NCBI RefSeq assembly: GCF_014203355.1
Contig: NZ_JACHIR010000001.1
Span: 8,558,038 to 8,622,037, forward strand
Length of the DNA stretch: 64,000 nucleotides
From: Kutzneria kofuensis
Lineage (GTDB): Bacteria > Actinomycetota > Actinomycetes > Mycobacteriales > Pseudonocardiaceae
Direction: 5' to 3'
Part shown: positions 1-64,000 of the stretch, in pieces
How the letters are laid out: each line of letters opens with the position of its first letter
Numbering within the stretch: the first letter of the stretch is position 1
Notes under the pieces: model-generated
The model's input: the letters and a program-made list of their open reading frames with translations, nothing else
The model's database searches: none
Told to the model about the DNA's origin: nothing
Translations under genes and position numbers: made by a program

Positions 1-867
1 CTGGTGCCCGGCGCCTGGGAGGGGAACCTGTGCACCGTCGGCGCCGACTCCCGTCTCGCCGGCACCCTGCTCTCGCTCCACGACTACACCCTCGGCGGAG
101 AGACCCACCCCACCGAGGCCGATTGGATCACCAGCTTCGAGAACAACGTCTGCGGATACGACAGCCGCGCCGTGCTCACCGAGTTCGGTGTCCCGATGAA
201 CACCGGCGTGAACTACGACGGGCCCCGCGACGGCACCAACGACGTGTCCTTCCTCTACGCCCTCACCGACACCGTGCGCAAGCAGGGCATGGGCTCGCTC
301 CTGTGGACCGGCGTGAAGTTCGCCGACCAGACCCAGGGCCCCGGCCCGTGTGAGAACGCGTCCTGCGCGATCACCTCTTTGCAGGGCAGCGCGCCGAACT
401 ACACGCTCAGCATCAACAACCAGTCCGGCCTCGACCGGCTTCAGTACGGCTGGGGTGCCGGCAGCACGGGCGGTGGCGGCACGGGCGGCCCCGTCCATGC
501 GGTCGGCGCGGGCAAGTGCCTGGACGTGCCCGGCGCATCGCAGGCCAACGGCGCAGTGGCGCAGATCTGGGACTGCACCGGCGGCAGCAACCAGACCTGG
601 ACCCACACCTCGGGCAACCAGTTGACCGTCTACGGCACGAAGTGTCTGGACGCCACCGGCAACCAGACCAGCGCGGGCACACCGGTGGAGATCTGGGACT
701 GCAACGGCGGCGCGAACCAGCAGTGGAACCTCAACTCCAACGGCACCATCACCGGCGTCCAGTCCGGCCTGTGCCTCGACGTGACCGGCGGCTCCACCGC
801 CGACGGCGCCAAGGTTCAACTGTGGACCTGCAACGGCGCCAGCAACCAGCAGTGGACGCTGGGCTGA
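1..867 (+). CDS. GH5-type secreted glycoside hydrolase, C-terminal part, with ricin-B lectin (CBM13) domain
   Basis: Partial: the frame is open at base 1 and the N-terminus lies upstream of the window. The first ~150 visible residues are the C-terminal half of a GH5 (beta/alpha)8 barrel, closely matching the complete paralogue encoded at 30838-31911 (shared GADSRL-GTLLSLH and TEFGVPM-TGVNY). The Glu of VLTEFGVP is the expected nucleophile. A Gly/Thr/Ser linker near residues 150-162 leads to a ricin-B trefoil with three repeats, each with a QIWDC/EIWDC/QLWTC-like strand and ending in NQTW or NQQW. The enzyme should be extracellular and cleave a beta-linked plant polysaccharide; the lectin domain would hold it on substrate. 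Exact substrate cannot be read. A strong hairpin follows the stop. Confidence 0.85.
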   Translation: MVPGAWEGNLCTVGADSRLAGTLLSLHDYTLGGETHPTEADWITSFENNVCGYDSRAVLTEFGVPMNTGVNYDGPRDGTNDVSFLYALTDTVRKQGMGSLLWTGVKFADQTQGPGPCENASCAITSLQGSAPNYTLSINNQSGLDRLQYGWGAGSTGGGGTGGPVHAVGAGKCLDVPGASQANGAVAQIWDCTGGSNQTWTHTSGNQLTVYGTKCLDATGNQTSAGTPVEIWDCNGGANQQWNLNSNGTITGVQSGLCLDVTGGSTADGAKVQLWTCNGASNQQWTLG

Positions 868-913
868 CCCAACCGGGCTGACACGTCCGGGACCGCAGTT
901 CCCGGACAACCTC

Positions 914-955
914 GCGGTGTACGGGACGATCCGACACGATCGTCCCGTACACCGC
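914..955 (+). terminator. Strong hairpin terminator after the GH5-ricin gene
   Basis: A perfect 17-bp inverted repeat (914-930 with 939-955) with an 8-nt loop lies 47 bp after the GH5 stop. There is no clear U-tract, as is usual for actinobacterial terminators. Confidence 0.75.
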
Positions 956-2735
956 CGTTCCGCGAGCGACTGCCCGGACGCCTCCTGCCGTTGCCAACCA
1001 GCCGGACGACCTGCCGACGCCGCGAGCAGTTGCCGCGGGATCGACACGGGCGGCCGCGGTTCGGTCTGGTGGATGTGCACGTCGCCTCGCACGACGCCGG
1101 CTTGCACGACCCCGGCCACCTCGTGGGCGCTGATCTTGTTGACGGTCTCCGGCGTCTGATCGCCATCGCTGCCAACGTCATCGGCGCGTCGCTGGTCTGC
1201 GTCCGCCATCGCCTCGACCCCCGTCGCACGCCCGCGGAGCACTCGACGCTAACCAGCCGGAACCGCGGAGACCACGCGATTCACGCGAACACGCGTGTCC
1301 CGGCCGCCGCGAGCCACTGATTTGAGGGGTGCCAATAACTTCGTGCTCGATCGTCCGCGGCGAGTCGCCAAGGCCACTCAAACGGCGTAACGGGCGCCAG
1401 AGCATGATCAATGTCAATTGTAAGCACAAGCAATTGTGTGGCAAGACGACGCCACAGGCAACATGTCTCCTCGCTTCGACCTTGCTTGCCTGAAGCAATG
1501 AGGGTAGAGCTGAGCCTTGTGTCACAAAATTTCTAGGTTGACCTTCCGGCAGTGGACACGCAGAAGACAACGCTTCGACTGACTTCACCCTGGAGGTTTT
1601 TGAGCCTGCCCGGTCGGAGGAGGTAATGGATCATGAGAACAAAGCTACCCGGGGCGCTCGCGCAAGAGAGTATTTGTGTCGCTGTCCAAGCAACCGTCAG
1701 GGACAGTTCACGACGGACGACTAGAACTGGAAGCTTGAAGATCGCTTTGGGGTGGGCCGTTCCTGATATCGTTGCCGTAGAACAAACCTCAGTCGGGTTG
1801 GGCAGCCCGTCTGCTGGCCGGACGACACATCTGGCACACAGGCATCAATCCTCTAGCGAGGAATGAGGTAAACAATGATGGGAGCTCGGAGATTGCTGTT
1901 CACCCTACTCGCGGCAACGGTGATGACTTATTGATTTTACACCAGCGATCGGTCGACCGAACTACAGTAAGGGCCCGTTATCCCACTAGCTTGAGGTTTA
2001 GCCTGTTCGGCAGGGTCTCGGGTTGTCTGGCTTGGGGTGCTTGCCGTGGCTGGGTTTCTTGTGTTTGAGCTGGTGACGGTGTGGACGTCGTGGCGCGGCG
2101 CGGGCTGGTGGTTGGGTCGAGATCCCCACACTCGTCACCGGCACAGTGTCCACTACGCGCCAGAGCGGTGATCAACGGGCTCGCAACCCAGATCCGGACG
2201 CTCGCAGTGGCCTCGCAAGGTACGCCCGGACTTCGCGACGTACGTCCCGGCGTCTCTGTTTCGCTCGAACATTGCGGATGGGCAGGCCGCTGATCTGTGA
2301 TTCGCAAGATGTAGGTGCGGATGGTAGCCAGGCGAGTTGCCCAGATCCATCCTACGGATTCGACGACGGGGAAGCGAGCTCAGAGGCGAGGGCCGTGCTG
2401 GGTTGCGCTTGATGTCGGCGGATGTGTGCCGGTGGCGCAATGTGGCCTGTTGTGGCTCCTGGCCTGCGGGCAGTTCCGCGCCAGTATGCGTGGGAGGTGT
2501 CCAGGGTGGATCTTGTCTCTGACCGTACGCCTGAATCGGAAGTGGGGGCTTCCATGTCCATTGCCACGCCCGTCGACGTGTGCAGCTATCTCGCCCAGCA
2601 GAACGATCTCCACAGACATTCCCGCCTCCCCGGCGCGACGTCTCCTCAACGACAGAGTTACCGCAGTGGCCAGGGCAATACAGAAAGTTCGTAAGCGATT
2701 CACACGAACGGCGTCAGTCCACAGAAAGGACAGAA
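956..2735. other. Gene-poor, lower-GC stretch with two short leader-like ORFs
   Basis: No convincing gene. From about 1330 the GC content falls. A strong Shine-Dalgarno (GGAGGAGG, 1616-1623) precedes ATG 1633, opening a 77-codon frame (1633-1866) with no recognisable domain; an ATG at 1626 in another frame gives a 32-residue alternative. Nine bases after that stop is a separate 19-codon frame resembling a cut-off signal peptide (listed below). The rest, 1940-2735, has only frames of poor coding character on both strands. I read this as eroded sequence upstream of the small secreted gene at 2736. Confidence 0.4.
1875..1934 (+). pseudogene. Signal-peptide-like remnant (19 codons)
   Basis: Behind a GAGG Shine-Dalgarno (1865-1868), ATG 1875 starts MMGARRLLFTLLAATVMTY and then stops. 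The n-region Arg-Arg followed by LLFTLLAATV is what a secretion signal looks like, but it ends before any mature protein. It is either a truncated exported protein or a chance ORF. The preceding 77-codon ORF ends 9 bp upstream. Confidence 0.25.
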
Positions 2736-3242
2736 ATGAAAAGACTGCTCATCGCCTTGATCGCGCTCTTCTCGGTGTCGACTCCCGTGGCCACCGCATC
2801 CGCTACTTCTGCGCCCGACGGCGTTTCGGTGATGAACACCGTGACATTGCGCAACTGTGACGGCCGGTTGGAGGACTTCGCCCTCGGCACGGATTCCTCG
2901 CTTGTGCACAGGTGGCAGAGAAGCCCAGGCGGGGCATGGACCGGCTGGGTGAGTCTCGGCGGGGTTCTGATCTACGACATCGACGCGTCACTCAACTCCG
3001 ACTGCCGCCTCGAAGCGTTCGGCGTCGGCACCAACCACGAGATGTACCACATCTGGCAGGACGCCAATGCGAGCAACGGCTGGAGTGGCTGGGCCAGCCT
3101 GGGCGGCTACCTGACCAGCAGGCCCTGGTCACACCGGCTGTCGGACAACCGGCTTGAGGTCTGCGCCTGGGGCCCGGACCACATCTACCACTGCAAGGCA
3201 CAAACCCGGCCCTCGTCAGGGCCGTGGACCGATTGGTACTGA
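2736..3242 (+). CDS. Small secreted protein with three beta-propeller (PLL/DUF346-like) repeats
   Basis: 168 residues. An AAAGGA Shine-Dalgarno lies just upstream of ATG 2736. Residues 1-25 are a Sec signal peptide (MKRLLIALIALF... ending near ATASA). The mature part has three copies of a repeat with the core RLE-x-F/C-xx-G-x-D/N and a closing W-T/S-G/D-W: about residues 44-76, 89-125 and 136-168. This spacing matches PLL-type fucose-lectin and DUF346 propeller blades, which normally occur six or seven together, so three blades is short. It may oligomerise or be a trimmed remnant. A second small secreted protein at 34928 ends in the same WTDWY. A role in glycan binding is inferred from the fold only. 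A hairpin follows. Confidence 0.7.
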   Translation: MKRLLIALIALFSVSTPVATASATSAPDGVSVMNTVTLRNCDGRLEDFALGTDSSLVHRWQRSPGGAWTGWVSLGGVLIYDIDASLNSDCRLEAFGVGTNHEMYHIWQDANASNGWSGWASLGGYLTSRPWSHRLSDNRLEVCAWGPDHIYHCKAQTRPSSGPWTDWY

Positions 3243-3255
3243 ACCAGTCTTGACG

Positions 3256-3285
3256 GCAGGGGCGGGCGCCACCGCCTGCCCCTGC
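3256..3285 (+). terminator. Hairpin terminator after the small secreted propeller gene
   Basis: A 12-bp stem (3256-3267 with 3274-3285) with a single G-T wobble and a 6-nt loop lies 14 bp past the stop at 3242. Confidence 0.65.
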
Positions 3286-3286
3286 T

Positions 3287-3442
3287 CATTTCGCCGTCCT
3301 GCTGAGGGGCGCGCTCGTCGCGACCATCACCAACACAACAGCGAAGGTGCTCTACCGGAGCGCGCCCGGCCAACACCTGCGCTGGCTGGCGTTCCTCCTC
3401 TTCATCACCGGCTTCGGACTGGACCTGCTCGCCAGCCACTGA
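3287..3442 (+). pseudogene. C-terminal fragment of a small membrane protein
   Basis: A reading frame without its own start runs from 3287 to a stop at 3442. It encodes two hydrophobic stretches, HFAVLLRGALVATI and WLAFLLFITGFGLDLLA, separated by a short polar segment. This looks like the last part of a two-helix membrane protein whose beginning has been lost. No family could be assigned. It lies between the terminator of the previous gene and an IS5-type transposase remnant. Confidence 0.35.
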
Positions 3443-3562
3443 GCGAATACATACGAGCTACTCGGACAGGCAGGTCGCTGACGGGCCGAGCCTCGCGAGG
3501 ATGGCCGGGGCCCCTGGTAGGACTGGATTTGCAAAGATCAAGTCCGAACCAGAAGGCTCCCC

Positions 3563-4046
3563 GTGATCAGCTATCGAGCCACACTCGACGTGCCCGCGAA
3601 CTGGCCCAGCACCTCGGCCGACTCCTGCAGGCCGAACGCCGCCGCGGCACCCGCGCGAACTCCAGGGCGCTGACCTGCTTCTGGCAAGCGGTGCTTAGCC
3701 TGCGCTGGTTCCGCCAGAACACCGATCCGACAGCGTTGGCCCGCGACCACGGCATCTCCCGAGCGACGGCCTACCGCTACCTCGACGAGGCGATCACCGT
3801 GCTCGCCGATCAGGCCCCGGACCCGCACGACGCCCGGCACCGAGCCAAAGACGAGGGCGTCACCCACCTCATCCTCGAGGCAAGGTCTTCTGCTGCGACC
3901 GCTACGGCGAGAAGACAATCAGCGTCAAAGGCGAGCCCATCGACCTGTGGTACTCCGGGAAAGCCCACGAGCACGGCGGCAACATCCAGGCGCTGTCGGC
4001 ACCGAACGGCGCGCCGGCTGCCTCGCCGCGAAGCCTTCGCAGGTGA
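3563..4046 (+). pseudogene. Broken IS5-family DDE transposase
   Basis: The pieces follow a familiar actinobacterial IS5/HARBI1-like transposase, but in three frames. GTG 3563 starts VISYRATLDVP; about base 3590 the frame shifts and continues RELAQHLGRLL...HGISRATAYRYLDEAITVLADQ (helix-turn-helix); near 3880 it shifts again to KVFCCDRYGEKTISVKG and DLWYSGKAHEHGGNIQ (part of the DDE core). It then ends at 4046, far short of the usual ~250-residue length, so the last acidic residues are missing. It cannot be active. No inverted repeats could be placed with confidence. Confidence 0.8.
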
Positions 4047-4205
4047 CCGGAATGGCCACGTATCTATACGCCCTTCGCCGTGAGGTTTGACTTAAGCTTG
4101 GAGATTGCCCCTGGCTACCTCCATCCCTACCGGTTTCTATGCGGGACTCGGGGCACCACGCCGGTCACGGCGGCCGAAACGCCATCACGGTCGTACCGAT
4201 CTCCG

Positions 4206-4586
4206 TCATGGCCATGTCTGAGCGAGCCTGTGGAACGTCTCCGGATCGCTGTGCACCGGCACCACGCAGAGCAGGTGGCCGCCGGGCGCGCGCAGCGTGT
4301 GGCACTCCAGCCAGCGCGAGACCAGCGTGGCGCCCAGGGCTGTCAGGCGGGCTACTTCCGCCGCCACATCATCAGTCTCGATATCGACGTGATACCGGGG
4401 CTTGCCGTCGATCGCCTGGATGTCGACGATCAACCCGGGGATGGCACCGTCGAGAGCGGTGAACTGTTCCTCGCCCGCCACGGAGCGGGCCGGAACGCCC
4501 AGTGCGGCAGACCAGAAATCCGCCGCCGAACCGGCTTCTGCTGCAGGCGCGTCGATGAAGATTCCGAACAGCCGACTGCGATGCAC
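4206..4586 (-). CDS. VOC-superfamily (glyoxalase/bleomycin-resistance-like) protein
   Basis: 126 residues, ATG start. It has the paired beta-alpha-beta-beta-beta pattern of single-module VOC proteins: FGIFIDAP (strand 1), ADFWSAALGVPAR, then RYHVDIETDDVAAEVARLTALGA and a closing LRAPGGHLLCVVPV strand. The His of YHVDI and the acidic or His positions near the ends are where VOC proteins bind metal, but the ligand set looks incomplete, so it may bind a small ligand rather than catalyse. It stands alone, with degenerate DNA on both sides. Substrate unknown. Confidence 0.75.
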   Translation of the reverse strand: MHRSRLFGIFIDAPAAEAGSAADFWSAALGVPARSVAGEEQFTALDGAIPGLIVDIQAIDGKPRYHVDIETDDVAAEVARLTALGATLVSRWLECHTLRAPGGHLLCVVPVHSDPETFHRLAQTWP

Positions 4587-5135
4587 GGCGTGAGGCTATC
4601 CGAGGCGTGAGATCAGCCGGGTCCAGGGCCAGTTGGTGGCACGTCGATCATGAGAAGATGCGAGCCGCTGGCGCACCGGTGCGGTCGGATCGCGCCACGG
4701 CTGTCGCAGCGTAGTTCGCACCTTCGGTACGACCGAGCACTCCTCGACGACGAGGACCGGGCCCGGCTGGTCCGCATCGCCCGCCTGCAGGAGTCCTGAG
4801 GGCTGCCCGGCTCGGCGACAAGAGGACCGGCCAGACAGGATGGCGCAGCAGAAACACGCCCTACCACTGTGCAACATCCGGTCATGCTGCCGGTCGTGCA
4901 GAGTAATGCTCGCTACTGCCGATGGCAGAGGTGCCCGATCCGGGCTGCCTGCGCGGCAGCACGTAGTACTTTCGGCTTATTTCGACACGGCAGAAACCCT
5001 TCGAACGGAGGGAGCAACGGGCCGAACGGACAGTAATTTCAGTGTTTTTGGGCCCGGTGCCGGTTCCACCGCCATTTCGGTCCTACTGTGGCGGTGCTTA
5101 GTGATCTTGAACCGGAACCGAAGAGGGGAACCACC
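4587..5135. other. Intergenic stretch with a possible gene tail
   Basis: No complete gene. An open frame running to a TGA at about 4799 ends LLDDEDRARLVRIARLQES, which has the composition of a real C-terminus but no recognisable start or domain. The last ~100 bp form the upstream region of the metallopeptidase gene. Confidence 0.3.
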
Positions 5136-6281
5136 TTGCCCGACCGGACCAGATTCCTCGGCAAAATGCTCGCGGCGGCAGGCACAGCAGTGCTTGCGCT
5201 GGCCACGGCCGTGCCCACCGCCGCGGCCGCGCCATCCACCGTCGACCAGGACGTCGCGCAGCTGTACCAGGACGTCATCGACCTCTACAACGGTCTGCCC
5301 GCGAACGCGCTGCGCGGCGTCGACCGGCTCATCGACTCGCCCATCCCGCGAATCGGCCCCCGATTCCGGCCCGCGCAGGACCCGATACCGGGCTGCACCG
5401 AGGGGGCGCTGCTGACCTACGCGAACAAGCTCGCGGCACAGCTCACCCCGCTCGAGGGCAAGGCCCTCGACGCGTTGTCGGGGCTCAGCCAGCTCTACGT
5501 CCAGGGCGTCGCGTCCGACAAGTCCCCGCAGGTCTTCGGCACCGACGGCCAGTACACCTCGCGCGCCACGGCCACGATCGACAAGCTGCGTGGCTTCTGG
5601 GACATCGAGAGCTGGAACATCCAGCTCGTCGCCTGGAAGGGCACCGATCTCGGCAGCCAGGCGAAGATGGCGCAGACCTTCAGCCTCGGTCTCGCGCCGG
5701 CGAAGGTGAAAGCCGCTGCCGCGCTCGCCACCCAGGTGCTCTACGAAGTGCCGGCACTGCAGGGCGGCCGCAACCCGTTACTCACGCTGAACGCGTTCTC
5801 CGCCCCGGCCGACAGCCTCGGCGGCAAGCGCGTGGCGCTCGGTGACGGGCTGCTCGACACCGTCAACCTCCTCGGGTTCGACGACGTCTCGGTGGAGTCC
5901 GTGGTCGGACACGAGTACGGCCACCAGGTCGACTTCGCGCACAACAACTACCCGAGCAACGAGTCGTCCGAGATGGGCCCCGACGCGTACGGCGGCTATT
6001 TCGTCACGCATGCCAAGGGTTTCGGCTGGAATTCCCGCCTCCAGCAGGAGGTCACCTACCTGGACGCCTCCATCGGTGACTGCTACCACAGCCACGGCAC
6101 CCCCGAGCAGCGCAAGGCCGCCGGCGCCTGGGGTGAGAAGCAGGCGACGAGCCAGGGCAACCCGAACCGGATCATCCCGTCCGCCACGATGATCGAGAAG
6201 TTCCAGAAGGAATACCCGAAGCTGATGCCGCCGGCCACTGACCAGTCGGCCGCGACCACGCTGGCCGCCGCTCACCGTTGA
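5136..6281 (+). CDS. Secreted HExxH zinc metallopeptidase
   Basis: 381 residues from TTG 5136, chosen because an AAGAGGGGA Shine-Dalgarno ends six bases before it and a signal peptide then begins immediately (PDRTRFLGKMLAAAGTAVLAL... cut near TAAAA). An upstream in-frame GTG at 5088 would put 16 polar residues in front of the signal. The mature protein has VVGHEYGHQVDF at about residue 265: HEYGH is an HExxH zinc site, and the downstream SSEMGPDAYGG can supply the third ligand. Four or more Cys suggest disulphides. It probably acts as an extracellular protease of unknown specificity. It is monocistronic with its own terminator. Confidence 0.75.
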   Translation: MPDRTRFLGKMLAAAGTAVLALATAVPTAAAAPSTVDQDVAQLYQDVIDLYNGLPANALRGVDRLIDSPIPRIGPRFRPAQDPIPGCTEGALLTYANKLAAQLTPLEGKALDALSGLSQLYVQGVASDKSPQVFGTDGQYTSRATATIDKLRGFWDIESWNIQLVAWKGTDLGSQAKMAQTFSLGLAPAKVKAAAALATQVLYEVPALQGGRNPLLTLNAFSAPADSLGGKRVALGDGLLDTVNLLGFDDVSVESVVGHEYGHQVDFAHNNYPSNESSEMGPDAYGGYFVTHAKGFGWNSRLQQEVTYLDASIGDCYHSHGTPEQRKAAGAWGEKQATSQGNPNRIIPSATMIEKFQKEYPKLMPPATDQSAATTLAAAHR

Positions 6282-6297
6282 GCTCCGCTGCCCGACG

Positions 6298-6333
6298 GCG
6301 GGTCGTCTTCCTCAACCGAGGGAGACGACCCGC
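6298..6333 (+). terminator. Hairpin terminator after the metallopeptidase gene
   Basis: A 16-bp stem with one T-G wobble (6298-6313 with 6318-6333) and a 4-nt loop, followed by TTT, lies 16 bp after the stop codon at 6281. Confidence 0.8.
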
Positions 6334-6941
6334 TTTCGTCGAAGATCGCCCATCGATGCCTGCTCGTGCCGCAGCAGGGCGTTGATGTGGTGGCTGGACA
6401 CGCCTTCGGCGGCCGGGAAGTCGCGGAACTGCCTGCGCTCCTGGCCGCTCGTTCTGGCAGCGTTCGCGACCACCGATCCAGGCGGAGTGGCGATGGTTCG
6501 CGAGGCTGTCGCCCGGTCGCTGATTGATCAGGTAGATCGGGCGTCGGCGATGTGGACCAGGCGGAACTCCTCGTCATCCATATCGACGACGTGGATCTCG
6601 TGGTCCGCACGACCGGCGACCGGTACGAGATCACCAAACGAGTCGCAGAGCGGTTATCCGCTCTGCCGGCCAGCGGCTACCAGCTCCCTCCTGAGTTCAC
6701 CCGGGCGTCGGAGGAACACCACGTCAACTACCCGCTCTACATCGATCCCGACGACAGTTGGTGCGTGGCCTCCGTCGCGTGGAACGTCGGTCAACGCACA
6801 CCCGTGCACGGACACGAGACCTGGGCGTCGCCGGCATCTACTCGGGTGCCGAACGCGAGTTCCGCTACGTCAAACCCACGGCGGCCGAGACGGGCAGACC
6901 CTTCAGGCCGGCCAGGGAACAGGTGTGGGAGCGCGGACTAG

Positions 6942-7734
6942 AGGCTGTCCCGTAGCTCAACGTCTTTGTCCACACAGAACCTCAGGACTGCGACCACTGG
7001 CTGAGGTCGTCGATGTGCCGTCGGAGGACGGGGTCGCTGTCGTCGGGCTGACGTTGGTCGAGAATTGCTTCCAGCCGGGGCAACATGGCCGCGCATTGAG
7101 CGGGCGTGAGGTCGGGGCCAACCACTCCCTGAACCTGTGCAAGCCGATGTAGGACCAGGAGAGTGCCGACGCTCCTGGTCGCGGGCGGCCGTGGAGGCTG
7201 CCGCTGGCGGACCGTGTGCTGCTGGTCGCCGCGTACTGGCGGACTAACCTGCCCCTGCGGCAACTGGCACCGCTGTTCGGCGTGTCGAAGTCCGCGGTCA
7301 GTCGCGCCATAGGCCACCTCAGCCCGAAGCTCGCGCTCAAGCCGCGCAAGCGGTTCGCAAAGGACGCACTGCTGATCGTGGACGGCCCCTGGTACCCACC
7401 CGCGACCGCAGCATTGCCGACCAGTCCAAGAACTATCGGTACTCCACTGCCCACCAGGTCGTGATCGACGCCGCGCCAAGGGCAAGGACCTCCCAGCCGG
7501 GAAGGAGGAACACAACCGTTTCCACAGGCGAGTTCGGGCGCGCGTCGAGCACACATTCGCCCGCATGAAGGGCTGGAAGATCCTCCGCGACTGCGGCCTG
7601 AAAGGCGACGGCGTCCACCACGCCATGCTCGGCATTGCCCGCATGTACAACCTGGCCCTCAACGGATAGCCGAGGCGCCCGCGCCCTGGTCATCCCGCGT
7701 CCGCGTTGCCTCCAACTCGCTTACGGGACAACCT
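6942..7734 (+). mobile_element. IS5-family insertion sequence, 793 bp, non-autonomous remnant
   Basis: Ends: AGGCTGTCCCGTA at 6942 and its near inverted copy TACGGGACAACCT ending at 7734 (one mismatch). The element is flanked by TAG on both sides (6939-6941 and 7735-7737), a target duplication confirmed because collapsing it restores the interrupted gene's frame. It carries a broken IS5-type transposase on the plus strand (7157-7669) and, at its left end, a natural-looking minus-strand reading frame (7136-6982). The length is close to the usual 800-900 bp, with internal deletion of the DDE core. Confidence 0.8.
7157..7669 (+). pseudogene. IS5-family transposase remnant inside the 793-bp element
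   Basis: Frame one gives RPWRLPLADRVLLVAAYW, LPLRQLAPLFGVSKSAVSRA and ALLIVDG, the helix-turn-helix and first DDE strand of an IS5-type transposase. A frameshift near 7385 moves to TRDRSIADQSKNYRYSTAHQVVIDA. About 60-70 residues carrying the second catalytic Asp are then missing, and the tail resumes as KEEHNRFHRRVRARVEHTFARM (catalytic Glu region) to a stop at 7669. The element therefore cannot transpose by itself. Confidence 0.75.
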
Positions 7735-7902
7735 TAGTCACCGTGTGCTGCACGACCGACGACGACGCACGCCGTCGCGGCCGTCGGAAACGTGCCCACC
7801 ATCGGCATTCACGTCTATGGAGCCGGCAGTTGTACGACTCGGCGACAGGAGCAGCCCGGCGGTTCGTCTCCGGCTGGAACGCAGTCGGAGGCTGACGCCG
7901 CT

Positions 7903-8265
7903 CTATCCCATGCCTGCGGGGATAGCCATGCCGGACAGGTAGCGTTCCAGCATCTGGCGTCGTTCGGCGAGTTGCTGCTCCTGGCGGATCAACTGCTCGC
8001 GGACCTGGCGCACGCGGGCGACGAGCGCGGAGCAGTCGCCGTTGGCCGGTGTGGTCCCGGCGCACGGGAGGATCTCCCGGATGATCTCGGAGGAAAGACC
8101 GGCCCGGAAGAGATCCTGGATGAAGGCGACCTGGCGTACCGCCTGCTCGTCGTAGTCCCGGTATCCGTTGCCGCGCCGGTGTGCTGACAGCAGTCCCTGT
8201 TGCTCGTAGTAGCGCAGTGAGCGGGTGCTGACTCCGCTGGCCGCGGCGAGTTCTCCGATCCGCAC
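7903..8265 (-). CDS. MerR-family transcriptional regulator
   Basis: 120 residues from GTG 8265 with a GGAGG just upstream. The N-terminus MRIGELAAASGVSTRSLRYYEQQGLL is a textbook MerR winged helix (residues 1-70, with DYDEQAVRQVAFI). Then comes a dimerisation helix (ALVARVRQVREQLIRQEQQLAERRQ) and a short effector tail. The only Cys are in LPCAGTTPANGDCSAL, too few for a certain metal site. It is divergent from the SDR gene at 8332. The 67-bp gap holds a perfect palindrome overlapping the SDR promoter, so the pair is very likely a regulator and its target. Confidence 0.88.
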   Translation of the reverse strand: MRIGELAAASGVSTRSLRYYEQQGLLSAHRRGNGYRDYDEQAVRQVAFIQDLFRAGLSSEIIREILPCAGTTPANGDCSALVARVRQVREQLIRQEQQLAERRQMLERYLSGMAIPAGMG

Positions 8266-8292
8266 GCTGCTCCCTCCGTGGCGTCCGACAGC

Positions 8293-8314
8293 TTGACATT
8301 GACGTCAATGTCAA
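8293..8314. promoter_or_regulatory. MerR operator/promoter palindrome
   Basis: A perfect 22-bp palindrome: TTGACATTGAC at 8293-8303 followed by its reverse complement at 8304-8314. Its first six bases are a consensus -35 (TTGACA); a weak -10 (AGTTTA, 8315-8320) follows. A palindrome sitting between -35 and -10 is the classic MerR arrangement. A start near 8327 would make the SDR mRNA (ATG 8332) nearly leaderless. Confidence 0.75.
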
Positions 8315-8331
8315 AGTTTACCGTGGCGGTC

Positions 8332-9132
8332 ATGAAGGCGAAAGAACTGAGCAACCGCACGGCGCTGGTCACCGGGGCCGGCACGGGCATCGGGGCAGCC
8401 ATCGCGGAACGGCTGGCCGCGCGGGGCGTACGCCTGGTGATCGTGGCGCGGGACGCTGCGCGTCTGGAGGGCGTCGCGGAGCGACTGCACGCCCAACATC
8501 AGGTCGATGTGCTTACGGTGCCGCTGGACCTGTCACTGCGGGACGCTCCCGCGCACCTGGCCGCACAGCTCAAGGCGACCGGAACCGAGCTCGACATCCT
8601 GATCAACAACGCCGGCGCCGCCCAGGTGGGGCGGATCGCGAAGGCAGACCCGGCGGACCTGCGCGCGCTGATCGACGTCAACGCCACCGCGGTCGCGGAG
8701 ACGACCGCGCTGTTCCTGCCCGCGATGGTCGCCCGCGGGCGAGGCGCGATCGTCAACATCGCCAGCACGGCCGCGTACGCACCCGCGCCGTACAACGCGG
8801 TGTACGCGGCGTCGAAGGCGTTCGTGCTCTCCTTCACGCAGTCGCTGTGGTTGGAGACACGCGGCACCGGCGTCCGCGTGGTGGCGGTCAGCCCAGGTGC
8901 GACGGAGACTGCGATGAACACCCGACACATACCCGGAAAGCGGCAGCCCGAACAGGTAGCCGACACCGTCATGGCCGCACTGCGCAGCCGCGCCCCCGCG
9001 GTCGTCGACGGCCGGCTCAACACTGTGCAGGCGTTCGCGTTCAGCCGACTCATGCCCGCACGGACCGCCGCGCGGATCACCGGGAGGTTCTTCGGCAGGC
9101 AACTCGACCAGGATCCCAGCCGGCACAACTGA
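8332..9132 (+). CDS. Short-chain dehydrogenase/reductase
   Basis: 266 residues from ATG 8332, the first start after the palindrome promoter; there is no Shine-Dalgarno, consistent with a leaderless message. Rossmann motif TGAGTGIG near residues 14-21, NNAG near 95, active-site Ser in IVNIAST and YAASK (Tyr/Lys) near 160. The R after the first strand (VARDAARLEG) favours NADP(H). The length and the LINNAGAAQVGRI pattern fit ketoacyl-reductase-type SDRs; the substrate is unknown. Expression is probably controlled by the divergent MerR protein. Confidence 0.88.
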   Translation: MKAKELSNRTALVTGAGTGIGAAIAERLAARGVRLVIVARDAARLEGVAERLHAQHQVDVLTVPLDLSLRDAPAHLAAQLKATGTELDILINNAGAAQVGRIAKADPADLRALIDVNATAVAETTALFLPAMVARGRGAIVNIASTAAYAPAPYNAVYAASKAFVLSFTQSLWLETRGTGVRVVAVSPGATETAMNTRHIPGKRQPEQVADTVMAALRSRAPAVVDGRLNTVQAFAFSRLMPARTAARITGRFFGRQLDQDPSRHN

Positions 9133-10187
9133 CCAACGGTGGCCGGCGAGCGCCAAAGTGACCGGCGCTCGTCCAGGCGCCAGGCGAATCCGCATACTGG
9201 CCATTGCCCTGACGGCCGGCGCTATCGCGCTGACAGCGGGCGCGGCCGCCGACAGCGGGCATGTGCATCCGGCAGGGCTACCGCGCACAGGTTCTCGTTC
9301 GTCGCCACCCGCACGGCCTGTTACCAACTCGGCCGGCGCTACGACGTCGTCGGCCCAGCACCGGAAGTGCTGTTCGGCATCACGGGCGCTGAACCGGCCG
9401 CTGACCTTGTCGACGTGCGTGGTGGTCTGACAAGGAGACCATCACGCCCCTGGCATGCCGCGAACCCACCAGTCTTCTCCGACTTGGGGCCTCCTTGCCA
9501 GGCCCGCCGAGCGGCTGGTTTGTGGCCACCGAGCACAGGAGGTGGCCTGTGACGTGGAATTTGCCGGTCTGCACGCCTCCCTGTTGGGACGGCTCGACGT
9601 GCAGCATGTGATCACCACGTTCCTCCTTGGTGCCCGAGTCGGCCACCGCACGGGCTGGTACTACCCGGTCATCCAGAAGGCAGCGGCGGCCTGGCAGGCG
9701 CCGGCCCTGGCCGTGCGCATCAACCCCGCCTGGCCGGCGGGTGTGCCCGACGCGTCCTTCGGTCAGGACGGCTGCTCCGCCTGAACCGGCCGCGCATGGT
9801 TGCGGTGATTCCGGTCGGAACGACGGGCGACTGGGTATCTGTCTCCCGCCCCCATGCGGAAGGACGCACGACGGAACGGGCGGCTCGACTTGCCGGTTGA
9901 GGGACGCGCTTACGGAGCGTGCGGCATACCGGGGCGGTACCCGAAGGTCAGGGGGATAAACCAGCGCCTGGCGACGACCGGTCGCATACGGCCACAGTGA
10001 CCGGTTGCCGTGGACTCGCGACACGAACAGTCCTCACCTCTAAGCCATATCTCGTTGAAACGACAACGACTAGCGATCTAGTGCAGTGGCGAACAGTTGA
10101 TCAGAGCAATATTTCGACGATCGGTTTTCCTGCTTCGGTCGGCGGGTAGGCACCGGGTGTCGCAGGGCAACTTGAGAGCGGAGGGAC
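9133..10187. other. Degenerate intergenic kilobase
   Basis: No gene that I can support. A frame starting GTG 9158 opens like a secretion signal (IRILAIALTAGAIALTAGAAA), and a different frame 120 bp on reads FVATRTACYQLGRRYDVVGP and VLFGITGAEPAADLVD, so this may be a frameshifted exported protein. A 109-codon frame at 9455-9784 has no recognisable domain. Bases 10030-10187 are AT-richer and probably hold the promoter of the ThDP-enzyme operon. Confidence 0.35.
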
Positions 10188-11993
10188 ATGACAGCCAACG
10201 TCGCGGACTACGTGCTCGAACGCCTGCGCCAGTGGGGCGTGCACCGGGTCTTCGCCTACCCGGGTGACGGCATCAACGGGCTGCTCGGGGCGTTCGATCG
10301 AGCCGGCGGGGATCCGGAGTTCGTCCAGCCCCGGCACGAGGAGATGGGCGCATTCATGGCGTGCGCGCACGCGAAGTTCACCGGCGAGGTGGGGTGCTGC
10401 ATGGCCACGTCGGGGCCGGGTGCGGTGCACCTGCTCAACGGCCTGTACGACGCCAAGCTGGACCACCAGCCGGTGGTGGCGATCGTGGGCCAGCAGAAGC
10501 GCACCTCGCAAGGGGCGCACTACCAGCAGGAGATCTCGTTGGAGAACCTGTTCGCCGACGTGTCGGAGTTCTGCCAGGTGTGCATGCACCCGGCGCAGGT
10601 CCGGCACGTGATCGACCGGGCGTTCAAGACCGCGTTGACCCTGCGCGGTGTGGCCACCGTGATCATCCCGGAGGACGTGCAGGAGGAGGCGGCGCAGCCG
10701 TCGCCGCCGAAGGCGCACGGCTCGGTGTTCTCGAGCGTGGGCTGGAGTCAACCGCGGATGCTGCCCGACGAGGGCGAGCTGCGACGCGCCGCCGGTGTGC
10801 TCAACGAAGGCAGCCGGGTGGCGATGCTGATCGGCCAGGGCGCGGCGCACGCCGCCGCCGAGGTGGTCGAGGCGGCCGAGATCCTGGGCGCCGGGGTGGC
10901 GAAGGCGCTGCTGGGCCGGGAGGTGCTGCCCGACGACCTGCCGTTCGTCACCGGGCCGATCGGGCTGCTGGGCACCAAGCCCAGCGACGAGATGATGAAC
11001 GACTGCGACACCCTGTTCATGGTCGGCACCAGCTTCCCCTACAGCGAGTGGCTGCCCGACGAGGGCCAGGCCCGCGGTGTCGAGATCGACATCGACGGGC
11101 GGATGATCGGCATCCGCTACCCGATGGACGCGCACCTGGTCGGCGACGCCAAGGAGACGCTCAAGGCGTTGATCCCGCTGCTCAAGCGGAAGAGCGACCG
11201 GTCGTGGCGGGAGACGATCGAGCGCAACGTCCGCACGTGGGACCGGGTCATGGCCGATCGGGCCGGGCAGCACTTCGGCGGCGTGATCAATCCGCAGGCG
11301 GTCGCGCAGGAGTTGTCGCCGCGGCTGCCGGACAACGCGATCGTGACCGCCGATTCCGGCTCCTCGACCAACTGGTGGGCCCGGCACCTGAAGCTGCGCA
11401 AGGGGATGCGGGCGTCGCTGTCGGGGACGCTGGCCACGATGGGGCCGGGCGTGCCGTACGCGATCGCCGCCCGGTTCGCCTACCCGGACCACCCGGTGAT
11501 CGCCTTCGTCGGCGACGGCGCGTTCCAGATGAACGGCATGAACGAGATGATCACCGTCAAGCGCTATCTCGACCGGCTGGCCGGCTCCCCGCCGCTGGTG
11601 TTCTGCGTGTTCAACAACCAGGACCTCAACCAGGTCACCTGGGAGCAGCGGGCGATGGCCGGCGACCCGAAGTACCTGGGCTCGCAGTACATCCCCGACA
11701 TCCCGTACGCGCGCTATGCCGAACTCGTCGGGTTGCGGGGCATCTACTGCGACGACCCGAAGGCGGTCGGCTCCGCCTGGGACGAGGCGTTGGCCAGCGA
11801 CCGCCCGGTGGTGCTGGAGTTCAAGGTGGACCAGCAGATCGCGCCGATCCCGCCGCACATCATGTTCGAGCAGGGCAAGAAGGCGGCCAAGGCAGCGCTG
11901 CACGACCCGGAGAAGGTCGGTATCGCCACCCGCGGCTTCCGCCAGAAGCTGGTCGAGTTCTACGAGAAGCTGCCCGGCCGTGACGCGGACTGA
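10188..11993 (+). CDS. Thiamine-diphosphate-dependent enzyme (pyruvate oxidase/acetolactate synthase-like)
   Basis: 601 residues, ATG preceded by GCGGAGGG. Three-domain ThDP fold: the N-terminal PYR domain begins DYVLERLRQWGVHRVFAYPGDG and has the activating Glu in QPRHEEMGAFMA (about residue 51); a central domain covers about 190-330; the C-terminal PP domain has VGDGAFQMNGMNEM (GDG at about 442) and VFNNQDLNQVTWEQ for Mg-ThDP binding. It resembles the pyruvate oxidase/acetolactate synthase group used for 2-oxoacid decarboxylation. It heads an apparent operon with an enolase-superfamily enzyme (14-bp overlap) and an FAD/Fe-S dehydrogenase, suggesting a sugar-acid or hydroxy-acid pathway. The actual substrate is not readable. 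Confidence 0.85.
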   Translation: MTANVADYVLERLRQWGVHRVFAYPGDGINGLLGAFDRAGGDPEFVQPRHEEMGAFMACAHAKFTGEVGCCMATSGPGAVHLLNGLYDAKLDHQPVVAIVGQQKRTSQGAHYQQEISLENLFADVSEFCQVCMHPAQVRHVIDRAFKTALTLRGVATVIIPEDVQEEAAQPSPPKAHGSVFSSVGWSQPRMLPDEGELRRAAGVLNEGSRVAMLIGQGAAHAAAEVVEAAEILGAGVAKALLGREVLPDDLPFVTGPIGLLGTKPSDEMMNDCDTLFMVGTSFPYSEWLPDEGQARGVEIDIDGRMIGIRYPMDAHLVGDAKETLKALIPLLKRKSDRSWRETIERNVRTWDRVMADRAGQHFGGVINPQAVAQELSPRLPDNAIVTADSGSSTNWWARHLKLRKGMRASLSGTLATMGPGVPYAIAARFAYPDHPVIAFVGDGAFQMNGMNEMITVKRYLDRLAGSPPLVFCVFNNQDLNQVTWEQRAMAGDPKYLGSQYIPDIPYARYAELVGLRGIYCDDPKAVGSAWDEALASDRPVVLEFKVDQQIAPIPPHIMFEQGKKAAKAALHDPEKVGIATRGFRQKLVEFYEKLPGRDAD

Positions 11994-13107
11994 CGCTCCC
12001 GTCGTCGACGCGGTCGAGGTCCACGCCTTCACCGTGCCGACGGACGGACCCGACGGAACCGAGCAGGACGGCACCCTGGACTGGCACAGCACCACCATGG
12101 TGCTGGTCACCGCCCGCAGCGGCGATGCGATCGGCATCGGCTACACGTACGGCGAAGTCGCCACCGCGCACCTTATCGGCTCCAAGCTGACTGATCTCGT
12201 CACGGGCGCGGACGCATTGGCGCCGGTCGCCGCCTGGCAGCGGATGTTCGAGGGCATCCGCAACGCCGGACGGCCGGGCCTCGGCGCGATGGCCGTGTCC
12301 GCGGTCGACATCGCGTTGTGGGACCTCAAGGCGCGGTTGCTGGATCTTCCCCTGGTCCGACTGCTGCCGGCCGGTCATGACGCCGTGCCGATCTACGGCA
12401 GCGGCGGTTTCACCAACTACCCGCACGCCCGACTGGCCGAGCAACTGGCGGGCTGGGTCGGGCAGGGCATTCCCCGGGTGAAGCTGAAGGTGGGACGGAA
12501 CCCGGACGAGGACCGGCAGCGGCTCGCGGCGGTGCGCCACGCCATCGGCCCGACGCCGGAGTTGTTCGTCGACGCCAACGGCGCGTTCACGCCGAAACAG
12601 GCGGCGGCGTGGGCCCGGCGCTACCACGACGAATGGGGCGTGATCTGGTTCGAGGAACCGGTCAGCTCGGCGGACCTGGAGGGTCTCCGCCTGGTGCGGG
12701 ACCGGGCCCCGGCTCCGCTGGAGGTCGCCGCCGGCGAGTACGGGTACGTGCTGCGCGACTTCACCAACCTGGTCACGGCCGGCGCGGTCGACTGCCTCCA
12801 GGCCGACCTGACCCGCTGCGGCGGGGTCACCGGCCTGCTGGCCGTCGCCGGCCTCGCCGATGCGCACGAACTCGACCTCTCGGCCCACTGCGCGCCGGCG
12901 CTGTCGGCCCACGCGTTCTGTGCGGTTCGCCGGCTGCGGCACCTGGAGTACTTCCATGACCACACCCGCATCGAGGCGTTGCTGTTCGACGGCGTGCTCA
13001 CGCCGGTGGACGGGACGCTGCGGCCCGCGCTGGACCGGCCCGGCACGGGCTTGGCGGTGAAGTGGCCGGACGCCGAGAGATACCGGGTCTTCGGTCCCGA
13101 ACAGTGA
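11980..13107 (+). CDS. Enolase-superfamily (mandelate racemase/muconate cycloisomerase-like) enzyme
   Basis: 375 residues from GTG 11980, which overlaps the preceding stop by 14 bp and implies coupled translation. The N-terminal capping domain reads VDAVEVHAFTV...YTYGEVATAHLIG. The barrel carries KLKVG (catalytic Lys pair near 168-170) and metal ligands D198 (VDANGAF), E225 (WFEEPVSS) and E253 (AAGEYG). A His lies in LSAHCAPALSAH. This ligand set fits a Mg-dependent acid-sugar dehydratase or epimerase. Its position between a ThDP enzyme and a hydroxy-acid dehydrogenase supports sugar-acid or hydroxy-acid catabolism, but that is inference. Confidence 0.85.
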   Translation: MTRTDAPVVDAVEVHAFTVPTDGPDGTEQDGTLDWHSTTMVLVTARSGDAIGIGYTYGEVATAHLIGSKLTDLVTGADALAPVAAWQRMFEGIRNAGRPGLGAMAVSAVDIALWDLKARLLDLPLVRLLPAGHDAVPIYGSGGFTNYPHARLAEQLAGWVGQGIPRVKLKVGRNPDEDRQRLAAVRHAIGPTPELFVDANGAFTPKQAAAWARRYHDEWGVIWFEEPVSSADLEGLRLVRDRAPAPLEVAAGEYGYVLRDFTNLVTAGAVDCLQADLTRCGGVTGLLAVAGLADAHELDLSAHCAPALSAHAFCAVRRLRHLEYFHDHTRIEALLFDGVLTPVDGTLRPALDRPGTGLAVKWPDAERYRVFGPEQ

Positions 13108-13130
13108 CGACCTACCCGCGGGAGGAAAGC

Positions 13131-16100
13131 ATGAAACGGCTGCGCGAGGTCCCGGCGAAGACGTCACCGGAGATTCCCGGACCACCCCGAGGCGTGGTGC
13201 AGATCCCGGTGGCGGACCTGGAACGGGCGCTGGCCGGGGTGGTCGAGGGCGAGGTGCGCTTCGACGCGGGTTCGCTGGCGATGTACGCCAACGACGCCTC
13301 CAACTTCCGCCAGGTCCCCATCGGGGTCGTCGTGCCCAAGGCCCTCGACGATGTCGTCGCCACGCACCAGGTGTGCCACCGCTTCGGCGCCCCCATCGTC
13401 AACCGTGGCGGCGGCACCAGTCTGTCGGGGGAAACCGTCAACTACGCCGTGGTCATCGACCACTCGAAGTACCTCACCCGCATCGGCGACGTCGACACCG
13501 CCCGGCGGCTGGTCACCTGCGAGCCAGGGGCGATCAACGAAGACGTCAACCGGAAGACGGGGCAGGAGAACCTGGTGTTCGGCCCCGACCCGTCCTCGCA
13601 CTCGCGGTGCGTGATCGGCGGCAACATCGGCAACAACTCCTGCGGCGTGCACTCGATTCAGTCCCAGCTCTACGGTCCGGGCCCGCGGACCTCGGACAAC
13701 GTGCAGGCGCTGGAGATCGTCACGTACGCCGGCGACCGGTTCTGGGTCGGCGTCGACGAGGAACGCGACCTCGACGCCATCATCGCCGGCGGCGGGGCCA
13801 AAGGCAGGATCTACGCCCGGCTGCGCGGCCTGCGGGACCGCTATCTGGAACAGATCCGGCTCGGCTTCCAGCCGGCGACGAACGTGCCCCGCCGGGTCTC
13901 CGGGTACAACCTCGACGAACTGCTGCCCGAACGCGGCTTCAACGTCGCCCGCGCCCTGGTCGGCACCGAGGGGACCTGCGTGACGGTGCTCCAGGCGGTG
14001 CTGAAGCTCACCCCCGCGCTGCTGCAGCGCACCCTGGTCGTCGTCGGCTACGACGACCTGGCGGCGGCCAGCGAACATGCCCAGGAGATCGTGTCCCGGT
14101 GGCGGCCGATCGGGCTGGAGGCCCTGGACCGCCAGCTCATCGAGGACCAGCAGGAGCTGGCCATGAACCTCGACGACATCGAGGAGTTGCCCCACCGCGA
14201 CGGCAATGCCTGGCTGCTGGTCCAGTTCGGCGCGGACGACGCCGAGGAGTCCGTCGCCACCGCCAAGGCGTTCACCGCCTGGCTGGTGGGGGAGAAGGGC
14301 TACGACCCGGACCACGTGCTGATCGCCAAGAGTAAGCAGGAGGGCGGCTCCAGCCAGGACCTGTGGACTATCCGGGAGGGCGGGCTGGGATCCACGGCGT
14401 TCCCGCACGGCAAGGACCACTGGCCGGGCTGGGAGGACTCCGCCGTGCCGCCCGAGCGCATCGGCGAGTACGTGACCCGGCTGCGGGCCCTGATGGACGC
14501 CCACGGCCTCGACGGCGCGATGTACGGGCACATGGCCCAGGGCTGCATCCACTGCCGGATCGGGTTCGACCTGTACACGGCGGAAGGCGTGGCGAACTAC
14601 CGCTCGTTCATGGAGCAGGCGGCCGACCTGGTGACCTCGCTCGGCGGGACGTTGTCCGGTGAGCACGGCGACGGCCAGCAGCGGGCCGAACTGCTCGAAC
14701 GCCAGTACGGCCCCGAACTTCTCGCCGCGATGCGGGAGTTCAAGCTGATCTGGGACCCGGACGCGAAGATGAATCCGGGCAAGGTCGTGGACGCCTATCG
14801 GCTGGACGAGGACCTCAAGCTCGGCGTCGACTACAACCCGGCCCGGCCGCACACCAAGTTCGCCTACCAGGAGGACGGCGGAGACTTCGCCCATGCCGCG
14901 TTGCGCTGCGTCGGCGTCGGCAAATGCCGCGTGCCGGAGGCCAAACAGACGATGTGCCCGAGCTACCAGGTCACCCACGAGGAGAAGCACAGCACCCGCG
15001 GGCGGGCCCGGCTGCTGTTCGAGATGCTGCGCGGCGAGGTGATCACCGACGGCTGGCAGTCGCGGGAGGTGGCCGACGCGCTGGATCTGTGCCTGGCCTG
15101 CAAGGGCTGCACCAACGATTGCCCGGTCAACGTGGACATGCCCACGTACAAGGCGGAGTTCCGTCACCACCACTACCGGTCGTGGCGCCGGTGGCGACCC
15201 CGGCACGCCTACGCCTTCGGCTTCATCGACCAGGTTTCCCGGTTCGCCGGTCTGATGCCCGAACTCGTCAATGCCGTCACGCAGACGCCGGGCCTGGCCC
15301 ATGTGGCGAAGTTCCTTGGTGGCATAGACCAACGGCGCCCGCTGCCGAGCTTCGCGCCCATGACGCTGCAGCAGTGGTATCAGCAGCGTGGCGGCACTGC
15401 CAACCCGACCGGTCGGCCGGTGGTCCTGTTCCCGGACACCTTCAACAACCACCTGCACACCGACGTCGGCGTCGCTTGTGTGGAATCGCTGGAAGCGGCC
15501 GGGTGGCGGGTGATCATGCCCGAGGGGCACGTCTGCTGTGGCCGTCCGCTCTACGACTACGGGTTTCTCGACGTCGCCGAGCGGTACCTGCATCGGGTGT
15601 TGGACGTCCTGCGCGACCACGTCCGGGCCGGCACACCCGTGGTCGGGATGGAGCCCAGTTGCCTGGCGGTGTTCAAGGAGGAGCTGATCAAGATGCTCCC
15701 GCATGACGACGACGCCCGACGCCTGGCCGACAACGCCTACCACTTCGGGGAGTTCTTCACCGTCTTCGACATCGACCCGCCCCGGCTGGGTGGTGACGCG
15801 ATGTTGTGGGGGCACTGCCATCAGCGCGCCACCGGCGGCATGCAGTCTGACCAGAAGCTGCTGGAGAAGATGGGCCTCGACGTGACGAACCTGAAGGGTG
15901 GGTGCTGCGGGCTGGCCGGCTCATGGGGATTCGAGAACGGCAAGTACGGCATCTCCATGGACTGCGGCGAGCAGGGCCTCCTGCCGGCGGTCCGGGACGC
16001 GGACTCGGACACTCTCGTCGTCGCGGATGGGTTTTCCTGCAAGACCCAGATCACCGATGCCGGCACCGGGCGCACGGCGCTGCACAGCGGGCAGGTCATG

Positions 16101-16235
16101 GCAATGGCTCGCGGCAAGATGCCGGAGCGACCGCGCCCGGTGGCGGCAGTCCGCTTGGCGCGAACGGTTGTGCCCGTATTTGCAGTAGCCGCAGCCGCCG
16201 TGGGCGCCGGCGCAGTTCTGCGACGGCTCCGTTAG
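13131..16235 (+). CDS. Fused FAD-linked dehydrogenase and 4Fe-4S/CCG iron-sulphur protein (GlcD-GlpC type)
   Basis: 1034 residues from ATG 13131 behind GGAGGAAAG. Residues ~60-560 form a PCMH-type FAD domain (VPIGVVVPKALDDVV, NRGGGTSLSGETVNYAVV, GGNIGNNSCG) with the C-terminal cap (GTLSGEHGDGQ, MNPGKVVDAY) of D-lactate/glycolate dehydrogenases. Then come two Cys clusters (CVGVGKC...MCPSY and CLACKGCTNDCPV) and two CCG motifs (HVCCGRP, GGCCGLAGSWGFE). The C-terminus ends in one hydrophobic helix, VVPVFAVAAAAVGAGAVL, which could anchor it to the membrane. It should oxidise a 2-hydroxy acid and pass electrons to the respiratory chain. It is third in the operon, 23 bp after the enolase-family gene. 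Confidence 0.85.
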   Translation: MKRLREVPAKTSPEIPGPPRGVVQIPVADLERALAGVVEGEVRFDAGSLAMYANDASNFRQVPIGVVVPKALDDVVATHQVCHRFGAPIVNRGGGTSLSGETVNYAVVIDHSKYLTRIGDVDTARRLVTCEPGAINEDVNRKTGQENLVFGPDPSSHSRCVIGGNIGNNSCGVHSIQSQLYGPGPRTSDNVQALEIVTYAGDRFWVGVDEERDLDAIIAGGGAKGRIYARLRGLRDRYLEQIRLGFQPATNVPRRVSGYNLDELLPERGFNVARALVGTEGTCVTVLQAVLKLTPALLQRTLVVVGYDDLAAASEHAQEIVSRWRPIGLEALDRQLIEDQQELAMNLDDIEELPHRDGNAWLLVQFGADDAEESVATAKAFTAWLVGEKGYDPDHVLIAKSKQEGGSSQDLWTIREGGLGSTAFPHGKDHWPGWEDSAVPPERIGEYVTRLRALMDAHGLDGAMYGHMAQGCIHCRIGFDLYTAEGVANYRSFMEQAADLVTSLGGTLSGEHGDGQQRAELLERQYGPELLAAMREFKLIWDPDAKMNPGKVVDAYRLDEDLKLGVDYNPARPHTKFAYQEDGGDFAHAALRCVGVGKCRVPEAKQTMCPSYQVTHEEKHSTRGRARLLFEMLRGEVITDGWQSREVADALDLCLACKGCTNDCPVNVDMPTYKAEFRHHHYRSWRRWRPRHAYAFGFIDQVSRFAGLMPELVNAVTQTPGLAHVAKFLGGIDQRRPLPSFAPMTLQQWYQQRGGTANPTGRPVVLFPDTFNNHLHTDVGVACVESLEAAGWRVIMPEGHVCCGRPLYDYGFLDVAERYLHRVLDVLRDHVRAGTPVVGMEPSCLAVFKEELIKMLPHDDDARRLADNAYHFGEFFTVFDIDPPRLGGDAMLWGHCHQRATGGMQSDQKLLEKMGLDVTNLKGGCCGLAGSWGFENGKYGISMDCGEQGLLPAVRDADSDTLVVADGFSCKTQITDAGTGRTALHSGQVMAMARGKMPERPRPVAAVRLARTVVPVFAVAAAAVGAGAVLRRLR

Positions 16236-16576
16236 CGCCGTCGGATCGCGGCCACCGCGTTCGCGGCCAGCGCCGCCGCGATCGCCAGGTCGATCACGGC
16301 GGCGCGGCGCCAGACCGGGCTCAGGCAGGCGATCGCCAGGCAGCTGGTCGCGTGCGCCGCGTCGACCACCGCGCCGATGGCCAGGGCGACATCCGCGTCC
16401 CGGGCACGCCGGCAGGCGACGGCCTGCACGACCTGGCGAACGCCCAACGCCCGCAACACCCATCGCGCCGATGAAGTGGGCGGGCAACCGGCCACTCGCA
16501 GCACGCGGTCGGGAACCGCCAGCAGAGCCGTCCCCCAGGCCGCCCGCAGGGCTGCGGCGATCACCGCCGGCGCCAT
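16232..16576 (-). CDS. Small hydrophobic protein of unknown function
   Basis: 114 residues from ATG 16576, overlapping the end of the upstream SDR by 16 bp, so probably co-translated with it. It has three or more Ala-rich hydrophobic segments (AVIAAALRAAWGTALLAV, DVALAIGAVVDAAHATSCLA, RAAVIDLAIAAALAANAV) separated by Arg-rich loops, so a small membrane protein is likely. No family recognised. Its stop overlaps the convergent dehydrogenase stop by three bases. Confidence 0.6.
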   Translation of the reverse strand: MAPAVIAAALRAAWGTALLAVPDRVLRVAGCPPTSSARWVLRALGVRQVVQAVACRRARDADVALAIGAVVDAAHATSCLAIACLSPVWRRAAVIDLAIAAALAANAVAAIRRR

Positions 16577-17574
16577 GCGGCCAGCAGCGCACCGGCGGTC
16601 ATCAGGCCGCCGATCGCCCCGAGCAGGCCGTGGTGCTGGGATGCCCACATCTGGAGGCTGCGCGGGTGCGCCTGGTCGTCGAACCGGCCGTGCGCGCCGA
16701 AGTCGTGGCCGTCGCGGCCGTCGGCCGGCTGCCAGAGATTGGCCGGCTGGTTCGCGTCCCGCTGCTGGTCGGTCTGCTGCGAGCCGAACGCCGTCCGGGC
16801 CAGGTAGCGGTCCAGCAGCCCGGGTGCGAACTTGTCACCCAGCAAGGTCAGCACGGTGCTGCCGCCGACCCAGTACTCACGCCGCTTCGGGTGGTCGGCC
16901 GCGTACAGGATCGCCCGCGCGCAGACCTCCGGCTGGTAGATCGGCGGCACGGGTTGGGCCTTGCGGGGCAGCCGGGACAGCACCCAGTCGAACTGAGGGG
17001 TGTTCACCCCGGGCATGTGCGCCATGGTGACGTGCACGTTCGACTTGGCGTGCAGCAGTTCCGGGCGCAGGGCGTCGTGCATACCCTGGATGGCGTGCTT
17101 GGACGCGCAGTAGGCGCTCTGCAGGGGAATTCCCCGGTACGCCAGCGCCGAGCCCGTCTGGACGATGGTTCCGTGGTCGCGGGGCAGCATCCGGTCCAGC
17201 GCGGCCTTGGTGCCGTGCATGAAGCCGAGCAGGTTCACCTCGATGACGCGGCGGAACTCGTTCGGCTCGATCTCGGTGAACGGCGCGAACACGGAGGTGA
17301 AGGCGACGTTCACCCACACGTCGATGGGCCCCAACTCCCGCTCGACCCGGTCGGCCGCGGCCACCACCTGGTCGTAGTCGGCGACATCGACTTCGATCGG
17401 CAGGGCCCGACCGCCGGCCCGTTCGACGTCGTCGGCGGCGGCCTTCAGTCCGGTGGCGCCTCGTGCCAGCAGTGCCACCTTCGCGCCGTGCTCCGCGAAC
17501 AGTCGCGCGGTCGCTCGGCCGATGCCACCACTGGCGCCGGTCACCACAACGGTTCGTTCGGTCGAGTGCGTCAT
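16561..17574 (-). CDS. SDR-family oxidoreductase with C-terminal hydrophobic helix
   Basis: 337 residues from ATG 17574 with GGAGGG upstream. TGASGGIGRATARLF gives the cofactor loop near residue 12, the usual NNAG is replaced by WVNVAF, and the active site reads TGSALAYRG...SAYCASKHA (Ser, Tyr, Lys). After the 250-residue catalytic domain there is a Gln/Asp-rich stretch and a final hydrophobic helix (LLGAIGGLMTAGALLAAW) that may tether it to the membrane. Longer than typical SDRs for this reason. It is followed by a small membrane protein and divergent from the oxidase subunit gene. Substrate unknown. Confidence 0.85.
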   Translation of the reverse strand: MTHSTERTVVVTGASGGIGRATARLFAEHGAKVALLARGATGLKAAADDVERAGGRALPIEVDVADYDQVVAAADRVERELGPIDVWVNVAFTSVFAPFTEIEPNEFRRVIEVNLLGFMHGTKAALDRMLPRDHGTIVQTGSALAYRGIPLQSAYCASKHAIQGMHDALRPELLHAKSNVHVTMAHMPGVNTPQFDWVLSRLPRKAQPVPPIYQPEVCARAILYAADHPKRREYWVGGSTVLTLLGDKFAPGLLDRYLARTAFGSQQTDQQRDANQPANLWQPADGRDGHDFGAHGRFDDQAHPRSLQMWASQHHGLLGAIGGLMTAGALLAAWRRR

Positions 17575-17775
17575 GGTTCGCCCTCCCTGGTCGGCGGCAT
17601 CGGCGGATGGACCCCGGACGGCGATCGGCGCCGTCGTCCGGGGCATTCCGCGTGTACCCGCGTCGGGGCCCGCTACGCCGTGCGCGACGGCACAGTTTGT
17701 GTGAGCATTAGTTTCACAGGACAAGGTTGTCCACGTTGAAGTGTCACAGGACCGATGTGACGGGACAGTGCGCGA

Positions 17776-19446
17776 ATGACAGCCGAACTTGAGAAGGTGT
17801 CGGCTCCGACCGAGCCGACACCGGTCCCGGTGCGAACACGCGCCCCCAAGGGCAGCGTCCTGGAGGAGACGCTGTTCACCACCGATCACAAGCGGATCGG
17901 GATGATGTACCTGGTCACCACGTTCGGGTTCTTCCTCGTCGGCGGCGTGCTGGCGCTGCTGATGCGGACCGAGCTGGCCCAGCCCGGACTGCAGTTCCTG
18001 TCGCAGGAGCAGTACAACCAGCTGTTCACCATGCACGGCACGATCATGCTGCTGCTGTACGCGACGCCGAACGTGTTCGCCTTCGCCAACCTGGTGCTGC
18101 CGCTGCAGATCGGCGCCCCGGACGTGGCGTTCCCGCGGCTGAACGCGTTGTCGTACTGGCTCTACCTGTTCGGCGGGCTGATCGTCGTCTCCGGCTTCGT
18201 CACCCCCGGCGGGGCCGCCGACTTCGGCTGGTTCGCCTACGCCCCACTGAACGAACTGGCCCACACGCCCGGCGTCGGCGGCAACCTCTGGGCCGCCGGC
18301 CTGATCGTGTCCGGCCTGAGCACGATTCTCGGCGCTGTCAACATGATCACCACCGTCGTGTGCCTGCGGGCCCCGGGCATGACCATGTTCCGGATGCCCA
18401 TCTTCACCTGGAACATCCTGTTCACCTCGTTCCTCGTGCTGGCCGCGTTCCCGATCCTGACCGCCGCCCTGTTCGGACTGCTGGCCGACCGCACGCTGGG
18501 CGCGCACGTGTTCGACCCGCACAACGGCGGGGCGATCCTGTGGCAGCACCTGTTCTGGTTCTTCGGCCACCCCGAGGTCTACATCGTGGCCCTGCCCTAC
18601 TTCGGCATCGTCACGGAGATCTTCCCCGTGTTCAGCCGAAAACCCTGCTTCGGCTACAAGGGCCTGATCTACGCCACCATCGCCATCGCCGGGCTGTCCA
18701 TGACCGTGTGGGCCCATCACATGTTCGCCACCGGCGCCGTGCTGCTGCCGTTCTTCTCGTTCACCAGCTTCCTGATCGCGGTGCCGACCGGCATCAAGTT
18801 CTTCAACTGGATCGGCACCATGTGGAAGGGGCAGCTGACCTTCGAGACGCCGATGCTGTTCGCCATCGGCTTCCTGCTGACGTTCCTGTTCGGCGGGCTG
18901 GCCGGGGTCATCCTGGCCTCGCCGCCGCTGGACTTCCACGTCACCGACACCTACTTCGTGATCGCCCACCTGCACTACGTGCTGTTCGGCACGATCGTGT
19001 TCTCCACCTTCGCCGGCACCTACTTCTGGTTCCCCAAGATCACCGGCCGGATGATGGACGAGCGGCTGGGCAAGCTGCACTTCTGGCTCACGTTCATCGG
19101 CTTCCACACCACGTTCCTGGTCCAGCACTGGCTCGGCGCCGAGGGCATGCCCCGCCGCTACGCCGACTACCTCGGCTCCGACGGCTTCACGGTGCTGAAC
19201 TCGATCTCCACCGTCGGCGCGTACATCCTGGGCCTGTCCATACTCCCGTTCCTGTGGAACGTCTTGCGCAGCTACCGCTACGGCGAGATCGTGCACGTGG
19301 ACGACCCGTGGGGCTTCGGCAACTCCCTGGAGTGGGCGACGTCCTGCCCGCCGCCGCGGCACAACTTCCACTCGCTGCCCCGGATCCGCTCCGAGCGGCC
19401 GGCGTTCGACCTGCACTACCCCCACATCACCCCCGGCGGGGGATGA
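17776..19446 (+). CDS. ctaD: Cytochrome c oxidase subunit I (aa3-type)
   Basis: 556 residues, about a dozen membrane helices. The haem ligands are in FTMHGTIM and AHLHYVLFG; the CuB site is [15 protein letters not shown], with the Tyr cross-linked to His, and [10 protein letters not shown]-terminal [12 protein letters not shown] is the standard start of the family. It catalyses oxygen reduction coupled to proton pumping in the membrane. Subunits II and III are absent on either side, so this is a stand-alone copy, probably a second ctaD that assembles with subunits made elsewhere. It is divergent from an SDR across a 201-bp gap. Confidence 0.93.
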
Positions 19447-19493
19447 ATGCGATCCCGGTGCGGGATCCACACCCCACACCGGGAAACAACAGC

Positions 19494-19616
19494 TCAGTGG
19501 TGGGTGCCGTTCCTCGTGGAAGACGCCACCAGCATGGAGGTGGCCAGACCAAGAACTGCGATCACTGCGCCGGTCACCACGTTGTTCCAGATGATGCCGG
19601 TCGCATGCGGAGCCAT
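19494..19616 (-). CDS. Short membrane peptide, possible SPW-repeat remnant
   Basis: A 40-codon frame from ATG 19616. The core IIWNNVVTGAVIAVLGLATSML is one transmembrane helix with a Trp-Asn-Asn lead, as seen in SPW-repeat membrane proteins. No clear Shine-Dalgarno is visible, so it may be the end of a longer, lost gene. It is convergent with ctaD, 47 bp away. Confidence 0.3.
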   Translation of the reverse strand: MAPHATGIIWNNVVTGAVIAVLGLATSMLVASSTRNGTHH

Positions 19617-19624
19617 TCGCTGGA

Positions 19625-19708
19625 TTGGACGTCGCTCGTCAGCTGTGGGTTACCGAGGGAGCCGTCGAGAAGCACGCGCGGCACATCCTCACCAAGCTGC
19701 GCCGGCAA
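19625..19708 (+). pseudogene. LuxR-type DNA-binding fragment
   Basis: A start-less frame reads LDVARQLWVTEGAVEKHARH and ILTKLRR. This is the recognition-helix half of a LuxR/NarL helix-turn-helix, normally the last ~50 residues of a response regulator. The receiver domain is not present upstream, and the frame then runs into non-family sequence. I take it as a gene remnant. Confidence 0.5.
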
Positions 19709-20217
19709 TCTGGCGGTGTGTGCGGCACCGGGCTGCAGCCGAGGCGGAGAACGGGGTCGCTGTACCCGTCGGTGACCCCGATCGGCGTGATGAGGGTCAG
19801 GCTGTGGGCAGCAGCATTGCCACCGCCCCTCAATGGATTCCGGACCGCCGTGGCTGGCGTCAGGTTCAGGGGCGGCGAGTTGTTGACACTGTTGTCCAGT
19901 TGCGAGGGTTCTGCGGTTTTGGCCTAGCGCCGGGGTGTTCGAGTGCACAGCTCTGACAGGCATGGAGAAGGTTGTGGCCGGCCGGTGGTGTGCTCGTGTG
20001 GGACAGCCGGTTCGGTATCGCTGCGCGAACGTATCCCCGCGGGCCGGCTGTCCGCGGTTCTCCGGCCTGGATTGCCGGGGCCTGGCTGGAGAACCCGAGC
20101 ATGCGGGTCGTGTCAGGAAGAGGCCTCGCCGACGGGGAATGCGTGACGTCTCAGTGAATCGTGGATCGTCACCGCGGTGAGGGCGGCCACGCCGTCACGA
20201 GGACCGAGGCCCTGGGA
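19709..20217. other. Intergenic region without a recognisable gene
   Basis: I see only short open frames of poor coding character on both strands between the LuxR fragment and the 3' end of the aconitase gene. Confidence 0.4.
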
Positions 20218-22167
20218 CTAGCTTGCTCCGGCGGTGGCCAGCAGCGGGATCTGACCGCCCGCCAACACGGCTCGTACCTGCCGCGGGGACAACCAGTGGC
20301 GCAGCCGGTACTGGCGACCTGTGGTGTGGTTGCGCACCGTCAACTCGGTCGAAGTGGTCAGCGTGTGGTGGAGTCCCTCGAACGCCAGGACGTCGCCCTG
20401 ATCAATGCGATCGAAGTCGGCGCCGTCGACGAACACCAGCGGGAGCACGCCGAAGTTGGCCAGATTCTGCCAGTGGATCCGGGCGAAGGACTTGGCGACG
20501 ACCACGCGCAGACCGAGCAGACGCGGGGCGATGGCGGCGTGCTCCCGGGACGAGCCCTGCCCGTAGTTCTCGCCGCCCACCACGACGTGCGTCGCGCCGG
20601 CCCGCCCCGGGTAGCCGGCGTCGATGGGAGTGAAGGTGAACTCGGCGAGTTTGGGGATGTTCGACCGGAACGGCAGCGCACGGGCGCCGGCGGGGGAGAT
20701 CTCGTCGGTCGAGACGTCGTCGCCGACCTTGAGCAGGACCGGCGCGTGGATTTGGTCCGGCAGCGGGTCCAGGTCGGGTAGTTCGGAGATGTTCGGACCG
20801 CGGACGAGATCGACCCGCGCGGCGTCCTCCGCCGGCAGCGGCGGGACGAACATGTCGTCGCAGATCGACGACCGTTCGGGCAGGCGCGGCGTCGGGTAGT
20901 CCAGTCCGAGGTCGGCGGCCAGGTCTCGAGGGTCGGTGATATGTCCGGTCAGCGCGGCGGCCGCGGCGGTCTCCGGGGAGCACAGCCACACGAGGTCCTC
21001 GGCGGTGCCGGAACGGCCGGGGAAGTTCCGGGGGAATGTGCGCAACGAGTTGCTGCCCACGGCGGGCGCTTGGCCCATCCCGATGCACCCGAGGCAGCCG
21101 GCCTGGTGGATCCGGGCTCCCGCCTTGATCAGGTCGAGGGTGGCGCCGATCGCGGTGAGATCGGCGAGGGTCTGCCGCGAGGTCGGGTTGACGTCGAAGC
21201 TGACCGCCGGGTCGGTCTGGCGCCCGGCGACCACAGCAGCGACGACGGCGAAGTCCCGCAGGCCGGGGTTGGCGGACGAACCGACCACGACTTGGCCGAC
21301 CGGGGTGCCGGCGACTTCGCGGACGGGTACCACGTTGCCGGGCGAGGACGGCTTGGCGATCAACGGCTCCAGTGCCGACAGGTCGACATGGTCGTGCAGG
21401 TCGTATTCGGCGTCCCGATCGGCGGGCAGTTCGACGAAATCGTCGGCACGCCCCTCGGCGGTCAGGAACCGGTACACCGCGTCGTCAGCAGGGAACACCG
21501 TGGCGGTGGCGCCCAGTTCAGCACCCATGTTGGCGATGACGTGCCGATCCATCGCGGTCAGCGTGGCCAGCCCCGGCCCGTGGTACTCGATGATCCGGTC
21601 GCGGCCACCGGAGACGCCGTGGCGGCGCAGCATCTCCAGGATCACGTCCTTGGCCGAGGTCCACGGCCGCAGCCGTCCGGTCAGCTGGACACCCCAGATC
21701 TCGGGCATCCGTAGGCGCAGCGGCTGCCCGGCCATGGCCATGGCCACATCCAGCCCGCCGACGCCGATCGCCAGCATGCCCAGGCTGCCCGCGGCGCAGG
21801 TGTGGGAATCCGAGCCGACCAGGGTCCTGCCGGGGATGCCGAACCGCTGCATGTGCGTCGGGTGGGAGACCCCGTTGCCCGGCTTGGAGTACCACAAGCC
21901 GAACCGGCGGCAGGCGGAGTACAGAAACAGGTGGTCCTCGGCGTTGCGCTCGTCGGCCTGTAGCAGGTTGTGATCGACGTACTGGACGCTGAGCTCGGTG
22001 CGAGCGCGATCCAGGCCCAGCGCCAGCAGTTCCTGCATCACCAGCGTTCCCGTCGCGTCCTGGGTCAGGGTTTGGTCGACGTGGAGCGCGATCTCCTCGC
22101 CTGGGCGCATCTGACCGTCCACCAGATGCGAGGAGATCAACTTCTGGGTGACGTTGCTGCCGGGCAT
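20218..22167 (-). CDS. Aconitate hydratase
   Basis: 649 residues, ATG 22167 behind AGGAGAAGG. Cluster ligands: Cys124 in SDSHTCAAGSLG and the pair in GCLGCIGMG near residue 360, which hold a 4Fe-4S cluster. The C-terminal swivel domain has DDVSTDEISPAG and GENYGQGSSREHAA, the substrate-binding serine loop. It interconverts citrate and isocitrate. At 649 residues it is shorter than the ~900-residue AcnA typical of actinobacteria and resembles the mitochondrial/AcnX-neighbour size class, so it is probably an accessory aconitase or homologue. Monocistronic. Confidence 0.85.
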   Translation of the reverse strand: MPGSNVTQKLISSHLVDGQMRPGEEIALHVDQTLTQDATGTLVMQELLALGLDRARTELSVQYVDHNLLQADERNAEDHLFLYSACRRFGLWYSKPGNGVSHPTHMQRFGIPGRTLVGSDSHTCAAGSLGMLAIGVGGLDVAMAMAGQPLRLRMPEIWGVQLTGRLRPWTSAKDVILEMLRRHGVSGGRDRIIEYHGPGLATLTAMDRHVIANMGAELGATATVFPADDAVYRFLTAEGRADDFVELPADRDAEYDLHDHVDLSALEPLIAKPSSPGNVVPVREVAGTPVGQVVVGSSANPGLRDFAVVAAVVAGRQTDPAVSFDVNPTSRQTLADLTAIGATLDLIKAGARIHQAGCLGCIGMGQAPAVGSNSLRTFPRNFPGRSGTAEDLVWLCSPETAAAAALTGHITDPRDLAADLGLDYPTPRLPERSSICDDMFVPPLPAEDAARVDLVRGPNISELPDLDPLPDQIHAPVLLKVGDDVSTDEISPAGARALPFRSNIPKLAEFTFTPIDAGYPGRAGATHVVVGGENYGQGSSREHAAIAPRLLGLRVVVAKSFARIHWQNLANFGVLPLVFVDGADFDRIDQGDVLAFEGLHHTLTTSTELTVRNHTTGRQYRLRHWLSPRQVRAVLAGGQIPLLATAGAS

Positions 22168-22551
22168 CCCTTCTCCTTCCCCTGGCCTGTGCGGTGTTCT
22201 CCGCGCGGACTATGGCCGCTGGACAGGGAGCGCGTTGCGCCACGGTGTGGCTGACCGAGCCGAGCACGAGGCGCCCCAGGGCGCCGCGTCCGGATCACTC
22301 ATGAGCACCACCGCTTGCGTGTCCTGGTCGCGTGTACCCATGAGTCACGTGGGTACACGGGACCGCGGCATCGGGTGAGCTGCGACGGAGCCAGCGCCGA
22401 GCGGCTCGAGTTGACCTCATCTTCGAGCACACTGGCTGGCAACGCCGCGACGAGGTCTTCCGGCCCGTAGCCGTGTCGACGGCATGACTGATACGGAACA
22501 TGGACGAATCAGACCCGACCAGCACGATGTGGACACCTGGTGAATGTGGCG
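22168..22551. other. Divergent intergenic region
   Basis: Between the aconitase start (minus strand) and the DUF5313 gene (plus strand). No gene is supported; a short GTGTACCCATGAGTCACGTG-like stretch with imperfect symmetry lies near 22333-22352. Promoters for both genes should be here, but I cannot place them. Confidence 0.35.
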
Positions 22552-22914
22552 ATGCACAGGCCGAACCCGCTGCAGTGGCTGCGTTACGTTTACGGTGGCC
22601 GGCTGCCGGAGCGCTATCGCGAGTGGGTACTACACGACGCAACGTGCCGCACCTGGCTGCTGCGGTACGTGTTGCGGGTGGTCGTGGAGGCGGTGCCGTT
22701 GCTGGTAGCCGGTTTTGCGGTGCTGACACTGCTGACTCCGGCGCCGGCGTCGTTGGTGCTGCCGGCATTGGCGCTGGCCCTGCTTACGAGCTTGTACTTC
22801 ACGGTGACCAGCGCGGACGAGTTGATCGAAGTCCGTTTGGTGCAGCACGGATACCCGCCGGGAACCGGCAAGGCGGCGCGGCGGCGCCGCAGCGAGGCGT
22901 CCCATGATCGCTGA
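22552..22914 (+). CDS. DUF5313-family membrane protein
   Basis: 120 residues from ATG 22552 (an in-frame GTG 22540 is the alternative). RPNPLQWLRYVYGGRLPERYREWVLHD is the family's opening signature, followed by two hydrophobic helices (VVEAVPLLVAGFAVLTLL and SLVLPALALALLTSLYFTV) and the closing EVRLVQHGYPPGTG. This small two-helix protein is common in Pseudonocardiales and has no known function. Its neighbours (aconitase, polymerase remnant, NADH dehydrogenase) do not explain it. Confidence 0.8.
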   Translation: MHRPNPLQWLRYVYGGRLPERYREWVLHDATCRTWLLRYVLRVVVEAVPLLVAGFAVLTLLTPAPASLVLPALALALLTSLYFTVTSADELIEVRLVQHGYPPGTGKAARRRRSEASHDR

Positions 22915-22919
22915 GTGAC

Positions 22920-23240
22920 TCAGGTTTGGCGGGCACAAAGGACCGGCACCGGCGCAGCTCGTACGTGGCGGAGGCCTCGTCGAGGTCGGCGTCCGCGGAT
23001 GGGAGGTGGCCGAACTGCCGTGCCGTACGATGCCCGACGATCGACACGTACGGGTTCCCGCACGCGCGCACCAGTCGGCGGGCCACCTCGCGCCGGGGCT
23101 GATCGAAGTGGGAGTGCGCCGACGCGATACACAACCGCCTTCTCGCGCATCCGTGCATTGAACGGTTCGCCGCCGGTGAGGGACAACAGGTCGGCGTACT
23201 CCTGCAAGAGGGCGCCGACCTCGTCGTTCGATCGGACCAT
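22920..23240 (-). pseudogene. DNA polymerase X (PolX) remnant
   Basis: ATG 23240 starts RSNDEVGALLQEYADLLSLTGGEPF and ARMREKAVV, the N-terminal helix-hairpin-helix domain of bacterial PolX. After about 35 residues the frame jumps, and the next recognisable piece is IASAHSHFDQPRREVARRLV with RACGNPYVSIVGHRTARQFG, from the C-terminal PHP nuclease domain, ending SADADLDEA. Around 400 residues (palm, fingers, most of PHP) are missing. PolX fills gaps in base-excision repair; this copy cannot. Confidence 0.6.
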
Positions 23241-23387
23241 GGCCAGACCTCCGGAGCGCGATCGTGTAGCGGGCAAGGAGCTCAGCCAGACCGTCATCGG
23301 CGCCTGACCGGCGGAAGCCGAAGACTTGTCGGGTGGGGTGTCCGCGGTGATCAACCAGCTGCCCTGTGGCCGGTGCGTCGTGGTGGC

Positions 23388-24716
23388 TCAGCTGACGGGG
23401 CCCGCTGCCGGCAGGCGGTCGCACTCGGTCAGCCGAATGCCCTGTTCGGGCACCATCCCGAACTGCACGAGCTGACGGTCGGTGACCAGATCGATGAGCC
23501 AGTCCGTAGCCACCCGCAGGCGGTTGCCGGGCAGAGCGAGCAGGTGATAGCCACGCGCCACGGCGGTGGCCAGGCATCCCTCCAACGGGATGTGCAACGG
23601 GTCGGCGACCGCGTCACCAGCGCCCAGATCGACCACGAATCCCAGGTCACGGTGCCTATAGCGACGGGGCCGCCCATGACCCAGGCAGGCCGCCAGGTTG
23701 ATCGCGACGGTGCGGCCCTGGCGCTGGGCGTGCTGGGCGGTCATCGGGGTGAGCCGTCCCGGGTGGCGCCGATCGGCCACGGCAGCGACATCACCGGCGG
23801 CATACACGTGCGGCGATCCCGGAACGCGCAGGTAGTCGTCGACGATCAAACGTCCTTGCTCGGTAGGCAGGCCGAGAGCCTGCACGAGTGGGTCGGGGCG
23901 CACGCCCACGCACCAGACCACCGTGCGGGTCGGGATCTCGGCGCCGTCGGTGAGCCGGACGCACTGCTCGGTGACCTCGGCGACGCTGCTGCGCAGCCGG
24001 ACGTCGATGCCGCGGGCCAGCAGCACCCGCAGCGTCGGCTCGGACAGCCGCTCGTCGAGTCCCGGGAGCACCCGCGGAGCAATGTCGACGAGCACCCAGC
24101 GGATATCGTGCTCACTCAGCTGACGTCGGTTGCGCACCGCATCACGGGTCAGCAGGCTAGCGTGCGCGACGAGCTCGGTGCCGGTGTAGCCGGCACCGAC
24201 CACGACGAAGGTGACGCGGGCGGCGCGCTCGTGCGGGTCGTCGGCCAGCTCGGCGAACTCCAGCTGCCGCAGCACGTGGTCGCGAAGGAACACAGCCTCG
24301 GCGACCGACTTGAATCCGCGGGCGTGCTCGCCGACACCCGGAATGGACAACAGTCGGGTCACGCTGCCGGAGGCCACCACCAACCAGTCGAAGTCCAGCC
24401 CGTGGCAGCGGCCCTCGACGTCCACTGCCGTGCAGCGGCGACCGACCACGTCCAGGTCAACCACGTGCCCCAACACCAACCAGGTCTGAGGCAGCCTCGG
24501 ACGCAACGCCACGGCCACGCGGCGAGGGTCCAGCGTGCCGCCAGCCACCTCCGGCAGCAACGGCACGTACAGCATGTAGTCGGTGGGGTTCACCGCGACC
24601 ACCTCGACCTGGCCACGCGGCAACCGGCGTTCCAGCATGCGCAGACAGTGGTAGCCGGCGAAGCCAGTGCCGACCACCAGCACACGCGGGCGGTGCGGAC
24701 TGCGACCGTCGGACAT
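23388..24716 (-). CDS. Type II NADH dehydrogenase-like FAD oxidoreductase
   Basis: 442 residues from ATG 24716, chosen for the GGAGGTGATTCCC spacing; an upstream in-frame ATG (24731) is unlikely. Two dinucleotide folds: VLVVGTGFAGYHCLRML (FAD, residues ~13-30) and VTFVVVGAGYTGTELVA (NADH, ~168). YAAGDVAAV near 315 is the second FAD motif. The C-terminal third (LHIPLEGCLATAVARGYHL, LIDLVTDRQLVQFG) matches the membrane-associating end of NDH-2. It would oxidise NADH and reduce quinone without pumping protons. Monocistronic. Confidence 0.85.
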   Translation of the reverse strand: MSDGRSPHRPRVLVVGTGFAGYHCLRMLERRLPRGQVEVVAVNPTDYMLYVPLLPEVAGGTLDPRRVAVALRPRLPQTWLVLGHVVDLDVVGRRCTAVDVEGRCHGLDFDWLVVASGSVTRLLSIPGVGEHARGFKSVAEAVFLRDHVLRQLEFAELADDPHERAARVTFVVVGAGYTGTELVAHASLLTRDAVRNRRQLSEHDIRWVLVDIAPRVLPGLDERLSEPTLRVLLARGIDVRLRSSVAEVTEQCVRLTDGAEIPTRTVVWCVGVRPDPLVQALGLPTEQGRLIVDDYLRVPGSPHVYAAGDVAAVADRRHPGRLTPMTAQHAQRQGRTVAINLAACLGHGRPRRYRHRDLGFVVDLGAGDAVADPLHIPLEGCLATAVARGYHLLALPGNRLRVATDWLIDLVTDRQLVQFGMVPEQGIRLTECDRLPAAGPVS

Positions 24717-25321
24717 GGGAATCACCTCCACGATCGTGGACTGCGGGCGCTACGGGGCGCGCTGGTCACCGGGGGCAGGGCGGCACCGGCCGGCCCGGCC
24801 GCGGATGGGCTCCGGCGGGACAGTTGGACCAGGACCTGGCAGCGGCGGCTCCGGCTGCCCGGGGTCGGTCGGTATCGGCCGCTCCGGAACGAGCGGCACG
24901 GTCTCCGCACCGATTACAGATCATCGCAACAAGGACCTCGAAGTCTCACACAACTCGTACTGACGACGGCTACCCGGCGGCTCAGCGGGTATGCCCGCAC
25001 TGCCTCAGGCGGCGTTCCCGATCTCCGTCCAACCAGGTCCGCACTGACTCGTCAGGTCGGACGGTCGGCGTAGGTCGTCCGGCACTGCTCGCCGACGACC
25101 GCGCTGGCCCACCCGGGCATCGTCCGCCCGCTGGTCGGCACCCGTCACGCGGCCGGCACGGCGATGACCGGTTCGCGCGGGCACCGAGCGGCGGGGCAGC
25201 CATTAGGGCCGGCTTCGGCTCGGAGGCATCCTTGCCGCCACGGCCATGGCGTAGGAGTGTCGGGACTGGGGTTCGTTGACGGTGCCGCTGCCCGTAGCGG
25301 GCTCAACGTCCGCCGCGGGTG
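24717..25321. other. Intergenic region without a recognisable gene
   Basis: Proline/arginine-rich open frames occur on both strands, but none has a Shine-Dalgarno, family motif or normal codon composition. The NDH-2 promoter should lie in the first 100 bp. Confidence 0.4.
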
Positions 25322-25492
25322 TCACCTAAGGGTGAGGGCAACGTAGACGAACGCCAGCACCGTGGCCGGACCTAGCAATAGGAAGAGACTCAGCGCGCCG
25401 TACCACGGCTTGTCTTTGAGGTACATGGCAGCCAGCAGACCGATCGCGGCCAGGATCATTACGGTGAGCAGCGTCAACGCAACTACAGACAT
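25322..25492 (-). CDS. Two-helix small membrane protein
   Basis: 56 residues from ATG 25492. Helix 1 is VVALTLLTVMILAAIGLLAAM, then a short charged turn YLKDKPWYG, then helix 2 LSLFLLLGPATVLAFVYVAL. Codon use fits coding sequence (strong third-position GC with clear hydrophobic periodicity). No strong Shine-Dalgarno. It lies 63 bp after the GreA-like gene on the same strand, so it may be co-transcribed. Function unknown. Confidence 0.55.
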   Translation of the reverse strand: MSVVALTLLTVMILAAIGLLAAMYLKDKPWYGALSLFLLLGPATVLAFVYVALTLR

Positions 25493-25555
25493 GTAGGCAG
25501 TCCAGGGGAAGTCGGGACTCGGCTTCGTGTGCTGGCCGGTGCGGGTGGACGTGTG

Positions 25556-26062
25556 CTATCCGGTGCGGTTGGTTGAGACGCGTCGGGCTCGGTGCTGGCT
25601 GTAGGGAACGGCGTGCAGAAGGGCGACGTGCACCGTGGTGCCGTTGGGCACTTGGTAGGAGCGTCGGTCACCGGGCTGTGCTCCGGTCAGTGCCTTGCCG
25701 AGGGGTGAAGTCGGTGAGTAGACCTCGATGCGGTTGGTGTTGCCGTCGATGTCGGGGTGTTCGGCGGCGCGTGTTCCGAGGAGGAAGGTTTCCTCGTCCG
25801 CGGTGTCGTCGTAGCGGATGGTGAGAACCATGCCGGGTTCGGCGATGCCGTCGTTGGGTGGGTCTTGCCCGACGATGGCGTTGGCGAGGAGTTCCTGGAG
25901 CTGGCGCATGCGCGCGGCACGCGTGTGCCCGTCGTCGGTGGTGCTGTCGCCGCTGCGGTTGGATGAGTGCTCCCGCATGGACGGTGTGAGCAGTGACGCG
26001 AGTTCGGCTTGGAGTCGCTCGTGTGCTTCGGGCGTCAGCCAGACGCGGTCGGTGTTGGTCAT
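25556..26062 (-). CDS. GreA/GreB-family transcription elongation factor-like protein
   Basis: 168 residues, ATG 26062, GGAG upstream. The N-terminal half RVWLTPEAHERLQAELASLL...ARMRQLQELLANAIV is the two-helix coiled-coil finger; the C-terminal half PGMVLTIRYDD...EVYSPTSPLGKALTGAQPGD is the FKBP-like domain, with the SPLG-ALxGxxxGD signature. True Gre factors reach into RNA polymerase to rescue backtracked complexes using two acidic residues at the coiled-coil tip. Here the tip region (NRSGDSTTDDGHT) is acidic but divergent, so it may instead inhibit polymerase like other Gre-fold proteins. A small membrane protein gene follows. Confidence 0.8.
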   Translation of the reverse strand: MTNTDRVWLTPEAHERLQAELASLLTPSMREHSSNRSGDSTTDDGHTRAARMRQLQELLANAIVGQDPPNDGIAEPGMVLTIRYDDTADEETFLLGTRAAEHPDIDGNTNRIEVYSPTSPLGKALTGAQPGDRRSYQVPNGTTVHVALLHAVPYSQHRARRVSTNRTG

Positions 26063-26108
26063 GATGTCGTGTCTCCGTCCGGGTCAGTTCCACGTTGATG
26101 TATTAGGT

Positions 26109-26147
26109 GCCGTCAGGACGACCAGGTGCTGCGGTCGCCCTGACGGC
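26109..26147 (-). terminator. Hairpin between the remnant at 26212 and the GreA-like gene
   Basis: A 15-bp stem with one mismatch (26109-26123 with 26133-26147) and a 9-nt loop. It sits 65 bp past the minus-strand remnant stop at 26212, and would isolate the GreA-like gene from upstream transcription. Confidence 0.6.
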
Positions 26148-26211
26148 GTGGTTCATGGGAGCCGGGTGAGGGCACGACTCGCACGAACCCGGATATGGCA
26201 TGGGAAGCTGC

Positions 26212-26748
26212 TCAGCGTGGCCCAGCTCCACCCGCCGGGGTGTCAGGGACCGGATGCTTGAGCGGTGTGACCGTGTCCTTGGCGTAGCCCGAGGCGATGC
26301 GTATGAGGATGGCGCGTTCTGCTCGCAGCAATGTGTTCTCCCTGCGTAGCCAGGTGAGTTCCGATCGTTCGTCCTCGCTGAGCGACGGCGCCTCCGACAC
26401 CACGTGCTCACCGTCACCGGACTTCGGATCGGCTCTCAAGTCGGGCTCCGAGGTGGACCTGGTGTCGGGCCGCGTGTCGTTGTGGGTGGGCGGGTCAATC
26501 GTCATGGGTGGTGAGGGCTTCTCGCTTTTGGTGCGGTGCCGTGTGCCGGAATGTGTTCGCGGGGGAGTGGATGGTGGCGCCGCGGGCAACGACCGCGCGG
26601 CCCAGTGCCTGGACGAAACCGCCTGGTCGCCCACCGTCACCGATATGCCGCGTTCCTGTAGGAACCATGCGGCCGACAGACCGACGGTGCCGGCGCCGAC
26701 CACGACAGCGGACCGTGGTCCGCACTCCAGACGCTCGATGCCGGCCAT
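26212..26748 (-). pseudogene. Amino-acid oxidase (DAO) N-terminus fused to an IS3 OrfA-like tail
   Basis: The frame begins MAGIERLECGPRSAVVVGAG then TVGLSAAWFLQERGISVTV, the FAD-binding start of a D-amino-acid oxidase/dehydrogenase. It loses identity within 20 residues; a shifted frame nearby reads QALGRAVVARGATIHSPANTF, a middle segment of the same family, so the gene has a large deletion and a frameshift. The last third (SEDERSELTWLRRENTLLRA then ILIRIASGYAKDT) looks like the leucine-zipper end of an IS3-type OrfA. The composite is unlikely to be functional. It is divergent from an intact PucR regulator that may once have controlled it. Confidence 0.6.
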
Positions 26749-26909
26749 GTTCCACCTCCCACACTGTGTGCTGGACTCAACGCCCAGGATCGCGACAAGA
26801 CCCGCACCGGCTGTTGTTGGTTCGGGACAAACGTGGGACCGGTTGATGTCGGATTCCGACAGAGCGGGCGGCTAACCTGGGACACCGGATCCCACGTGTG
26901 GGAGTGCGC

Positions 26910-28499
26910 ATGGTCAGGTTGGATCGGTTGGTCAACGTGCTCGGCGGGTACGGGCTGCGGTTGGTGCGGTGCCCGGTTCCACGCTCGACCGAACTGCGCA
27001 GCGTGGTGCTACACGAGCGGACGGCCGGGCGCACCGTAGTGGGCGATGTGCTGCTCGCCGTCGGTGCCGGCTCAGTCGCCGAAGCGGTGCGGTGGGCGAG
27101 CACTGCCCGTGCGGCCGTGGTGCTGGTGCGCGACGAAGACGAGTCCGTGGTCTCTGACCACGGGATGGAGCAGGCAGATGAGGAGCAGCCGGTCGCGGTG
27201 ATCGTTGTCGATCCGGCCGTGTCGTGGAGCGAGGTGGCGACGGTCGTGTACGGGCTGGTGCTCGAGGGCCGAGAAACCGAGTCCGGCCGGGGCCCGACCG
27301 ACCTGTTCGCGCTGGCCGACAGCCTCGCCGACGCGGTCGACGGCGCGGTGACCATCGAGGACCGGCTCTCCCGCGTGCTCGCCTACTCCAGCCTGCAACA
27401 GCACGCCGACCGGGCACGCGCGGAGACGATCCTGGGCCGCCAGGCGCCGGAACCATTGCGGGCGCTGTTCGCCGCGCGGGGAGTGGTCGCCCACTTGGAG
27501 TCGTCGGACGAGCCGCTGTTCGTGCCCGAGGACCCCGATCACGGCCTCACCGGACGCGTCGTGGTCGCCGTCCGCGCCGGACGGGAGCTGCTCGGCTCGG
27601 TGTGGGTGACCAATCCCCACCCCCTGGGCCGAGAGCGGCACCAGGCCCTGACCGACGGCGCCCGCACCGTCGCACTCCACCTTCTCCGATCCCGGGCCAG
27701 CGCTGACCTCGAACGCCAGGTCGAGACCGACCTGGTCATGCAACTACTGGAGGGAACGGCTGACGCCGCCACCGTGGTGAGCAAGCTCGGCCTTCCCCAG
27801 AAATCGATGTATGTCATCGCCTCTCGCGCCCACCTCGCCGAGCAGGAGCGGCACGCGGCGCTACTGCTGGCCTTCGACCGCGCGACCACCGGCTTCGGGT
27901 GGTCACGCCCCGGACGCAGCGCGATCGCCGGCAATACCCTCTACACCGTGCTTCCCGGAGACGACATCTCCGCGGCACGCACGTGGATCACATCACTGCG
28001 GGCCGCGCTGCCGACCCGCTTGGCACTCATGGCCGGCATCAGCGCCCCGGCGGCGTCGGAGAACCTTCCCGCCGCCCGCGAGGAAGCCGACGAATGCCTG
28101 GCCCTCCACGAAACCCGACACACCGGCAGCGTCCCCCCGGCCTACGAGGAATCCTGGGACGACATCCTGCTGCAGCGCCTGCGCACCGCCGCCCGGGCGG
28201 GACGCGCACCAGCACGCGGACCGGTGTCCGAACTACGCCGCCACGACACCGAACACGACACCCAGTACGTCGCCACACTGCGTGCGTGGCTGCAGGCCCA
28301 AGGAGACCCCGCCGAAGCCGGCCGACAACTCGGCGTCCACGAGAACACCATCCGCTACCGGCTGCGCAAGATGACCGAACTCACCACGTTGGACCTAGGG
28401 GACGGCAAGAAACGTTTCGCGATGATGATCGAGGTCGCCGCCCTCGACAATCCACTGACCAGCACACAACCGCCTGTCTCGAACCCTGACCAGGGCTGA
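26910..28499 (+). CDS. PucR-family transcriptional regulator
   Basis: 529 residues from ATG 26910 (GGGAG 5 bp upstream; GTG 26898 is an alternative). N-terminal PucR sensory domain (GDVLLAVGAGSVAEAVRWA), a GAF-like middle (ETILGRQAPEPLRALFAARGVV...AVRAGRELLGSVWV), and the C-terminal helix-turn-helix (TLRAWLQAQGDPAEAGRQLG, HENTIRYRLRKM). PucR proteins usually sense an amino acid or purine and switch on a neighbouring catabolic gene. Here the divergent neighbour is a decayed amino-acid oxidase gene, so the regulator may be orphaned or work elsewhere. Confidence 0.88.
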   Translation: MVRLDRLVNVLGGYGLRLVRCPVPRSTELRSVVLHERTAGRTVVGDVLLAVGAGSVAEAVRWASTARAAVVLVRDEDESVVSDHGMEQADEEQPVAVIVVDPAVSWSEVATVVYGLVLEGRETESGRGPTDLFALADSLADAVDGAVTIEDRLSRVLAYSSLQQHADRARAETILGRQAPEPLRALFAARGVVAHLESSDEPLFVPEDPDHGLTGRVVVAVRAGRELLGSVWVTNPHPLGRERHQALTDGARTVALHLLRSRASADLERQVETDLVMQLLEGTADAATVVSKLGLPQKSMYVIASRAHLAEQERHAALLLAFDRATTGFGWSRPGRSAIAGNTLYTVLPGDDISAARTWITSLRAALPTRLALMAGISAPAASENLPAAREEADECLALHETRHTGSVPPAYEESWDDILLQRLRTAARAGRAPARGPVSELRRHDTEHDTQYVATLRAWLQAQGDPAEAGRQLGVHENTIRYRLRKMTELTTLDLGDGKKRFAMMIEVAALDNPLTSTQPPVSNPDQG

Positions 28500-28746
28500 C
28501 AAGTCGAGCCCACGCCACTCGTGCTGACGGCCGGCGCCCACTACAGCTGTTTCACGCAGACAGCGGCTCGCATCGCTGTTGGGACCACCAACTGTTGGGC
28601 TGCGACAAACACTACTTCTTTCGTTGTCGAATGTTGACAACCATCGTGGTGTTCGTCGAGGCATGGTGGATATCGACAGCGTGACGCGGTGACAGCTCGC
28701 GATCGCGCGGTTCGCGTCAACTGGGACAACCCGTTGGAGGTATGTC

Positions 28747-28905
28747 ATGCTCAGCGGCGACGAACGCCCGGCGTTCCGCGCAATTCAGAAAACCCTGGTC
28801 GACGACGTCGCGTTCAAGGAGCCGATCCGCTCCTGTTCCTGATCATCCCCGGATCCTGGCGAACCGCATCGAAAATCGCAAAAAGAAGCGCACCGGCTGA
28901 TCTGT
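28747..28905 (+). pseudogene. Frameshifted short ORF behind a perfect Shine-Dalgarno
   Basis: GGAGGT sits five bases before ATG 28747. The frame gives MLSGDERPAFRAIQKTLVDD and stops at 28839; its start resembles the MLSxxERRxLxxIExxL opening of DUF3040 proteins. A +1 frame from the same point continues into a hydrophobic stretch LLFLIIPGSW. I read this as a small membrane protein gene with one frameshift. The universal stress protein gene starts 45 bp later. Confidence 0.35.
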
Positions 28906-28949
28906 TTCCGCCGGACCGGACCGTGTTGCAAGAAATGGAGACGGCAACT

Positions 28950-29564
28950 GTGAACACAATCATCTGCGGCATCGACCGTTCACCGGGAGCTCGGTCAGCC
29001 GTGCGTGTCGCGGCGGCACTGGCTGAGCGACTGTCCGCCCGTCTGATCGCCGTGCACGTGCGTGACCAGTCACCCCGAGATGGGGACCCGGCCCTACGCG
29101 TGGCGACGAACATCGTCGCGGAGGAGGTGCCGAACGTCGGCGCGCAACCCCGCGGAGCAACCGGTGACATCGCCGAGCGCCTGGGCGCGATCGCACGGTC
29201 GGAAGACGCGCTCATGATCGTGGTCGGCGCACGCCGTCGTGGACGCTCTCGCGCCTTTCTCCGTGCGCGTTCCGCTGTCGGCCTGGTCAGTCTGACGGAC
29301 ATCCCGGTCCTCGTCGCGCCGCTGCCCACCGGCTCGACCAACGCGAGCCCCGCCACCACCACAAGCGACGCGACGTGCCGGTCACTGCTGTCACCAGAGG
29401 CAGCATCGAACGTCGAGCGCGGCAACGACGAGACGTCGAGTGGTCATGTCAGGCCCGCAGGGACCACCGTGGCCGAGCAGCGGCGACTTCGCCGCACTTC
29501 AGGTGTCCGGATACGACCGCCGTGGTCACGCGGGCCGTATCGGAGCAGGCGACCTTATCGCTGA
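28950..29564 (+). CDS. Universal stress protein (UspA family)
   Basis: 204 residues from GTG 28950, preceded by AATGGAGA. The Usp domain covers residues 1-130: TIICGIDRSPGARSAVRVAA (strand 1 and helix 1), LIAVHVRD, DALMIVVGARRRGRSRAFLR (ATP-loop GxRxxG region) and VLVAPLP. The usual GS after the loop is RS here, so nucleotide binding is uncertain. The last ~70 residues are Ser/Thr/Arg-rich and look like read-through, suggesting a lost stop. Probably induced by stress or starvation like others of the family. Confidence 0.75.
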   Translation: MNTIICGIDRSPGARSAVRVAAALAERLSARLIAVHVRDQSPRDGDPALRVATNIVAEEVPNVGAQPRGATGDIAERLGAIARSEDALMIVVGARRRGRSRAFLRARSAVGLVSLTDIPVLVAPLPTGSTNASPATTTSDATCRSLLSPEAASNVERGNDETSSGHVRPAGTTVAEQRRLRRTSGVRIRPPWSRGPYRSRRPYR

Positions 29565-29603
29565 CGCGAGTGCGGCCCTGCCGTCCCGTGGCGGCGCTCG
29601 GAA

Positions 29604-30608
29604 TCACTTTCCCGTGACCACGCCCGTGTCGGTGTCGATGCTCACCTGCTGGTGCCAGCTCATGGACATGGTGGTGTGGCTGGGGAAAGTGAGCGGCAGC
29701 CACACGTACTTCGAGCTGTTGACCGGGCCGCCCGTCGCCGGTGCCCACCGGTCGCCGAGGTAGAGGTAGGAGGTGGTCTGCGTGCCCTGCACCGGCAGCA
29801 CGTACGCGGTCTGTGACTGGAACGCCGTGGAGTTGCCGACATTGGCCAGGCCGCTCCACGGGCCGGCGACGCTGCTCGCCGTCGCGTATTTCTGCTGGTT
29901 CGGGTTCCAGTACGTCGCTCCCGAGGTGAGCAGGAAGTACGTGCCGTCGCGCTTGAACATGGCCGGCGCCTCCCGGGACGAGCCCGGCCACAGCGTGTGC
30001 ACCAACGCGCTGACGCTGCGATAGTCGCTGGAGAGCCGATAGACGTCGAGGTCGGCGTTGTTCCGGGCCGCGGAAATCATGTATGCGGTGCCGTCGTCGT
30101 CACGAAACAGCGTGAGGTCGCGGGACATGTTGCCCAGCGGCCGGAAGCTGCCCTGGTGGTCGTACTTTCCGTCCACTGTGGACGACACGGCGACGGCGGC
30201 GCGGGCCTCGTTGTAGTCCTTGCCGTTCTCCTTGTGCATCCACATCACGAACTGGTGCGTCGTGCTGTTGTAGATCACCTTCGGCCGCTCGATGTCCGAG
30301 GTCCGCAGCTCTGCGGCCGAGGACTGGGTGAGCGCGTCGCCCCGGTACTCCCAGGCCTTGAGGTCGGCCGACCGGTAGACCGAGACCGCCTTGAAGGTGT
30401 TGTCCGGGTTGCGGTTCTCACCGAACCAGTAGTAGTACGCGCCCACCTTGACCATGCCGCCGCCGTGGGCCTGAACGGCATGGCCGGCCGTGTCGGTGAA
30501 CTGAACCCCGTTGGCGATCGTCACCGTCGCCGCCTGGGCCGGGGGCGTGAGAACCAGAGCGAACGACAGCGCCAGCACGGCGCCGACCGCACCGCCTCGT
30601 CGTGACAT
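29604..30608 (-). CDS. Secreted GH43-like glycoside hydrolase (galactan-type)
   Basis: 334 residues, ATG 30608 with AAGGAG. Signal peptide to about residue 27 (ALSFALVLTPPAQA). The mature protein is a five-bladed propeller as in GH43: GGGMVKVGAYYYWFGEN near the first catalytic position, ELRTSDIERPKVIYN, SRDLTLFRDDDGTAYMISA, EAPAMFKRDGTYFLLTSG and SWHQQVSIDTDTG. This arrangement fits the exo-beta-1,3-galactanase-like subgroup (GH43_24), which trims arabinogalactan; some members use a different catalytic set. It follows the GH5 gene on the same strand and lies in a block with a GH53 galactanase, which supports a galactan role. Confidence 0.8.
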   Translation of the reverse strand: MSRRGGAVGAVLALSFALVLTPPAQAATVTIANGVQFTDTAGHAVQAHGGGMVKVGAYYYWFGENRNPDNTFKAVSVYRSADLKAWEYRGDALTQSSAAELRTSDIERPKVIYNSTTHQFVMWMHKENGKDYNEARAAVAVSSTVDGKYDHQGSFRPLGNMSRDLTLFRDDDGTAYMISAARNNADLDVYRLSSDYRSVSALVHTLWPGSSREAPAMFKRDGTYFLLTSGATYWNPNQQKYATASSVAGPWSGLANVGNSTAFQSQTAYVLPVQGTQTTSYLYLGDRWAPATGGPVNSSKYVWLPLTFPSHTTMSMSWHQQVSIDTDTGVVTGK

Positions 30609-30710
30609 AGCGGTCTCCTTTCGATGTCAGCAGGGGCAGCCGCGTCGCGTGGGTTTCGACATGACGCGACCGCCCCGAAAGATGGCTGGTCCTCAGTGGA
30701 CTGAGCGGAT

Positions 30711-30839
30711 TCACTGCCGGTTGGTGCCGCCGTCGCAGTCGTAGATGTCCAGCTGAGTGCCGTTGGTCTGGGTGCCCTTCGGCACGTCCAGACACTTGCC
30801 GGCGCTCACCGCGCGCACCTCACCCGACGTCCCACCGCT
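30711..30839 (-). pseudogene. Severed ricin-B domain of the GH5 gene
   Basis: Reading one frame off the GH5 stop gives a Gly/Ser linker (ASGSGGTSGE) and then VRAVSAGKCLDVPKGTQTN and DIYDCDGGTNRQ, then TGA at 30711-30713. This matches the start of the ricin domain in the paralogue at 1-867 (HAVGAGKCLDVPGASQANG, IWDCTGGSNQ). So a frameshift in the linker cut the lectin domain off, and two thirds of it have since been lost. Confidence 0.75.
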
Positions 30840-31911
30840 ACCGCTTGCCGCCGGGGTTGGAGCTGTAGCCCCAGGCGTACTCGAGTCGGTCGCGGCCGGT
30901 GGCGTTGACCGTGGTCAAAGACAGATTGGTGCCGGTGCCGTGGAGCTGCTCCATGGACCAGGAATCGCCGGTGCGCAGGCCGGGCCAGTAGATGGAGCCG
31001 ACACCTTCGCTGCGCATGGTGTCGGTCATGGCGTAGTAGTAGGACCTGTTGTTGTCACCGTCGCGCGAGCCGTTGTAGTTCACGCCCGTGCTCATCGGGA
31101 CGCCGAACTCGGTGACGATCGTGCGGGAGCCGTATCCGTGCAGGTGACTGTTCAGTTCGGTGACCCAGGCGGCTTCAGTTTTGTGTGAGATGCCGAAGAC
31201 GCTGTACAGGTGCAGGGACAGCAGGGTGCCGCTCAGGCGTGAGTCGGCCCCGACCGGGCCGAGGTTGGTGTCGGTTCCGGTGCCGGCCACCACGATGCGT
31301 CCGCGCGGCACTTTGGGATAGTGGGCCACGAAGCTCGCGGCGAAGTTGACCCAGGCGCTGCTGCTGAATCCGCCCGGTTCGTTGTAGATCTCGAAGTACA
31401 CGCCGGGCTTGCTGAGGTAGCGGTTGATCACCATGTCCCACATCTTGTAGAAGGCCGTGGTGTCCTTGACGCAGCTGCAGGAGCCGGGGTAGGCCCATGG
31501 CGCGATCATGACGTTCATGCCCTGGTCGAGGGTCGCGTCGAGGGCGCCGATGTAGCTGTTCCACCAGGCCGACGAGGTGGTCTTGTCGTTCATGCCGAAA
31601 CGGACGGTGTTGGCGCCCAGATTGGCCTTGAACCCACTGACTATCGCCGAGGCCTTGGCGTAGGTGGTGGCATAGCTGTCCGATGTGGACAGGCCCGACG
31701 GCACGACCGGGCCGTTGACGAAGTTGTCTCGTGGATCGGCCCAGTTCACGCCCTTGAACTGGCTGGTATTGACGACGGCGTGGGCGGGGGCAGAGAGCGG
31801 GCCGGTAGCCATTGCGGTGGCGGCGAGCGCCGCGGTGGCCAGGACCGTGAGCAGTATGCGCGGTCGCGGGATCGGGCGTCGGCTGTGGTTGCGTCCGGGA
31901 CGAGAAAGCAT
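30838..31911 (-). CDS. Secreted GH5-type glycoside hydrolase, lectin domain lost
   Basis: 357 residues, ATG 31911, AAGAAGGG upstream. Signal peptide ends near APAHA (residue 35). Barrel with FKGVNWADPRDNF, the acid/base E178 in YFEIYNEPGG and nucleophile E268 in IVTEFGVPM. It ends at GYSSNPGGKR directly after the catalytic domain; a frameshift in the linker removed the ricin domain still readable downstream. It probably remains an active extracellular beta-glycanase without its binding module. A half-site of the cellulose-operator type (TGGGAGCG, 31930-31937) lies upstream. Neighbours are GH43 and GH53 enzymes. Confidence 0.85.
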   Translation of the reverse strand: MLSRPGRNHSRRPIPRPRILLTVLATAALAATAMATGPLSAPAHAVVNTSQFKGVNWADPRDNFVNGPVVPSGLSTSDSYATTYAKASAIVSGFKANLGANTVRFGMNDKTTSSAWWNSYIGALDATLDQGMNVMIAPWAYPGSCSCVKDTTAFYKMWDMVINRYLSKPGVYFEIYNEPGGFSSSAWVNFAASFVAHYPKVPRGRIVVAGTGTDTNLGPVGADSRLSGTLLSLHLYSVFGISHKTEAAWVTELNSHLHGYGSRTIVTEFGVPMSTGVNYNGSRDGDNNRSYYYAMTDTMRSEGVGSIYWPGLRTGDSWSMEQLHGTGTNLSLTTVNATGRDRLEYAWGYSSNPGGKR

Positions 31912-31972
31912 GGATGGCCCTTCTTTCGGTGGGAGCGGATGGAGCAGAGCGGCGCCTGCAGCGTGGGGGCGG

Positions 31973-32149
31973 TCAACGGTCCGTGGGTGTCATGCCGCCC
32001 ATCGAGTGGCCGGACGCGCCAACCCCGGCGGTCGTGTCGATATGGCCAGCCAACGGTTTTGCGGGCGCGGTTGCCGGGATCACTGTTCCGAGTGCGGCGG
32101 TCAGGGTGCCGGCCCGCGGGAGCGCGGTGCGAGTCAGGTAAGTCGGCAT
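31973..32149 (-). pseudogene. Remnant of a secreted alpha/beta hydrolase
   Basis: 58 codons from ATG 32149. A signal-peptide-like start (LTRTALPRAGTLTAALG) is fused in frame to HIDTTAGVGASGHSMGGM, whose GHSMGG is the nucleophile elbow of cutinase/PET-hydrolase-type alpha/beta hydrolases. In intact proteins about 100 residues separate these parts and ~150 follow. Both are gone, so this is a deletion remnant. Confidence 0.5.
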
Positions 32150-32336
32150 GGCCGGGAGTCCTTCGTTCGGTGCGATGTCGCGCGGCGCGGCGATCAGGGT
32201 CGGGGCCCGGCAGGGCTTCGCTGCGTGATCCCTGTCGCGGCACCGGGCGCGCCACTGCCGTTCCTCAACCGGTGAGAGGGCGTGGCCGAGCGGTGTCACC
32301 GTCCTCGGTGGACCTCCCCGACGATCGGCGTCCCGC

Positions 32337-33401
32337 TCACGCCTGCAGGAACCCGTTCATGATCGCCGTCGGCTCCCGGGTGGAGGAGTTCCACGCCCCG
32401 TCGCCGTACCCGGTGAACGGCGACATGCATTCGGGCTCCCAGTAGAAGATGCCCTGACCGCCGTTGTTCTTGAGCGCCTTGATGTAGGCGACCAGCTTGG
32501 CCTCGGTGGACGATGCCTTGCTGACGGGGCCGCCGAACTCGGTCTGCATGAACGGCTTGTGGTAGGCGTCGGAGATCTTCTTCATGTTGCCCACAATGCT
32601 GGTCGCGAGGTTGGCGCTGCCGTAGGAGGAGAACACCGACATGTCCCACTTGCCGCCGTGGCCGCTGTAGGCATTGAAGAACGTCTGCATCGAGGGGTAC
32701 TTCTGCGGCTGGGCCAGGTGGATGCACACGGTCGTGCTCGGCGACACCTGCTTGACCTGGTTGTAGGCGGCGTTGAGCAGGCCGGCCATCTGGCCCGGGT
32801 TGGAGACGCTGCCGACGGGGTGGCAGATGCCGCTGTTGATCTCGTTGCCGATCTGCACCCAGGTGGGCAGCACGTCGTTGCTCTTCATGACGTTCATGGT
32901 CTGGCTCACGTAGTTGTTCATGGCCGTGAGCATCTGGCTGTAGTTCATGTTCTTCCAGGCTCCGGGCGGGTTCTGCACGCCGACGGAGTTCCAGGTGTCG
33001 CCGAACATGTAGTCCAGCATGATGGACATCCCTGCGGCCTTGACCCGCTTGGCGAACGCGGCGACCTCGGTGATGCCGCAGTGGCCGTTGGCCGGGTCGC
33101 CGGATGGATTGACGAACGTGCGCAGCCGGACGGCGCTGATGCCGTATCCCTTGAGGATGGTCAGCAGGTCCTGCGGCTGGCCATTGGCGTTCTTCCAGCT
33201 GTAGCCGTGGGCTTCCATCTGGGGCGCCCAGCTCACGTCGACGGCCTTGACGAAAGTGGTCGCGACGGTCGCGCCCGCCGCGGTGGCGGCCAGTGTCCGG
33301 GGCAGAGCGCTCGTGCCGAGCAGGGCCGCGCCGGCCGCCGCGCCGAGCAGGACGCTGCGCCGCCCTAGTTGCGCGGGCTCGTTGTCTGGCTTGTCGATCA
33401 C
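32337..33401 (-). CDS. Secreted GH53 endo-beta-1,4-galactanase
   Basis: 354 residues from GTG 33401 behind AAGGAG; a longer frame to 33452 lacks a better start. A twin-arginine signal (QLGRRSVLLGAAAGAALLG) ends near residue 39, so it is exported folded. The barrel has the GH53 order: KAVDVSWAPQMEAHG, AVRLRTFVNPSG, acid/base E187 in VQIGNEINSG, nucleophile E288 in MQTEFGG, and FYWEPE near the end. It should cut beta-1,4-galactan side chains of pectin. A LacI-type box lies 35 bp upstream. It leads the minus-strand run with GH5 and GH43. Confidence 0.87.
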   Translation of the reverse strand: MIDKPDNEPAQLGRRSVLLGAAAGAALLGTSALPRTLAATAAGATVATTFVKAVDVSWAPQMEAHGYSWKNANGQPQDLLTILKGYGISAVRLRTFVNPSGDPANGHCGITEVAAFAKRVKAAGMSIMLDYMFGDTWNSVGVQNPPGAWKNMNYSQMLTAMNNYVSQTMNVMKSNDVLPTWVQIGNEINSGICHPVGSVSNPGQMAGLLNAAYNQVKQVSPSTTVCIHLAQPQKYPSMQTFFNAYSGHGGKWDMSVFSSYGSANLATSIVGNMKKISDAYHKPFMQTEFGGPVSKASSTEAKLVAYIKALKNNGGQGIFYWEPECMSPFTGYGDGAWNSSTREPTAIMNGFLQA

Positions 33402-33435
33402 GGGCGCGCTCCTTCGATAAGCGACCAGGCGGGTG

Positions 33436-33451
33436 TGGAAAGCGCTTACCA
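33436..33451 (-). promoter_or_regulatory. CebR/CelR-like operator upstream of the GH53 gene
   Basis: TGGAAAGCGCTTACCA is a near-palindrome around AGCGCT and resembles the actinobacterial cellulase operator TGGGAGCGCTCCCA bound by LacI-type CebR/CelR. Its place 35 bp before the GTG fits repression released by a sugar. Confidence 0.6.
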
Positions 33452-33459
33452 ACGACGAT

Positions 33460-34859
33460 GATGGAATCGCTCCAAGGAGATCGTTTCAAGGGCCGACGTT
33501 GCACCGCCGCGACCGCGAACGCCGGCCTCCCGTGGTGTCGCACGACATCGGTGGGTCGGTGGGCCTGCGGATTCGGTTGCACCACACCGAACGTCGTCGT
33601 CACCGTGCTCGCCAGGAGCCGGTCGGCTCGGCGGTGCGAATCTCGGTGAAAGTTTCAGCCTTGCCTACGGCGGCACTGGCGTAACCGATCACTTACGGGC
33701 CTCACGGCCTCCGTCCAGTCCCCGGTGCCAGCATCAAAGTGATCGATCACTATTTGGGAACGGCACCCGCACCAGTCGGTCTGCGCAGGACGGGGCCGCT
33801 GGACCCGCGCGGTATAACCCAGACCGAGCGTCTTGGTACAGGTGTCTCGGAACGCGTGGCCGACCAGAACGGGCGCGCCGTAGGCAGGCGGCGGCAGCGC
33901 TGGGGAGCAACCGTGTGCGCTGAACGGTCCCCACCTGCGCACAAGGGCTCTGAGGGGACCCGCGCTGACCTGCGGAGGGTGTGTTTTCGTAGGTCAGCGC
34001 ATCGGGTCGTCGATAGTTGGCACGGTAGAGGTCAGGTATGCAGTTCGAGGCGCCGTTTTCGCTGGTCAAGCCCTGGTGGTGCCGACGCGGCAGGCCCTGG
34101 CTGGTGGTGCTCATACTTCGCTGTGTTTCGTCGTGCACGAGCTGCTCGGTCGCTGGCGTTGCTGGTGATGGTGTGCCGAGGCAGGGTTCGAGTGTGCGCG
34201 TCTTGGACATCGCCGGTGGAGTCGATCGCTTCGGTCGGTGATGGTCAGGTTCTCTGGCTGGCTCGGTGATCTTGCAATAGGTCCGGTTGGTTGTGGACCG
34301 GTGGTGACGGGCTGGTGGAGCGTCTATCGGGCCCGCAGGGGTGGGAGCTGACGGCAACGGCGGCTGGACGTGGTCCTGTTGGTAGCGGTCAGGTGGTGAG
34401 TCCTGTTGTCGTGGCGGACGGTGAACCAGCCCAGGGCCGTTCTCGCGCCAGACCGAGGCGATGCCGTACTTCTCCAGGAACTTGACGCTGAAGGTGCCGA
34501 CGCTCTCACTGAACAGGGCCAGCATGTGGACCGCCTCCCCTCGGATAATCAACGAAGTCGATTTAGACCACGACGAGTTCACCGCCTCCGGCGAAGGCTC
34601 AGACGGGACGGATCTGGCTGGCGGGCGCCCGGAAGACAGCCGAACTACGCGACAAGATGGCGCAGCAGTCGACGCAGTAGCGAACAGTAGAGGGGCAGGC
34701 GGTTGACGAATACTGCGGTTTCGAGTTCAACCCGGAACGCTGCGGTTCGGGGGGCTAGTCTCCACGCCACCCGTCGACCTTCCCCCTGTTTTGACAGTGC
34801 CGCGTTACCGGGATCCTGGAGGGATCGTCACGAACGTTGAACCTCCCACTAAAATTCAC
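33460..34859. other. 1.4-kb stretch without a convincing gene
   Basis: GC is lower than in the flanks. The longest frame (minus, 34582-33734) starts MNSSWSKSTSLIIRGEAVHM then LALFSESVGTFSVKFLEKYG and looks protein-like for about 60 residues, then becomes Pro/Thr/Gln-rich without any family signal. It may hold a gene fragment near 34440-34580; I could not name it. Nothing else is supported. Confidence 0.35.
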
Positions 34860-34890
34860 TTGACAGGCCGAACCGGGGATGCGCTAGCGT
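34860..34890 (+). promoter_or_regulatory. Probable sigma-70-type promoter of the secreted protein gene
   Basis: TTGACA (34860-34865) and TAGCGT (34885-34890) are separated by 19 bp, ending 37 bp before ATG 34928. The -35 is consensus; the spacing is at the long end of normal. Confidence 0.5.
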
Positions 34891-34927
34891 GGTGTTTTAC
34901 AAACATCAACGAAGGAAAGGTTGGTCA

Positions 34928-35383
34928 ATGCGTCTGATCAGATTAGTTGTCGCCGCCTGTGTCCTCGGGACGACGGCCCTGATGGCCCCGGTGGCTGTCG
35001 CGGCCCCCAGCGCTGAAGGGTGCACGTACACTGACTATTACTACGGCCCTACGGCCACCGTTATGTGCGATACCCTCGGCACCGGTCTTGAAATGGTTTG
35101 GTCCGATCATCGGCGCGAGAATTTTGTGTTGGGCGCTAATGGTGTCGTTTATCAAGAATGGCAGCTTTACGGTGGGGACACGCAAGGGAGTGGCTGGCGT
35201 CCCATGGGCCATTCCAATAACGTCCGGGATGGGATGTACTGGTACGGACACGGGGATGCCCATAACAGTGATCGTCCCATCGTAGAGGCGTACGGCGGCG
35301 ACTATGTGTGGTATTGTGACGCTTGGAACGGGAGCGCGTGGACGGACTGGTACGTCTGTCCTGTGCAGGGTGGGGATGCGTGA
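34928..35383 (+). CDS. Small secreted protein, Trp/Tyr-rich
   Basis: 151 residues, ATG 34928, GGAAAGG upstream. Signal peptide MRLIRLVVAACVLGTTALMAPVAVAA, cut near residue 27. The mature part is rich in Trp, Tyr and Gly (DYYYGPTATVM, GMYWYGHGDAHNS, DYVWYCDAWNGSAWTDWY) and is about the size and aromatic pattern of the three-blade protein at 2736, with which it shares the WTDWY ending. A beta-propeller-like or lectin-like fold is plausible but not proven. GC is lower than that of its neighbours, a hint of transfer. Confidence 0.65.
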   Translation: MRLIRLVVAACVLGTTALMAPVAVAAPSAEGCTYTDYYYGPTATVMCDTLGTGLEMVWSDHRRENFVLGANGVVYQEWQLYGGDTQGSGWRPMGHSNNVRDGMYWYGHGDAHNSDRPIVEAYGGDYVWYCDAWNGSAWTDWYVCPVQGGDA

Positions 35384-35480
35384 CTCTTTTTGGGAGCGCG
35401 GCACTTGAGGAGGGAACGCGGTCTCGAGTGAGGTAATCGGCTGTGAGGGGCACCGCCACGCCCGCGCGAGCGTGCGCCGA

Positions 35481-36188
35481 GGACCAGGACGCCCGCGCAC
35501 GCTCGCCTCAATCCGCCGCCTCGTCCTGCGCCTGGCAACCGAGAACCCATCCTGGGGCTACCGGCGCATCCACGGCGAACTCGCCCTCCTCGGTATCAAG
35601 ATCGCTCCCTCCACCGCATGAAAGATCCTCAAGACGGAGGGGGTCGACCCGGCGCCGCACCGGACGACCATCGCTTGGGCCACCTTCTTGCGCTCGCAAG
35701 CCGAGGCGATCATGGCCATGGACTTTATCGAGACCGTCACCCTCACAGGACCGCGACAGTACATCCTCGCCGCCATCCACCACGCCGGCCGACGCGTGCG
35801 CATTCTCGGCGTCACCGCGCACCCTACGCATATCTGGGTGACCCAGGCCGTCCGCAACCTGGTCATGGACCTTGAGGATGCCGGAAGCCTCGCGCGGATC
35901 CGGTTCCTCCTTCGTGACCGCGACGCCAAGTACCCCGCGCTGATCGACGAGATCCTCGGCGAGGTGGGGATCACCACGGTGCTGACCGGTGTCCGGATGC
36001 CTCGCATGAACGCGATCACGGAACGCTGGGTGAAGACGCTTCGCGCCGAACCGTTGGATCGCGTGCTGATCTGGAACGAACCCCACCTGCGGCAGGCGCT
36101 TCGCGAGTACGAGCGGCTACAACCTGCACCGAACCCACCGATCGCTCGCCGCCGCAGCACCCTTACGAGCCCGGCCCCAGCCCCTTGA
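35481..36188 (+). pseudogene. Integrase-core (IS481/IS3-type) transposase remnant
   Basis: In one frame: GPGRPRTLASIRRLVLRLAT, NPSWGYRRIHGELALLGIKI, APSTA, then TGA at 35619-35621 where the family has Trp (APSTVW), then KILKTEGVDPAPHRTT and the catalytic core MDFIETVTLTGPRQYILAA, FLLRDRDAKYP and NAITERWVKTLR, ending at 36188. The N-terminal helix-turn-helix is missing, and the nonsense codon blocks translation. Two more remnants of the same family lie at 39537-40492 and 48490-48897. Confidence 0.75.
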
Positions 36189-36638
36189 ACCCGACCGGAT
36201 CGAACGCCTCGCCATACGTCGACAAGATCGTCTCGACGGAGCCGTCCATGAGTACCGACATGCCGCCTGACCAGCGTGGACGTGGTATTCGGCACGCACA
36301 GCGTCGTACAAGCGCGGCACCAGCGGTTCAGGTACGGGCAGGGCCTAGCGTCCTCGCGCTCTAGCCAGCTGCCGGTGGTGACCTCCCAGTCAGCGATGTC
36401 GCGCCGACGGCACCGAGTGGCTCACTGTCTCGCTGGCGTTTGATGGCCATTGCCGAGACTGCGTCAACGTCCTACCGCCCGACCAGGCGGGCTGCTGCCA
36501 CATTCTAAGGGTGGAGTTTTATCGGCGGCCTTGGGTCTTCGTCACCTACGGAGGTGTGTCCGGTGCCCCGTGGACGATCACAGCCACCCCAGCGTGGCCC
36601 TCATCGGTCTCGGTGACCGGGTCCGGCTCACGGTCTGA
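36189..36638. other. Intergenic region without a recognisable gene
   Basis: Only short frames on either strand between the transposase remnant and the LuxR-type regulator. No promoter could be placed. Confidence 0.35.
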
Positions 36639-38117
36639 ATGATGGCCTGCGAACATGGGATCGGTGCTGTCGGGCACCGGTCGCGGCAGCGTGGCAATCT
36701 TCCCGCTGAGGTGACCAGTTTCGTGGACCGCCGCTGGGAGGTTTCCGAGACGAAGCGGCTGCTGTCCGTCGCCCGGTTGTTGACGTTGACCGGCGCGGGT
36801 GGGGTGGGCAAGAGTCGGCTGGCGCTGCGAGCGGCGGACGGGGCGGAGGCGGTGCTGCGTCGGCGACACCGGGACCACTACCTCGGGCTGGCCGAACGAG
36901 GCGAGGCCGAGTGGGTCGGCCCCACTCAACTGGAGGTGGACGCCCGCATCCGGTCCGCACACCCCAACCTGCGCCTCGCCCTGGAGTACTGCCTGACCAC
37001 CCCCGGCGAGTCGCAGGCCGGGCTGCGGATGGCCGCGGCCCTGCACTTCTTTTGGCTTTGCTGCGGCTTGCTGGCCGAGGGGCGCGATTGGCTGGGCCGT
37101 GCACTGGCCGTGGACACCGAGCCAAGCGACCAGCGGGCCGCCGCCCTGTGGACCAACGCCTACATCAGCACGCTGCAGGGGGACTTCCTCGTCGCCACGG
37201 CCATGGTGCAGGAGTGCCGGGACTGGGCCCTACCGCGGGGCGCAGAGACCACATTGGCCTACGCCCTGTTCATCGAGGGGCTCCTTGCGCGGTTAAACGA
37301 CGACCTACCACGCGCGCAGGTGCTGTTGGAGGATGCTCTGGCACGCTTCGAGGCTGTCGGCGAACTGACCACCACTGTGATCATCGCCTATGCCGTGCTG
37401 GCCGGGGTGGCCGTTTTCCAGGGCGACTCCGACCACGCCATCGAGCTTTGCCGGGAGGGCCTGGCGCTCTGTGAGCGACATGGCGAGCAATGGGCCCGGT
37501 CCTATGTGGTCTCCGCTCTGTCCCTCGCCGAATGGATGGGGGGCGAGGTGACGCAGGCGAGCGCGCACGCCCGGGAAAGTCTCCGGAGTATGCGCAACTT
37601 CCGTGACCTTTTCGGCATGGCGTTGCAAGTTGAGCGGCTGGCCTGGATCACCTGCACGGCCGGCGAGGGCGAGCGGGCCGCCGTGCTGCTCGGCGCGGCA
37701 CACCAGATCTGGCCGCTGTTCGGCGGCCAATCCCCGTTCGGCTCCTTGCACCATCTCGCCGCGCGCGAGGCGTGCGAGCGGCAGGCCCGCCACTGTCTCA
37801 GTGACCGCGCCTTCCAGGCTGCGTTCGGCCATGGCACCGAACTCGACCTGGCTCAGGCCATCGCCTACGCCCTCGGCGAGAAACCCGCACCCTCCACCCC
37901 GGCTCCCACCGCGAAAACGCCACTGACCAAGCGGGAGCAGCAGGTCGCCGAGCTCGTCGCCGAGGGTCTGTCCAACAAGGACATCGCCGCCCGGCTGGTG
38001 ATCGCCCAACGCACCGCCGAAGGCCACGTTGAACACATCTTGACCAAGCTTGGCTTCACCAAACGCACCCAGCTCGCGGCATGGGCCACCGAACAACGAG
38101 AAACCGGGGATCGGTGA
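36639..38117 (+). CDS. LuxR-family regulator with most of its NB-ARC ATPase domain deleted
   Basis: 492 residues. The start [20 protein letters not shown] and [20 protein letters not shown] is the N-terminus and P-loop of the large (750-800 residue) AfsR/LuxR-like ATPase regulators. Directly after it comes [20 protein letters not shown], which normally stands about 270 residues later, so sensor and Walker B regions are gone while the frame is kept. The helical-repeat region (~90-400) and C-terminal LuxR helix-turn-helix ([20 protein letters not shown] and [12 protein letters not shown]) are intact. It could still bind DNA, perhaps without nucleotide control. A second N-terminal scrap of the same family lies just downstream. 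Confidence 0.75.
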
Positions 38118-38586
38118 GGGCCGGCGCGGGCTTGGGTCGGCCGGTCGGGCAACCTTCCGGCGAGGTGACGAGTCTTGTCGGTCGCCACCGCTGGCCGCAC
38201 TCACCGACACGCTTGCGGCCCTGCGCTCGTCGACGTGCTGAGTATCCACGATCAGTAGGGGGAGCGGTCAGCCATGAAGATGCTCGCGGACCACCTGATC
38301 GACAAACGGCTGCTGCGCTCCGGGGACATCGCAGTCGCCGGGTCGGGCTCCTACGCCAACCTGCGCGCCCAGCTCATGACCTGGGCCGAATGCCAGCCCC
38401 TGGCCGCGGACTTCTGCGCCCAGGCCATGGAGTGAGCTGATTAGCCCACTCCAGGAACGGCTACAAGATCCGTCACCACAGGCGGATGGACCAGTGAAAC
38501 GCGTCGAGTTCAACCGGAGCTCGACGAGCACCACCGTCACAGGCCGGCGCACGCAGCCGGCGAGCACGAGACCTACGGAGGCACCC
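38118..38586 (+). other. Gap with a LuxR-regulator scrap and a 53-codon ORF
   Basis: At 38145-38190 one frame reads GEVTSLVGRHR, the same opening as the regulator at 36639 ([10 protein letters not shown]), so a second copy of that N-terminus was once here. Then ATG 38274, behind GGGGGAG, opens a 53-codon frame to 38435 (MKMLADHLIDKRLLRSGDIA, YANLRAQLMTWAECQPLAAD). It has a good start and normal codon use but no family that I recognise; it may be real. Confidence 0.35.
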
Positions 38587-39504
38587 ATGAAGGCGATCGT
38601 CGCGACGGATCAGGCCGCGGAAGCAGCCGGGATCACACTCGCGGAGCGGCCGGAACCTACGCCGGCCATCAACGACGTCGTCGTCGAAGTTCACGCGTCC
38701 GGCTTCGTCCCCGCGGAGTGGGAGTGGCCCTCCACGTGGGTCGATCGCGCCGGTCACGACCGCACCCAGGCGATCATCGGTCACGAGTTCGCCGGAGTGG
38801 TCACCTCCCTCGGCTACGGCACGACGGGGCTTTCGCTGGGGCAGCGGGTGTTCGGGATCACGGACTGGCATCGCGACGGGACCCTGGCCGAGTACGCGGC
38901 CGTGGAGGCACGCAACCTTGCGCCGCTGCCGGGGAACGTCGACTTCACGGTGGGTGCGAGCCTGCCGATCTCCGGCCTGACCGCGTGGCAGGGCCTTTTC
39001 CAGCACGGTCGTCTTCGAGCGGGGCAGACCGTCCTCGCACACGGCGCCGCCGGCGCGGTCGGGTCTGTGGTGACCCAGCTTGCCCGGGAGTTCGGCGCCT
39101 ATGTCATCGGTACCGGGCGGGCGGCGGACCGCCAGGCGGCGCTCGACTTCGGCGCGAACGAGTTCCTCGACCTCGCCACCGAGGATCTCGCCGACATCGG
39201 CGGGGTCGACGTGGTCTTCGATGTCATCGGCGGTGACGTCCAACGGCGCTCGGCGCGCATAGTCCGGCCTGGCGGGACGTTGGTGTCGGTGGTCGGGCCG
39301 GTTGAGGCTCGCCCTGTCGACGGCTTGGCGGTCGACTTCGTCGTCGAGTCTGTTCCGAGTCAGCTGGTGGAGATCGTCGACCGGGTGCGGGACGGGCGCC
39401 TTCGCACGCACATCGGAACGGTCGCGACCCTCGACGACGCCGTCCCTGTGCTCAACCCGACCGAGCGACGCAAGGGCAAGACCGTCATTCGCGTGCGCCC
39501 CTGA
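38587..39504 (+). CDS. NADPH:quinone reductase-like zinc-independent alcohol dehydrogenase family protein
   Basis: 305 residues, ATG 38587, GGAGGCACCC upstream. MDR-superfamily layout: GroES-like domain with IIGHEFAGVVTSLG and GQRVFGITDWHRDGTLAEYA; Rossmann domain with VLAHGAAGAVGSVVTQLARE near 150-170; and VFDVIGGDVQRRSARIVRPG. The Cys/His zinc ligands of true alcohol dehydrogenases are absent, placing it with quinone oxidoreductases that reduce quinones or enones using NADPH. Single gene, not obviously linked to the GH cluster around it. Confidence 0.87.
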   Translation: MKAIVATDQAAEAAGITLAERPEPTPAINDVVVEVHASGFVPAEWEWPSTWVDRAGHDRTQAIIGHEFAGVVTSLGYGTTGLSLGQRVFGITDWHRDGTLAEYAAVEARNLAPLPGNVDFTVGASLPISGLTAWQGLFQHGRLRAGQTVLAHGAAGAVGSVVTQLAREFGAYVIGTGRAADRQAALDFGANEFLDLATEDLADIGGVDVVFDVIGGDVQRRSARIVRPGGTLVSVVGPVEARPVDGLAVDFVVESVPSQLVEIVDRVRDGRLRTHIGTVATLDDAVPVLNPTERRKGKTVIRVRP

Positions 39505-39536
39505 GCATGTGGGCCTCGAAAACTCGTCGCCACAGT

Positions 39537-40492
39537 TCAGGACGCGTAACGGTACTCGTTGATGACTCCGCCGAGGATCCGGGTTCGCAGGAGCCTGTGG
39601 GCCTTCAAACCGGCTGCGGCAGGAGGTTGCTCTTGGGCGTCGGGTGGTCGCTGGTTTCGGGATCGATGTGGTCGATGCCTGTTGTAGTGATCCTGATACG
39701 CGGCGAGGACCTGCCCGGCGTGGGCCTGGTTCATGACCAGAACGTGGTCGAGAACCTCGCGACGGATGGTGTCGATCACTCGCTCGCAGTGGGCATTCAT
39801 GCGCGGCGCCTAAGGCACGCTGAGCAGCGCCTTCACCTCCTCGGCTGCGAAAACAGCGTCGAAGGAAACGGTGTACTTGCTGTCCCGGTAGCGGAGGAGG
39901 AAGCGCAAAGACTCGACACGGCTGCCCAGGTTGCAGACGAGGTTGCGAGCCTGCTGAATCGCCCACTGCGCGGTCGGGTGCGCGGTGACGCCGGTGATAT
40001 GGAGCTTGCGGGTGTGATGCTCAAGGAACGCCAGTGCGTACAGCCGTCTGCCGGTGATCGTGTCCACGTGGAAGAAGTCCGCGGCGATGATCCCCTCGGC
40101 CTGAGCGGTGAGGAACTCGCGCCAGCTGGGGGCCGGTGCGGCGCGGGGCCGGGTCGATGCCGCCTGCCTGCGGGATCGCCCAGACTGTCGACGGTGCGAT
40201 GCGGTGTAGTCCCACTTCCCGGCACCAGTCTGCGATGCCAGGTCAGCAGCGTTGCTGGGGTGACCGGGAAGACAGTGCGCCAGCGGTGGCGCGGTAGCAG
40301 CGACGACAGCGCGGCCAGCCAGAACCGATCCGCGGGCTCGTAGCGGATCGGACCGCTGAGCTGTCGTCGCAGCACTACGTTCTTGTGCCGCAGCACAAGC
40401 AGTTCGGCGTCCTTGGCGGTGTCCCGGCGCAGCAGTACCGTCGGCACGGACAGCAGCGCACGCGTCGCTCGATACAGCAGCGAGACGATCAT
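39537..40492 (-). pseudogene. IS481-type integrase-core transposase, decayed
   Basis: Pieces in several frames. 40492-40230: [40 protein letters not shown] and [15 protein letters not shown]. 40170-39830: [37 protein letters not shown] and [19 protein letters not shown]. 39800-39537: MNAHCERVIDTIRREVLDHV to the usual end GGVINEYRYAS. Several frameshifts and a deletion around 40200 make it inactive. Its end lies next to a truncated SGNH-hydrolase start, so it may mark the break in that gene. Confidence 0.8.
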
Positions 40493-40555
40493 CCGGGCAG
40501 CATCCCAGCCGCGGCCGAGGAGCTGTGCGCCAGCCGACCACCTGCAGCGATGACT

Positions 40556-40715
40556 TTACGAGTCCCACAGGGTCTGGACACCGTCGGTGATGGAGTCATC
40601 CAGCGGTATGATCCGGACTCCGCCGTTGGATTCGGCGGCGGTGCCGAAACCGAGCAACGCACTGGTAACCAGGGGTTACCGCAACCGCGACCAGCAATCT
40701 GAGCGCTGTTCGCAT
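40556..40715 (-). pseudogene. Remnant of a secreted SGNH/GDSL hydrolase
   Basis: ATG 40715 starts a signal peptide (MRTALRLLVAVAV). After a frameshift near 40665 the other frame reads [20 protein letters not shown] and stops at 40556. Intact enzymes have VMPLGDSITDG here, where the Ser is the nucleophile; in this copy the Gly has become Asp. The remaining ~200 residues are gone. It lies between the GH12 gene and a transposase remnant. Confidence 0.5.
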
Positions 40716-40753
40716 GGTCTGCCCCCTCGGTGGTCGCGAGATGACTTTCGCCG

Positions 40754-41515
40754 TCAGCTCACCGAGGTGCTGAAGGACTGCACGCCGAGGCCGGCGCCGC
40801 CCTGCCAGGGCTCGAAGCCGAACTGGATACTGGTGAGGTACCAGGACCTGCTGATCTTGCCGCGAGACACCGAGTCCGAGGTGAACGCGCCGATGTCGAC
40901 GTTCAGCGAGGTCGTCGGCGAGGTGCGGACGTAGCTGATGACGTTCCAGCCCGTGTTGCCGAACCAGACGTCCCAGCTCGCGCCACTGATCCACACGGTG
41001 GCGATCTTGGAGCCGATCGGTTGCGGAGCGCCCTGGTGGTTGCCCCAGATCATCAGTTCGGCGCCGGTGTTCTGCCCCGACGGGTTCGGGTTCGGGTCGA
41101 ACCAGATGTCGTACGACGCGTCCCACTGTCCACTAGCGACGGTGTAGGCGACGGAGGACTGCACCGAGTGGAAGTTGGCCACCTGTTTGGGAAGCCCGCT
41201 GCCGCTCGTGCAGTTGCCGTAGTGGCAGCCGGCGTAGATCGACGGGTAGGACGCGGGTGCGCCGTTGGTCGGCTTGTTGTGATTGGCCGTGGTGATCGTG
41301 AACCCGTCGTCGCGGACGGAAAGGCACTGCGTGGTATCGTCGCCCCACTCGTTGTTCTGCACGAGGTAGCGCCCGCCCGACACCCGCACCGATCCGTACT
41401 TGTCGCAGATCTGGGTGTCGGCACTGGCGGCCGACGTGGTCGTCAGGGTGGTCGCACCGGCAAGCAGGGCAGCCGCCCCGAGTATGACCGTCGTCCTGCG
41501 CAGCCTTGACAACAT
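40754..41515 (-). CDS. Secreted GH12 endoglucanase/xyloglucanase
   Basis: 253 residues from ATG 41515 with GGGAG. Signal peptide ends near SAASA (residue 31). The beta-jelly-roll carries the GH12 pair: nucleophile E153 in GAELMIWGNH and acid/base E235 in FGFEPWQGG, with the aromatic cleft residues WDASYDIWF and SIYAGCHYG. No carbohydrate-binding module is attached. It would hydrolyse beta-1,4-glucan or xyloglucan outside the cell. A perfect 14-bp palindrome 30 bp upstream indicates LacI-type control. Same strand as the GH26 gene but with separate operators. Confidence 0.87.
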   Translation of the reverse strand: MLSRLRRTTVILGAAALLAGATTLTTTSAASADTQICDKYGSVRVSGGRYLVQNNEWGDDTTQCLSVRDDGFTITTANHNKPTNGAPASYPSIYAGCHYGNCTSGSGLPKQVANFHSVQSSVAYTVASGQWDASYDIWFDPNPNPSGQNTGAELMIWGNHQGAPQPIGSKIATVWISGASWDVWFGNTGWNVISYVRTSPTTSLNVDIGAFTSDSVSRGKISRSWYLTSIQFGFEPWQGGAGLGVQSFSTSVS

Positions 41516-41544
41516 CAACACTCCCTTGTGATGGCGAGCAGGTC

Positions 41545-41558
41545 TGGAAGCGCTTCCA
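41545..41558 (-). promoter_or_regulatory. CebR/CelR-like operator upstream of the GH12 gene
   Basis: TGGAAGCGCTTCCA is a perfect 14-bp palindrome 30 bp before the GH12 start codon, matching the actinobacterial cellulase box (TGGGAGCGCTCCCA) in all but two symmetric positions. Confidence 0.75.
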
Positions 41559-41848
41559 TTCGTGAGCGTCCCCAACTTGGGACGGTTCGTCAACCATTGG
41601 TGCACGAGGCCGAGACAGGCGCGCTTTCCGCTTGTCGTCATGGCCTGTTTCGCGGTCGGCCGGCGTCACCTGTGAAAGTTTCACGGTCAGCCCGTCCGAC
41701 CGGACGGAATCCGCAACGCGGAGAAACGAGCTTGCCGCCGTTCCCGGCACGTGCCGCTGGTGGCGTGGCCGGCTTTTCAGCGCACAGCGGCCAGGCGGTC
41801 CGCACCCGCAGGGCCCGGCCGAGTGGCGGCCACGACCGGGGAGAAGGA

Positions 41849-42940
41849 CTACTCGGGCAGTGGCCGGAAGGTTCGCGGCACCGCGGCCGCCGCACAACCG
41901 GCCGCGTTCGCCCATCGTCCGCGGTCGCCGGAGCCGACGAGCTCTCGGAGTCCCGGCAGGCCCGGGGTGAGCGACCAGCGTTCCTCCTTGTCGATGTCGA
42001 ACCAGGTGAGCAGGCGCAGGTTGGGGAACCGGCCGGCGTTCAGCGCGGCGATCATCGCGGCGACCCACTCGCTCTTGCTGCCGCCGTCCTCGCTGCTGGC
42101 GAACTCGGGCAGCATCACCGGTTTGCCGGGATCGATCGCGCGGGCCCGGGCGTAGGCCGCGGCAAAGGTGTCGACGAAGCTGGTCCAGTGGTCGACGGTG
42201 GGGTCCCAGGACGGGCCGAAACCCCAGTTGTAGCCGTCGATCCCGATCCAGTCCACGTACGCGCCGCCCGGATAGGCGAGTGCCTCGTCGTTCCAGTCGG
42301 CGGCGGGGCTCGCCCCGTTGTTGAAGGCCCAGCACCACTGGACGTTGTGAGCGCCCTGGGCGCGCACGATGTCGTGCACGTGCCGGTAGGCCCGTACGAA
42401 GGCCCGCGGGTCCTGGTTGTTGGTGGCGACCGCCCAGGGATACCAGTTGCCGTTGAACTCGTGGCCCCAGCGCACGATCAGCGGTTTGCCGTACCGCGCG
42501 AACTCGCGGCCGCGGGCGGCGATGTAGTCGTCCCACTGCCCACCCGTGATGGCGTCCAATCCGATCTGGTTGGGGTCGGTCAGCGCAAGCGTCGGATCCC
42601 ATGGCTCCCACGTGAAGTGCGGCAGCACATTCCGCCGCCAGAGCGCCTCGGCCGTCGCCACGGGGAACGCCGCCCGGCGACCCCAGTTGTCGAACCACAT
42701 CACGCTCGCCGGCACGGCGCCGTAGTCGGCGAACGCACTGGCCGGCACGGTCGACTGATCGGCCACTTCCCGAAACAGGCCGAAGTAGCGCTGCTGCTCG
42801 GGCAGCGGGCCGGTGACCGGACTGCGGCTCGGCCCGGCGGCGTTGGCCACCGCCTCGTTGCCGGCGACCGCCATGAGCGCGGTGATCGATGCCGTGCGAA
42901 GAAGCGCACGTCGAGACAGGGAAAAGCCTGGTGAGGACAT
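41849..42940 (-). CDS. Secreted GH26 beta-mannanase
   Basis: 363 residues from ATG 42940. Twin-arginine signal SLSRRALLRTASITALMAV, cut near ANAA (residue 35). Barrel with MWFDNWGRRAAFPV, LPHFTWEPWDP, acid/base E161 in VRWGHEFNGNWYPWA, nucleophile E279 in VMLPEFASSE, and the WIGIDGYNWG strand typical of GH26. It should cut beta-1,4-mannan or glucomannan; some GH26 members act on other beta-glucans. Single domain, no binding module. Its operator (42968-42981) differs from the GH12 box by one base. Confidence 0.85.
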   Translation of the reverse strand: MSSPGFSLSRRALLRTASITALMAVAGNEAVANAAGPSRSPVTGPLPEQQRYFGLFREVADQSTVPASAFADYGAVPASVMWFDNWGRRAAFPVATAEALWRRNVLPHFTWEPWDPTLALTDPNQIGLDAITGGQWDDYIAARGREFARYGKPLIVRWGHEFNGNWYPWAVATNNQDPRAFVRAYRHVHDIVRAQGAHNVQWCWAFNNGASPAADWNDEALAYPGGAYVDWIGIDGYNWGFGPSWDPTVDHWTSFVDTFAAAYARARAIDPGKPVMLPEFASSEDGGSKSEWVAAMIAALNAGRFPNLRLLTWFDIDKEERWSLTPGLPGLRELVGSGDRGRWANAAGCAAAAVPRTFRPLPE

Positions 42941-42967
42941 CAGAACTCCGTTGCTCAGGGGCGGCTG

Positions 42968-42981
42968 TGGGAGCGCTTCCA
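42968..42981 (-). promoter_or_regulatory. CebR/CelR-like operator upstream of the GH26 gene
   Basis: TGGGAGCGCTTCCA lies 27 bp before the GH26 start; it matches 13 of 14 positions of the cellulase operator TGGGAGCGCTCCCA. An AT-rich run (ATATATAC) follows on the upstream side. Confidence 0.75.
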
Positions 42982-43611
42982 TATATACCCCGCCTGCTTC
43001 GTCCAGACAACAGACTGCGCGTCACCGTGAGCGCTGCCCCGCCGTGAAACTTCCATGCCCACGTACCCCAGAAGCGGCTGCCGACGGCCTATGCCGTACC
43101 CATGGGGTTGAACGGGTAGAGCCTGCGAACGCAGACGGCGAAACCGTTGGTTCCTTGGCCGCGGTGACTTGGGATATGGGTCCTTAGTCGAGCGGCGGCC
43201 ATCGGTTGTTCTCAGCGGGTCGGAGCTCCGAGGGGGCACCAGCTGTGGACCTCGCGCTTGCCTGCGAGGTTCGCCTCGGGAAGAGTTTCATCTGGCGAGG
43301 GGGCTTGTCCCCCGGATGTTGGACACTTGCTGGTGGGCTGCTACGTCATCATGAGGACGAGGATGACGACCTCGTCGAAGGCTGAACGCGTCGCTAGTCG
43401 CTTCGATGCTGAGGATGGTGTGGCAAGGGATGTGCGGCTGGATCCCGGACCTTCACACCGAACGCAGTGGAGCAAAACTGGAGCGGGGATGCGTGTTGAA
43501 CCTACAGCGAACCGCACTGTACGGCATTCAAGTGTAGTGACCGCAACAGGTTTGACGTGGCAGTTCTCTGTTTTCGCAGGTCGGAGGCACTGTCTGCAGT
43601 GGGCGCTAGCC
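42982..43611. other. Region before the tRNA fragment; holds an orphan IS end
   Basis: No gene supported. At 43312-43328 the 17-mer CCCCGGATGTTGGACAC is identical to one at 48273-48289 that fronts an IS3-type OrfA start, so an IS3-type terminus has been left here. A repeat TTTTCGCAGGTCG-AGG occurs at 43571 and again at 43687, either side of the tRNA fragment, and may be integrase arm sites. Confidence 0.4.
43312..43328 (+). repeat. IS3-type terminal sequence, copy 1
   Basis: CCCCGGATGTTGGACAC, the same 17 bases in the same orientation as at 48273-48289. It matches the form of IS3-family ends (TGACCCCxGATGTTGGACA). No OrfA follows here. Confidence 0.6.
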
Positions 43612-43656
43612 ACACTGGCAGTGTGAGGGTCAGGGGTTCGAGTCCCCTCAGCTCCA
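43612..43656 (+). other. tRNA-Ala 3' fragment: probable integrase attachment site
   Basis: Contains a complete T-arm (AGGGG, TTCGAGT, CCCCT, 43632-43648), the 3' acceptor strand CAGCTCC and discriminator A (43649-43656), typical of actinobacterial tRNA-Ala. The preceding bases can form an anticodon arm with loop CTGGCAG (anticodon GGC, Ala) but one stem pair is broken, and no D-arm or 5' acceptor strand (GGAGCTG) is present. So this is only the 3' half, as expected at the far end of an element integrated into a tRNA gene. The integrase gene ends 412 bp away. Confidence 0.65.
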
Positions 43657-44067
43657 CAATTTGGTCAGGCCTCTTCGGTTGTGCGATTTTCGCAGGTCGA
43701 AGGGGCTTTTGATCTTTTGAGAAGGATCTCTGGTTGATCGCGCCCACAGGTGACGTGGTGTCCCTACTGGCGCAATTTTGGAGCAGCGCGCTCCGTGTGG
43801 GTAGGGTGTTTGATGTCGCAATTCGCGCGGTGATCAGGGATTTCGTTATCTCGCCCCATCTGCCGGCGGTGTGGGGGTCAAAACCGACCGAACTGTGCAG
43901 AGTGTGACCGTGCAGTCTCGCTGAGTAACGATCGGTATCCAAGCCTTAGTTTGCGGGTGGCATCCCATCGCAGGGTCGCGGTTATCGCACTTGATGTCGC
44001 CGTTCGGCAACTCTGATGAGGAGGACCGGCGTGGCCAGAAGGTGTCGGGTGCTCACCGGGTCACGTA

Positions 44068-45660
44068 TTACTGATCATCTCCAAGACGTTCTAGCGTCCT
44101 GACTGGTCGGGAGGTCTCGTGTCCGGTGTGACAGAACGCCAGTGTTGTTTCGTCGGCATTCGTGATGTCCTGTTGTGGTGATGTGTCCGAGAAATAAAGA
44201 ACCGCAACAGCGCTATTGCGAGAACCGTCGTTCATGTTGCGCGTGAATGCGGAGACAAGGTCCTTTCTGGCATGTGTGTTGTTATGATTGGGTGCCATTT
44301 TGTTCGGGATGGACGACGGTCCGTTGGTGGTGGTGCCGTCGGCGTGATTGTTGTCCTGGAGTGCGCCAGAGTTCCCGGTGGTGTTGTGGTCGTCCGTGAT
44401 CACGGCGGGGTGGGGATCGCGCACGGGGCGGGGTGAGGTTGCCGTGCCGCGAGGTGTCGGCGTCAGGCGCGGGAGGTCCGCGTGAGTGTCGGGGTGCGGG
44501 GCCGGTCCGGCGGCGGGGTGGCCGTGTTGGGCGGTGTGCCAGCGATGTTCGAGGTGCGCGAGGAGTCGCTGTTCGAGTTCGGGGGCGACGTGGCTGTAGG
44601 TCTCGACGATGCGGTTGTCCAGGTGGTGGCCGAGGCGGCGGGCTTGGGCTATTTCGGGGATGTTGTCGGCGATGAGCCATGTTTTGTGGCTGTGGCGTAG
44701 TCCGTGGAAGGTCAGGCCGGGCTTGATCGGATAGGTGCGTGTCGGTGGGCCTTCGATGGTGAGATTGCCGTCCGCGGCGGGGCGCAGGACGCGGCGGATG
44801 AAAGTGGAGCGCCATAGCCAGGTGCCGCTGGGGGTGGTGAACACGTACTCGTAGGGGTGGGTGTCCAGGTGTGTCCGCAGCAAGTCGACCAGGAACGGGG
44901 GGAGTTGGATGCGGCGGGCGGAGGCGGCGGTTTTGGGTGGGCCGATCCAGCGTGTGCTTGTCGACTCGTGCAGGGCGCCATGTTCGCGGTCGATGATCAG
45001 CAGGCCGTGGTGTAGGTCGATGTTGTGGCGGTGTAGGCCGGTGAGTTCGCCCCAGCGGCAGCCGGTCCAGGCGGCGGTGATGATCAGGAGGCGGGCGGTG
45101 GGTCCGCCGAGCGTGCCGGCTTGGTCGGCGATGCGCAGGACCTGCTCGGGGGTGGCCCAGATCTTCTCTGGGGTGATTCGGCGGGAGCGGCGGCCGCGGC
45201 GGCGGCGTTTGTGGATGGGGTTGGCGGGGATGAGGCGTTGGTCGACGGCGTCGGTGAGGATCATGGACTGCAGGTTGACCCAGCCGGTGATGGTGGCGCG
45301 GGCGTAGCCGTTTTCGGCGGCTTCTTTGGTCCAGAGTTTGATGTCGAGGGTGGTGATGGTGCCCATCGGGGTGGTGCCGAAGCGGGGCAGGATGTGGCAG
45401 CGCAGGTAGCTGTCGTAGTTTTCCAGGGTGCGTTGGTCGAGGTCGAGGGTGGGGAACCAGCGCTTGACCCAGTCGGCCAGGGTGGTTTGGAATCCGGTGG
45501 GGTCGAGCCAGGTGCCGCGGCGTTGGTCGGTTTCCAGGTCGTCGGCGTAGTTGGTGGCGGCTTTTTTGGTGGGGAACCCGGGTATTGATCCGGTGGTGCC
45601 GTCGGCGCGTCGGAAGCGGACGCGCCAGGTCTGTGTTCCGGTCTTCTCGATCCAGGCCAT
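44068..45660 (-). CDS. Tyrosine site-specific integrase
   Basis: 530 residues from ATG 45660 (GGAGG upstream). N-terminal arm-binding domain with KKAATNYADDLE, core-binding SAM-like domain (~residues 55-150), and the catalytic domain with the full set R202 (GCRWGEL), K243, H319 and R322 (HGLRHSHKT), H345 and nucleophile Y355 (VETYSHV). About 175 residues after the Tyr are Pro/Thr/His-rich and unusual; the stop may have been lost by mutation. It resembles integrases of actinomycete integrative elements (pSAM2 type) that use a tRNA 3' end, and a tRNA-Ala 3' fragment lies beyond its 3' end. No excisionase or replication gene is seen beside it. Confidence 0.85.
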   Translation of the reverse strand: MAWIEKTGTQTWRVRFRRADGTTGSIPGFPTKKAATNYADDLETDQRRGTWLDPTGFQTTLADWVKRWFPTLDLDQRTLENYDSYLRCHILPRFGTTPMGTITTLDIKLWTKEAAENGYARATITGWVNLQSMILTDAVDQRLIPANPIHKRRRRGRRSRRITPEKIWATPEQVLRIADQAGTLGGPTARLLIITAAWTGCRWGELTGLHRHNIDLHHGLLIIDREHGALHESTSTRWIGPPKTAASARRIQLPPFLVDLLRTHLDTHPYEYVFTTPSGTWLWRSTFIRRVLRPAADGNLTIEGPPTRTYPIKPGLTFHGLRHSHKTWLIADNIPEIAQARRLGHHLDNRIVETYSHVAPELEQRLLAHLEHRWHTAQHGHPAAGPAPHPDTHADLPRLTPTPRGTATSPRPVRDPHPAVITDDHNTTGNSGALQDNNHADGTTTNGPSSIPNKMAPNHNNTHARKDLVSAFTRNMNDGSRNSAVAVLYFSDTSPQQDITNADETTLAFCHTGHETSRPVRTLERLGDDQ

Positions 45661-45964
45661 GACGACCTCCCAGAGTTGTGGGTTGGGAGGTGTCATTGTG
45701 GACAAAATTGTGGTGGGGCGTCGGGGAAGTTCGGTTCGTCTGTTGGGAACCGCCCAAGCTATCTCGCGAGGCGGCGGCGAACAGGCGGTGTCCTGGTGCG
45801 CTCCTTGGTGGAGCTGGTTGGTCCGGGTAGGACGGTGCCCGCCGGCCGCGCGGAGCCCGGTCCGGTGATCGGGATCTTCGGGCTCGCTCTCGGTGTCGTG
45901 ATCCAGCACACGTCAGGAGGACAACGGTCGATCCGGACCGAGGGGCCGGGCAGTCGTCCGACCG

Positions 45965-46065
45965 CCCAATGGGTTGGTGACGTAGTCGTCGGTGGCGGCC
46001 TTCAGACCGGCGATCACGTCGACGGTGTCGGTGCGTGCGGTCACGATGATGGTCGGCAGATCACC
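45965..46065 (-). pseudogene. Response-regulator receiver domain fragment
   Basis: The minus frame reads LPTIIVTARTDTVDVIAGLK and AATDDYVTNP. This is the beta4-alpha4-beta5 part of an OmpR-type receiver, where intact proteins have MLTAR...ADDYVxKPF. The switch Lys is Asn here. Neither the phosphorylated Asp region nor the DNA-binding domain is in frame nearby. Confidence 0.55.
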
Positions 46066-46149
46066 ACGGCCGCGCGGGCGTGTTGGGTAAAGCAATCACC
46101 GGTTCGAGGCCTTCAAAAGCGCCAAACACGAGCGCTCCTAGCGCCAGCA

Positions 46150-46372
46150 TCGATCTGGGAACGGCCCCGCCGAACCAGATCGGCGAGCAACCGCTTCGCG
46201 GCATGTCGAGGACCGGAAGGGACGCGCTGCCACCGAGGGCTGGCTGGGCGAGATCGAAGACCTGGACAGCACCTTGCGCTGTCTGCGCGACATCCGCGCC
46301 GACGTGCTGCGGTTGACCCGGCACGCGCGCCAGGTCAGCTTGGGTATGCCCATCCTCGTCTCGGCGCGCTGA
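46150..46372 (+). pseudogene. Possible C-terminal fragment of a recombinase
   Basis: A frame ending at TGA 46370-46372 reads EGWLGEIEDLDSTLRCLRDI, RADVLRLTRHARQVSLGMPI. The KGWLGEIEGLxxxL motif occurs at the extreme C-terminus of a group of actinobacterial phage-type integrases. Nothing upstream matches the catalytic domain, so only the tail is left. The assignment rests on one motif. Confidence 0.3.
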
Positions 46373-46740
46373 CACGCGGCGGCCGCGAGCTGCTGTGCAC
46401 AGCCACGCTGCGGCGCACAGCAGGATCGCGGCCACTGGAGGCCGACGGTCACCGTGGCCCCCTCATGGCCGGCCGTCGGGTATCGAGACCCGCAGCCTGG
46501 TCGGCGCCAGCCGCGCCGCCGAGCTGATGCGGCACCACCGCGCGCTGACGTGGCTGCTGCTGCGACACGGTGCCACCGCCATCGACCCCTGGCCACGCCG
46601 ACTGCCCACGCGGACGGACCCTGGCACCACTTTCCCATTCACCGACAAGGGCGAGGAGAGCATCCAGCCACCCCGTGACAGCGCGGTCGGCCTCGAGTCA
46701 GGCCCGAACCCCGACCCAGCCGTCGAGCGTAGGGGGCCGA

Positions 46741-47958
46741 CTACTCTGGTAGCGGGCGGTGACCGATCACCTGCTCGCCCACCGCCGCGGACAGTCGCAC
46801 TGCCGCGAAGCCGTAGTCGCGCATCCGCTCCTCGTACGCGCCGACGCCCTCCACCACCGCCCTGTACCCGTCGGTCACGGCGAGCAGTTCCTCACCGAGG
46901 ACGTGCGCGTCGCGGAGCGCTGTGTTGGCGCCGATGCCCAGTGCCGAACTCATGGCGTGGATCGCATCGCCCATCATCGTCACGTTCGACGGCTCCCACG
47001 CGCCCACGGGCACGCAGCTGCGCAGGGTCAACGCCTGCACAGTGGTGACATCCCACAGTTGCACCGTGTCCACTAGCGCGGGATGCCACGAGGTCAGCCG
47101 CGCCATCACGTAGTCCCGCAGCCGCTGCGGGCTGGCCGTGAACAGTTCCGCGTCGGGCATCATCTTCTCGTTCACCGAGTTGAAGATGGTCAGCGCGAAA
47201 TTCTCCCGGGCTTCGGCCTGGAACTCGTCGTCCTGCTCCTTGATCAGCGGCGAGTCCGGGTTGCTGCGCTCCAGCGGGCCGAACGTCAGACCGGTGTGAT
47301 CGGAGTCGTAGGCCAACGAGAACGTGGTGAGCAGTTGCGCGGGAATCATGGCCCGCGTCTGGTCAGTCAGCGGGATCTTCGCGACAATGTGCCGTGCGCC
47401 GAGGTCGATGACCCGAGCGTGCGGCAGCCGCTGTGCCCGCACGGCCGAGTTGATGCCGTCCGCCGCGATCAGCACGTCGGCTTCGACGGTCTGGCCGTCG
47501 TCCAGCAGCACGGTCACCGTCGAGTCCGGATTGGACCGGTAGCCGACGACCTTGACACCAAACCGCACGACCTGTTCCAGGCCGAGGTGCAGAATCCGCC
47601 GCAGCGTCGAACGCGACACCACCAGGTGCTCGGGAATGTCGGAGACGGGAGCGCCCACGCCTTCGGTGGCCTTGGTGTCGCGGGCCGGGCGCAGGGTGAG
47701 GTGCTCGTCGTACAGGGGCATGCCCTCGTCGGGCATGCCTGAGGTCGCCAGGAACAGCTCCCACAACGCGGGTTCCAGCGCGGCGTGCAACGCGGTGGTG
47801 CCGGTGGAGTTGATGTGCAGCCGGTAGCCCGGGTCACGGGTGGCCACCCCGCAGTCGCGTTCATAGACGGTCACGTCCAGGCCGTGCCGGTGTAGCCGGT
47901 GAGCCAGCGTCATCCCGGCCGGCCCGCCGCCGGCGATCACGATACGCAGTACAGACAC
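46741..47958 (-). CDS. FAD-dependent aromatic monooxygenase/hydroxylase
   Basis: 405 residues from GTG 47958. Group A flavin hydroxylase fold: RIVIAGGGPAGMTLAHRLHR (ADP loop, residues ~5-24), the DG region ADVLIAADGINSAVRAQ near 165, and VTMMGDAIHAMSSALGIGAN near 320, where the GD contacts the flavin ribityl chain. These proteins hydroxylate aromatic or polyketide-like substrates with NAD(P)H and O2; substrate unknown. It is monocistronic, flanked by IS and integrase debris, so probably horizontally acquired. An inverted repeat at 48199-48218 may be a regulator site. Confidence 0.85.
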   Translation of the reverse strand: MSVLRIVIAGGGPAGMTLAHRLHRHGLDVTVYERDCGVATRDPGYRLHINSTGTTALHAALEPALWELFLATSGMPDEGMPLYDEHLTLRPARDTKATEGVGAPVSDIPEHLVVSRSTLRRILHLGLEQVVRFGVKVVGYRSNPDSTVTVLLDDGQTVEADVLIAADGINSAVRAQRLPHARVIDLGARHIVAKIPLTDQTRAMIPAQLLTTFSLAYDSDHTGLTFGPLERSNPDSPLIKEQDDEFQAEARENFALTIFNSVNEKMMPDAELFTASPQRLRDYVMARLTSWHPALVDTVQLWDVTTVQALTLRSCVPVGAWEPSNVTMMGDAIHAMSSALGIGANTALRDAHVLGEELLAVTDGYRAVVEGVGAYEERMRDYGFAAVRLSAAVGEQVIGHRPLPE

Positions 47959-48268
47959 AAGTACTCCCGATTCCGTTGGCGCTGATCAGGGAGCACACCG
48001 GGTCCCCTCGGTAGGGAGAGGATGTTGACGCGGCCTGGGTTCTCCATGCCACGGGTCCGGGCTACCAACCGGAACGCGCAGTTTTGTGTGCAGCCGCAGC
48101 ATAGCAATTATTGATGATCATTTGCCAATACCGGGTTGTGATTGTCGCCCGCGAATAGGTTCTTGACGGGACGCTGAGGATCTGGTCGGCCGTCGACTCG
48201 GCATTGACGCCAATGCCGGAATCTGCTCGGCCAGCAGGCTGGAAGCACCCGGACGAGTGGAACGCGAC
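47959..48268. other. AT-richer upstream region of the monooxygenase gene
   Basis: No gene. About 190 bp (48060-48250) of relatively low GC, including one clear inverted repeat (next entry). Promoter elements for the minus-strand monooxygenase gene should be here. Confidence 0.4.
48199..48218. promoter_or_regulatory. Inverted repeat, possible operator
   Basis: CGGCATTG at 48199-48206 and its exact reverse complement CAATGCCG at 48211-48218 with a 4-bp centre. It lies 241 bp upstream of the monooxygenase start, rather far for an operator, so the link is tentative. Confidence 0.35.
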
Positions 48269-48272
48269 TTGA

Positions 48273-48487
48273 CCCCGGATGTTGGACACCTGACACACTC
48301 GGATCATGACGGTCTGGGTGGACTGGAGTCCTGCATGGATGGTGATGAAGCACCACTCGCCGGAGTTCCGGGCCGAGGCGGTCGGGCTGTACCGGTCCCG
48401 TCCGGGCACGACGGTCGCCGCGGTGGCCAGGGATCTCGGGGGCAACCCGGAGACGCTGCGGGCCTGGATCCGGATCGATGACGGACG
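48273..48487 (+). pseudogene. IS3-family left end and OrfA N-terminus, truncated
   Basis: The 17-bp terminal sequence (48273-48289) precedes ATG 48339, which starts VMKHHSPEFRAEAVGLYRSR and VAAVARDLGGNPETLRAWIR, the helix-turn-helix of IS3 OrfA. At about 48487 it runs directly into the 3' end of an oppositely oriented transposase remnant. So the IS3 copy was cut after ~50 codons. Confidence 0.7.
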
Positions 48488-48489
48488 AA

Positions 48490-48897
48490 GCTGCCGCCCC
48501 AGCGTTCCATGATCGCGCTCGCGCGCGGGGCCTGAATCGGAGTCTTGATGATCTTTATGTCCTCGCTGAGGAACTCCGTGTCGAACATGGTCGTGAATTT
48601 CGCGTCCCGATCGCGGATCAGGAATTTGGACTGTGACACACGGTCGCCGAGGTCCATGACAAGATCACGTGCTTGTTGGGCGACCCAGTCCGCGGTGGGA
48701 TGTGCGATGACGCCGAGGACGTGGACCCGACGCGTCGCGTGTGCGACCACCGCGAAGCAGTACAGTCGTGTGAGCATGACGGCGTCGCAATGGAAGAATT
48801 CGCAGGCCAGGATGCCGTGTGCTTGGGTACGCAGGAGTTCGGCCCAGGTTGGGCCTGCGTGTTGGGGGAGTCGGCAGAAGATCAGGTACCCAGCCAC
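48490..48897 (-). pseudogene. Integrase-core transposase fragment (IS481/IS3 type)
   Basis: One frame covers HAGPTWAELLRTQAHGILAC, EFFHCDAVMLTRLYCFAVVA, VLGVIAHPTADWVAQQARDL, KFLIRDRDAKFTTMF and PRASAIMERW, the DDE core of the same family as the remnants at 35481 and 39537. The N-terminal third is missing, and the C-terminus is cut at the ERW motif by the IS3 OrfA piece. Confidence 0.75.
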
Positions 48898-48932
48898 GAT
48901 CGTCGGTCATGCCGAACGCGATCCGCCTGCCG

Positions 48933-49353
48933 TTACCCCTGGTCAGCGCCCATGGCCGAGTAGCGCACCCACAGGGCGGCCAGCATGATGACCAGCAGCG
49001 CGATGACGGGCGTGACGCCGGCGATCTGCTCGGCGGTCGAACTCGGCGCGGGTTGGCTGCCGGGCTGTCCCGGGAAGCCGGTGCCGTTGGCCATCCCGAA
49101 CGCGGTCGCGGCCGGCACCGTGAGGATCAGCGCGGTGCCGGTGGAGGTGAGCCAGCCGAAGAACGCCGAGCCCCACTTGATGCCGCCGAAGCGCCTCTCC
49201 TGCCGGTCGAGGGACCTCGCCACGCTCCGACCCGGCCTCGTGGACCGGAATCGGTCGTGACCGCTCGACGGTGTCCGACGAGTCCGGCGGCACGGCCGTG
49301 TCGGTACTGCTTTCCTTGCGGCTGCGGTGAATGCCGTCGGAGGTGGTGTTCAC
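48933..49353 (-). pseudogene. Small membrane protein gene with one frameshift
   Basis: GTG 49353 (AGGAG upstream) gives NTTSDGIHRSRKESSTDTA, VERSRPIPVHEAGS; near 49220 the frame shifts to ARSLDRQERRFGGIKWGSAF, FGWLTSTGTALILTV and ends in a second helix, VIALLVIMLAALWVRY, stop 48933. The (R/K)FGGIKWGxAFFGWLxxTG block is a conserved start in a family of actinobacterial membrane proteins whose acidic N-terminal tail precedes it, so the two halves belong together. Alternatively the second half starts on its own GTG at 49223. It sits just downstream of the catalase gene on the same strand. Confidence 0.5.
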
Positions 49354-49395
49354 GGCGATCTCCTGCCGTGTGGCGGCCGAACGGGTGCCGGGCGA

Positions 49396-51483
49396 TCAGG
49401 CCGAGGGCGGGACCGGCGAGGCCATCACGAGGTCGGCTCGTTCCCACGCCCGGTGCAGGCCCACCGCGGCCACCAGGACCTCGGCGAAGTTCTTGTCGAC
49501 CTCGTCGCCGGGGAGCACGCCCGGGCTGTCCACGTCGATGCCCGCCGCGACGAGGACCTTGACCCCGTCGCCCCAGGCGGCCAGGGCCTTGCAGTGCCGG
49601 AAGGCCTCCTGGAGCAGCACGGTCAGCCTGATGTCGCCGGTCGGGGTGGTCGCGCCGGCCACGACCAGCGCGTCGAACTCGACGGACCGGGCGGTCAGCA
49701 GGGTGCGGTCCACGGTCTGCCGCGACCGGCCCTTCCGCAGGACGCCGCCGACCGGGGCGATGACGAGCAGCGTGGCCCCGACCCGCTCGACCGCCTTGCG
49801 TAGCTTGGTGATCCCGGCGAGGTCGGACCCGGCGTCGGCGATGACGCCGATCTTGCGCCCGGCGACCGGCCCGGGCTCGGCGACCACCTGGGACAGCGCG
49901 GGGGAGAGGACGACGTCCTCGGCCGGCGTGCCCTTCGGCGCCGCCAGGCCCAGCCCGGCCGCGACCTGCTCGCACAGCTCGGCGTCCACTTCGGACAGTA
50001 CGGCGAGTTCGCGTTCCCTGACGTCCGGCGCAAGGCATTTGCCGAGCTCGAAGGTGAACGCGGCCACGATGTGCCCGCGCTCCACCGGGGTCAGGCTTCG
50101 GTAGAACATCGTGGCCTGGGAGAAGTGGTCGCCGAAGGAGACGGGGTTCTCCCGGGTCTTCGCGCCGCTGACCTCCCGCGGCGCCGGCACGTAGCCGCCG
50201 TCGTCGGCCGAGGCCGTCGCGGGCCGGTTCTCGTCGATTCCGTTGGGGCGGTACGGGGTGATGCCGGTGTGGATTGCGGTCTGGTGCATACCGTCGCGCA
50301 GGTTGTCGTTGACCGCGGCGTGCGGGCAGTTGATCGGCAGCTGGGTGAAGTTCGGGCCGCCGAGGCGGGTGAGCTGGGTGTCCAGGTAGGAGAACAGGCG
50401 GGCCTGCATGAGCGGGTCGTCGGTGACCTCGATGCCGGGCACCAGGTTGCCGGTGTGGAAGGCCACCTGCTCGGTCTCGGCGAAGTAGTTGGTGGGATTG
50501 CGGTCCAGGGTGAGCTTGCCGACCAGCCGCACCGGCGCCAGTTCCTCGGGCACGATCTTGGTGGGGTCGAGCAGGTCGATGCCCTCGAAGGTCTGGTCCT
50601 CGGTGTCGGGCAGCAGTTGCAGGCCCAGCTCGAACTCCAGCGGCACGCCCGCCGTGATGGCGTCGGCCATGTCACGGCGGTGGAAGTCCGGGTCGACCCC
50701 GGCGGCGAGCTGTGCCTCCTCCCAGACCAGCGAGTGCACGCCGGCCACCGGCTTCCAGTGGAACTTCACCAGCGTGGTGGCGCCTTCGGCGTTCACCAGC
50801 CGGAAGGTGTGCACGCCGAAACCCTCCATCGTGCGGTAGGAGCGCGGAATGCCCCGATCGGACATGGCCCACAGGACGTGGTGGGTGGCCTCGGTGTGCC
50901 GGGACACGAAGTCCCAGAAGGTGTCGTGCGCGGTCTGCGCCTGCGGGATCTCCCGGTCCGGGTGCGGCTTGGCGGCGTGGATGACGTCGGGGAACTTGAT
51001 GCCGTCCTGGATGAAGAACACCGGCATGTTGTTGCCGACCAGGTCGAAGTTGCCCTCGGCGGTGTAGAACTTCACCGCGAATCCGCGCACGTCGCGCACC
51101 GTGTCGGCGGAGCCGCGCGAGCCGAGCACGGTGGAGAACCGGACGAACACCGGCGTGGTGCGGCCCGCGGCCAGGAAACCGGCCCTGGTCACCGCCGCCG
51201 CCGTCCCGTAGGACTGGAACGTCCCGTGGGCCGCCGCGCCGCGGGCGTGCACCACCCGCTCGGGGATGCGCTCGTGGTCGAAGTGGGTGATCTTCTCGCG
51301 GAGGTGGAAGTCCTCCATCAGCGTCGGACCGCGGGCGCCGGCCTTGAGCGAGTGGTCGGTGTCGGGCAGTCGCACGCCCTGGGCGGTGGTGAGGAACTCG
51401 CCGCTCTGGGCTCGGGTGCCCGCCAAGCCCATGGGTTCCACGGGCGCCGGTGAACTCTGGTCCGGTTTCGCGGACGACGGCAT
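49396..51483 (-). CDS. katE: Large-subunit (clade II) haem catalase
   Basis: 695 residues from ATG 51483. Catalase core: distal His in VVHARGAAAHGTFQSYG, Asn in FDLVGNNMPVFF, and proximal haem Tyr in RLFSYLDTQLTRLG. After the core a C-terminal flavodoxin/DJ-1-like domain (GRKIGVIADAGSDLAGITKL...VLVAAGIDVDSPGVLPG, ~residues 530-690) marks the KatE/HPII class, about 690-750 residues. It breaks down hydrogen peroxide in the cytoplasm, typically in stationary phase or osmotic stress. It opens the stress island; a small membrane protein gene follows it. Confidence 0.92.
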   Translation of the reverse strand: MPSSAKPDQSSPAPVEPMGLAGTRAQSGEFLTTAQGVRLPDTDHSLKAGARGPTLMEDFHLREKITHFDHERIPERVVHARGAAAHGTFQSYGTAAAVTRAGFLAAGRTTPVFVRFSTVLGSRGSADTVRDVRGFAVKFYTAEGNFDLVGNNMPVFFIQDGIKFPDVIHAAKPHPDREIPQAQTAHDTFWDFVSRHTEATHHVLWAMSDRGIPRSYRTMEGFGVHTFRLVNAEGATTLVKFHWKPVAGVHSLVWEEAQLAAGVDPDFHRRDMADAITAGVPLEFELGLQLLPDTEDQTFEGIDLLDPTKIVPEELAPVRLVGKLTLDRNPTNYFAETEQVAFHTGNLVPGIEVTDDPLMQARLFSYLDTQLTRLGGPNFTQLPINCPHAAVNDNLRDGMHQTAIHTGITPYRPNGIDENRPATASADDGGYVPAPREVSGAKTRENPVSFGDHFSQATMFYRSLTPVERGHIVAAFTFELGKCLAPDVRERELAVLSEVDAELCEQVAAGLGLAAPKGTPAEDVVLSPALSQVVAEPGPVAGRKIGVIADAGSDLAGITKLRKAVERVGATLLVIAPVGGVLRKGRSRQTVDRTLLTARSVEFDALVVAGATTPTGDIRLTVLLQEAFRHCKALAAWGDGVKVLVAAGIDVDSPGVLPGDEVDKNFAEVLVAAVGLHRAWERADLVMASPVPPSA

Positions 51484-52062
51484 GGTGGCTCCAGACGTGT
51501 CGGTGGTCGTGTCGTGACTGTGTCGAGTGCGCCTGCGACCGAGGGCCGGACGCGTCCCAGCTCGCCGCGAAGGCGGCCGAACGAGCGGTGCGCGAAGCCG
51601 ACATCCGACGCCGAGTGGTGACAGGGCCGCCGGGTCCGGGGCGATCGCTATGCCGGGCTACCCCGGCCGTATGCCGTCAAACCAGGCCGACTCGGTCGGT
51701 CCCGGAGGTCGCGGGGGTGTTCGACGCACAGGAGCTTTGCTCGGATTACCGCTCCGAACATCTTGCCGGAAAGACAAAAGTGGAACCGCGCACCGCCGAC
51801 GCCGCGGGCGTACAGTCGTACTCGACGGCACCGCGTCGGCCGCGGCCGAACGGAGGTCGGCCGACGGCCATCCGGGTTCGGCATGCCATCGCGTGCGGTC
51901 GGCGCGCAGGACTCGAGTCTCGCCGGGTGCCGCCTCCAGGCGCCGGTCACCGAGGGCCCGGCAGCCGGGAGCCGGTCTTCGCCCATCGCGCCGAGACCGC
52001 CGCCCGCACCACCCGCACCGCCGAACGCCCCGATTTCTTCCTATGCCACCACGAGGTGCGCC
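51484..52062. other. Divergent intergenic region of katE and the slipin gene
   Basis: About 580 bp with long but Arg/Pro-rich frames on both strands; none has family motifs. Promoters of katE (minus) and of the slipin gene (plus) must lie here. The repeat element found elsewhere in the island was looked for and is not present. Confidence 0.4.
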
Positions 52063-52926
52063 ATGAACATCGCCATCGTCGTCATCGTCGTCATCGTCGC
52101 CCTGATCCTGCTGGCGACCGCGCTGAAGATCATCAAACAGTACGAGCGGGGCGTGCTGTTCCGGTTCGGCCGGGTGCGCGGCACCCGCGAGCCCGGCCTG
52201 CGGGCCATCATCCCGTTCGTCGACGTGCTGCGCCGGGTGACCCTGCGGATCGTCACGATGCCGATCCAGTCCCAGGGCATCATCACCCGCGACAACGTCA
52301 GCGTCGACGTCTCGGCGGTCGCCTACTTCCGCGTCGTCGACGCGGTGAAGTCGGTCGTGGCGATCGAGGACGTCTACGCCGCGATCGACCAGATCGCGCA
52401 GACCACCCTGCGCAAGGTCGTCGGCCAGCACACCCTCGACCAGACGCTGTCGGAGACCGACAAGATCAACCTGGATATCCGCACGATCCTCGACGCCGTC
52501 ACGCTGGACTGGGGGGTCGAGGTGACGTTGGTGGAGCTCAAGGACATCCAGCTGCCCGACACCATGAAGCGCGCGATGGCCCGCCAGGCGGAGGCCGAGC
52601 GGGAGAAGCGCGCCAAGATCATCAACGCCGAGGGCGAGCTGCTCGCCGCCGCGGCGCTCGGCGAGGCCAGCGACGTCATGGTCGCCCACCCGCTGGCGCT
52701 GCAGCTGCGCAACCTGCAGAGCCTGGTCGAGATCGGCGTGGACAAGAACACCACCGTCGTGTTCCCGGCCCCGCTGATGAGCATGATCGGCGAGCTCGGC
52801 TCGTTCCTCGCCGGCGAGACCGCGGCCGCGAGCCGGATGGGGTCGCCGCCGGTTCCCGCGCCGCGGATCGTCGCCAACGCCGGGGAGTACGACCGGTCGG
52901 TGCCAACCCCGGGCTCGGTCCAATAG
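52063..52926 (+). CDS. SPFH/band-7 (slipin-type) membrane protein
   Basis: 287 residues, ATG 52063, GAGGTG upstream. One N-terminal helix (IAIVVIVVIVALILLATAL) then the band-7 domain: QYERGVLFRFGRVRGTREPG, NVSVDVSAVAYFRVVD, TLRKVVGQHTLDQTLSETDK. A coiled-coil region follows (MKRAMARQAEAEREKRAKII, AEGELLAAAALGEASDVM). Slipins form membrane-bound oligomers that organise lipid domains and often partner with an NfeD protease, which is not seen here. It stands between katE and the CBS operon and is presumably part of the stress set. Confidence 0.88.
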   Translation: MNIAIVVIVVIVALILLATALKIIKQYERGVLFRFGRVRGTREPGLRAIIPFVDVLRRVTLRIVTMPIQSQGIITRDNVSVDVSAVAYFRVVDAVKSVVAIEDVYAAIDQIAQTTLRKVVGQHTLDQTLSETDKINLDIRTILDAVTLDWGVEVTLVELKDIQLPDTMKRAMARQAEAEREKRAKIINAEGELLAAAALGEASDVMVAHPLALQLRNLQSLVEIGVDKNTTVVFPAPLMSMIGELGSFLAGETAAASRMGSPPVPAPRIVANAGEYDRSVPTPGSVQ

Positions 52927-53044
52927 CCGCTGTCGACGAAGGGGATTCGCCCGGCCGGCCGGGACCGGGCCGCGCCGGCCACCCGATTGTCCGGGGCGTC
53001 CGGCACTGTCGCACCCCCCTGAACTGTGCGACGGTGAGGTGTCC

Positions 53045-53067
53045 GACCATCCAAGACCCTGATGGCC
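53045..53067 (+). promoter_or_regulatory. Island element copy A
   Basis: GACCATC, 9 bp, GATGGCC. The inner arms CCATC/GATGG are fully complementary. 29 bp later a GATCAGGAGGTG Shine-Dalgarno and ATG 53097 follow. Copies B and C have CCACC/GGTGG in the same place, so the pairing is kept although the base differs. Confidence 0.6.
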
Positions 53068-53096
53068 CGTTTTCCGGTGTGATCAGGAGGTGTGGG

Positions 53097-53255
53097 ATGT
53101 GCGTGACTCGTGACATGGGCGTCCGGAGCCCCGATGGAACAGCTGCCGGCGAACGGGACGAGCGAACGCCGGCATGGCCGCGACGGGGTCGTCCCCGTAC
53201 CAGACGGTCACTCGACCCGGGAACCAGGACGACGCCCGCGACGGCGGGGCTGTGA
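53097..53255 (+). CDS. Leader ORF upstream of the CBS-BON gene
   Basis: 52 codons from ATG 53097 behind AGGAGGTG; ends 10 bp before the CBS gene start. The product is Arg/Thr/Pro-rich without a domain (MCVTRDMGVRSPDGTAAGER). Its value lies in its position: the same upstream element and Shine-Dalgarno precede two other short ORFs in the island. It could be a regulatory leader, or the transcript start of the CBS operon with incidental coding. Confidence 0.35.
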   Translation: MCVTRDMGVRSPDGTAAGERDERTPAWPRRGRPRTRRSLDPGTRTTPATAGL

Positions 53256-53265
53256 GGGAAAGAGC

Positions 53266-53871
53266 ATGAGAGCACAGGACGTGATGAGCAGCCCCGCGGT
53301 GACGCTGCACCCGGATCGGTCGGTGTGGGACGCGGCGAAAGTGCTGTCGGCCAACGGGTTCACCGCCGCTCCCGTGGTCGACGGCAACGGACGGCTGCTC
53401 GGCATGGTCACGGCGGCCGATCTGCTGGGCGACCGCGCCCGGCGGGGGTCGCAGCCCTCGGCCGACCTCCCGGCGAGCACGCCCGCCGCCACCGTCGGCC
53501 AGGCGATGACCAGGCCCGACACCGGCGTCACGCCGGACACCGACGTCCGCGACGTCGCCCGGATGATGCTCGCCGAGCACGTCCACAGCATCCCGGTCGT
53601 GGACGCCATGGGTGTCATCGGCGTGCTCACCCGGCGCGACCTGCTGAAACCGGTCGCCAGGGACGACATGTCGATCGCGGCGGCCGTGCGGTCCCATCTC
53701 GCCGCCTATCGTGGCCGCGACCACTGGACCGTGTCGGTGCACGACGGTGCCGTCGCCATCGTCGACGACCTGGACAACGCGACCGACCGCCACGTCGCCA
53801 GGGTCATCGCCGAGGCGGTCACCGGCGTCAGCTCGGTCGAGGTCAGCGTCCGGCCCGAGCCCACCCGATGA
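53266..53871 (+). CDS. CBS-CBS-BON domain protein
   Basis: 201 residues, ATG 53266, GAGGGAAAG upstream. First CBS (MRAQDVMSSPAVTLHPDRSV...FTAAPVVDGNGRLLGMVTAADLL, 1-55), second CBS (TVGQAMTRPDTGVTPDTDVR...VHSIPVVDAMGVIGVLTRRD, 74-130) and a C-terminal BON domain (AAVRSHLAAYRGRDHWTVSV...VTGVSSVEV, 138-195). CBS pairs bind adenine nucleotides; BON binds membranes or partners. Such proteins are part of hypoxia/stress regulons in actinobacteria. Its stop overlaps the GNAT start (ATGA). Confidence 0.88.
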   Translation: MRAQDVMSSPAVTLHPDRSVWDAAKVLSANGFTAAPVVDGNGRLLGMVTAADLLGDRARRGSQPSADLPASTPAATVGQAMTRPDTGVTPDTDVRDVARMMLAEHVHSIPVVDAMGVIGVLTRRDLLKPVARDDMSIAAAVRSHLAAYRGRDHWTVSVHDGAVAIVDDLDNATDRHVARVIAEAVTGVSSVEVSVRPEPTR

Positions 53872-54356
53872 GCCCCGTCCCGGTGATTCGCCAACTGCGC
53901 ACGGCGGACGGGCCGGCTGTGCGCGAACTGCACGACGGTCTGTCCGAACGCGACACCTATCTGCGGTTCTTCACCCTTCGGCCCGCACGGCTGCCGCAGT
54001 TCGTCGACAGACTGGTCAGTGACGTCGCGCGCCGGGCGGCCATCGGCGCGTTCGTCGACGGCGGTCTCGTCGGCGTGGCCAGCTACGAGGTGGCCGCGGA
54101 CGCGGTCACGGCGGACATCGCCGTGGTCGTGGCGCACCACATGCAGACGCACGGCATCGGCACGACTCTGTTGCGGAACCTGGTGTCCTTGGCGCAATCG
54201 GCGGGCCTGCGGCGGTTCACGGCCGAGGTGCTCCTCGAGAACACCGCGATGCTGCGGGTGCTGCGCGACTGCGGCCTGCCCAGCACCGTCAGCCGGGCCG
54301 GCTCGGTGAACCACGTCGTGGTGGAACTGGACGCCGCGTGGGCCGCCGACGCGTGA
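53868..54356 (+). CDS. GNAT-family N-acetyltransferase
   Basis: 162 residues; ATG 53868 overlaps the CBS stop as ATGA, and its own stop overlaps the USP start as GTGA, so three genes are translationally coupled. It has the GNAT order: IRQLRTADGPAVRELHDGLS, GVASYEVAADAVTADIAVVV, the acetyl-CoA loop HHMQTHGIGTTLLRNLV (Q/RxxGxG/A), and the closing FTAEVLLENTAMLRVLRDCG. Similar domains in this context acetylate stress proteins or acyl-CoA synthetases, but the target is unknown. Confidence 0.87.
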   Translation: MSPVPVIRQLRTADGPAVRELHDGLSERDTYLRFFTLRPARLPQFVDRLVSDVARRAAIGAFVDGGLVGVASYEVAADAVTADIAVVVAHHMQTHGIGTTLLRNLVSLAQSAGLRRFTAEVLLENTAMLRVLRDCGLPSTVSRAGSVNHVVVELDAAWAADA

Positions 54357-55111
54357 ACGGGTCCGCCCGGCGGCGACCGTCGCTGACCAGTCAGGTTCCC
54401 GCCGACACGGCGCCGGAACGCATCACCGTCGGTACCGACGGCTCGTACTGGGGTGACCGCGCGTTGTCCTGGGGAGCGGAGCACGCTCGGCTGCGCGGCG
54501 CCCAGTTGCGGGTGCTGCACTCGGCGACCGAGGACCCGGTGTCGACGCTGGCCGACGCGAGTGCGACCAGCGACCTGGTGGTGCTGGGCTGCCGGGGGCG
54601 CCGGCACCGGCTACTGGGCCTCGGCGAGGCAGTGCTGCCCACGGTGGCGGCGGCGCACTGCGACGTGCTGGTCGTCCGTGGCACAGCCGCGGCCCAACGC
54701 GGCGAGAACAAGCGCGTCATCGCCATGGTCAGCGGCGGCCAGAACGACGTCACCGTTGTGGAACACGCGGCCGCCATGGCGAACTCCCACCACGCACGGA
54801 TGGAAGTCCTGCACGCCGAGCCGCCTACCGTCATGGACGACGGCGTCTTCGCCGAGAAGCTGCGAATTGAGGCCCTGCGGCGGCGGATCACGGTGACCAT
54901 GGTGCGGACGCTGCCCCATGACGTGATCGCCAACAGTGACGGCGCCGACCTGATCGTGCTCGGCCGGGGCCGATCCGCCGGACGGCCGTCGAACCCGGGC
55001 GTCGTCACGAAGTCGGCGCTGCACCACGCGCCGTGCCCGGTCCTCGTGGTGCATCCCCGTGCGCCGGCCACACAGCGAACACGCGTCGCCGGTCGGCCCG
55101 AGATGCCCTAG
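54353..55111 (+). CDS. Tandem universal stress protein
   Basis: 252 residues from GTG 54353 (GTGA overlap with the GNAT gene); GTG 54338 is an alternative. Two Usp halves: ITVGTDGSYWGDRALSWGAE...DLVVLGCRGRRHRLLGLGE...HCDVLVVRG (~1-105, with a short middle) and RVIAMVSGGQNDVTVVEHAA...DLIVLGRGRSAGRPS...HAPCPVLVVHP (~110-235). The ATP-loop Gly pattern is only partly kept in both. Third gene of the CBS-GNAT-USP operon, a combination typical of dormancy/hypoxia regulons. Confidence 0.87.
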   Translation: MNGSARRRPSLTSQVPADTAPERITVGTDGSYWGDRALSWGAEHARLRGAQLRVLHSATEDPVSTLADASATSDLVVLGCRGRRHRLLGLGEAVLPTVAAAHCDVLVVRGTAAAQRGENKRVIAMVSGGQNDVTVVEHAAAMANSHHARMEVLHAEPPTVMDDGVFAEKLRIEALRRRITVTMVRTLPHDVIANSDGADLIVLGRGRSAGRPSNPGVVTKSALHHAPCPVLVVHPRAPATQRTRVAGRPEMP

Positions 55112-55178
55112 TGTTGAGCACGTTGGTTTGATGCTGCTCCAGCCCTTGGCGGCGCCGGCGTACGTCCGAGGAGCGGTC

Positions 55179-55505
55179 ATGGTCATCAGTCAACTGCCGT
55201 CGCAGCGGTCTCCCATCCCTGAACCCGAGGTCGTCGGAATCGACGACCTGCCGGTGCTGTTCTCCTACCCGCCGCTGCACGGATGGACGCTGCACAGCCT
55301 GCTGTCCCCGGCAGCCGTCCGGTGCGCGACATGCGACCAATCGAGCCTCAGCGTGCTGGTCGCGACCCACACCGCGAGCGGTGAGATCCTCTGCGCCGCG
55401 TGCTACGGCGTTTCAGCCGTGGCGGCGGCTGCGGTCCAGGGCGGCTGGGGCCGGCCACCTGGTGCCGTCACCGTTCCCCAGCTGGGTCACGGCGATGACG
55501 ATTGA
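55179..55505 (+). CDS. Small protein with a Cys4 zinc-binding-like motif
   Basis: 108 residues from ATG 55179 with GAGGAG upstream. RCATCDQSSLSVLVATHTAS, then GEILCAACYG: two CxxC pairs 25 residues apart make a zinc-ribbon-like site. No domain family recognised. It stands 67 bp after the USP gene and could belong to the same transcript. Function unknown; possibly a nucleic-acid or protein-binding accessory. Confidence 0.55.
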   Translation: MVISQLPSQRSPIPEPEVVGIDDLPVLFSYPPLHGWTLHSLLSPAAVRCATCDQSSLSVLVATHTASGEILCAACYGVSAVAAAAVQGGWGRPPGAVTVPQLGHGDDD

Positions 55506-55566
55506 GTGGCGTTCGGCCCGGCTCGTTCCCACCCAGCCGCCACTGTGGGAGTGTGATGAGGCATCA

Positions 55567-55590
55567 GACCACCCCAGACCACTGGTGGCC
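55567..55590 (+). promoter_or_regulatory. Island element copy B
   Basis: GACCACC, 10 bp, GGTGGCC, followed by CACATCAG, then GATCAGGAGGTGCGCG and ATG 55618. It is nearly identical over ~55 bp to copy C on the opposite strand at 59875-59898, and related to copy A. Confidence 0.7.
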
Positions 55591-55617
55591 CACATCAGTG
55601 CGATCAGGAGGTGCGCG

Positions 55618-55758
55618 ATGAACGCGACGGCGTTGCTGTCGCCGACGGCCGCCCGGCGATCACCGGTCACGGATGGGGCCTCCACCTGCGGAGATCTGGG
55701 CACTTCGAGCTGGCTCGGGATGCTCGACCTTCCGACGTGCACCCTTTGCGGCCGGTGA
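55618..55758 (+). CDS. Leader ORF upstream of the first GAF-ANTAR gene
   Basis: 46 codons from ATG 55618 behind AGGAGGTGCGCG. It starts MNATALLSPTAARRS and ends LPTCTLCGR (CxxC). The start MN-x-TALLS is shared with the leader ORF at 59847 on the other strand, and the upstream DNA is also shared, so both have the same origin. It ends 64 bp before the GAF-ANTAR gene. Confidence 0.5.
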   Translation: MNATALLSPTAARRSPVTDGASTCGDLGTSSWLGMLDLPTCTLCGR

Positions 55759-55822
55759 CGACAAGGTCACGGGGACCCGGTGAGCGCCGACAACTCGTCA
55801 CCGCGACGGGACGGACGGTGTC

Positions 55823-56539
55823 GTGACCGAGAACCACCGGCTGCGGCTGCGTGCACTGCTCGCGGCCGACGACGATCACGGCGTCGGCCCGCTGACTCGA
55901 ATCTGCGCGTTGGCGGTGGTGGAACTCCAGGTCACCGGCGTCGGCGTGACTCTGGTCAGCCGCGCCGGCAGCGTCGACGCGCAACAGCGCCTGGTGCACG
56001 CCAGCGACGCCGTGGCCGCCCGGTTGGAGGACCTCCAGCTCACCGTCGGCGAGGGCCCGGGGCTGACCGCGATCACCTCCGGGGCCCCGGTGCTGGCACC
56101 CGACCTGGGCGCGGCCCGCTCCCGCTGGCCGGCCTTCTGCCCCGACGCCCAGCGCATCGGCGTTGCCGCGGCGTTTGCGTTCCCACTGACCCTGGGAGCG
56201 ATCGCCCTCGGTTCGCTGGACTGCTATCGCGCCACGACCGGCCCGCTGAGCCGCGACCACGTCGCCTGCGGGCTGCTGCTGGCCGAGATGGCGTTCGAGG
56301 CGCTGCTGACCGAGGTCGCGGGACACGCTCCGGACGACGTCGGCTGGCTCTCCGACATCCATGCCGAGGTCCATCAGGCCACCGGCATGGTCAGCTACCA
56401 ACTGGGTGTCGGCGTGCAGGCGGCACTGCTGCGGATCCGCGCCTACGCCTTCGCTCACGGTCTGGCCGTCGCGACGGTGGCCAGGCGGATCGTCGACCGC
56501 AGCCTGCTGCTGGACGACGGAAACGGAACGACACCATGA
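55823..56539 (+). CDS. GAF-ANTAR protein 1
   Basis: 238 residues from GTG 55823. GAF domain ~20-165 (ICALAVVELQVTGVGVTLVS, TVGEGPGLTAITSGAPVLAP, RWPAFCPDAQRIGVAAAFAF). C-terminal three-helix ANTAR-like part ~180-230 (IHAEVHQATGMVSYQLGVGV, LLRIRAYAFAHGLAVATVAR). ANTAR domains bind paired RNA hairpins and stop transcription terminating early; a GAF domain senses a small ligand or redox state. The next gene, another GAF-ANTAR, starts 16 bp later, so the two are co-transcribed. Confidence 0.82.
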   Translation: MTENHRLRLRALLAADDDHGVGPLTRICALAVVELQVTGVGVTLVSRAGSVDAQQRLVHASDAVAARLEDLQLTVGEGPGLTAITSGAPVLAPDLGAARSRWPAFCPDAQRIGVAAAFAFPLTLGAIALGSLDCYRATTGPLSRDHVACGLLLAEMAFEALLTEVAGHAPDDVGWLSDIHAEVHQATGMVSYQLGVGVQAALLRIRAYAFAHGLAVATVARRIVDRSLLLDDGNGTTP

Positions 56540-56555
56540 CGGGAAGGGAGCACGG

Positions 56556-57314
56556 GTGAACGACCACCACGAACAGCGGCTGGCACGGGTGTTCGTCGAA
56601 CTGGCGGACACCCTGGTCGATGACTTCGACATGCTGGAATTCCTGAGCATGCTCGTCGAGCGGTGTGTGGAGCTGTTGGACGTCGCGGCGGCCGGCGTCG
56701 TGCTGTCCGACCAAAAGGGCGGCCTGCGAATGGCCGCGGCCTCCTCGGAACAGGCCCGGCTGGTCGAGCTGTTCGCGGTGCAGACCGACGACGGACCGTG
56801 CCTGGACTGCGTGCGGACCGGCCAGCCGGTCTACAGCACCGACCTGGTCACCGACGCACGGCGTTGGCCCCGGTTCGCCCCCGCCGCCCGCGCCGCCGGC
56901 TTCGTCGCCACCCACGCCGTGCCGATGCGGCTGCGCGGCACCGTGATCGGGGCGTTGAACCTGTTCAAGGCCGAGCCGAACGGCGTCGACCAGCTCAGCG
57001 TGCAGCTGGGCCAGGCCCTCGCCGACGTGGCCACCATCGGCATGCTGCAACAGCGCGCCATCGACGACAACACGGTGCTGGTCGAGCAACTCCAGACCGC
57101 GCTCAACTCCCGCGTGGTCATCGAACAGGCCAAGGGCGTGCTGTCCGCCCACTCCGGTGTGGACATGGACCACGCCTTCGCGGCGCTGCGCGGCTACGCC
57201 CGCTCCCACAACCTGCGGCTGTCCGAACTCGCCTTCACCGTGGCCAACGGCGCCGCCGACCTCCGGGCGATCATGGTCGGCAGCAGGCCACCCGTCCGGC
57301 GCACGAGACAGTGA
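56556..57314 (+). CDS. GAF-ANTAR protein 2
   Basis: 252 residues from GTG 56556 with GGGAAGGGAG upstream. GAF ~25-170 (LVERCVELLDVAAAGVVLSD, PCLDCVRTGQPVYSTDLVTD, FVATHAVPMRLRGTVIGALN) and a clear ANTAR domain ~185-245 (QLQTALNSRVVIEQAKGVLS, MDHAFAALRGYARSHNLRLS). The ALxSRxxIEQAKGxL signature is canonical, so this copy is the best candidate for RNA binding. Cys in PCLDC could be redox-active. Second in its operon. Confidence 0.88.
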   Translation: MNDHHEQRLARVFVELADTLVDDFDMLEFLSMLVERCVELLDVAAAGVVLSDQKGGLRMAAASSEQARLVELFAVQTDDGPCLDCVRTGQPVYSTDLVTDARRWPRFAPAARAAGFVATHAVPMRLRGTVIGALNLFKAEPNGVDQLSVQLGQALADVATIGMLQQRAIDDNTVLVEQLQTALNSRVVIEQAKGVLSAHSGVDMDHAFAALRGYARSHNLRLSELAFTVANGAADLRAIMVGSRPPVRRTRQ

Positions 57315-57364
57315 CCGGGCACGACATCGACCCGACGGTCGTCCGGTCTGGTGCTGGAGGCCTG

Positions 57365-58336
57365 TCACCGATAGGGGGTCCACTGGGCGGTGGTGCGGGC
57401 GGCCCGCAGAGAGTGCAGGCGCCGCCGTAGCTCGATGCCGACCGAGGGAGTCAGGTGGGCGTTGGGCAGCCCGACCGCGACGAGCTTGAGTTCCCGAAGC
57501 TCACGCAGTACCGAGAACCCGGGCCACGCGGTGATGTCGATCCCGTAGGCGTCGGCGAGCTGGCGGTGGCCGTCCGCCGTACGGGCGAAGCGCAGCTGGC
57601 CGACCGCGAGCGGGACCAGGTCCCATTCCCGGGGGCCGACGCAGACGGTGTCCAGGTCGCACAGCACCGGCCCGGCCGGTGTCGTGATCAGGTTGCCCAG
57701 GTGCGCGTCACCGTGGATCACGCTGGCCGGCAGCGGATAGTCCAACGCGGCCAGCGCGGACTCGACCACGCGGCAGCGCCGCGACAGGAACTCGACGTCA
57801 CCTCGGTCCCACCCGCGCATGCCGGTGATCCTGCTGCGCAGATCGGCGATCGGGTTCCAGCGCGGGAGGCGGACATCGGGGATCGGCAGCCGGTGCGGGC
57901 GGGTGAGCACGTCACTGAGCTGAACGGCGGTCGGCGTCGAGCCGGTGTCGGTGACCTCCTTCCAGAAACTCACCGCGTGTGTGTCGACCTCCACCGGATT
58001 CGGTATGCCGAGCAACGGTCTCACCGCCGGAATTCCGTTGGCGGCCAGCATCCGCCCGGCGGCCACGGCCGAGTGGGCCCGATGCGCCAGCCCCTCGGTG
58101 AGGGTGACTCGGACCACCACCCGATGCCGCACCAGCCGGAACACCGCGTTGTTGACCAGGCGGACCAGTGCGGCGCCGGCGGGGTCCAAGCCGACCTGCG
58201 CGCACGCCCGGGCCAGGACCGCCCAAGGCGCGTGCGGAGTGAGTCCTGAGACCACGGGGACAGTGCCCACCCTGGTTCCCCTTCGCTCAGGCACGATCGC
58301 AAGACGGGCTCTCGCAGCCGTGCCGCGGGGAGGCAT
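57365..58336 (-). CDS. Aminoglycoside phosphotransferase-fold protein
   Basis: About 323 residues if ATG 58336 is used; GTG 58270 is equally possible and no Shine-Dalgarno decides. Kinase-like fold: VNNAVFRLVRHRVVVRVTLT (N-lobe), Brenner motif VIHGDAHLGNLITT (catalytic Asp) and metal-binding VLCDLDTVCVGPREWDLVPL. Homologues phosphorylate antibiotics, choline or other small alcohols; many in actinobacteria are of unknown substrate. Convergent with the GAF-ANTAR operon. Resistance should not be assumed. Confidence 0.8.
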   Translation of the reverse strand: MPPRGTAARARLAIVPERRGTRVGTVPVVSGLTPHAPWAVLARACAQVGLDPAGAALVRLVNNAVFRLVRHRVVVRVTLTEGLAHRAHSAVAAGRMLAANGIPAVRPLLGIPNPVEVDTHAVSFWKEVTDTGSTPTAVQLSDVLTRPHRLPIPDVRLPRWNPIADLRSRITGMRGWDRGDVEFLSRRCRVVESALAALDYPLPASVIHGDAHLGNLITTPAGPVLCDLDTVCVGPREWDLVPLAVGQLRFARTADGHRQLADAYGIDITAWPGFSVLRELRELKLVAVGLPNAHLTPSVGIELRRRLHSLRAARTTAQWTPYR

Positions 58337-58619
58337 TCGATCAGCCTTGTGCTCGTGATCGGGGACGCCTCCGGGATCGCGCAGGGTCCTGGCGCGGGGA
58401 CGAAGTACGCTGGAAGCGGCGTGCATCACGCAGAGTAGGGCGAAGCCGGACCCTGACCTACCGCCATCCAGGCACGGAGTCATCACCGACGGGCGAACTG
58501 GACGGTGTCCTCGGTGCGACGGTCCTGGAGCCAATGGGGCACAAGCGATTCCGCACGACACCGGCTAACGTGGGATGTGATCAGCAGTACCGTCGACAGC
58601 GCGCTGTGGGGCGGCGGAT

Positions 58620-59369
58620 GTGAGCAGCGACCGGGCCGACAGGGTAATAGCGGCGATCAACGATCTCGCCCGTGCCGAGGGAGCGCCGGTCGCGATCCGG
58701 CACGTGTGCCTGGCCTGTGCCAATGCGCTGCACGCCAGCGGAGTCGCGCTGTACGTGATCGGTGACCTCGGACTGGGCGAACCGGTCCACGCCATCCACC
58801 CGGTCGGGGGCCAGGTCGCCGAGTTGCAGGTCACCCTCGGCGACGGACCCGCCATGCAGGCGCTGGCCGACCCCTATCCGGTCGCGGCGCCTGATCTGTC
58901 CAGCAGCCAGGCGCAGACCGACTGGCCGGTGTTCGCGGCACAGGCGTGGGCCCTTGGCGTTCGGGCAGTGTTCGCGTATCCGCTGGCAATGGGAGCGATC
59001 ACGGTGGGCGCCCTGGAGATCCACCGGGCCGTCGCGGGCGGATTGTCGGCCGCCGAGCGCGTCGACGCGCTGTTGTTCGCCGACGTGGCGATGCGCCTGA
59101 TACTCGACCGGGTGCAGGACATCCCCACCGTCGGGGAGCACGAACTGTTCGCCAGCGAGTTCGCGGTGCCGTGGGGCGGAATCCACCGCGCCACCGGCAT
59201 GGTTTCGGTGCAACTGCACAGCGACCTCGTCACGGCGTTCCTGCGGCTGCGCGCGCATGCGTTCAGCACGGATCGTCCACTGTCGACGGTCGCGGACGAC
59301 GTGATCGAGGGCAGGCTGCGCTTCACCCCCGATCCCACCGACGAGACCGGTCCCGCGACCGATCCGTGA
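58620..59369 (+). CDS. GAF-ANTAR-like protein 3
   Basis: 249 residues from GTG 58620. GAF ~20-165 (IRHVCLACANALHASGVALY, QVTLGDGPAMQALADPYPVA, RAVFAYPLAMGAITVGALEI) and a C-terminal ANTAR-like part (IHRATGMVSVQLHSDLVTAF, LRLRAHAFSTDRPLSTVADD). It is closest to protein 1 (same IH-x-ATGMVS-x-QL block). The ANTAR part is divergent from RNA-binding examples, so its target may differ or be lost. It is convergent with the STAS gene. Confidence 0.78.
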   Translation: MSSDRADRVIAAINDLARAEGAPVAIRHVCLACANALHASGVALYVIGDLGLGEPVHAIHPVGGQVAELQVTLGDGPAMQALADPYPVAAPDLSSSQAQTDWPVFAAQAWALGVRAVFAYPLAMGAITVGALEIHRAVAGGLSAAERVDALLFADVAMRLILDRVQDIPTVGEHELFASEFAVPWGGIHRATGMVSVQLHSDLVTAFLRLRAHAFSTDRPLSTVADDVIEGRLRFTPDPTDETGPATDP

Positions 59370-59413
59370 CCACCTTCACCGTGCCGGAGACGGACCACCG
59401 TCGCAGGTCATGG

Positions 59414-59797
59414 TCACTTCGCTGGCGCAGGTGACAACGAGTGCGGGCAGTCGGAGGTCGTGGTCGGTGCGAGGAGAAGGTCGTGTGTTCCGGTCACGGT
59501 GAGCAGCCGGCGCACGATCCGGGCCGGCGCCACCAGGCACAGCGAGCCACCCGCGGCGGCCGCCCGGGAGCGCCAGCGCACGAACAGTGTCAGCCCGGCG
59601 CAGCCGCAGAACCGGAGCTCGGCAAGGTCGACGACCAGATCGCGGCCGGCCTCGGCCAGCGGTCGCACGTCCGAGTCGAGCCCGGGCGCGGTGGCCATGT
59701 CCAACTCGCCCTCCAGCCTGATCCGGACCAGGTTCCGGTCACTGTGGACGGTCCAGCCGAGTGGCGCGCGGGTCCGACTGCTCACGGTCCCGTTCAC
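59414..59797 (-). CDS. STAS-domain protein (anti-sigma-factor-antagonist-like)
   Basis: 127 residues from GTG 59797, which overlaps the leader ORF stop as GTGA. VRIRLEGELDMATAPGLDSD, LVVDLAELRFCGCAGLTLFV, GSLCLVAPARIVRRLLTVTG is a complete STAS fold. The phosphorylatable Ser of SpoIIAA-type proteins (DSSG) is Cys-Gly-Cys here (FCGCAGL), so regulation by phosphorylation is doubtful; cysteine chemistry is possible. It normally frees a sigma factor by binding an anti-sigma kinase. No kinase gene is in this window. Confidence 0.82.
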   Translation of the reverse strand: MNGTVSSRTRAPLGWTVHSDRNLVRIRLEGELDMATAPGLDSDVRPLAEAGRDLVVDLAELRFCGCAGLTLFVRWRSRAAAAGGSLCLVAPARIVRRLLTVTGTHDLLLAPTTTSDCPHSLSPAPAK

Positions 59798-59847
59798 GGC
59801 TGGGAAGCGATGACCGGCCGCGACGAGAGCAGCGCCGTCAGATTCAT
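59794..59847 (-). CDS. Leader ORF coupled to the STAS gene
   Basis: 17 codons from ATG 59847 behind AGGAGGTACGAG: MNLTALLSSRPVIASQP. Its stop overlaps the STAS start (GTGA), which suggests translational coupling. The start MN-x-TALLS and the upstream DNA match the leader ORF at 55618. Confidence 0.5.
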   Translation of the reverse strand: MNLTALLSSRPVIASQP

Positions 59848-59874
59848 CTCGTACCTCCTGGTCGCTCTGATGTG

Positions 59875-59898
59875 AGCCACCAGTGGTCTGGGGTGGTC
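59875..59898 (-). promoter_or_regulatory. Island element copy C
   Basis: On the minus strand: GACCACC, 10 bp, GGTGGCT, then CACATCAG, GACCAGGAGGTACGAG and ATG 59847. The 10-bp spacer CCAGACCACT is identical to that of copy B. The 4.3-kb-apart inverted copies cannot be one recent tandem duplication. Confidence 0.7.
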
Positions 59899-60037
59899 GG
59901 ATGACACGGCGGGCCGGGCTCAGTGGGGCAGGGTCACGGCGGGCGACGCGGGCAGGTCAGGCGCCAGACCCGGCCGCGAAAGGGTGTTCGTTCGATCCGG
60001 CGGCGGATCTGGCCAGATCGGCGTCCGGTGCGGCAGG

Positions 60038-60577
60038 TCAGTCGAGTCCGGGTACTCGACCGCCGTCGCCCTCCCAGCGGTCCTCGGCTCCGTCGGACGC
60101 CACACGAGGGCGTGGTATCGGTTCGCCGGACGAGACGCCGGCCATGGCCAGGATCGTCGCCGGGCTGTCGGCGTTGTCCCGCAACCCGGCGGCCATCATC
60201 GCGTCGTGCCCGGTCGCGTCCGCGGCCTCCGGAGGGACCACGAGTAGGGTGACACGCCGCCCGTCCAGCCCGATGACGTGCACGATGTCCTTGTCCTGGA
60301 AGCGGAATCCCTCCAACCGGACGCGCCAGCCGTCGATCTCGACCCGACGCGGAGTCGTGCCCCAGGCGGCCATCGCGAACACCACCCGATGCACCACTCC
60401 CAGCCGGACGGCCAGCACCCCGGCCAGTGCGGGCAGTTCCGCGGCCAGGTCCCGGGACCGCGGCCACCAGCCGCCGTCGACGTATCCGGTCGTCGGCCCC
60501 TGCGGCTTGAGTCTCAACCTGAGCTGTCGCTGCCCCACCGAGGCGGGACCGGCGTGAACATGTGGGCCCGACGTCAT
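60038..60577 (-). CDS. DUF5994-family protein
   Basis: 179 residues from ATG 60577. LRLRLKPQGPTTGYVDGGWW and PRSRDLAAELPALAGVLAVR open the family, RVEIDGWRVRLEGFRFQDKD, VTLLVVPPEAADATGHDAM and MMAAGLRDNADSPATIL complete it. Found mainly in actinobacteria, function unknown; often near stress and GAF-ANTAR genes. A truncated second copy lies at 62415. Confidence 0.8.
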   Translation of the reverse strand: MTSGPHVHAGPASVGQRQLRLRLKPQGPTTGYVDGGWWPRSRDLAAELPALAGVLAVRLGVVHRVVFAMAAWGTTPRRVEIDGWRVRLEGFRFQDKDIVHVIGLDGRRVTLLVVPPEAADATGHDAMMAAGLRDNADSPATILAMAGVSSGEPIPRPRVASDGAEDRWEGDGGRVPGLD

Positions 60578-60829
60578 GCCGGTGCTCCTCAACCCGATCG
60601 CGTTGCGACCGTTCTGTGATCCGCCGAGGACGGCGCCGACGTGACTGCCGGCGCGCGATGTGCTCTCAGCACCCTCCATGCTACGCCGCCTGTCCACCCC
60701 AGGAGTGTCCTCGACCGGGCGTCGGCAGGCGTATCGTCACCACTGACGCCGTCTCGACATCGAACAGTCCGGCCGGCACGTGACCGAGGCCCGGATCCGA
60801 AGGCGTGAGCGCAGTCCAGAGGAAGTCTC

Positions 60830-60976
60830 ATGAGTCAGACGTACGACCAGCGGCGAAGCACCGTGCAACACGTCCTGGAAACAGAGAAGATCCATGCGGG
60901 CAAGGGAAAGACGCTCGCCGACCTGGCCGCCAAGGTCCTTGACGCGCTCGACCACATCAAGGAGGACGTGCGCTAG
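60830..60976 (+). CDS. Short helical protein (DUF6307-like)
   Basis: 48 residues from ATG 60830, AGAGGAAG upstream. MSQTYDQRRSTVQHVLETEK, KGKTLADLAAKVLDALDHIK, EDVR. The pattern (YDxR, a helix, then AxKVLxALDxIxExVR) fits a family of very short actinobacterial proteins annotated DUF6307; I am only moderately sure. It precedes the permease gene by 138 bp on the same strand. Confidence 0.55.
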   Translation: MSQTYDQRRSTVQHVLETEKIHAGKGKTLADLAAKVLDALDHIKEDVR

Positions 60977-61114
60977 CGCACGGCGGCGCGGGCATCGCCG
61001 CCGGATCCTCGACCGCCGGCGCGGACGTCGAGGTTTGGGACAGCCGTCGCTGAGCAACCCGGTAGCCGGGAGCGGCGCTCGACTGCGCCGCGTGCAGAGA
61101 ACCGAGACCACGCG

Positions 61115-62275
61115 ATGCCCGCATCATCCCCGGATTCCGCCGCCGGCCATCACGAACTCGTCGGCCAGCCGCATGACGACGAGCGCGAGGGTCCGGTGGC
61201 CGACGCCGAAGCCGAGGCGGCCCAGATCAGCGAGTCCGACCAGCCGCTGGGCACGATCGGTGCGCGATTCGACCGCAGGTCGCCGTTCCTGGTCGGGATG
61301 GCCGCCGCGGCTGGTGTCGCCGTCACCTACGGTCTCGTCCTGGTGGTGGCGGGCCTGCGGGAGGTGTTGATCCTCGTCGGGCTGGCGCTGTTCATCGCGA
61401 TCGGACTCGAGCCGCTCGTGTCCTGGCTGGTGGCCCGCCGGCTGCCCCGCTGGCTGGCGGTCGCCGCCGTGTTCGTGGCGGCGGTCGGCGCGGTCGGCGG
61501 CTTCCTCACCGCGGCGATCCCGGTGGTCGTCGCGCAGGCGACCCAGGTGGTGGCGAAGGTCCCCGACTACCTACGCCAGGCCCAGGACCACAATTCCTGG
61601 CTCGGCCAGCTCAACGACCGGCTGCACCTCCAGCAGGCGGTCGAGAACTCGCTCAGCGGCGGCGCCAGCCTGCTCAACGCGGGCGCCGTGGTGTTCGGGG
61701 CGCTGGCCGATCTCGGCATCCTGGTGGTGCTGACCGTCTACTTCGTCGCCGACCTGCCCCGGATCCGGACCGCGCTCTACCGGTTGGTGCCCAACTCGCG
61801 ACGGCCGCGGGCGATCCTGATCGGGGACGAGATCTGTGTGAAGGTCGGCGGCTACGTATTGGGGAACCTGCTGATCTCGGTCATCGCCGGGGTGCTCACC
61901 CTGGCCTGGTCGCTGGCCTTCGGCGTGCCGTACGCGGTGCTGCTCGCGATCGCCGTCGCCGTGCTGGACCTGATCCCCGTGGTCGGATCGGTCATCGGCG
62001 GGGTCCTGGTCAGCCTGGTCGCGCTGACCGTGTCCGTGCCGGTGTGCCTGGCCACGATCGGCTTCGTGCTGGTCTACCGGTTCGCCGAGGACTACCTGCT
62101 GGTCCCGAAGATAATCGGCGGCGCGGTGAAGGTGCCCGCGTTGGTCACCGTGGTGGCGGTGCTGCTGGGCGGGGCACTGCTCGGCGTGGTCGGCGCCCTG
62201 GTCGCGATCCCCATCGCCGCAGCGGCCTTGCTGCTGGCCAACGAGGTTCTTTATCCACGCCTGGACCGCGCGTGA
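61115..62275 (+). CDS. AI-2E family transporter (PerM/YdiK-like)
   Basis: 386 residues, ATG 61115. A ~50-residue acidic N-terminal tail, then about eight membrane helices: VGMAAAAGVAVTYGLVLVVA, VLILVGLALFIAIGLEPLVS, LAVAAVFVAAVGAVGGFLTA, a soluble segment (~160-210), and the family's C-terminal block VLLAIAVAVLDLIPVVGSVI, FAEDYLLVPKIIGGAVKVPA. Members export small molecules or ions (autoinducer-2, Na+); the substrate is unknown here. Confidence 0.87.
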   Translation: MPASSPDSAAGHHELVGQPHDDEREGPVADAEAEAAQISESDQPLGTIGARFDRRSPFLVGMAAAAGVAVTYGLVLVVAGLREVLILVGLALFIAIGLEPLVSWLVARRLPRWLAVAAVFVAAVGAVGGFLTAAIPVVVAQATQVVAKVPDYLRQAQDHNSWLGQLNDRLHLQQAVENSLSGGASLLNAGAVVFGALADLGILVVLTVYFVADLPRIRTALYRLVPNSRRPRAILIGDEICVKVGGYVLGNLLISVIAGVLTLAWSLAFGVPYAVLLAIAVAVLDLIPVVGSVIGGVLVSLVALTVSVPVCLATIGFVLVYRFAEDYLLVPKIIGGAVKVPALVTVVAVLLGGALLGVVGALVAIPIAAAALLLANEVLYPRLDRA

Positions 62276-62414
62276 CCAGGAACCGGGCGACTTCACGCGT
62301 GACGGTGTACTGTCGGCGGAACCGGGAGCATCTCGCGTGTCGGCGTTCAGGCCGACGCCGTCCCCGGTGAACGTCCATGTCGGTCGTGCCGCGGCCGGGG
62401 ACAGGGAGACCGAC

Positions 62415-62600
62415 ATGAGGTCGGGTCCGATCGTCCGCAAGATCCAGCACCGGCTCACCGTCGGACCGACGAAGTCCGATTCGGTCGACGGCGGCTGGTG
62501 GCCGAGGCCGCGCGAGCTGGCGGCGGAACCGCCGCCGTCGCCAACACCCCTGGGCGTCCGGTCGAACTGGATCCGAGCCACCCGGCCGCGTTCGCGGTGA
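62415..62600 (+). pseudogene. Truncated second DUF5994 gene
   Basis: ATG 62415 (GGGAG upstream) encodes SGPIVRKIQHRLTVGPTKSD and DSVDGGWWPRPRELAAEPP, matching residues 15-50 of the DUF5994 protein at 60038-60577 (YVDGGWWPRSRDLAAELP), then loses identity by frameshift and stops at 62600. Its stop overlaps the next start (GTGA), so it may now serve as a leader. Confidence 0.6.
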
Positions 62601-62854
62601 GCGTCCCGGACGTCATGGCGACGGGCACTGTCCACTTCAGACTGTTGACGCGGACGGCCGGCGGCACGTGGAGGCAGGCCGTGATGGAGCCCGTGCGCGC
62701 ATCCTCCGACAAGGCCGCCCTTTCGGCCGACTGCCCGGTGTGTCCGCATCCATCGGACGCGCATGACCAGATCGGTGCGAGGTACTGCGCCGCGACCGTG
62801 GCCGGGAAGTTCGAACGCGGATGTGTCTGTGTCACAGGCGAACCCGCCCGATAG
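62597..62854 (+). CDS. Small Cys-rich protein with RGCVC ending
   Basis: 85 residues from GTG 62597 (GTGA overlap with the DUF5994 remnant); ATG 62615 is the alternative. DCPVCPHPSDAHDQIGARYC, AATVAGKFERGCVCV: a CxxC pair, H-x-x-I-x-x-R-Y/F-C and the closing RGC-x-C. This arrangement recurs in short actinobacterial proteins and looks like a small zinc site. Function unknown. The stop lies inside the next gene's start region. Confidence 0.6.
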   Translation: MSVPDVMATGTVHFRLLTRTAGGTWRQAVMEPVRASSDKAALSADCPVCPHPSDAHDQIGARYCAATVAGKFERGCVCVTGEPAR

Positions 62855-64000
62855 GGCGGCCGTGGCGCCAAGGCCGGTCGACCCGTGGCGCACCCTCGGC
62901 GTCGAGGAGGAGTTCTTCCTGGTGGACGCCGAGACCGGAAACGCCGTGGCCGGCGCGCCGGAGATGGCTCGGCTGCTCGCGGACGAGCCGGCCGTCACCC
63001 CCGAGTTCATGCGGTACCAGATCGAGACGGCCACCCCGGTCTGTGCCGGGCTCGGCCAGGTCCGCGCGGAGTTGGATCGGCTCCGCCGCCTGCTCGTGGG
63101 CGCGGCCGACCGTGTCGGTTGCCTGCTGGTGGCCACCGGCGTGCTGCCGTTCGACACCCCGCCAACGCTCTCCGCGGTCACCGATCTGCCGCGCTACCGG
63201 GATCTCGTCGACCGGTTCCCTGGTCTGCTGTCGTCGGCCAGTACGTGTGGGTGCCATGTGCACGTCGGTGTCCCGTCACGGGAAGTCGGTGTCCAGGTGC
63301 TGTCGCGGATCCGATCGTGGCTGCCGCAACTGCTCGCGGTCGGCGCCAACTCGCCGTTCGCGATGGGACGGGACACCGGCTGGGACAGTTGGCGCCACCC
63401 GATGTGGTCGCGGTGGCCTACCGCGCGGCCGCCGGAGATCTGGGCTGACGCCGGCCACTACGACGCGGCGGTGCGCCACCTCGTGGACAGCGGCGCCGCG
63501 GTGGACCCACGCGGCGTCTACTGGCATGCGCGACTGTCGCCGCGGTACCCGACGGTGGAGGTGCGGATCGCGGACGTCGGACTGTCGGTGGACGATGCGG
63601 TGCTGCTCGCCGGACTGGTCCGGGCGTTGGTGGCGACCGCGGTCGAGGAGCTCCGTGCGGGCAGGCCGGCGCCGGCCGTGCCCACGGCGAGGATCGCGGC
63701 CGCGTTGTCCGCCGCCGCCCGACACGGCCTCGGTGGCCCCGGCATCGACGTCTTCTCCGGCGATGTCACGGCGCAGCGGCAGTTGTTCCAGGATCTGCTC
63801 GACCACCTCCGGCCCGGTCTGGAGGTCACCGGTGACGCGGACGAAGTCGAGCGGCTGGCCGGCGGGGTCGTGCTCGGCGGCAGCGGGGCGGACCGGCAGC
63901 GGGAGATGCGCGCCGCTTCGGCGACGACGGGGGAGTTCGTCATGGCGCTCGCCGCCGCGACCGCGGCGAGCCGGGCGCCGGAGCTCACGGTCGACGGCAA
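62829..64000 (+). CDS. YbdK-type glutamate-cysteine ligase/carboxylate-amine ligase, 3' end cut
   Basis: The frame is open to the window end (390 visible residues). Start GTG 62829 is chosen (GTG 62823 and 62862 are alternatives); it overlaps the upstream small gene. GCS2 family: TLGVEEEFFLVDAETGN (metal-binding Glu), MRYQIETATPVCAGLGQVRA, CGCHVHVGVPSREVGV and YPTVEVRIADVGLSVDDAVL. The fold joins the gamma-carboxyl of Glu to an amine with ATP. Family members of this type have weak glutamate-cysteine ligase activity and may make other gamma-glutamyl or low-molecular-weight compounds. Confidence 0.85.
   Translation, partial: MSQANPPDRAAVAPRPVDPWRTLGVEEEFFLVDAETGNAVAGAPEMARLLADEPAVTPEFMRYQIETATPVCAGLGQVRAELDRLRRLLVGAADRVGCLLVATGVLPFDTPPTLSAVTDLPRYRDLVDRFPGLLSSASTCGCHVHVGVPSREVGVQVLSRIRSWLPQLLAVGANSPFAMGRDTGWDSWRHPMWSRWPTARPPEIWADAGHYDAAVRHLVDSGAAVDPRGVYWHARLSPRYPTVEVRIADVGLSVDDAVLLAGLVRALVATAVEELRAGRPAPAVPTARIAAALSAAARHGLGGPGIDVFSGDVTAQRQLFQDLLDHLRPGLEVTGDADEVERLAGGVVLGGSGADRQREMRAASATTGEFVMALAAATAASRAPELTVDG

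Follow-up and report, generated by a model that had tools for sequence, protein, structure and literature searches.

Three neighboring transcription units share a related upstream element

A stress island in Kutzneria kofuensis raised the question of whether several of its transcription units are controlled together, and by what kind of element. In the window, which was the whole 64,000-nucleotide stretch of DNA analyzed, an initial annotation had marked three units with a related upstream element. The sequence and the alignment scores confirmed all three copies, designated A, B, and C here. The core of copy A (53045 to 53067, plus strand) had the form GACCATC-N9-GATGGCC, with GACC-N6-GACC followed by CTGATGGCC. 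The cores of copy B (55567 to 55590, plus strand) and copy C (59875 to 59898, minus strand) were GACCACC-N10-GGTGGCC and GACCACC-N10-GGTGGCT, respectively. As the annotation had described, each copy was followed by a strong Shine-Dalgarno stretch (AGGAGGTG in A and B, AGGAGGTA in C) and an ATG (53097 for A, 55618 for B, and 59847 on the minus strand for C); the gaps between element and ATG were 29, 27, and 27 bases, where about 28 to 30 bp had been given. All three copies also contained the direct repeat GACC-N6-GACC (10-bp period), which the annotation had missed. The 10-bp spacing was exact in A, B, and C and in the two copies of Kutzneria sp. 744 described below, and the distance between the inverted arms varied from N9 to N10 across copies.

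The local alignment of B with C had a score of 113, compared to a maximum of 30 among 500 dinucleotide shuffles; the corresponding values were 50 and 34 for A with B, and 30 and 27 for A with C. Copies A, B, and C are of common origin. The likeness of B and C, previously put at about 55 bp, was real but more extensive, covering 90 columns, and that of A and B covered 74 columns. Likeness between copies began only about 5 to 10 bases 5' of the core, ran past the palindrome through the Shine-Dalgarno stretch and ATG, and reached into a possible short open reading frame (ORF). Because the similarity continued from the core to the Shine-Dalgarno stretch and the ATG, the shared unit looked like a leader and not a bare site.

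The genes behind the copies had been assigned correctly, as indicated by a domain search. Copy A was located upstream of a gene for a CBS-domain protein (53266 to 53871, plus strand; BON domain below the Pfam cut-off), which was followed by genes for a GNAT acetyltransferase (53868 to 54356, plus strand), whose ATG overlapped the CBS stop codon (ATGA), and a universal stress protein (USP) with two Usp stretches (54338 to 55111, plus strand; start uncertain). Behind copy B were two GAF-ANTAR genes (55823 to 56539 and 56556 to 57314, plus strand), and both domains of the first protein were below the Pfam cut-off. Copy C preceded a STAS-domain gene (59414 to 59797, minus strand). The CBS protein and the first GAF-ANTAR protein had orthologues in Kutzneria sp. 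744 (81% and 82% identical, respectively). No orthologue of the STAS gene was found in this genome; the best match by E-value was 36% identical, and all nine matches were at or below 43%.

Between the copies and these genes, we noted possible short ORFs of 52 amino acids after A (53097 to 53255, plus strand) and 46 amino acids after B (55618 to 55758, plus strand), with starts assigned from the Shine-Dalgarno stretches, and one of 17 amino acids after C (59794 to 59847, minus strand), which was read by eye. The frame of the A ORF was open far upstream, to 51450, and that of the B ORF to 55381. The stop codon of the C ORF overlapped the GTG of the STAS ORF (GTGA), an arrangement that suggests translational coupling. 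In Kutzneria sp. 744, the ORF from the matching A ATG ended after 21 amino acids, with its stop far from the CBS start, and the B ORF had 54 amino acids and many amino acid changes. We rejected the idea that the short ORFs encode functional peptides: the end point of the A ORF differed between the two species, and the codon differences in B, judged by eye and not computed, were mostly of the kind that alters the amino acid.

Strong copies of the element are confined to one island of the genome

The three copies were combined into a 60-position model, which was used to search the 10.4-Mb genome. Only A, B, and C were recovered at E values of 8.3e-14 or lower, and the next match had an E value of 0.23. 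A genome-wide search with the 23-base B core, allowing up to 3 mismatches, yielded B and C only. Thus, the full element was not scattered through the genome, whereas random spread inside coding sequences was the outcome that the annotation had named as a refutation of its proposal; all three copies were within 7 kb of a single island. The model search revealed no extra strong copies in the K. kofuensis or Kutzneria sp. 744 genome. The core pattern had no match in viral contigs, and a blastn search of plasmids with 96 bases around B produced no match.

The annotation had proposed a genome scan with the two arms, which proved uninformative. With a spacer of 8 to 11, the arms alone matched 54 times (28 forward and 26 reverse) compared to 23 times (14 and 9) for a reversed control, with palindromic sites entered on both strands in these counts. 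Since the arms alone were unspecific, arm symmetry was not the signal. A perfect 5-bp inverted repeat with a loop of 8 to 11 was present in 21 to 24% of shuffled 62-mers.

We also considered a DasR-like half-site, AGACCACT, in copy B. A DasR site at this position was rejected by eye because the other half was in the wrong orientation and copy A lacked AGACCACT.

Copies A and B are conserved in Kutzneria sp. 744

Copies A and B were present in Kutzneria sp. 744 upstream of the orthologous CBS and GAF-ANTAR genes. Around A, 112 of the 116 columns of a block from 53021 to 53136 (plus strand) were identical in the two species. This block included an upstream stretch, the core, the Shine-Dalgarno stretch, the ATG, and the next 37 bases; identity was 64 of 96 columns in the left flank and 108 of 138 in the right flank. 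In the B pair, the core (23/23) and GATCAGGAGGTG (12/12) were fully identical, compared to 6 of 12 positions in the spacer after the core and 66 of 96 past the ATG. The same 23 bases, the first 23 of the B core, were common to B, C, and the sp. 744 B copy. The core is more conserved than its surroundings. Sequence upstream of the B core was also similar (51/55), and Kutzneria sp. 744 had about 38 extra bases that separated this upstream block from the core, a difference compatible with a 5' leader.

For A and B, the element was therefore kept upstream of orthologues and was not scattered in the genome, which is the pattern sought for a regulon. The proposal of a single regulon held to the extent that A and B were kept in this way, but its reach is limited to two or three units, all within a single 7-kb stretch, and to two species.

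Beyond these two genomes, no convincing copy was found in 390 family, 397 order, and 394 class genomes or in one scan of a contig collection; the order and class samples evidently lacked Kutzneria sp. 744, since its copies would otherwise have been picked up. When the three-copy model was used with 200 family genomes, 6 matched at E values of 0.01 or lower. The matches in K. kofuensis and Kutzneria sp. 744 were strong, and at the remaining four sites (E values of 0.004 to 0.009), no core with a Shine-Dalgarno stretch and ATG behind it, as in A to C, was seen. A pattern search yielded matches in 11 of 390 family genomes, namely, K. kofuensis, Kutzneria sp. 744, Kutzneria viridogrisea, and eight more. 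One of these eight, with the same sequence as the Pseudonocardia kunmingensis match of the contig-collection scan, was viewed in context and overlapped a long ORF at the 3' end of that ORF. The contig-collection scan yielded five stretches, P. kunmingensis and a Pseudomonas among them.

The K. viridogrisea site had the form GACC-N6-GACCAC-N-GGTGG, followed by GTGATCAGGAGGTG and a 22-amino-acid ORF, and was located upstream of a HalD-family gene. Its E value was 0.027 with the three-copy model and 0.009 with a second model. We placed this site at noise level because six other genomes, all outside Kutzneria, among the 397 order genomes had E values of 0.001 to 0.005. It was left out of the five-copy structure alignment described below and was included in a further alignment.

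Predicted RNA structures of the element

In the five strong copies (A, B, and C and the two from Kutzneria sp. 744), the strand CTGRTGGC could form two mutually exclusive pairings. In one, it paired with the upstream CCAYC (five pairs, kept in 25 of 25 alignment cells); in the other, it paired with GNGAYCAG at the Shine-Dalgarno stretch (seven pairs, 35 of 35 cells). The observed covariation scores were reached by 49 of 500 partner shuffles for the first pairing and 304 of 500 for the second. With a P value of 0.15, or of 0.11 when the Shine-Dalgarno columns were kept constant, the consensus fold of the five copies did not reach significance, which counts against a leader. Single-sequence folds of B and C leaned toward being more stable than shuffled sequences (z of -2.6 to -4.1); the values were -1.3 to -1.6 for A and -1.6 and -0.8 for the sp. 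744 A and B copies, respectively.

Pairing of GGAGG was compared to that at 29 background starts, which came from the window and other stretches and partly from the same sp. 744 region. The values for A (0.61) and its sp. 744 counterpart (0.60) were at the background mean (0.59), those for B and its counterpart (0.80) were in the top 14%, and that for C (0.70) was in the top 31%. A scan for sigma-70 consensus promoters between 52900 and 60050 yielded no match.

In the five-copy alignment, pair 27-48 of the closed form was A-U, G-U, or G-C, and the open form had U-A or C-G at pair 14-27; hence, neither form loses the pairing of the changed base. The annotation had taken the compensatory arm change to mean that the symmetry is under selection, a conclusion that the data did not bear out. 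The change was a single event that separated A-type from B/C-type copies, and in 1.8% of simulations (P of about 0.02), three random substitutions altered both sides yet left all five pairs intact.

What the element might do

The repeat is probably a shared control leader. More specifically, we tentatively propose, with a probability of roughly 0.4, that duplication of a 5' leader, which has a constrained, putative factor-binding core, gave rise to the three copies; the comparison base is five copies in two species. The leader would consist of the conserved core of about 23 bases, a variable spacer, the strong Shine-Dalgarno stretch, and the start of the possible short ORF. It would be transcribed, and one putative trans-acting factor would bind the core beside the ribosome-binding site. 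Binding would set the expression level of the short ORF, which would be translated and controlled at translation, and the stress gene behind it would follow via coupling or operon structure. The GTGA overlap at C, the two alternative pairings available to all five copies, and the lean of the B and C folds toward stability speak for this proposal. Two features of the short ORF argue against it: its peptide sequence does not appear to be conserved, and its frame is open 5' of A and B. The distant stop of the sp. 744 A ORF and the background-level pairing of GGAGG in A and its counterpart also speak against it.

A DNA operator is a plausible alternative, if somewhat short of an even chance. Here, the core would be a double-stranded site of one putative transcription factor near the transcription start, and a dimer or multimer would recognize the two direct GACC half-sites, spaced by 10 bp, and the TGGC half-site after them. 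The GACC-N6-GACC spacing, which is fixed in five copies while the inverted-arm distance is not, the footprint-like core, and the upstream conservation within each pair are all consistent with an operator. However, an operator has no need of the Shine-Dalgarno stretch and ATG that the duplicated likeness takes in, the extra sequence in the sp. 744 B copy separates the upstream block from the core, and the lack of a second strong site in a 10.4-Mb genome would be unusual unless the regulator were strictly local. It is unlikely that the copies are merely a relic of local duplication, in which upstream regions of the island were copied and no common regulator exists. The confinement of the K. kofuensis copies to 7 kb fits such a relic. 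So does copy C: it precedes a STAS gene that is absent from Kutzneria sp. 744, and its 90-column likeness to B takes in the short ORF. Yet the core stayed identical in B, C, and the sp. 744 B copy while the B-pair spacer and the region after the ATG diverged, and A and its orthologue kept their block between less similar flanks.

Based on the modeled pairings, the element might instead be a lineage-restricted RNA leader switch of a new class, which we consider quite doubtful. Pairing of CTGRTGG with CCAYC would leave the Shine-Dalgarno stretch free (open form), and pairing with AYCAG in the Shine-Dalgarno region would close it; a putative factor on the GACC-N6-GACC core would select the pairing and tie the CBS, GAF-ANTAR, and STAS genes to one signal.

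A core bound by one factor would offer a direct handle on the joint switching of the CBS, acetyltransferase, USP, GAF-ANTAR, and STAS genes and on the signal behind such stress islands in a little-studied actinomycete. Copy C would then also show, on a small scale that can be traced, how a newly placed gene (STAS) receives a copied control leader. The wider weight of these ideas is modest because they rest on five copies in two species.

Comparison with known systems

A literature search yielded no description of this motif. Rfam 15 had no match at or near the gathering score over the element; six matches were below gathering (best E value of 0.087), and one of these (E value of 3.4, other strand) touched copy B. 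Like riboswitch or attenuator leaders that sequester the ribosome-binding site, the element has a central strand with two possible partners, an upstream arm and the Shine-Dalgarno region. It differs in that the folding signal is not significant and no Rfam class matched.

The annotation had also suggested links to ANTAR proteins and to a DosR/DevR-like regulator, and the defining features of neither system were found. According to Mehta and Ramesh 2021 (PMC8164766), ANTAR-target RNAs have two stem-loops with hexanucleotide loops carrying A1 and G4 and a linker of 2 to 25 nt, and those of actinobacteria often overlap the ribosome-binding site. The Kutzneria element is similarly placed at a ribosome-binding site, beside the ANTAR genes behind B. 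In contrast to the RNAs so defined, it lacked the dual stem-loop in a scan that required at least 3 pairs per stem and left one loop position free in one loop. Four of the five leaders (220 to 360 bases each) had no such pair of stems, and the one in the B leader was more than 200 bases downstream and occurred at the shuffled rate. It is therefore highly improbable that the ANTAR proteins encoded in the island have the element as their target RNA.

In PMC5069765, the consensus of the OsdR/DevR (DosR) box is AGGGCCGATCGGCCCT. When up to 3 mismatches were allowed, the island contained no match to this consensus, and the whole window contained one (3 mismatches, at 11250), where 0.84 would be expected by chance. 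Although the Kutzneria element holds no 16-bp palindrome of the kind described there, it is reminiscent of the OsdR/DevR regulon in that USP and other stress genes are grouped with a common upstream element.

Layout of the probable shared leader

The element occurred as copy A at 53045-53067 (+ strand; core GACCATCCAAGACCCTGATGGCC), copy B at 55567-55590 (+ strand; core GACCACCCCAGACCACTGGTGGCC), and copy C at 59898-59875 (minus strand; core GACCACCCCAGACCACTGGTGGCT). The window sequence bore out these positions from the initial annotation, as well as its assignment of the downstream genes (CBS, GNAT, and USP behind A, two GAF-ANTAR genes behind B, and STAS behind C). An ATG followed the element after 29 (A), 27 (B), and 27 (C) bases, and AGGAGGTG or AGGAGGTA preceded it in all three copies. 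Local alignment scores clearly exceeded the maxima of 500 shuffles for B-C (113 vs 30) and A-B (50 vs 34); the A-C score (30 vs 27) was weaker. The A-B and B-C likeness started about 5 to 10 bases 5' of the core and extended into a possible short ORF.

When the five strong copies (A, B, C, and two from Kutzneria sp. 744) were aligned, all five contained GACC-N6-GACC, a direct repeat whose period is 10 bp. CTGRTGGC came next and then, beyond a variable spacer, GAYCAGGAGGTR and the ATG. The shared unit exceeds a palindrome. Arm pairing by itself tells little: the paired arms had 54 sites in the genome vs 23 for the reversed pattern, and 21-24% of shuffled 62-mers carried a perfect 5-bp inverted repeat with a loop of 8-11.

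With starts inferred from the Shine-Dalgarno sequence, the possible short ORFs would encode 52 (A), 46 (B), and 17 (C) amino acids, the latter two by eye. The C short-ORF stop overlapped the GTG of the STAS ORF (by eye), and the frames stayed open farther upstream to 51450 (A) and 55381 (B). Compared by eye between the window and sp. 744, the peptides do not look conserved.

Another small ORF lay between USP and B (55059-55505, +). It matched no Pfam family at E 0.001, contained two Cys-x2-Cys pairs (RCATC and LCAAC) that were also seen by eye in sp. 744, and is possibly a zinc-ribbon protein. A phage-type integrase (44068-45909, -) was located about 7 kb before the island. The first GAF-ANTAR protein had 14 matches in its own genome at E <= 1e-8, itself counted, some of them adjacent.

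Distribution and conservation

A sequence-only model built from A, B, and C was used for a whole-genome scan, and the only strong matches were B (E 4e-18), C (2.5e-17), and A (8.3e-14); the next was at 0.23. Our genus sample comprised seven Kutzneria genomes (own, sp. 744, and five others). In sp. 744, the model gave two strong matches, at E 2.3e-14 and 5.1e-14 (next 0.028). They lay in a collinear stretch, with A and B kept before the orthologous CBS (81% identical) and GAF-ANTAR (82%) genes, the conservation that the annotation had set as a test. The strong element was absent from the other five genomes (best E 0.027). In four of these, the CBS homologues were at 51-56% and the GAF-ANTAR homologues at no more than 45%; at the cut-offs used, neither homologue was found in the fifth (G087). 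In K. viridogrisea (L055 from 6243), an element-like site and a 22-aa ORF preceded a gene for a HalD-family halogenase; the site was at noise level. Because no orthologue of the STAS gene was found in sp. 744 (nine matches, all <=43%), C probably arose when B's leader was copied to a position ahead of a species-specific gene.

A looser pattern matched 11 of 390 family genomes, namely, own, sp. 744, K. viridogrisea, and eight others that were taken as chance (one of the eight checked). In the order sample, 7/397 genomes had matches at E <= 0.005; the six besides our own were at 0.001-0.005, and none was a convincing copy. The own genome was the sole match in the class sample (394 genomes), with nothing convincing elsewhere. 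The element is real, local, and lineage-restricted and is probably a control leader, with three copies, two of them conserved.

Between the window and sp. 744, the B pair was identical in the core (23/23) and in GATCAGGAGGTG (12/12), and the spacer between them matched at 6/12 positions. Identity was 66/96 3' of the ATG, 51/55 in an upstream block, and 28/60 to the left of that block. The C core was identical (23/23) to both B cores, and the C-B spacer matched at 10/12 positions. For the A pair, a 116-column block was 112/116 identical, with 64/96 in the left flank and 108/138 in the right. We read these patterns as nucleotide-level constraint, which in A is broader than a bare operator. Upstream of B, sp. 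744 had about 38 more bases between block and core, and this extra sequence (L040, the sp. 744 stretch, ~10835-10880) held a strong inverted repeat, GACGCGGC-GTGTG-GCCGCGTC. Elsewhere in L040, ahead of the SPFH gene (5212-6203), multi-frame pieces resembled by eye a sensor kinase and response regulator, possibly a decayed two-component system; the window matched just 5657-5769 of this region.

Mode of action

The hairpin proposed in the initial annotation was paired in 25/25 cells, and one pair was altered on both sides in two sequences; 49/500 partner shuffles reached its covariation score, and three random substitutions yielded such a both-sided change with all five pairs intact in 1.8% of simulations. 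A second helix at the Shine-Dalgarno sequence (CTGRTGGC/GNGAYCAG) was paired in 35/35 cells, with one pair varying as A-U, G-U, and G-C, and its score was reached by 304/500 shuffles. The two helices were mutually exclusive, which suggests a switch. The consensus fold was unremarkable vs shuffled alignments (p 0.15; 0.11 with Shine-Dalgarno columns fixed), and single-sequence fold z-scores were -0.8 to -3.3 (-1.3 to -4.1 for A, B, and C in slightly longer pieces). Relative to 29 background starts, Shine-Dalgarno pairing was no higher in A and its sp. 744 counterpart and somewhat higher in C and both B copies. Because of these shuffle, consensus-fold, z-score, and pairing results, we regard an RNA switch as no more than possible.

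The likeliest mechanism, at a probability of roughly 0.4, is a factor that would bind the core beside the ribosome-binding site. A DNA operator ranked a close second and is a tentative reading: the direct repeat at exact 10-bp spacing and the footprint-like core fit it, but the Shine-Dalgarno sequence and ATG were duplicated together with the core, which counts against it.

A description of the motif was not found in the open literature searched, and an Rfam search gave no credible match. The OsdR/DevR consensus, as given in PMC5069765, was not found in the island. According to PMC8164766, ANTAR-target RNAs require paired A1-G4 hexaloops, and the element differs from them in lacking these loops.
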